Part shown: piece by piece, positions 1 through 17,187 of the stretch
How positions within the stretch are numbered: position 1 is the first letter of the stretch
How the letters are laid out: each line of letters starts with the position of its first letter
Origin: an uncultured Peptococcaceae bacterium
GTDB lineage: Bacteria; Bacillota; Peptococcia; Peptococcales; Peptococcaceae
Assembly (NCBI GenBank): GCA_900552455.1
Contig: URZX01000039.1
Coordinates: 1 to 17,187 of the forward strand
Reading direction: 5' to 3'
Length of the DNA stretch: 17,187 nucleotides
Position numbers and translations under genes: made by a program
The notes under the pieces: generated by a model
Told to the model about the DNA's origin: nothing
Seen by the model: only the letters and a program-made list of their open reading frames with translations
Databases searched by the model: none

Positions 1-8
1 AAATGAGA

Positions 9-43
9 AAACCCTATTTTGGCTAGACGCCAAAATAGGGTTT
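9..43. terminator. Perfect 15-bp inverted repeat, probable bidirectional terminator
   Basis: The arms at 9-23 and 29-43 are exact reverse complements with a 5-base loop (TAGAC). The arm ends in TTT on the plus strand, and an A-rich flank on the left gives a U-rich tail on the minus strand. It probably ends a gene lying left of the window. The left half resembles the incomplete hairpin arm after dusB near 17118-17133. Confidence 0.6.
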
Positions 44-55
44 ATCTACAGTCTG

Positions 56-85
56 CCGCCGGACAATCTTGTCCGGCGGTTTTTT
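56..85 (+). terminator. Intrinsic terminator of an upstream gene
   Basis: A 9-bp GC-rich stem (56-64 with 71-79) has a 6-base loop and is followed by six T at 80-85. It isolates the following two-component operon from upstream transcription. Confidence 0.85.
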
Positions 86-129
86 CATGCAAAAGTTTAT
101 CTGGCGTTTAAGAATGGAGCAGCGGTCTG

Positions 130-138
130 TGGTATAAT
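130..138 (+). promoter_or_regulatory. Extended -10 promoter of the two-component operon
   Basis: TGGTATAAT at 130-138 is an extended -10 box (TGN plus TATAAT). No good TTGACA-like -35 lies 17 bp upstream. The box is 33 bases before the GTG start, giving a short leader with AGGAGG at 158-163. Confidence 0.65.
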
Positions 139-170
139 TTATTCAGAAATGATAATAGGAGGGATGGCTG

Positions 171-1619
171 GTGAAGATCCATACACGTTTGCAGGTGTCA
201 AACTTTCTGATGATCCTGGTGCCGGTGGGGATCACACTGGCGACTGGGGTGCTCTGCCTGGCGCTGGTGTGGCTGGCAATGTCGGTTGGCGGTGGTCTGG
301 GATTTGACGATCAGGAGGATTTTGACGAGGCTGGCGAGCGCATTGTGCAGGTGACGGCGCAGGCGCTGGCGGCGGATGACGATGCGACGCGTCTGTCGCG
401 GCTGGATCGATTGTCGGCGCTCTTGGATGACAACGCGATGCGCCTGGTTGTGACGCGCGCTGGGGAAGCGTTTTATGAGCACGGTGCTGAAAGCGAGCAC
501 GACGAAGCGCTGGACGACGCTGCGGAAGTGCTCACGGACAGCGGGAGTGTGGCGAAGGACGATCGCACGCTTTTTGTGCAGGATGTCAGCAGCGGCGGTG
601 AACATTTTCGCATTGCGCTCTATGGCAGCGAGCAGGCTTTTTCAACGGATTTTCTGGAGATGGTGCTGGCGATCGTGGCGGTTATTCTGATCGCTGCGAT
701 CCTGATCGCGCTGATCCTGACGAACCATTTTCTGACGCGCTTTGTTTTTCGCAAGATTGAGGAGCCGCTGGATATTCTCGCGCGCGGTGTGCAGGAGATT
801 GGCGCTGGTAATCTGGACTACCGCATTGTTTACGATGGCGACGACGAATTTACGCCGATCTGCGCGGAGTTCAACGAGATGGCGCTGCGCCTGCGCCGTT
901 CTGTGGAGGAAACGCAGCGCCAGGAGGAAAGCCGCAAGGAACTCATGGCGGGGATCAGCCACGATCTGCGCTCGCCGTTGACATCGATCCAGGCCTATGT
1001 GGAAGGCTTGTTAGACGGTGTTGCGAACACGCCAGAGAAGCAGCAGGCGTATCTGCGCACGATCAAGGCGAAGGCTGAAGAGATCCAGCGCATGGTCTCG
1101 CAGATCTTTCAGTTTTCAAAAATGGATCTGGAAAATTATCCGATGCAGATCGAGCCGCTGGCGTTGGATGAAGAGCTGGGCGCGCTGCTCGAGGTTGTCG
1201 GGCCGGAATACGCCGAAAAAGGGCTCGCTGTGCAGGCAGACCTGGCGCCTGCGGTGGCGCTTGTTGATGCGGAGCTTTTGCGGCGCATCGTTGTGAACAT
1301 CCTCGACAACAGCCTCAAGTACAAGTGCGCAGAGACGGGGCAAGCCGAGGTGCGTCTGCGCGCAGCGGAGGACGGGGTGCATCTCTGCATTGCTGACGAT
1401 GGGCCCGGGGTGCCGCCGGAAGCACTGCCGAAGCTGTTTGATGTGTTCTACCGCAGCGATCCGTCGCGCCATAATCCAAACCAGGGCAGCGGCCTGGGCC
1501 TTGCCATCGTTGCCCGGGCGGTGCAGCGCATGGGCGGCACGGTTCAGGCGCGTGCGGCGGAGCCACACGGACTGCTGATCGAGGTCATTCTGCCGAAAGG
1601 AGAGAACAATCATGGATAA
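171..1619 (+). CDS. Sensor histidine kinase of a two-component system
   Basis: This 482-residue membrane kinase senses an external signal and phosphorylates the regulator encoded just downstream. A first membrane segment spans about residues 12-37, an acidic extracellular sensor region about 38-160, and a second membrane segment about 161-186. A HAMP linker follows (about 187-245). The H-box GISHDLRSPLT puts the phospho-accepting histidine at residue 264. ATP-binding boxes are NILDNSLKY (376-384), DDGPGV (409-414), LFDVFYR (422-428) and GSGLGLAI (439-446), so all catalytic elements are present. The GTG start is chosen because AGGAGG lies 7 bases upstream; an ATG at 164 is out of frame. The sensor region gives no clue to the ligand, and no target operon can be inferred from the neighbours. 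Family certain, signal unknown. Confidence 0.93.
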   Translation: MKIHTRLQVSNFLMILVPVGITLATGVLCLALVWLAMSVGGGLGFDDQEDFDEAGERIVQVTAQALAADDDATRLSRLDRLSALLDDNAMRLVVTRAGEAFYEHGAESEHDEALDDAAEVLTDSGSVAKDDRTLFVQDVSSGGEHFRIALYGSEQAFSTDFLEMVLAIVAVILIAAILIALILTNHFLTRFVFRKIEEPLDILARGVQEIGAGNLDYRIVYDGDDEFTPICAEFNEMALRLRRSVEETQRQEESRKELMAGISHDLRSPLTSIQAYVEGLLDGVANTPEKQQAYLRTIKAKAEEIQRMVSQIFQFSKMDLENYPMQIEPLALDEELGALLEVVGPEYAEKGLAVQADLAPAVALVDAELLRRIVVNILDNSLKYKCAETGQAEVRLRAAEDGVHLCIADDGPGVPPEALPKLFDVFYRSDPSRHNPNQGSGLGLAIVARAVQRMGGTVQARAAEPHGLLIEVILPKGENNHG

Positions 1620-2298
1620 AATTCTTATCATCGAAGATGATACCGCCATTGCGGAGATTGAGCGCGACTATCTGGAGCTTGATGGTTTCGCGGTGGAGAT
1701 TGCTGCCGACGGCAACACAGGGTTTGAGCGCGGGCTTTCGGGCGAGCACAGCCTGATCCTGCTTGATCTCATGCTGCCGGGGATGGATGGTTTTGCCATC
1801 TGCCGCGCTCTGCGCGAGCAGATCGACGTGCCGATCCTCATGGTCACTGCGCGCCAGGAAGACATCGACAAGATTCGCGGTCTTGGTCTTGGCGCGGATG
1901 ACTATATTGAAAAACCGTTTTCGCCGAGTGTGCTCGTCGCGCGTGTGAAGGCGCATCTTGCACGCTATCGCCGCCTCACTGGCAGCGAGCGCACGAGCGG
2001 CGAGATCCAGATCGGCGGCATTCGGCTGAACGAAGAAACGCACCGTGTTTATGTTGACGGGCGTGAGGTGGAGCTCACCAACAAGGAATATGAACTGCTC
2101 TTATTTTTCATGCTCAATGTCGACGTCGTTTTCAGCCGCGAGCAATTATACGAGCGCATCTGGGGCTGGGACGCCATGGGCGACAGCGCAACAGTCGCTG
2201 TACATATCAATCGCCTGCGCAAAAAGATCGAGCAGGATCCCGCCAATCCGCGCTACATTGTCTCTGTCTGGGGCGCGGGATATCGGTTTAATCCGTGA
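1612..2298 (+). CDS. OmpR/PhoB-family response regulator
   Basis: This is a 228-residue transcription factor controlled by phosphorylation. The receiver domain (about 1-115) has the acidic pocket EDD at residues 8-10, phospho-acceptor D52 in LLDLMLPGMDG, T79 and the conserved K101 in KPF. The C-terminal winged-helix domain (about 128-228) ends in the usual YIVSVWGAGYRF wing. Its start overlaps the kinase stop by 8 bases, with AAAGGAGA at 1596-1603 inside the kinase gene, so the two are translationally coupled. The length is typical of the family. Family certain, regulon unknown. Confidence 0.95.
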   Translation: MDKILIIEDDTAIAEIERDYLELDGFAVEIAADGNTGFERGLSGEHSLILLDLMLPGMDGFAICRALREQIDVPILMVTARQEDIDKIRGLGLGADDYIEKPFSPSVLVARVKAHLARYRRLTGSERTSGEIQIGGIRLNEETHRVYVDGREVELTNKEYELLLFFMLNVDVVFSREQLYERIWGWDAMGDSATVAVHINRLRKKIEQDPANPRYIVSVWGAGYRFNP

Positions 2299-2302
2299 GC
2301 GC

Positions 2303-2365
2303 GAGTGAGGAGTGAGCCCTTCGGGGAAAACGCGCTTTGCTTGTTTTCGGCGAGGAGTGAGGAGT
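2303..2365. repeat. Short intergenic repeat-like block
   Basis: The 10-mer GAGGAGTGAG occurs at 2307-2316 and again at 2352-2361. The copies flank a small hairpin (GAAAAC at 2326-2331 with GTTTTC at 2343-2348). The block follows the regulator stop codon directly and has no coding potential. It looks like a remnant of a dispersed intergenic repeat, but other copies cannot be seen in this window. Confidence 0.4.
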
Positions 2366-2368
2366 TGG

Positions 2369-2396
2369 AAAGTGCTCGCAAAATAAGAGCACTTTT
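2369..2396 (+). terminator. Intrinsic terminator after the two-component operon
   Basis: A 9-bp stem (AAAGTGCTC 2369-2377 with GAGCACTTT 2387-2395) has a 9-base A-rich loop. The T run is short (four T at 2393-2396), so termination may be partial. Confidence 0.65.
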
Positions 2397-2433
2397 GGCG
2401 GAAAAAGTTTATAATTTGTTTATCGTTGTTTAA

Positions 2434-2461
2434 TTGGTGGTTTAAGCCTCCTTGTTATACT
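2434..2461 (+). promoter_or_regulatory. Promoter of the zinc-ribbon membrane protein
   Basis: TTGGTG at 2434-2439 and TATACT at 2456-2461 are 16 bp apart. The -10 overlaps the left arm of the hairpin at 2444-2490, so a transcript from here (start near 2468) would lack that arm. A second possible -10, TATAAT at 2410-2415, has no clear -35 and would give a longer leader that includes the whole hairpin. Confidence 0.5.
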
Positions 2462-2490
2462 TGTATCAACAAGTTGAAACAAGGAGGCTT
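2444..2490 (+). promoter_or_regulatory. Hairpin sequestering the ribosome binding site
   Basis: A perfect 13-bp stem pairs 2444-2456 (AAGCCTCCTTGTT) with 2478-2490 (AACAAGGAGGCTT). The 3' arm contains the Shine-Dalgarno AAGGAGG at 2481-2487, 8 bases before the ATG at 2496. An inner 5-bp stem (ACTTG/CAAGT) extends it. A short T run follows, so it could also act as a terminator. RNA entering from upstream would hide the ribosome site. Confidence 0.65.
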
Positions 2491-2495
2491 TTCTC

Positions 2496-3110
2496 ATGAA
2501 AACATTATCACAGGAAATCATGGCGCTGGATTTTCGGCGCGTTGGGAAAAATTATGCACTGGCAGCGGTTGTTGTGCTGGTGGTTTGTGTTGGGCTGGGG
2601 GCTTTTCTGCTCTGGCCGCAGCTTGGCGAAGCGTGGGCGCTGCTCGCTCACGGGCAGGGGCCGCTGGAATGGCGTTTGGACACGCTCGAGGATGCCTGGG
2701 AATGGAGCCTGGCGGGATACGGTGGTGGCGTGCTCAGCGCAGTTGGCTTGGGCGCGCGCACGGCGCTTCTCGTGAGTGGGTTGGTGCTGGTCGCTGTGGC
2801 GGTGGGCTACTGGCTGCTTGTGGCGCTGTGGCTGTACCAGCTGGCGAATCGTGCGGAAATGGGCGGCGCGCTTTGGGCGCTGCTCGGTCTTGTCGGCAAT
2901 CTGGCTGCTGTTGCTCTCTTCTTTGCGGCGCGCAGTCTGCTGCGTACACAATGCGCAGGTTGCGGCGGCTGGTCTGCGAAAGCCAGCGGATATTGCCGCC
3001 ATTGCGGCACTGGTCTCGGGGACAGCTGTCCGTCCTGTGGTCAGAGTGTGGCGGCGAAGGATATTTACTGCGTCCGCTGCGGCGCACCGCTCGGTCATGA
3101 AAATAGTTAA
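2496..3110 (+). CDS. Membrane protein with C-terminal double zinc ribbon, function unknown
   Basis: The protein has 204 residues. Three hydrophobic segments are visible, near residues 20-42, 88-115 and 120-143. The C-terminal 55 residues carry four CxxC pairs in order (CAGC, CRHC, CPSC, CVRC), the pattern of two zinc ribbons of the zinc-ribbon/DZANK type found at the end of many uncharacterised bacterial membrane proteins. The start is fixed by AAGGAGG 8 bases upstream. The gene is flanked by terminators on both sides, so it is probably monocistronic. No enzymatic motif is seen. The zinc ribbons suggest a protein- or nucleic-acid-contact role on the cytoplasmic side, which is inference only. 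Confidence 0.85.
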   Translation: MKTLSQEIMALDFRRVGKNYALAAVVVLVVCVGLGAFLLWPQLGEAWALLAHGQGPLEWRLDTLEDAWEWSLAGYGGGVLSAVGLGARTALLVSGLVLVAVAVGYWLLVALWLYQLANRAEMGGALWALLGLVGNLAAVALFFAARSLLRTQCAGCGGWSAKASGYCRHCGTGLGDSCPSCGQSVAAKDIYCVRCGAPLGHENS

Positions 3111-3118
3111 GCAACGAG

Positions 3119-3143
3119 CTGCCTGCCTTGTGCAGGCAGTTTT
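3119..3143 (+). terminator. Intrinsic terminator of the zinc-ribbon gene
   Basis: An 8-bp stem (CTGCCTGC 3119-3126 with GCAGGCAG 3132-3139) has a 5-base loop and four T at 3140-3143. It starts 8 bases after the stop codon. Confidence 0.8.
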
Positions 3144-3155
3144 GTATTGCGCACA

Positions 3156-3184
3156 TTGGCAAGCGTGTGCGGATGCGCTATAAT
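3156..3184 (+). promoter_or_regulatory. Sigma-70 promoter of the DUF368 gene
   Basis: TTGGCA at 3156-3161 and TATAAT at 3179-3184 are separated by exactly 17 bp. The predicted start near 3191 lies downstream of in-frame codons from 3147, which rules out an upstream-extended start for the next gene. Confidence 0.8.
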
Positions 3185-3242
3185 AGATGGGCTGGAATTG
3201 CGCCGCGTTGCGGCTGAAATAAAATCAACTACAGGAGGATGC

Positions 3243-4172
3243 ATGATCTATAATATTTTTCACGGCTTCTGCATGGCAATGGCCGACAGTGTGCCGGGTG
3301 TGAGTGGCGGCACGGTGGCCTATATTCTGGGATTTTACGAGCGCTTCATCGACGCGCTGCACTATCTTTTCAGCGGCTCGATGCGCGAACGCAAGGAAGC
3401 ACTGCGCTACCTGCTCAAGCTCGGTGTTGGCTGGATCATCGGGATGGTGTCGTCGGTGCTGGTGCTGGCGCAGCTTTTTGAAAGCCATATCTATTTTCTC
3501 ACGTCGCTCTTTCTCGGGCTGACGCTGGCGGCGCTGCCTTTCGTTTATAAGGAAGAAAAAGAAGTGATCAGCGGGCACGGGCGCAACATCGTCTGGCTCG
3601 TCATTGGGCTGGCGCTTGTGTGCGGGATGGTTTTCTTCCGCGACAGCGCCACGACCAGCGGCGCCGTTGATTTTATGAGCCTGTCGCTGGGGCAGGGCGT
3701 GTATGTTTTCATCTCCGGCGCGTTGGCGATCTCGGCGATGGTGCTGCCAGGGGTCAGCGGTTCTACGGTGCTGCTCATCATGGGCGTTTATATGCCGGCG
3801 ATCAGCGCGCTCAACCGTCTCGCTCATTTTGAGCTTGGCGTGCTGCCAGGGGTTGCTGTGCTCATTGTGGGCATTCTCTGCGGAGCGGCCGTCGCCGTGC
3901 GATTTTTGCGCGAAGCGCTGAAGCATCATCGCAGCGCCGTTGTCTATCTGATCCTCGGGCTCATGCTCGGCTCTCTCTACGCCATCATCATGGGGCCGAC
4001 GACGCTCGCTGCCGGCGAACCGCCGCTGACGCTGGAAAGCTTCAGTCCGCTCGCTTTTGTGCTCGGTATTGCTGTGCTCCTTGGTTTGGAAAAGATCAAA
4101 GCCCTTGGCCAGAAACGCGAGGCCGAGCTGGAAGAACTCATGCCATCCCCAAAAGAACCCTGGCGCGAATAA
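3243..4172 (+). CDS. DUF368 membrane protein, probable undecaprenyl-phosphate translocase
   Basis: This is a 309-residue polytopic membrane protein. The family signature appears twice, as DSVPGVSGGT near the N terminus (residues 14-23) and MVLPGVSGSTVLLIMG in the second half, matching the internally repeated fold of DUF368. Members of DUF368 (PopT-type) have been shown to return undecaprenyl phosphate across the membrane for reuse in peptidoglycan and wall polymer synthesis; assigning that role here is by family. The ATG at 3243 follows AGGAGG (3233-3238) closely. An in-frame extension to 3147 would overlap the promoter and is rejected. A strong terminator follows, so the gene is probably transcribed alone. 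The C terminus is short, charged and cytoplasmic. Confidence 0.88.
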   Translation: MIYNIFHGFCMAMADSVPGVSGGTVAYILGFYERFIDALHYLFSGSMRERKEALRYLLKLGVGWIIGMVSSVLVLAQLFESHIYFLTSLFLGLTLAALPFVYKEEKEVISGHGRNIVWLVIGLALVCGMVFFRDSATTSGAVDFMSLSLGQGVYVFISGALAISAMVLPGVSGSTVLLIMGVYMPAISALNRLAHFELGVLPGVAVLIVGILCGAAVAVRFLREALKHHRSAVVYLILGLMLGSLYAIIMGPTTLAAGEPPLTLESFSPLAFVLGIAVLLGLEKIKALGQKREAELEELMPSPKEPWRE

Positions 4173-4175
4173 AAT

Positions 4176-4216
4176 AATCGGCGCTGCAGACGATCGCTTT
4201 GTCTGCAGCGCCGATT
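4176..4216 (+). terminator. Strong terminator of the DUF368 gene
   Basis: A perfect 16-bp stem pairs 4176-4191 with 4201-4216 around a 9-base loop, just after the stop codon. The T tract is modest (TTGTT). It also shields the gene from the convergent small RNA array. Confidence 0.8.
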
Positions 4217-4228
4217 TGTTATGATACG

Positions 4229-4385
4229 AAAAAACGACAGCCGGAGAGATGCTGTCGTTTTTCTGTGGCTTTCGACCAGTCGCGGAAAAAAGGGAGAGAG
4301 AAAAAAACGCGACCGTGTCGAATGGTTTCTCGGGATAAACAGCTGAGGTGTTGAAAGGGGGGAAAAACAAACTTCCTCAACTGCT
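4229..4385 (-). ncRNA. Putative small RNA, tandem copy A
   Basis: This is the fourth and last copy in the direction of transcription. The predicted start is near 4385, 7 bases after TATAAT (plus coordinates 4392-4397). Hairpin 1 pairs 4375-4383 with 4340-4348 (CAGUUGAGG/CCUCAGCUG, one wobble), with a loop holding a CCCCCC run. Hairpin 2 pairs 4317-4322 and 4308-4313 with 4271-4276 and 4279-4284; its 23-base loop is U-rich with CUCUCUCCC. Terminator: 4251-4262 with 4229-4241, loop AUCUCUCCG, ending in six U. There is no plausible ORF. The family is unknown to me. The call rests on the shared layout of four copies. Confidence 0.7.
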
Positions 4386-4391
4386 GTGCTT

Positions 4392-4423
4392 ATTATAGCG
4401 CAAAATGCAGCGCCAGATGTGCG
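4392..4423 (-). promoter_or_regulatory. Promoter of small RNA copy A
   Basis: The -10 TATAAT is at 4392-4397 (read on the minus strand). A CGCACA box at 4418-4423 lies 20 bp upstream, at the position where the other copies have CYGACA. The spacer is longer than the sigma-70 optimum, so the upstream box may be a weak -35 or a regulator site. Confidence 0.55.
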
Positions 4424-4474
4424 GAATTAATAAAGAAGCTTATAAGCAATTATGAAGAATCCTGTTACTAAAAT

Positions 4475-4638
4475 AAAAAAAACAGCAGCGGGAGAGACGC
4501 TGCTGTTTTTCGGACTCGTTGGCGCCTGGCATCGCGAAAAAAGGGGGAGAAAAAACACATTGCCAAACGCTTTAATGATGAACGGATTTGTCTCAGTTGG
4601 GTGTAGAAAAAAGGGAGAAAAAACTCACCTCAACTGAC
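4475..4638 (-). ncRNA. Putative small RNA, tandem copy B
   Basis: The predicted start is near 4638. Hairpin 1 pairs 4631-4636 with 4594-4599 and 4626-4629 with 4600-4603; its loop contains UUUUUUCUCCCUUUUUU. Hairpin 2 pairs 4561-4570 with 4522-4531 (two wobbles) plus a 4-bp inner stem; its loop is UUUUUUCUCCCCCUUUUUU. Terminator: 4498-4510 with 4478-4490, a 13-bp stem, loop UCUCUCC, then a U run. The 5' end shares CAGUUGAGG with copy A. ORFs overlapping it on either strand are low-complexity and cover the hairpins, so they are not credible genes. Confidence 0.72.
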
Positions 4639-4644
4639 ACCGTT

Positions 4645-4676
4645 ATTCTAGCACAAAACATTCCCGGGGTTGTCAG
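4645..4676 (-). promoter_or_regulatory. Promoter of small RNA copy B
   Basis: The -10 TAGAAT at 4645-4650 is preceded by TGC (extended -10). CTGACA at 4671-4676 lies 20 bp upstream. The context TTTTGTGC before the -10 is the same as in copy C. Confidence 0.6.
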
Positions 4677-4745
4677 GAAAAATTGAAGAACCCGCAAAGA
4701 AATTGCCAAGTCGATATGAAGAGCAGCTCCATAATCTCCGACACG

Positions 4746-4915
4746 CAGAAAGACAGCCGCGAGAGGGAATCGCGGCTGTCTTTCTGTGTTGCTTATTGCT
4801 CTGGAAAATTGAGGCTCATCCGGTCGTGAAAATAAGGGAGAAAAACACGACCAGATGGTGATGTGGCTCAGCTGGGATGTGAAAAAAAGGAAGAAAAAAA
4901 CGCATCTCAGCTGTT
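4746..4915 (-). ncRNA. Putative small RNA, tandem copy C
   Basis: The predicted start is near 4915. Hairpin 1 pairs 4901-4913 with 4869-4881 (CAGCUG outer stem, GAUG/CAUC inner stem); its loop is U-rich with a CUUCC core, the only copy with UUCC there. Hairpin 2 pairs 4846-4857 with 4817-4828 over 12 bp (one wobble); its 17-base loop holds UUUUUCUCCCUUAUUUU. A linker follows, then a 16-bp terminator stem (4771-4786 with 4746-4761) with loop AUUCCCUCU. The U tract after the terminator is poor. Confidence 0.72.
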
Positions 4916-4921
4916 GCACTT

Positions 4922-4954
4922 ATTATAGCACAAAATCCCTAGCGAGAATGTCGG
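4922..4954 (-). promoter_or_regulatory. Promoter of small RNA copy C
   Basis: TGCTATAAT on the minus strand (-10 at 4922-4927) is a full extended -10. CCGACA at 4949-4954 lies 21 bp upstream within TTTTCCCGACA, a block shared with copies B and D. Confidence 0.65.
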
Positions 4955-4994
4955 GAAAATGTGAATATTCTGGGTGAAAGTCGTCATTTTTTCG

Positions 4995-5182
4995 CAAAAA
5001 AATTGGAAACGACAGAGCCGAGGGGATAGTCTGTCGTTTCCAGGCTTAGGAAAGTAAGCGTTTTCTGCTGTAGCCTTGTGGAACCGCCGTATCGAAAAAA
5101 GAAAGGAGAAAAGAAAAAAACTGGCGATCCCTGTGTCTCACGGCGCCAAAAAGGGGGAGAAAAAACGCGCGCTTTTGAGACA
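4995..5182 (-). ncRNA. Putative small RNA, tandem copy D
   Basis: This is the first copy in the direction of transcription and the most diverged. Hairpin 1 pairs 5176-5183 with 5133-5140 (GUGUCUCA type, 8 bp) plus an inner GCGC stem; its loop holds UUUUUUCUCCCCCUUUUU. Hairpin 2 pairs 5123-5130 with 5080-5088 less perfectly; its long loop contains UUUUCUCCUUUCUUUUUU. A third small stem (5055-5059 with 5044-5048) lies in the linker. Terminator: 5031-5042 with 5004-5015, 12 bp, loop with AUCCCCUC, then seven U. It follows the dehydrogenase-like gene on the same strand but is separated from it by a terminator and has its own promoter. Confidence 0.68.
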
Positions 5183-5187
5183 CTTAT

Positions 5188-5219
5188 AGTGTAGCACAGC
5201 GGCGGTGCGCAGGTGTCGG
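5188..5219 (-). promoter_or_regulatory. Promoter of small RNA copy D
   Basis: TGCTACACT on the minus strand (-10 TACACT at 5188-5193) is an extended -10. CCGACA at 5214-5219 lies 20 bp upstream. The -10 matches the consensus less well than in copies A and C. Confidence 0.5.
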
Positions 5220-5272
5220 GAAAGAGGGAAATTTTGGTAATGAAATGGTTACAGGAATATTCGCTTCACCCA

Positions 5273-5303
5273 GAAAAAAATTCCAGCCGGATCCGGCTGG
5301 AAT
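5273..5303 (-). terminator. Terminator of the dehydrogenase-like gene
   Basis: A perfect 24-base palindrome at 5280-5303 gives a 10-bp stem with a GATC loop. On the minus strand it is followed by seven U (plus A run 5274-5280). It ends the gene whose stop codon is at 5346. Confidence 0.85.
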
Positions 5304-5345
5304 GGATGAATAATCGATGATTGCAAAACTGGCGCATGCGGCGCG

Positions 5346-6455
5346 TTATTCTGCCAGAAGATGGGCGTAGCAGCTGGCCACTTCTTTGAACTCCAGCGAG
5401 AGCACGCTGGTCTTGACGAGCGGATTTGCCGTTGCGGCGTTGGCGCAGCGCTCGAGATCTTCCGGCGTGATCGGGGTGATCTCGCCGATGAGGTCCCAGA
5501 GAAAATCTTCGAGGTCTTCAAGATCGTCGAAATAAAGACTCTGCATGATCACCTCGCTGACGAGCGGCGCGCGCTCGATCAGATAAGAGAGCACCGGTGG
5601 GATGATGAGGCCGTAAGCCTGGCCGAGATGCACCGGTGTGACATAGGTCAGCGGCGAAGCCAGCGCTTCCAGCATATTTGCGCCGCTGGCAGCGATCGCA
5701 AGCCCTGCCTGATTGGCGGCGAGCATCAGCTGCTCGTGGAGCTCGTAGGAAAGCTCCGTTTCCGGATCGATGAGATTATGCCCCAGCTCGCTCACCGTGC
5801 CGAGGGCGGCGATGGCGATGGCGTCGCTGATCGGATTGGCCTTTTCAGAGGTGATCGCCTCCATGGCGCGGCCCAGCGATTTGATATAGTTTGAAACCAC
5901 GATATCGCGCGGCATCGCCAAGGTGTAGCGCGGATCGAGGAAGGTCAGCTTCGGACTCGCCAGCGGATTGCGTACCAGCGTCAGCCGATCCAGCCCGCTT
6001 TGCGCAACGTGGATCTCTGGCGTGACCTCTGTGCCGCTGCCCGGCTCTGTCGGGATGCAGACGATCGGCAGCGGATGGGCGATCTTGGTGTTCAAAAGCG
6101 TCGCTTCGGCAATATCCTGCGCCGCCAAGAGCGCGATCCCTTTGCCGGTTTCCAGCGTGGCATCGCAGCCAACAGCGATCACAAAATCCACAGCGCTTTC
6201 GCGCGCCAGCGCAGCGCCCGCTTCGAGATTGCTGATCCCCGGGGCGATCTTTCGCGTGTGCAGATAGATCGTGCGTTTGATATCGTTAAAGTCCAGACAG
6301 AAGAGCACCTCCTGCTTGGCCGGATGGGCATCGTCAAGTCCTGCATCCATGACCAGCATGGCGTGCTTGCCCAGCCCGGCGATCAGCTCAGAATGCTCCG
6401 CCAGACCATCTTTCTGTAATATGACATGGGTTGGAAATTCGTAGTCCAAAAGCAA
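5346..6455 (-). CDS. Iron-containing alcohol dehydrogenase-fold protein, likely pseudoenzyme
   Basis: The protein has 369 residues and aligns along its length with group III (iron-dependent) alcohol dehydrogenases such as FucO. The fold is clear: IPTEPGSGTEVT matches IPTTAGTGSEVT, and the NP..P...LDP strand is kept. The four metal ligands (D196, H200, H263, H277 in FucO) are replaced by K192, R196, E263 and L277, the further conserved histidine H267 is S267, and the GGGS nucleotide-binding motif reads GCDA (96-99). It is therefore unlikely to be a metal-dependent dehydrogenase and may bind a ligand or partner. The TTG start at 6453-6455 follows AAAGGAGG by 9 bases; TTG at 6447-6449 is an alternative. 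An upstream in-frame ATG at 6527 is excluded because the promoter lies inside that extension. Confidence 0.85.
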   Translation of the reverse strand: MLLDYEFPTHVILQKDGLAEHSELIAGLGKHAMLVMDAGLDDAHPAKQEVLFCLDFNDIKRTIYLHTRKIAPGISNLEAGAALARESAVDFVIAVGCDATLETGKGIALLAAQDIAEATLLNTKIAHPLPIVCIPTEPGSGTEVTPEIHVAQSGLDRLTLVRNPLASPKLTFLDPRYTLAMPRDIVVSNYIKSLGRAMEAITSEKANPISDAIAIAALGTVSELGHNLIDPETELSYELHEQLMLAANQAGLAIAASGANMLEALASPLTYVTPVHLGQAYGLIIPPVLSYLIERAPLVSEVIMQSLYFDDLEDLEDFLWDLIGEITPITPEDLERCANAATANPLVKTSVLSLEFKEVASCYAHLLAE

Positions 6456-6494
6456 CGGAAGTCGCCTCCTTTTTCGTGAAATTCCACTCCCTAT

Positions 6495-6523
6495 ATTATC
6501 CCCTATTCTTGTAGTAATTGCAA
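6495..6523 (-). promoter_or_regulatory. Promoter of the dehydrogenase-like gene
   Basis: On the minus strand, TTGCAA (6518-6523) and GATAAT (6495-6500) are 17 bp apart. The transcript would start near 6488, about 33 bases before the TTG start codon. Confidence 0.75.
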
Positions 6524-6587
6524 TCATTTTTATTCGGAGAAAGTTGACAGAACAGGGAAAGCTGTTCCGCCGGCAAAAGATCGCGCG

Positions 6588-6621
6588 AAAAAATCAGCAC
6601 AGCAAGAGGCGCCGTGCTGAT
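6588..6621 (-). terminator. Terminator of the YigZ-family gene
   Basis: An 8-bp stem (ATCAGCAC on the minus strand, 6614-6621, with 6593-6600) has a 13-base loop and is followed by a U run (plus A run 6588-6593). It lies 7 bases after the stop codon. Confidence 0.8.
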
Positions 6622-6627
6622 CGGGGA

Positions 6628-7278
6628 TTATTTTCTTCCTTTATAGCAGACCTCGCCCCAGTCGAGCGTGGCTTTTCCGTTTGTCCAGCCAGCGATCTGC
6701 TCTGCGGCGGATTGTTTTTCGTCAGCAGGAATGAAGAGCTGGTAGTGCACCTTGTCGTCGTAGACGGTGTCATCCAACAGCCAGTTTGTATGCTCGAGCT
6801 GATGGCTGACAGCGCCCTGAAAGGTGTAGTCGCAGGTGAGGTTGAGCGCGCGGTGGCGCGTCCAGGTGGTAATGCGTGCCGCTTCCAGCGCAACGACAGC
6901 GCCGCGCGTGTAAGCACGGATGAGCCCGCCGGCGCCGAGCTTGACACCGCCAAAATAGCGCACAACGCCGCAGACGATGTCCGTCAGCTCTTCTTTTTTC
7001 AGCACCTCGAGCATCGGCACGCCCGCTGTGCCCGAAGGTTCGCCGTCGTCAGAAAATCGCATCTGAAGACCGCCGGCGCCGATGATCCAGGCCGAGCAGA
7101 CGTGCGTCGCCTGCGGATGCAGTTCGCGCAGCTCCGCGATAAAAGCGCGCGCTTCTTCTTCTGAGGATACAGGCAGCGCATAACCAATGAAGCGCGATTT
7201 TTCGATAATAAATTCTGCTTCGCCATAGCCCGCCACACTTCTGTATTCATCTGGCGAGCGGGAATCAAGTGGGTTCAC
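6628..7278 (-). CDS. YigZ/IMPACT family protein
   Basis: This 216-residue protein has the conserved UPF0029 (IMPACT N-terminal) domain with EKSRFIGYALPV near residue 25, then the signature FSDDGEPSGTAGVPMLEVL. VVRYFGGVKLGAGGLIRAY follows, and a C-terminal DUF1949-type domain begins about residue 140. The family is universal in bacteria and related to eukaryotic IMPACT, which modulates Gcn2 signalling; the bacterial role is not settled. The GTG start at 7276-7278 is supported by AAGGAGG 6 bases upstream; an extension to 7332 has no ribosome site. The terminator of the preceding small gene lies just upstream, leaving little room for a promoter, so expression may depend on readthrough. Confidence 0.92.
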   Translation of the reverse strand: MNPLDSRSPDEYRSVAGYGEAEFIIEKSRFIGYALPVSSEEEARAFIAELRELHPQATHVCSAWIIGAGGLQMRFSDDGEPSGTAGVPMLEVLKKEELTDIVCGVVRYFGGVKLGAGGLIRAYTRGAVVALEAARITTWTRHRALNLTCDYTFQGAVSHQLEHTNWLLDDTVYDDKVHYQLFIPADEKQSAAEQIAGWTNGKATLDWGEVCYKGRK

Positions 7279-7304
7279 AATATTCCTCCTTGGTTGCTGA
7301 TGTT

Positions 7305-7336
7305 GAAAAAAGGACTGCCGTAAGCACGGCAATCCT
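7305..7336 (-). terminator. Terminator or attenuator between the small acidic gene and yigZ
   Basis: An 11-bp stem (7326-7336 with 7311-7321, one wobble) has a 4-base loop, followed on the minus strand by a U run. It sits only about 27 bases before the yigZ start codon. Confidence 0.8.
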
Positions 7337-7347
7337 CTATCGATGTT

Positions 7348-7617
7348 TTACGCGTTGTCCGTTTCTTCGATGTAGTAGAGCACATAAGCGCGTTCAGGAT
7401 CGGTGTTGATCTTCTCCATGTATTCAGGGGAGAGGGAGACTTCACCGATGAGGTTGAATGGGCTTTCGAAGTCAAAATCTTCTTCTTCAGTGCACTTGCA
7501 GATATCGAGCTGTGCGTTTGGATCTTCGTCTGGCTTGACGCCGAGAGCGATGAACTGCGCCTTGGCGTCTTCGGCGCTGTCGGCGAAGATGATGTGGGTG
7601 TTGGTGGTATGTTGCAT
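7348..7617 (-). CDS. Small acidic protein of unknown function
   Basis: The protein has 89 residues and is strongly acidic, with an EEEDFDFE run in the middle and a CKC pair just before it. There is no signal peptide or membrane segment, so it is likely cytosolic. The ATG at 7617 is chosen because AAGGAGG lies 8 bases upstream and TATAAT a further 22 bases upstream; an in-frame ATG at 7707 lies before the promoter. I do not recognise the family. A good ribosome site, promoter and terminator argue that it is a real gene. Confidence 0.75.
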   Translation of the reverse strand: MQHTTNTHIIFADSAEDAKAQFIALGVKPDEDPNAQLDICKCTEEEDFDFESPFNLIGEVSLSPEYMEKINTDPERAYVLYYIEETDNA

Positions 7618-7653
7618 AGAAAATGCCTCCTTCAAACTTTTATCGTCTATAGG

Positions 7654-7681
7654 GATTATACCACGAGAGAGGCTGTCGTGG
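7654..7681 (-). promoter_or_regulatory. Promoter with inverted repeat, small acidic gene
   Basis: TGGTATAAT on the minus strand (-10 at 7654-7659) is an extended -10. The inverted repeat CCACGA (7660-7665) and TCGTGG (7676-7681) fills the space between -10 and -35 positions and could be an operator. No good -35 is present. Confidence 0.5.
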
Positions 7682-7701
7682 GCGAAAAAATTGGGAAAAC
7701 T

Positions 7702-7729
7702 TTGCAAAGGTACTGATCTTTTGTATAAT
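7702..7729 (+). promoter_or_regulatory. Promoter of the acyltransferase gene
   Basis: TTGCAA at 7702-7707 and TATAAT at 7724-7729 are 16 bp apart. It is divergent from the promoter of the small acidic gene, about 45 bp away. Confidence 0.7.
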
Positions 7730-7760
7730 GGTGGAGATCACTGCGCAACAAGGAGGAGCC

Positions 7761-8762
7761 ATGACACAGAAACGTTACATACCGATCATCGATTATCTCA
7801 AAGCGTTCGCCATCGTTCTGGTAACAACGACGCACTTTTTTACGTACGACGAGAAAGATTTTCTGCTGTTTATCTACGTCATCCAGATGGGGATGCCGCT
7901 TTTCATGTTCATCTCCAGCTATAATTTCGCCATGAGCGCCACGCGCCACGGCTTTACAAGCCTGGCCGATCTTTACGCGCCAGCCCAGATGAAAAAACAT
8001 TTCGGCGCCATTCTGCCGGCGTATATCCTGATGTTTGTGTTTGAATCTCTCTGGACAACGCTCGCCGGCAGCCGCTACAGCGTCGGCGACGTTCTCTCTG
8101 CATTTATCAGCGGCGGTCTGAACGGTGGCAGCCACGGCGGCTATTTTTTCTGCATCTACTGGCAGTTTTTGCTTTTTGCGCCGCTGCTCTATCTGCTCCT
8201 GCGCCGTTATCCAACGCAGACACTTTTCGCTGCGCTTGTCATCGATATGGCCTATGAATGGCTCGTCGGTGCCATCGATATTCCGCGCGATCTCAATCGC
8301 CTGCTGTTCGTTCGCTATCTTTTCATCGCCACCTTTGGCCTGTATTTCAATCTCTACCGCAGCCGCGTGCGGCTCTGGCTCGTTGGCCTTCTCGCCCTCG
8401 CCAGCCTCACATATATCACCGCCCTCGAATTTTACGGCCTCGACTGGCCGCTTACCACCTATTGGCTCAATACCAATGTGTACGCCAGCTTTTATTATAT
8501 CGCCGTCGCTGTTTTTGCCTTTCAGTTTCTCGAGTACAAAATGCTCCCCGGCCGTCTGCACGATCTCGTCAAACGCATTGGCCGCTCCACCTGGCAGATC
8601 TATCTGTTCCAGATGCTCTTTTTCCGACTCGGCTGGAGCGCGCCCCTTTCCGGCCTGCCGTTGGCCGTAGAAGTGCTCATCGGCGATGCGTTTTGCGTAG
8701 CCATGGGCTGTCTGTGGGCGTACATGGAAGGCCGCGCGCGAAAAAAATTAAGAAAATCGTAA
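7761..8762 (+). CDS. Acyltransferase 3 family membrane protein
   Basis: This 333-residue polytopic membrane protein has about ten hydrophobic segments. The N terminus YIPIIDYLKAFAIVLVTTTH matches the opening helix of acyltransferase-3 (OafA/NolL-like) proteins, with the conserved histidine at residue 25. Members transfer acetyl or other acyl groups to cell-surface sugars or peptidoglycan; the substrate here is unknown. The ATG at 7761 follows AAGGAGG by 6 bases. The upstream in-frame ATG at 7728 overlaps the -10 box and is rejected. It is flanked by its own promoter and a tRNA gene, so it appears monocistronic. The C terminus is basic. No obvious terminator follows before the tRNA promoter. 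Confidence 0.85.
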   Translation: MTQKRYIPIIDYLKAFAIVLVTTTHFFTYDEKDFLLFIYVIQMGMPLFMFISSYNFAMSATRHGFTSLADLYAPAQMKKHFGAILPAYILMFVFESLWTTLAGSRYSVGDVLSAFISGGLNGGSHGGYFFCIYWQFLLFAPLLYLLLRRYPTQTLFAALVIDMAYEWLVGAIDIPRDLNRLLFVRYLFIATFGLYFNLYRSRVRLWLVGLLALASLTYITALEFYGLDWPLTTYWLNTNVYASFYYIAVAVFAFQFLEYKMLPGRLHDLVKRIGRSTWQIYLFQMLFFRLGWSAPLSGLPLAVEVLIGDAFCVAMGCLWAYMEGRARKKLRKS

Positions 8763-8780
8763 AAATCCTGCAAAAAAAGC

Positions 8781-8809
8781 TTGCATGATCGCCCCTCATC
8801 CGCTATAAT
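8781..8809 (+). promoter_or_regulatory. Promoter of tRNA-Gln
   Basis: TTGCAT at 8781-8786 and TATAAT at 8804-8809 have 17-bp spacing, 15 bases before the mature tRNA. Confidence 0.8.
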
Positions 8810-8823
8810 AATTCTTGCGTTGT

Positions 8824-8895
8824 TGGGGTATCGCCAAGCGGTAAGGCACATGGCTCTGACCCATGCATTCCTAGGTTCGAATCCTAGTACCCCAG
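8824..8895 (+). tRNA. tRNA-Gln, anticodon CTG
   Basis: The cloverleaf is complete: a 7-bp acceptor stem (TGGGGTA 8824-8830 with TACCCCA 8888-8894) and a D arm GCC...GGC. The anticodon stem is CATGG/CCATG with loop CTCTGAC (anticodon CTG at 8856-8858, T33 present). The T arm CTAGG TTCGAAT CCTAG follows. The discriminator base is G at 8895. CCA is not encoded and must be added after transcription. It reads CAG codons. Confidence 0.97.
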
Positions 8896-8898
8896 TGC

Positions 8899-8930
8899 AG
8901 CACCTGTCCAATGGGACGGGTGCTTTTTTT
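8899..8930 (+). terminator. Terminator of tRNA-Gln
   Basis: An 11-bp stem (8899-8909 with 8914-8924, one wobble) has an AATG loop and runs into seven T at 8924-8930. Confidence 0.92.
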
Positions 8931-8941
8931 GTATCTAAGCA

Positions 8942-8970
8942 TTGACCATTTCCTGGCCAATCGGTATTAT
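8942..8970 (+). promoter_or_regulatory. Promoter of the GNAT gene
   Basis: TTGACC at 8942-8947 and TATTAT at 8965-8970 have 17-bp spacing. Confidence 0.65.
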
Positions 8971-8999
8971 ATTAGTAAGAAAAGGACGAGGTGAGAAGA

Positions 9000-9575
9000 A
9001 TGTTTTCTGGAAAAAAAGTTGTTTTGACCAAGCCACAGATTCAGGATGCAGACGTGCTTCAGTCGTGGTATCTTAATAAAGAATTTCGCCAGCTCTACGA
9101 CGGTTATACCGGCAACTCTCTGGAGATGATCATGGAAGAGATCCGCAACGGTTCGGATATTTCTGATCCGCACGCTACCCGCGTGAATTTCATCGTCTCC
9201 ACCAAGCAAAAAGGCATCCCGATCGGCGTCGCTTCCATCTCGGACATCGACCGGCAGAATGGCCATGCCCGCATTTCTCTGGGCATCGCCGACACGTCCC
9301 GCCGTCTCGGATGGTATGGAATCGATCTCATGATCGTGCTCTGCGACATCGTTTTCTATCAGTTTGGTTTCAACCGCTGCTACATGTGCATCAACGACAA
9401 CAACCAGCTCGCCATGCGCACCGCCAATAATTTTGGTTTCCGCATGGAAGGACAGCTGCGCAGCCACATTTTCACCGGCGGCGAATACGTCGACCAGTGG
9501 GTGCTCGGCCTGCTCAAAGACGAATACGAAAAAATTTCCATCGTCTCCCGCTGGAAAGCGAGACGGGAAAACTGA
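9000..9575 (+). CDS. GNAT family N-acetyltransferase (RimJ/RimL type)
   Basis: This 191-residue cytosolic enzyme transfers an acetyl group from acetyl-CoA to an unknown amine. It has the Acetyltransf_3 pattern: an N-terminal strand VVLTKPQIQDADVLQSWY, a central SLGI strand with SRRLGWYGIDLM in place of the usual acetyl-CoA pyrophosphate loop (Q/RxxGxG/A), and INDNNQLAMRTANNFGFRMEGQLR. That last motif is the typical late asparagine and alpha-4/beta-6 region of RimJ-like enzymes. The ATG at 9000 uses GAGGTG six bases upstream; a GTG at 8991 is an in-frame alternative adding three residues. A promoter and terminator bracket it, so it is monocistronic. The acceptor cannot be told from the sequence: ribosomal protein, antibiotic and metabolite are all possible. 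Confidence 0.88.
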   Translation: MFSGKKVVLTKPQIQDADVLQSWYLNKEFRQLYDGYTGNSLEMIMEEIRNGSDISDPHATRVNFIVSTKQKGIPIGVASISDIDRQNGHARISLGIADTSRRLGWYGIDLMIVLCDIVFYQFGFNRCYMCINDNNQLAMRTANNFGFRMEGQLRSHIFTGGEYVDQWVLGLLKDEYEKISIVSRWKARREN

Positions 9576-9595
9576 CAGTTTTCCGATCATAATGG

Positions 9596-9632
9596 AACAG
9601 CACAGCGAACAGATCGCCGTGCTGTTTTTTTG
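9596..9632 (+). terminator. Terminator of the GNAT gene
   Basis: AACAGCAC (9596-9603) pairs with GTGCTGTT (9619-9626), with an inner GCGA/TCGC stem, then a T run to 9632. A smaller hairpin GGAAAACT/AGTTTTCC (9566-9584) overlaps the stop codon just before it. Confidence 0.88.
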
Positions 9633-9676
9633 TGCACGAAATTGGCAAAATGTCCATCTGTGCAGGTGCTTTGTGC

Positions 9677-9705
9677 GTGACAGGGAAAATGGCGCGTGGT
9701 ATAAT
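9677..9705 (+). promoter_or_regulatory. Promoter of the NlpC/P60 gene
   Basis: GTGACA at 9677-9682 and an extended -10 TGGTATAAT ending at 9705 are spaced by 17 bp. This is a strong sigma-70-type promoter. Confidence 0.8.
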
Positions 9706-9754
9706 TGCAACATAATATAAAGAACGGATTCCTATAACAAAGGGGGAAGAACAG

Positions 9755-11587
9755 ATGAAAAAATGGAGAAAAAAGAGTGTGAGCATGCTTTTGATCGTGC
9801 TCATGCTGGTGACGAGTCTCGGCGCGACAGCTGCGCCGCAGCCAGCGGAAGCGGCTGTGAGCGGGCAGACGATTGTCAACAAGGCGATGGAATATTGCGG
9901 CAAGGTGCCGTATGTTTCTGGCGGCACGAAAATTGACGGGACAAATCCTGGTGCTGATTGCTCGGGATTCATCTGCCGCATCTATGAAAAATTTGGCATC
10001 GATATGTGGGCACACCGCACGCAATTGCGAAAATGCGGCACCAACATCGGGACCGATCTGAACCAGGCCCAGCTGGGCGATATTATCTGGTTTGACAGCC
10101 ATGTGGCGATCTACGCCGGCAAGAAAAACGGCGATCACATGATCGTTCACGAGACTGGCGGCGATTTCCAAAACGTCGTGTACACAAAAGTCAGCGTTGT
10201 TCGGGCAACGCTCAGAGGGATCATCCGCATTCCTGGCGTCAATGGCAACAGCGTGAGCACGCCGTCGGTGTCTTTCTCTGAGGCGACAGATCCTGACTAC
10301 ACATCGAAAGCCAGCATCAGCGATCGCAACGCTGTGCTCGTGCAAAAGATCACCAAGCCGAGCGGCACGAAAGTGACGAAGATGGGGATCATTCTCTACG
10401 ACGGAAATCAGACGATAAAGAAATACAGCGAAAATGTGTCAAATGTCAAAGATTCGACCACGACCTACCATTCCTGGTTTGATATCAACAAAGAGCTCGG
10501 CATCACGCTGGAGCCTGGTCTGACGTATGGCTATCGCTTCTTCGGCGTTTTTAACGGCGTCGAGATCGAAGGCCCGAAGCGGACGTTCACAACAACCGGC
10601 AGTCCGGCGCACAGCAACAAAACCTTTGATGTCACATTCTACGCCAATCCGAACGGCACCACACAATATGGCAGTGAGTGCAAATATGGCGACTCGATCT
10701 TGAACGCTTTTTACGGTAGTTTTCCACCGGCACAGGTGCCAGACGGCTATCGGTTCGATCACTGGTATGTGATCGACGACAACGGTCAGAAGGTCACGAT
10801 CGATATCCATTCGCTTTTCCGCTGGACCCACGACATCATCATTTATCCAGCGTATGTGGAAGGAACCGAGTCGCAGGAGCCAGAGCTTGAGCTGCCGCCA
10901 CCAGATTATGTGGAAGTGCACAATGTCAACTTTGTCGATCCGGCGAATATGCTGAGCTACGGCAGCTACGAGATCGCAAACGGCGACCGCTTCACGCTGC
11001 CGAGTCGCACGCCGACGCGCGATGGCTGCGAATTCGTCGGCTGGTTCACGAGCGTGAGCAGCGGCACGCAGATCACAGCGTCGACCATCGCCGATCTTGA
11101 CGGCGATGCGACGTTCTATGCGCGGTTCCGCAAAGCAGCCGATACATCGGAGCCTGATCCGGAACCAGGGACCGAACCAGATCCAACGCCGACTCCGAGC
11201 GGCGATGTCAACATGACGCTCACCATCGGGAGCACAGCGCTGACGATCAATGGCAAAACGCAAGCCATCGATGCTCTTGGGACAACGCCGATCATTCGCA
11301 ACGACCGCACACTGTTGCCGGTGCGTGCGGTCATCGAAGGCATGGGCGGCAGCGTTGATTACGACAACGACACGCGTGTTGTCACGCTCGTTGTGGATGG
11401 GCATTCGCTGTATCTGATGCTTGACAGTCAAATGGCCTGGGACAGCAGGAACGATTATTATTTGATGGATGTTGCACCGGTTTCCATCGGTGGTCGCACG
11501 ATGCTGCCGATCCGTTTCGTTGTGGAATATTTCGGCGGCCAGGTATTCTGGGACAATAGCAGCCAGACAGTGACGATCGTGAAATGA
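9755..11587 (+). CDS. Secreted NlpC/P60 peptidoglycan hydrolase with copper-amine-oxidase-N-like tail
   Basis: The protein has 610 residues. A Sec signal peptide (KKWRKK, hydrophobic core, cleavage near residue 33) is followed by an NlpC/P60 domain (about 35-155). Catalytic Cys69 lies in GADCSGFICR, His116 in FDSHVAIYAG and His132 in MIVHETGG; these enzymes cut gamma-D-glutamyl peptide bonds in peptidoglycan. Residues about 165-285 form a beta-rich Ig/FnIII-like region. Two InlB/Flg_new-type repeats follow (about 287-375 with FDHWYV, and 385-460 with FVGWFT), then an acidic Pro linker. Residues 485-610 form a copper amine oxidase N-terminal-like domain with paired RTLLPVRAVIE and RTMLPIRFVVE motifs, probably a wall-binding module. 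The start follows AAGGGGGA by about 7 bases. It is flanked by a promoter and a terminator. Confidence 0.92.
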   Translation: MKKWRKKSVSMLLIVLMLVTSLGATAAPQPAEAAVSGQTIVNKAMEYCGKVPYVSGGTKIDGTNPGADCSGFICRIYEKFGIDMWAHRTQLRKCGTNIGTDLNQAQLGDIIWFDSHVAIYAGKKNGDHMIVHETGGDFQNVVYTKVSVVRATLRGIIRIPGVNGNSVSTPSVSFSEATDPDYTSKASISDRNAVLVQKITKPSGTKVTKMGIILYDGNQTIKKYSENVSNVKDSTTTYHSWFDINKELGITLEPGLTYGYRFFGVFNGVEIEGPKRTFTTTGSPAHSNKTFDVTFYANPNGTTQYGSECKYGDSILNAFYGSFPPAQVPDGYRFDHWYVIDDNGQKVTIDIHSLFRWTHDIIIYPAYVEGTESQEPELELPPPDYVEVHNVNFVDPANMLSYGSYEIANGDRFTLPSRTPTRDGCEFVGWFTSVSSGTQITASTIADLDGDATFYARFRKAADTSEPDPEPGTEPDPTPTPSGDVNMTLTIGSTALTINGKTQAIDALGTTPIIRNDRTLLPVRAVIEGMGGSVDYDNDTRVVTLVVDGHSLYLMLDSQMAWDSRNDYYLMDVAPVSIGGRTMLPIRFVVEYFGGQVFWDNSSQTVTIVK

Positions 11588-11597
11588 TTTTGTGAGA

Positions 11598-11633
11598 AAA
11601 ATATCGTCTGAGCAGGGCTTGGACGATATTTTC
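11598..11633 (+). terminator. Terminator of the NlpC/P60 gene
   Basis: An 11-bp stem (AAAATATCGTC 11598-11608 with GACGATATTTT 11622-11632) has a 13-base loop and ends in a short T run. Confidence 0.8.
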
Positions 11634-11637
11634 TTAC

Positions 11638-11666
11638 TTGCACCACGCGCCCCTATTCGCTACAAT
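11638..11666 (+). promoter_or_regulatory. Promoter of the ECF-coaX-rnz operon
   Basis: TTGCAC at 11638-11643 and TACAAT at 11661-11666 have 17-bp spacing. The transcript should start about 11671-11673, giving a leader of about 150 bases. Confidence 0.75.
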
Positions 11667-11668
11667 AT

Positions 11669-11719
11669 AACAGGGTTCTGGCGGCAGTCGCGAGACGCTG
11701 CACGGACACCTGTTTTTTT
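11669..11719 (+). promoter_or_regulatory. Terminator-like hairpin in the operon leader (possible attenuator)
   Basis: AACAGG (11669-11674) pairs with CCTGTT (11709-11714) around an inner GCAG-CG/CG-CTGC stem, and seven T follow at 11713-11719. It lies directly after the promoter and before the first gene, so it could attenuate the operon or end an RNA of about 48 bases. I recognise no known riboswitch class. Confidence 0.5.
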
Positions 11720-11770
11720 ATTGCGTTTCATCACGACCACAAGCCACCTGGAGCGGACAATGCCCGGGAT

Positions 11771-11793
11771 GGATCGCGTGCAGAACGCGATCC
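11771..11793 (+). promoter_or_regulatory. Leader hairpin before the ECF gene ribosome site
   Basis: A perfect 9-bp stem GGATCGCGT (11771-11779) with ACGCGATCC (11785-11793) has a 5-base loop and ends 16 bases before AGGAGG. It may affect mRNA stability or translation of the first gene. Confidence 0.5.
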
Positions 11794-11820
11794 TGGCGAG
11801 AAAAAGCTAGGAGGAAAATT

Positions 11821-12378
11821 ATGAGTGAACGAAACAAGAAAACCAGAAGCAAACAGAAACTGACGACACGCCGCATGGTCATGGGCGGGGTTTTCGGCGC
11901 CATCTGTGTGGTGCTGGGGGTGAGCGGGATCGGGATGATCCCGGTGCCAAATCTCACAGGCCGCGCCACGATCATGCATGTGCCGGTGATCCTTGCGGCG
12001 GTTCTGGAGGGGCCGCTGATCGGCGGCTTCACAGGACTGATCATGGGCGTCTACAGCCTGATGACAGCCTCCCTGGTGCCGGATCCGATCGTGACGATCC
12101 TGCCGCGCATTCTCATCGGCGTCGTCAGTGGTTTTGTTTATAAAGCCTTTGGCCGCCACCATATGCTGGGCGCGGCCTTTGCCGGCATCTGCGGCACGAT
12201 CACGAACACCGTCGGCTATCTGGGTCTGGCGATCCTGTTTGGCTATCTGCCAGCGGCTGTGTGGATCGCTTCGCTGCCGCAGTTCATTGTCGAGCTCATT
12301 TTGGCGACGGTGCTGACAGTGGCGCTGGTGCGCGTCATCCTGCGCGCGATGCCAAACTACGGAGAAGAAAGAAGATAA
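11821..12378 (+). CDS. ECF transporter S component, probably for pantothenate
   Basis: This 185-residue membrane protein has about six hydrophobic segments after a basic N terminus. The pattern IPVPNLTGRATIMHVPVILAAVLEGPLIGGFTGLIMG is that of ECF-type substrate-binding S components, which work with a shared EcfA1A2T energy module encoded elsewhere. Placement directly before coaX suggests a role in supplying pantothenate (PanT-like), which is an inference from context. The ATG follows AGGAGG by 6 bases. The next gene starts 23 bases after its stop, on the same transcript. Confidence 0.85.
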   Translation: MSERNKKTRSKQKLTTRRMVMGGVFGAICVVLGVSGIGMIPVPNLTGRATIMHVPVILAAVLEGPLIGGFTGLIMGVYSLMTASLVPDPIVTILPRILIGVVSGFVYKAFGRHHMLGAAFAGICGTITNTVGYLGLAILFGYLPAAVWIASLPQFIVELILATVLTVALVRVILRAMPNYGEERR

Positions 12379-12401
12379 AAAATGGAATGGAGGAAAGCGC
12401 A

Positions 12402-13193
12402 ATGCTTTTAGCCTTTGATACAGGGAACACCAACGTCGTCATGGGGGTTTACGAGGGCGACCGGCTTTTCTCGAGCTGGCGCTTCGCCACTGACGCACGC
12501 CGCACCGCCGATGAGTACGCGGTGCTCTGCCGCGATTTTTTCGCGACGAAAGGCCTCGGCTTTGAGGCCATCGATCAGATCATCATTTCGTCTGTCGTGC
12601 CAGATCTCACCCGCACGCTGGTGCGCATGTGCGAGGTTTATTTTGGCATTGCGCCGCTCCTCGTTGAAGCCAGTGTGAAAACCGGGCTGAAGATCCGCTA
12701 CGAAAATCCGAAAGAGCTCGGCGCCGACCGCATCGTCAACGCCGTCAGCGGCATCGAGCGCTACGGCGCGCCGCTGATCATCGTCGATTTCGGTACAGCG
12801 ACCACGTTCTGCGCGATCAACGCCGACAAGGAATACCTCGGCGGCGCCATCACCGCAGGCATCGGTATTTCCATGGAATCGCTCTTCAGCCACGCTGCCA
12901 AGCTGCCGAAGGTTGAGCTTGTGGCGCCGGATCAGGTTATCGGCCGCACCACTGTGGATGCAATGAGCTCTGGCCTCGTGTTCGGCTACGCCGATCTCGT
13001 CGACGGCATGATCGCCCGCATCGCCCGCGAAATGGGCAGCACGCCAGAAGATATTTTCGTCGTCGCCACCGGTGGCCACAGCGAAACGATCTGCGTCAAC
13101 TGCCGCTACGTCAACACCATCGACCCGATGCTCACCCTCGAAGGTCTGCGCCTGATCGCGCTGCGCAACAAAGGAGGCCGTCGTCATGCTTGA
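12402..13193 (+). CDS. coaX: Type III pantothenate kinase CoaX
   Basis: This 263-residue cytosolic enzyme phosphorylates pantothenate, the first step of coenzyme A synthesis. Type III features are all present: the N-terminal phosphate loop DTGNTN (residues 6-11), ELGADRIVNA (105-114) with the catalytic aspartate at 109, and VDFGTATTF (128-136). GGAITAGIGIS, GRTTVDAMSSG and VVATGG follow in the second half. Type III enzymes are not inhibited by CoA. The ATG at 12402 is placed 8 bases after GGAGG; an in-frame ATG at 12387 has no ribosome site of its own. The 3' end overlaps the next gene by 8 bases, implying translational coupling. Confidence 0.96.
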   Translation: MLLAFDTGNTNVVMGVYEGDRLFSSWRFATDARRTADEYAVLCRDFFATKGLGFEAIDQIIISSVVPDLTRTLVRMCEVYFGIAPLLVEASVKTGLKIRYENPKELGADRIVNAVSGIERYGAPLIIVDFGTATTFCAINADKEYLGGAITAGIGISMESLFSHAAKLPKVELVAPDQVIGRTTVDAMSSGLVFGYADLVDGMIARIAREMGSTPEDIFVVATGGHSETICVNCRYVNTIDPMLTLEGLRLIALRNKGGRRHA

Positions 13194-14100
13194 CGTCTGT
13201 CTGCTCGGCTGCGGCGGCATGATGCCGCTGCCCAAGCGCTTTCTCACCGCGCTGCTCGTGCGCCACGAAGGCTCGAACGTGCTCATCGACTGCGGCGAAG
13301 CCACACAGGTGGCGCTGCACATGAGCGGCTTCAGCACGAAAAACATCGACCACATTCTTTTCACCCACTACCACGGCGACCACGTTGGCGGGCTGCCGGG
13401 GCTGCTCATGACCATCGCCAACAACCACCGCACCGAACCGCTGCATCTCTGGGGCGGCAAGGGGCTCGAGCGCATCGTGCGCGGGCTCACCGTGATCTGC
13501 GGACCGCTTCCGTTCGAGCTCGTGCTGCATGAGCTGCCGTTCAAGGAACCATCCACTTTCGCCACCGGTGCGCTGGAGTGGACCACCCAGCCAGTGAAGC
13601 ACCGCGTGCCCTGCCTCGCCTACAGCTGCCATCTGCCGCGCGCCGGTCGTTTCGATGTGGAGCGGGCGAAAGCCTGCGGCATTCCTGTGCAGCTTTGGAG
13701 CATTCTGCAAAAGGGCGAGCGCGTTGAGCACAACGGCAGGATCTTCCAGCCAGAGGACGTGCTCGGTCCGACGCGTCGCGGTCTGCGTCTGAGCTACGCC
13801 ACCGACTGTCGCCCAGCGCCGGCGCTCGCTGAGCTTGTGCGCGAGAGCGATCTTTTCGTCGCCGAAGGGCTCTACGGCGATCCCGCCAAGCAGCCCGACG
13901 CTGCCGCCAAGGGCCACATGATCTACACAGAAGCAGCCACCCTCGCTCGCGAAGCGAACGTGCGCGAGCTTTGGTTCACCCACTACAGCCCGGCCATGCT
14001 CAATCCAAAAGAATTTCTGCCGCAGGCGCGGGAGATCTTCGAAAACTGCCACGTCGGCCACAATCTCAAGACCACCACGCTGCGCTTTGACGAAAAATAA
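13186..14100 (+). CDS. rnz: Ribonuclease Z family metallo-beta-lactamase-fold protein
   Basis: The protein has 304 residues, the usual length for the short form of RNase Z, which cuts the 3' trailer from tRNA precursors. The opening LLGCGGMMPLPKR corresponds to the family's LGTGxxxPxxxR, and DCGEATQ to DCGEGTQ. All zinc ligands are visible: H61, H63, D65, H66 in THYHGDH, H139, D207 in YATDC, and H266 in FTHYSP; the catalytic histidine region AKGHMIYTEAA (H244) is also kept. The usual exosite loop is hard to recognise. It overlaps coaX by 8 bases with AAAGGAGG 9 bases upstream. Because the tRNA-Gln here lacks an encoded CCA, a processing enzyme of this type is expected in the cell. Substrate specificity is inferred. 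Confidence 0.85.
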   Translation: MLDVCLLGCGGMMPLPKRFLTALLVRHEGSNVLIDCGEATQVALHMSGFSTKNIDHILFTHYHGDHVGGLPGLLMTIANNHRTEPLHLWGGKGLERIVRGLTVICGPLPFELVLHELPFKEPSTFATGALEWTTQPVKHRVPCLAYSCHLPRAGRFDVERAKACGIPVQLWSILQKGERVEHNGRIFQPEDVLGPTRRGLRLSYATDCRPAPALAELVRESDLFVAEGLYGDPAKQPDAAAKGHMIYTEAATLAREANVRELWFTHYSPAMLNPKEFLPQAREIFENCHVGHNLKTTTLRFDEK

Positions 14101-14128
14101 TTTTCAGCGCTCAATCAACAACTCGCTG

Positions 14129-14158
14129 TTGACAGCCGTCAGCGCCGGATGATATACT
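14129..14158 (+). promoter_or_regulatory. Promoter of the terC riboswitch transcript
   Basis: A perfect TTGACA at 14129-14134 and TATACT at 14153-14158 are 18 bp apart. Transcription should start near 14165, just before the riboswitch. Confidence 0.8.
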
Positions 14159-14170
14159 TTCATCAACCCA

Positions 14171-14271
14171 AATTGCAAAGGGGAGTAGCACTGGCCCTCG
14201 CGCCAGAGACAGCGTCGTCACCTCGTGATCTTCACCGGTGCTGTCATAGAAGGAATGACCTTTGATTGCAA
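14171..14271 (+). promoter_or_regulatory. yybP-ykoY (Mn2+) riboswitch
   Basis: The hallmark GCAAAGGGGAGTAGC begins at 14175. A paired region and the closing segment GACCTTTGATTGCAAG near 14257-14272 complete the aptamer. P1 is CAAAGG (14176-14181) with CCTTTG (14259-14264). This class binds Mn2+ and controls Mn export genes, including terC-type genes like those that follow. Edges are approximate. Confidence 0.88.
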
Positions 14272-14273
14272 GA

Positions 14274-14319
14274 CCTTTGCCTTCCTTGTTGGTATGCAAG
14301 AAAGGCAAAGGCCTTTTTT
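14274..14319 (+). terminator. Riboswitch-controlled terminator
   Basis: A 10-bp stem (CCTTTGCCTT 14274-14283 with AAGGCAAAGG 14302-14311) has an inner CTTG/CAAG stem, then six T at 14314-14319. The left arm can also pair with GCAAAGG at 14175-14181, which is part of P1. The aptamer and terminator therefore share strands, as expected for an ON switch in which Mn2+ binding keeps P1 closed or prevents termination. Confidence 0.85.
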
Positions 14320-14353
14320 GTGCAAAAAACGTCATTTGTAAAGGAGAAAAACA

Positions 14354-15187
14354 ATGGATCTCACACTCTTAGGCGCATTGGACACCGGGATGATCATCCA
14401 ATATCTCTTCGTCCTCGTCATGCTCGTTGCCATGGAAGGGCTGCTCTCCGCCGACAACGCCCTCGTGCTCGCCGTCATGGTGCGGCCGCTGGCGCCGAAT
14501 CTGCGTCAGAAAGCGTTGTTCTACGGTCTCGTTGGGGCTGTCGTGCTGCGTTTCGTCGCGCTCTTCTTCGTCTCGTTTCTCGTCAATATCTGGCAGGCGC
14601 AGGCCATCGGCGCAGCGTATCTGATCTACGTCGGGCTGCACAACATCTACAAATACCAGAAAGCCAAGGCCGAGACCGGCCAGGAATCTTCCAAAGAAAA
14701 ACTGCCGGAAGATCCTGAGCGCAATTACATCTACAGCAAAAAAGAATTCTGGAAAGTTGTTGCCAAGGTCGAGATCACAGACATCGCCTTCGCCGTCGAT
14801 TCCATTCTCGCAGCCGTTGCGCTCGCCATCTCCCTGCCTGAGACAGGCTGGGGCCACATCGGCGGCATGGACACCGGTCAGTTCCTCGTCGTGCTCATCG
14901 GTGGTCTCTGCGGCGTCGTGCTCATGCGTTTTGCCGCCACGATCTTCGTCAAGCTTCTTGACAAACGTCCAAAACTCGAGCTCGCCGCTTTTCTGCTCGT
15001 CACCTGGGTCGGCGTGAAGCTCATCATCGTCACCCTCGCCCATCAGAATGTCGCCATCCTGCCGCATGATTTCCCAGAATCCACCCTCTGGCACGTCATC
15101 TTCTACGGCATGATGCTCGTCATCGCTCTCTGGGGCTGGTTCTCATCCAAGCCAAAGGAAGAATCTGCCGACAGCGACGCAAAATAA
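14354..15187 (+). CDS. TerC family membrane protein, probable Mn2+ exporter (copy 1)
   Basis: The protein has 277 residues with seven to nine membrane segments. The two TerC half-repeat signatures are intact: EGLLSADNALVLAVMV with E28, D34 and N35, and EITDIAFAVDSILAAVA with E140, D143 and D149, which form the metal path. TerC proteins such as Bacillus YkoY export manganese and help load metal onto secreted enzymes. The upstream Mn2+ riboswitch supports manganese as the substrate. A charged cytoplasmic loop lies at about 100-130. The start follows AAAGGAG. It forms a tandem pair with the next gene, roughly three quarters identical by eye. Confidence 0.92.
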   Translation: MDLTLLGALDTGMIIQYLFVLVMLVAMEGLLSADNALVLAVMVRPLAPNLRQKALFYGLVGAVVLRFVALFFVSFLVNIWQAQAIGAAYLIYVGLHNIYKYQKAKAETGQESSKEKLPEDPERNYIYSKKEFWKVVAKVEITDIAFAVDSILAAVALAISLPETGWGHIGGMDTGQFLVVLIGGLCGVVLMRFAATIFVKLLDKRPKLELAAFLLVTWVGVKLIIVTLAHQNVAILPHDFPESTLWHVIFYGMMLVIALWGWFSSKPKEESADSDAK

Positions 15188-15197
15188 TCGCAAATCT

Positions 15198-15249
15198 CCA
15201 GCGCGCCTTGCACGGTCCACCGCTCTCTCGGACCGGGCAAGGCCGCTGG
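15198..15249 (+). promoter_or_regulatory. Long GC-rich hairpin between the terC genes
   Basis: Three nested stems are visible: CCAGCG/CGCTGG (15198-15203 with 15244-15249), CCTTGC/GCAAGG (15206-15211 with 15237-15242) and CGGTCC/GGACCG (15213-15218 with 15230-15235). No T run follows, so it looks less like a terminator than an RNA processing or stability element that sets the ratio of the two proteins. Confidence 0.6.
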
Positions 15250-15285
15250 TATTTATATCATCATCGCAAAAAGGAGTTATCAACC

Positions 15286-16110
15286 ATGGATCTGTTTTCA
15301 ATCGGAGCGATGGACGCTGGCCTCTGGATCCAGTACATCGCCATCTTTTTTGTGCTCGTCGCCATGGAAGGGCTGCTCAGCGCCGACAACGCCCTCGTGC
15401 TTGCCGTCATGGTGCGTCCCCTTTCGCCAAAGCTGCGCTCCAAAGCGCTGTTCTATGGCCTTATCGGCGCCGTCGTGCTGCGCTTCACCGCGCTCTTTTT
15501 TGTCAGCTTTCTCGCCAATGTCTGGCAGGCCCAGGCCGCTGGCGCCCTCTATCTGATCTATGTCGGCACCCACAATCTCTATAAATATATGAAGGAGAAA
15601 AAAGAAGGCGGCGAAGGTGAAGCGCGGGAAAATCTCCCGACCGGCGAACCAGAGCACTATCTCCACAGCCGCAAGGATTTCTGGATCACCGTTGCCAAGG
15701 TTGAATTCACCGACATCGCCTTCGCCGTTGACTCCATCCTCGCAGCTGTTGCCATCGCCATTTCCCTGCCGCCAATCGGCTGGGGCCACATCGGCGGTAT
15801 GGACGCTGGCGAATTTATCCTCGTGCTCTGCGGCGGCCTCTGCGGCGTCGTGCTCATGCGTTTTGCTGCGACGATTTTCGTCAAGCTCCTCGACAAACGG
15901 CCAAAGCTCGAGGTCGCTGCCTTTCTCCTCGTCACCTGGGTCGGCATCAAGCTCGTCGTCGTCACCCTCGCCCACGAAGCCATCGGTGTGCTGCCGGCAG
16001 AATTTCCGGAAAGCACCCTCTGGCATGTCATCTTCTTTGGCGTGATGATCCTCATCGCCCTCTGGGGCTGGTTCTCGTCCAAGCCGGCTGACGAAGCCGG
16101 GCAAAAGTGA
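15286..16110 (+). CDS. TerC family membrane protein, probable Mn2+ exporter (copy 2)
   Basis: The protein has 274 residues and is a close paralogue of the preceding gene. The same metal-path motifs EGLLSADNALVLAVMV and EFTDIAFAVDSILAAVA are intact, as is the C-terminal LWGWFSSKP end. The main differences are the cytoplasmic loop (KEKKEGGEGEARENLP) and the last 10 residues. The ATG at 15286 follows AAAGGAG by 9 bases; an in-frame extension back to 15208 would run through the hairpin and is rejected. It has no riboswitch of its own and probably shares the upstream one by readthrough. The duplication is local and old enough for clear sequence divergence. Confidence 0.92.
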   Translation: MDLFSIGAMDAGLWIQYIAIFFVLVAMEGLLSADNALVLAVMVRPLSPKLRSKALFYGLIGAVVLRFTALFFVSFLANVWQAQAAGALYLIYVGTHNLYKYMKEKKEGGEGEARENLPTGEPEHYLHSRKDFWITVAKVEFTDIAFAVDSILAAVAIAISLPPIGWGHIGGMDAGEFILVLCGGLCGVVLMRFAATIFVKLLDKRPKLEVAAFLLVTWVGIKLVVVTLAHEAIGVLPAEFPESTLWHVIFFGVMILIALWGWFSSKPADEAGQK

Positions 16111-16117
16111 GGTGCGC

Positions 16118-17074
16118 ATGATCGATTTTGCCGTCAATCCCTACGTGCTCGCGCCCATGGCCGGCGTCACCGACAAAGCCATGCGCCTCATCTGCCGCCG
16201 TTACGGCGTCGGCCTTGAAGTAACCGAGATGGTCAGCGCCAAAGCCTTGCATTATCGGAACAAAAAAAGCTTCGACCTCTTCGACCTGCAAGATGAAGAG
16301 GCACCCATCAGCGTACAGCTTTTCGGCAGCGAGCCAGAGATCATGGCCGAAGGCGCTCGCCTTGCTGTCGCCGCCGGCGCAAAAATGCTCGATGTCAACA
16401 TGGGCTGTCCCGTGCCCAAAGTGGCCAATCACGGCGAAGGGTCCGGTCTTTTGCGCACACCAGAGACCGCCTTCGCCATCATCCGTGCCATGCGCGACGC
16501 CGTGGATGTGCCCCTTTCCGCCAAGATGCGCATTGGCTGGGAAGAACGTGATCCAGCAATCGTCGATTTCGCCTGCGGTTTGGCGGCTGCCGGCTGCGAC
16601 TTCATCGCCGTACATGGCCGCACGCGCGCGCAGTATTACAGCGGCCAGGCCGATTGGAGCGCTATCCGCGACATCGTACAGGCCGTTGATATCCCTGTTA
16701 TCGCCAACGGCGACGTGGACAGCGTCGCCAGTGCCCGCGCCATTCGCGAAGCCACCGGCGCTGCCGGCATCATGGTCGGCCGCGGTGCCCTCGGGCGGCC
16801 ATGGCTCTTTGCCGAGCTGCTCGCCGACCATCGCGGCGAGCCAATTCCACCAGAACCATCCCTCGCTGAGCGTGCTCAGGTCATGCTCGACCACGCCGCC
16901 CTCGCCTGCAAATATAAAGGAGAGCGCATCGCCATGCAGGAAATGCGCAAGCAGATCGGCTGGTACGTCAAAGGCCTGCCCCACGCCGCCGCCCTGCGCC
17001 GCGACGCCTGCACCATGAACACCTTGGGCGACTTGCGCACGCTGCTTGCGCGCGAAGGATTTTTGACAGCATAG
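16118..17074 (+). CDS. dusB: tRNA-dihydrouridine synthase DusB
   Basis: This FMN enzyme of about 318 residues reduces specific uridines in the tRNA D loop. The barrel opens with LAPMAGVTDKAMR (FMN site). LDVNMGCPVPKVANHGEGS carries the catalytic cysteine (Cys97), KMRIGW the conserved lysine strand, HGRTRAQYYSG the RNA/FMN site, and IANGDV with GIMVGRGALGRPW the phosphate site. A helical domain follows. The usual NGEGSALL reads NHGEGSGLL, a minor change. The start is ATG 16118 or the in-frame GTG 16112; GAGGTG at 16109-16114 could serve as the ribosome site for the ATG. Only 7 bases separate it from terC copy 2, so it is co-transcribed. Confidence 0.94.
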   Translation: MIDFAVNPYVLAPMAGVTDKAMRLICRRYGVGLEVTEMVSAKALHYRNKKSFDLFDLQDEEAPISVQLFGSEPEIMAEGARLAVAAGAKMLDVNMGCPVPKVANHGEGSGLLRTPETAFAIIRAMRDAVDVPLSAKMRIGWEERDPAIVDFACGLAAAGCDFIAVHGRTRAQYYSGQADWSAIRDIVQAVDIPVIANGDVDSVASARAIREATGAAGIMVGRGALGRPWLFAELLADHRGEPIPPEPSLAERAQVMLDHAALACKYKGERIAMQEMRKQIGWYVKGLPHAAALRRDACTMNTLGDLRTLLAREGFLTA

Positions 17075-17117
17075 AATTGTATCACTTGAATGGGAGAGAA
17101 ATTTTTTCCGGTGAAAA

Positions 17118-17133
17118 GAAAACCCTGTTTCGG
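17118..17133 (+). terminator. Left arm of a terminator, apparently interrupted
   Basis: The run AAAACCCTGTTTCGG is the kind of left arm seen in the hairpin at the start of the window (AAACCCTATTTTGGC). Its right arm is missing, and an IS end begins directly after it. Confidence 0.4.
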
Positions 17134-17187
17134 TGAACTGTCCCCCAAAAGTTGGACACTATAAAAATTAAATAGCTTGTTTTGCTA
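17134..17187. mobile_element. Terminal end of an IS3-family (IS150-like) insertion sequence, partial
   Basis: TGAACTGTCCCCCAAAAG at 17134 followed by TTGGACAC resembles the terminal inverted repeat of IS3/IS150 elements (IS150 itself begins TGTACTGCACCC and has TTGGAC). The AT-rich sequence after it fits the leader before a transposase gene. The element is cut by the window edge, so no transposase is visible. Confidence 0.65.

Follow-up and report, generated by a model that had tools for sequence, protein, structure and literature searches.

A tandem array of four putative small-RNA genes with predicted anti-Shine-Dalgarno loops in a Peptococcaceae-like bacterium

The minus strand of the window (the whole stretch of 17,187 nt that was analysed) was found to carry, between positions 5196 and 4229, four divergent copies (A−D) of one unit composed of an extended -10 box, a 5' hairpin, a second hairpin and a terminator-like third hairpin. 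The four tandem units are likely to correspond to separate small RNAs of ~155−190 nt, predicted to repress translation by means of C/U-rich loops that act on Shine-Dalgarno regions. A preliminary description of this DNA had proposed four related small-RNA genes, and the proposal is well supported at sequence level by the -10 boxes, by significant folds, by covariation and by homologues in a second genome (G434); an anti-Shine-Dalgarno mode of action is considered likely for their predicted products.

The array region (4229−5219) is flanked by a plus-strand DUF368-type gene, the protein of which is VCA0040-like and falls under the Pfam name 'undecaprenyl phosphate translocase-like', and by the minus-strand gene of an iron-containing alcohol dehydrogenase (ADH). 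The four related units, with the -10 box and the first and second hairpins originally described, lie on the minus strand (Table 1). The starts of successive -10 boxes are 253, 277 and 266 nt apart from A to D, and in each box a TATAAT-like hexamer is preceded by TGC or CGC. The pattern [TC]GCTA.A[AC]T occurs seven times on the two strands of the window, four of these being the unit starts and three lying on the plus strand outside the array, and it occurs 178 times in the 1.86 Mb of G434. The first stem begins 4−8 nt past the -10 box in copies A−D; in copy D the stem starts about 4 nt after the -10 box, so that the outermost pairs of its hairpin 1 may precede the transcript start. The identical 5' end claimed for copies A and B is indeed present in both as CAGTTGAGG, with likewise sharing between two G434 copies.

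Table 1. Positions of the array units, their hairpins and upstream boxes, and of associated genes in the window.
Feature	Position	Strand	Details
OmpR-type two-component pair	171−2298	+	near the array; order kept in G434
Copy A	4229−4400	-	-10 box CGCTATAAT at 4400−4392
Copy A hairpins		-	hairpin 1 ~4384−4339; hairpin 2 4322−4271; terminator hairpin ~4263−4230, then U-tract
Weak upstream box variant, copy A	4418−4428	-	AATTCCGCACA, four mismatches; 20 nt before TATAAT
Copy B	4474−4653	-	-10 box TGCTAGAAT at 4653−4645
Copy B hairpins		-	hairpin 1 ~4640−4592; hairpin 2 4570−4522; terminator 4511−4477 with U-tract
Upstream box, copy B	4671−4681	-	TTTTCCTGACA; 20 nt before TAGAAT
Copy C	4740−4930	-	-10 box TGCTATAAT at 4930−4922
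Copy C hairpins		-	hairpin 1 ~4914−4870; hairpin 2 4857−4817; third hairpin 4789−4743 without U-tract
Upstream box, copy C	4949−4959	-	TTTTCCCGACA; 21 nt before TATAAT
Copy D	4995−5196	-	-10 box TGCTACACT at 5196−5188
Copy D hairpins 1 and 2		-	hairpin 1 ~5183−5133; hairpin 2 ~5131−5080
Copy D 3' part		-	small extra hairpin ~5076−5042; terminator ~5041−5004; U-tract from near 5002
Upstream box, copy D	5214−5224	-	CTTTCCCGACA, one mismatch; 20 nt before TACACT
Iron-containing alcohol dehydrogenase (ADH) gene	5346−6527	-	upstream of the array, same strand
NlpC/P60 protein with Cu_amine_oxidN1 (stalk) domain	9755−11587	+	predicted target

The host had initially been placed in the Negativicutes, a placement that is not supported; the host looks Peptococcaceae-like, ADH and DusB both being nearest to Peptococcaceae among named records. 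The nearest named record for ADH is a 'Peptococcaceae bacterium' MAG (70% identity), and DusB showed 85% identity to the same MAG and 59% to Peptococcus simiae; the matches closer than these named records are metagenome proteins, which for ADH reach 85−99% identity. Among 46 genomes of one class, only G434 was found to hold an ADH at E ≤ 1e-60. This homologue, 70% identical, adjoins two copies of the unit, G1 and the divergent G2, and the G434 locus preserves the succession of two-component pair, DUF368 gene, ..., ADH, an insertion of ~9 kb separating the DUF368 gene from the RNA region. A blastn search of G434 with the array also gave a match (E = 2.6e-5) next to the same dehydrogenase gene. 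G434 holds three copies at two places, G3 being located on the minus strand of another contig (C102, L082 7146−6970), where it was found with R1, a covariance model made from A, B, C and G1 (E = 3.9e-8). Besides the copies found by blastn and by R1, the model R2, built from all seven copies, recovered a third at E = 1.1e-6, itself among the sequences used to build that model. G3 is followed directly by a same-strand sigma-70-family gene and then by a 203-codon ORF. Only ~190 bases separate it from the end of the contig, and additional copies may be missing where the assembly breaks off.

A covariance-model search, as the preliminary description had suggested, yielded convincing copies in G434 and none elsewhere in the 46, 21 and 398 Bacillota genomes. 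The R1 model matched in one of the 46 genomes of the class (G434), and R2 in two of the 21 genomes of the order (G434 and, weakly, G429) and in one of the 398 genomes of the phylum (G434 again), the last search having used stricter filters that lose weak matches. The weak R2 match in G429 (E = 0.047) is a TATAATAA promoter without the stem and was rejected as a look-alike. The search for ADH in 299 Bacillota genomes returned distant dehydrogenases only, and no ADH relative was found in the viral contigs; 29 viral contigs fit the promoter-plus-stem pattern, and R1 gave no match in them at E ≤ 0.01. The neighbours of DUF368-type proteins were inspected at 48 loci (40−52% identity), none of which was usefully syntenic, with one weak R1 match (E = 0.16). 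No family of Rfam 15 matched the array, the window containing one tRNA at gathering score, and at a threshold of E = 10 whatever Rfam matched in the array or in G1−G2 scored far below the cut-off of its family; the earlier remark that the units belong to no named RNA family thus holds for Rfam 15. We take the copies to form a new, lineage-specific family of small-RNA genes arranged in tandem, their reading as RNA genes being strong at the sequence level.

The copies also share features upstream of their predicted starts. The 45 nt upstream of the -10 box presented a mean pairwise identity of 0.416, compared with 0.268 (sd 0.014) for shuffled sequences, none of 2000 shuffles being as high. An upstream box, TTTTCCYGACA, is exact in B, C, G1 and G3; D departs from it at one position and A at four, and G2 lacks it. 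The box sits 20 nt (21 nt in C) before the -10 hexamer. It is matched exactly at six sites in the 1.86 Mb of G434, but a suitably placed -10 box accompanies it at G1 and G3 alone. The scan for canonical sigma-70 promoters returned no sites in the array region. The box is interpreted as a putative activator site overlapping the -35 region, and the OmpR-type pair, with its response regulator at 1612−2298, is, by its neighbourhood alone, a candidate regulator of the array.

The predicted transcripts are more stably folded than dinucleotide shuffles, with MFE z-scores of −5.5, −8.3, −9.3 and −4.0 for A, B, C and D, respectively, a range of −4.0 to −9.3 over all seven copies of the window and G434, and, for the four window copies, −2.6 to −6.6 over the first 115 nt alone. 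The observation that stems differ between copies with pairing kept was substantiated by several measures. In hairpin 1, 91.3% of the cells were paired across the seven copies, compared with 29−51% in slid control structures, and the covariation score was reached in four of 500 shuffles, in an alignment that was fitted to the covariance model and is hence biased towards structure; two-sided changes were found in 4 of the 11 pairs and rest on seven sequences. Covariation was counted on hairpin 1 only, because the whole-unit MAFFT alignments misplaced hairpin 2, which was evaluated by arm swaps instead. The stems of hairpin 2 have almost no sequence conservation, and pairing with their own arms gave a mean of −18.3 kcal/mol versus −7.3 kcal/mol for swapped arms, the own arm being the best in 7/7 rows; the corresponding values were −16.3 and −9.2 for hairpin 1 (own best in 4/7 rows) and −23.9 and −9.5 for the third hairpin (7/7), in a test where the diagonal is favoured, the arms being taken from each unit's own fold. 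Independent shuffling of the 20-nt flanks gave p ≤ 0.015 for 13 of the 14 hairpins. Hairpin 1 of G2 was the exception (p = 0.73), because the loop definition took in one of its arms.

The intrinsic terminator attributed to each copy could be retained for B, the only one of the four units flagged on the minus strand by the terminator scan, and for A and D, the U-tracts of which were recognised by eye. It could not be retained for C, where a strong 20-pair stem is followed by GCGTGT, with no U-tract, and was flagged by the scan on the plus strand only; transcription of C may thus stop by some other means or continue into B.

Hairpins 1 and 2 of each unit present C/U-rich loops of 13−29 nt, a typical large loop reading UUUUUUCUCCCUUUUUU. 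The loops vary in length and C-count among the copies, with UCC kept in the large loops throughout (14 of 14 over the seven copies) and present in five of the seven third-hairpin (terminator-type) loops (absent from those of G1 and G2); UCCC itself is not found in every loop. A scan of the 1.86 Mb of G434 for similar hairpins under loose rules gave 97 candidates, five of them being large hairpins of G1, G2 and G3, which have six in all; the remaining candidates were mixed, and by eye many had weaker stems or overlapped gene-start complements. When the G434 loops were compared with gene starts, called with a preference for Shine-Dalgarno sites, matches of at least 8 nt were found in 288 of 1325 start regions versus 21 of 1325 gene-internal control stretches (+120 to +148). 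Permuted G434 loops gave 216.6 such matches (sd 55.5), 23 of 200 permutations being as high as the real loops, and for the window loops 38 of 200 permutations were as high in start-region matching. Permuted loops being nearly as good, the arrangement of the C and U residues contributes little; the matches support loops that can bind Shine-Dalgarno sites, and they do not prove a specific design.

The first target list, ranked by energy, was headed mostly by transporters, Nuo-type and other genes, with no clear family, and many secreted proteins stood out in the G434 loop-match list. Twenty G434 stalk-domain (Cu_amine_oxidN1) genes, found by searching with the stalk domain of the window and with a signal-peptide-like start in 19 cases, gave a loop-match AUC of 0.82 (p = 3.4e-7), this set having been noticed in the match list first and tested afterwards (post hoc). 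Permuted loops gave an AUC of 0.69 (sd 0.06) on the same genes, with two of 150 as high as the real loops, and the 16S tail gave 0.60, while the A-content of the start region alone separated the stalk genes with an AUC of 0.77, and duplex energy with AUCs of 0.68 (G434's own loops) and 0.62 (window loops). After the removal of similar start regions, the 15 non-redundant stalk start regions gave p = 2.9e-5. The family was not preselected in a scan of 143 overlapping BLAST neighbourhoods, and stalk genes predominated in each of the 14 best (best p = 6.8e-8); that their start regions match the loops best is partly due to these being A-rich. DASS-type transporters came second (p = 1.3e-3, a value that does not survive correction for the 143 neighbourhoods), and G434 has transporter neighbourhoods of 15−19 genes, an expanded family that we take to be DASS-like. 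According to Pfam, seven of the matched G434 genes are Cu_amine_oxidN1, also an expanded family with 29 matches in that genome in all. In relatives without the RNA, none of the 14 stalk start regions reached a 9-nt match versus 10 of 20 in G434, these 14 being the starts obtained from 27 loci tried, and several of them doubtful. Within the window, the NlpC/P60 gene, the one stalk-domain gene among the eight window proteins first scanned with Pfam, showed the strongest predicted loop pairing of the 15 called ORFs (−20.1 kcal/mol; next −19.7 kcal/mol). The suggestion that the main targets would be mRNAs of secreted stalk-domain proteins is the most tentative part of the interpretation.

Other explanations were weighed against translational repression. 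The near-equal fit of permuted loops to the start regions would also suit a sponge, in which the C/U loops of the minus-strand RNAs bind a protein or another RNA without pairing to mRNA, and the eight near-identical presentation loops per array resemble a multi-site logic. However, loop length and C-count differ between copies with UCC kept, Shine-Dalgarno sites fit the loops far more often than gene interiors do, and Hfq was not found in either of the two genomes searched (G434 and its fellow relative G100; it was found in 5 of 14 genomes in the control), and a sponge is regarded as unlikely. On the opposite strand, the complement of UCC places GGA in the loops, as would be fitting for a CsrB-like RNA that titrates CsrA; this idea is scarcely credible and was rejected, since an extended -10 box is present on the minus strand in 4/4 units and on the plus strand nowhere in the array, and CsrA was not found in G434 or G100 (control: 3 of 14 genomes).

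The head-to-tail arrangement of the copies, the divergence of D and G2 and the missing U-tract of C are what might be seen in a repeat element or in decaying duplicates without RNA function, a very unlikely reading in view of the compensatory change, the folding z-scores, the box at a fixed distance and the survival in a second species, and no match to the array was found in the plasmid and phage collections. It is likewise highly improbable that the units serve genes downstream as leaders or attenuators, or that they encode small peptides, as in type I toxin-antitoxin systems: the position of G3 before the sigma-factor gene would agree with a leader and the closed ORFs of C and D (29 and 45 codons, respectively) with a peptide, but the next gene downstream of the window array lies on the opposite strand, and no ORF is conserved across the copies, A, G1 and G3 having none of at least 12 codons.

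Under the preferred reading of the units as anti-Shine-Dalgarno small RNAs, each copy would have its own transcript start and end, and one activator reading TTTTCCYGACA would turn the copies on together. The 5' hairpin would protect the RNA, and the loops would serve as anti-Shine-Dalgarno sites without Hfq, the copy number setting the dose and the differences between loops widening the target range; most tentatively, the A-rich start regions of stalk-domain mRNAs might fit CUCC(C)UUUUUU. A farther-reaching proposal, possible if doubtful, envisages an Hfq-free, lineage-specific array in which the loops evolved in concert with the ribosome-binding sites of a single large set of paralogous, secreted stalk-domain proteins. 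The Shine-Dalgarno region would then mark the family like a barcode, and the number of RNA gene copies would determine how strongly the whole family is repressed at once.

Multicopy RNAs with comparable loops have been described in other bacteria. The LhrC family of Listeria monocytogenes consists of seven members (LhrC1−5, Rli22 and Rli33-1) of 105−121 nt with two stem-loops, several copies lying side by side and more elsewhere, and with C-rich loops followed by a U-run, the terminator loop included (PMC4132741, PMC8079631). These loops are reported to pair with Shine-Dalgarno regions, the target interaction is Hfq-independent and several targets are surface proteins (PMC4132741, PMC8079631). 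The choice of LhrC as the closest analogue agrees with the present results insofar as both are multicopy and partly side by side (here four copies in the window and three in G434 at two places) and share redundant C-rich loop motifs that extend to the terminator loop, and the targets predicted here are secreted proteins. The array RNAs, in contrast, are of ~155−190 nt with three hairpins, have another promoter box and come from a Peptococcaceae-like host with Hfq not found in the relatives searched, and LhrC was absent from the Rfam matches obtained for the array and for G1−G2 at E values up to 10. As far as sequence can say, they would work like LhrC, yet they are not LhrC members, because of the lack of a family match and the different size, hairpin number and promoter.

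Induction of LhrC proceeds via the LisRK two-component system. The csRNA/Ccn small RNAs of streptococci are described as five highly similar siblings under one response regulator (CiaRH), which the array resembles in the upstream box common to its copies; it differs in that two large hairpin loops carry the motif and in that no such family appeared among the Rfam matches up to E = 10, where the only streptococcal name was SpF25 (E = 3−8, far below the cut-off). The Cuckoo RNAs of alphaproteobacteria are multicopy and display anti-Shine-Dalgarno loops; the array, also multicopy and with loops that fit Shine-Dalgarno sites, may resemble them and belongs to another phylum. The only related-looking Rfam trace, ar15 at G1 (E = 0.053; 21.5 bits versus a cut-off of 40), was attributed to chance. 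Among Bacillota, RoxS/RsaE and further small RNAs with a UCCC motif are described as binding Shine-Dalgarno regions with a C-rich motif (PMC4132741). Such a motif is found here too, without an Rfam match to RoxS/RsaE and in genes that are tandem and multicopy. CsrB/RsmY-type sponges of CsrA differ in that the GGA loops of the array are on the plus strand and its -10 boxes on the minus strand.

The literature search returned no paper combining Peptococcaceae, small regulatory RNA and sRNA. Multicopy anti-Shine-Dalgarno RNAs are already known from Listeria, streptococci and alphaproteobacteria, and a separate family in a Peptococcaceae-like lineage, with neither Hfq nor CsrA found in the relatives that were searched, would suggest that the same device was invented independently more than once. 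The stalk-protein regulon is offered as a testable proposal, one that would give a first handle on the post-transcriptional control of many secreted stalk-domain proteins.

Among the other features of the window, a perfect 16-bp inverted repeat was observed at 4176−4216, right after the DUF368-type gene, of which it is likely the terminator. Two tandem TerC-family genes, with PF03741 in both according to Pfam, are located on the plus strand at 14354−15187 and 15286−16110.
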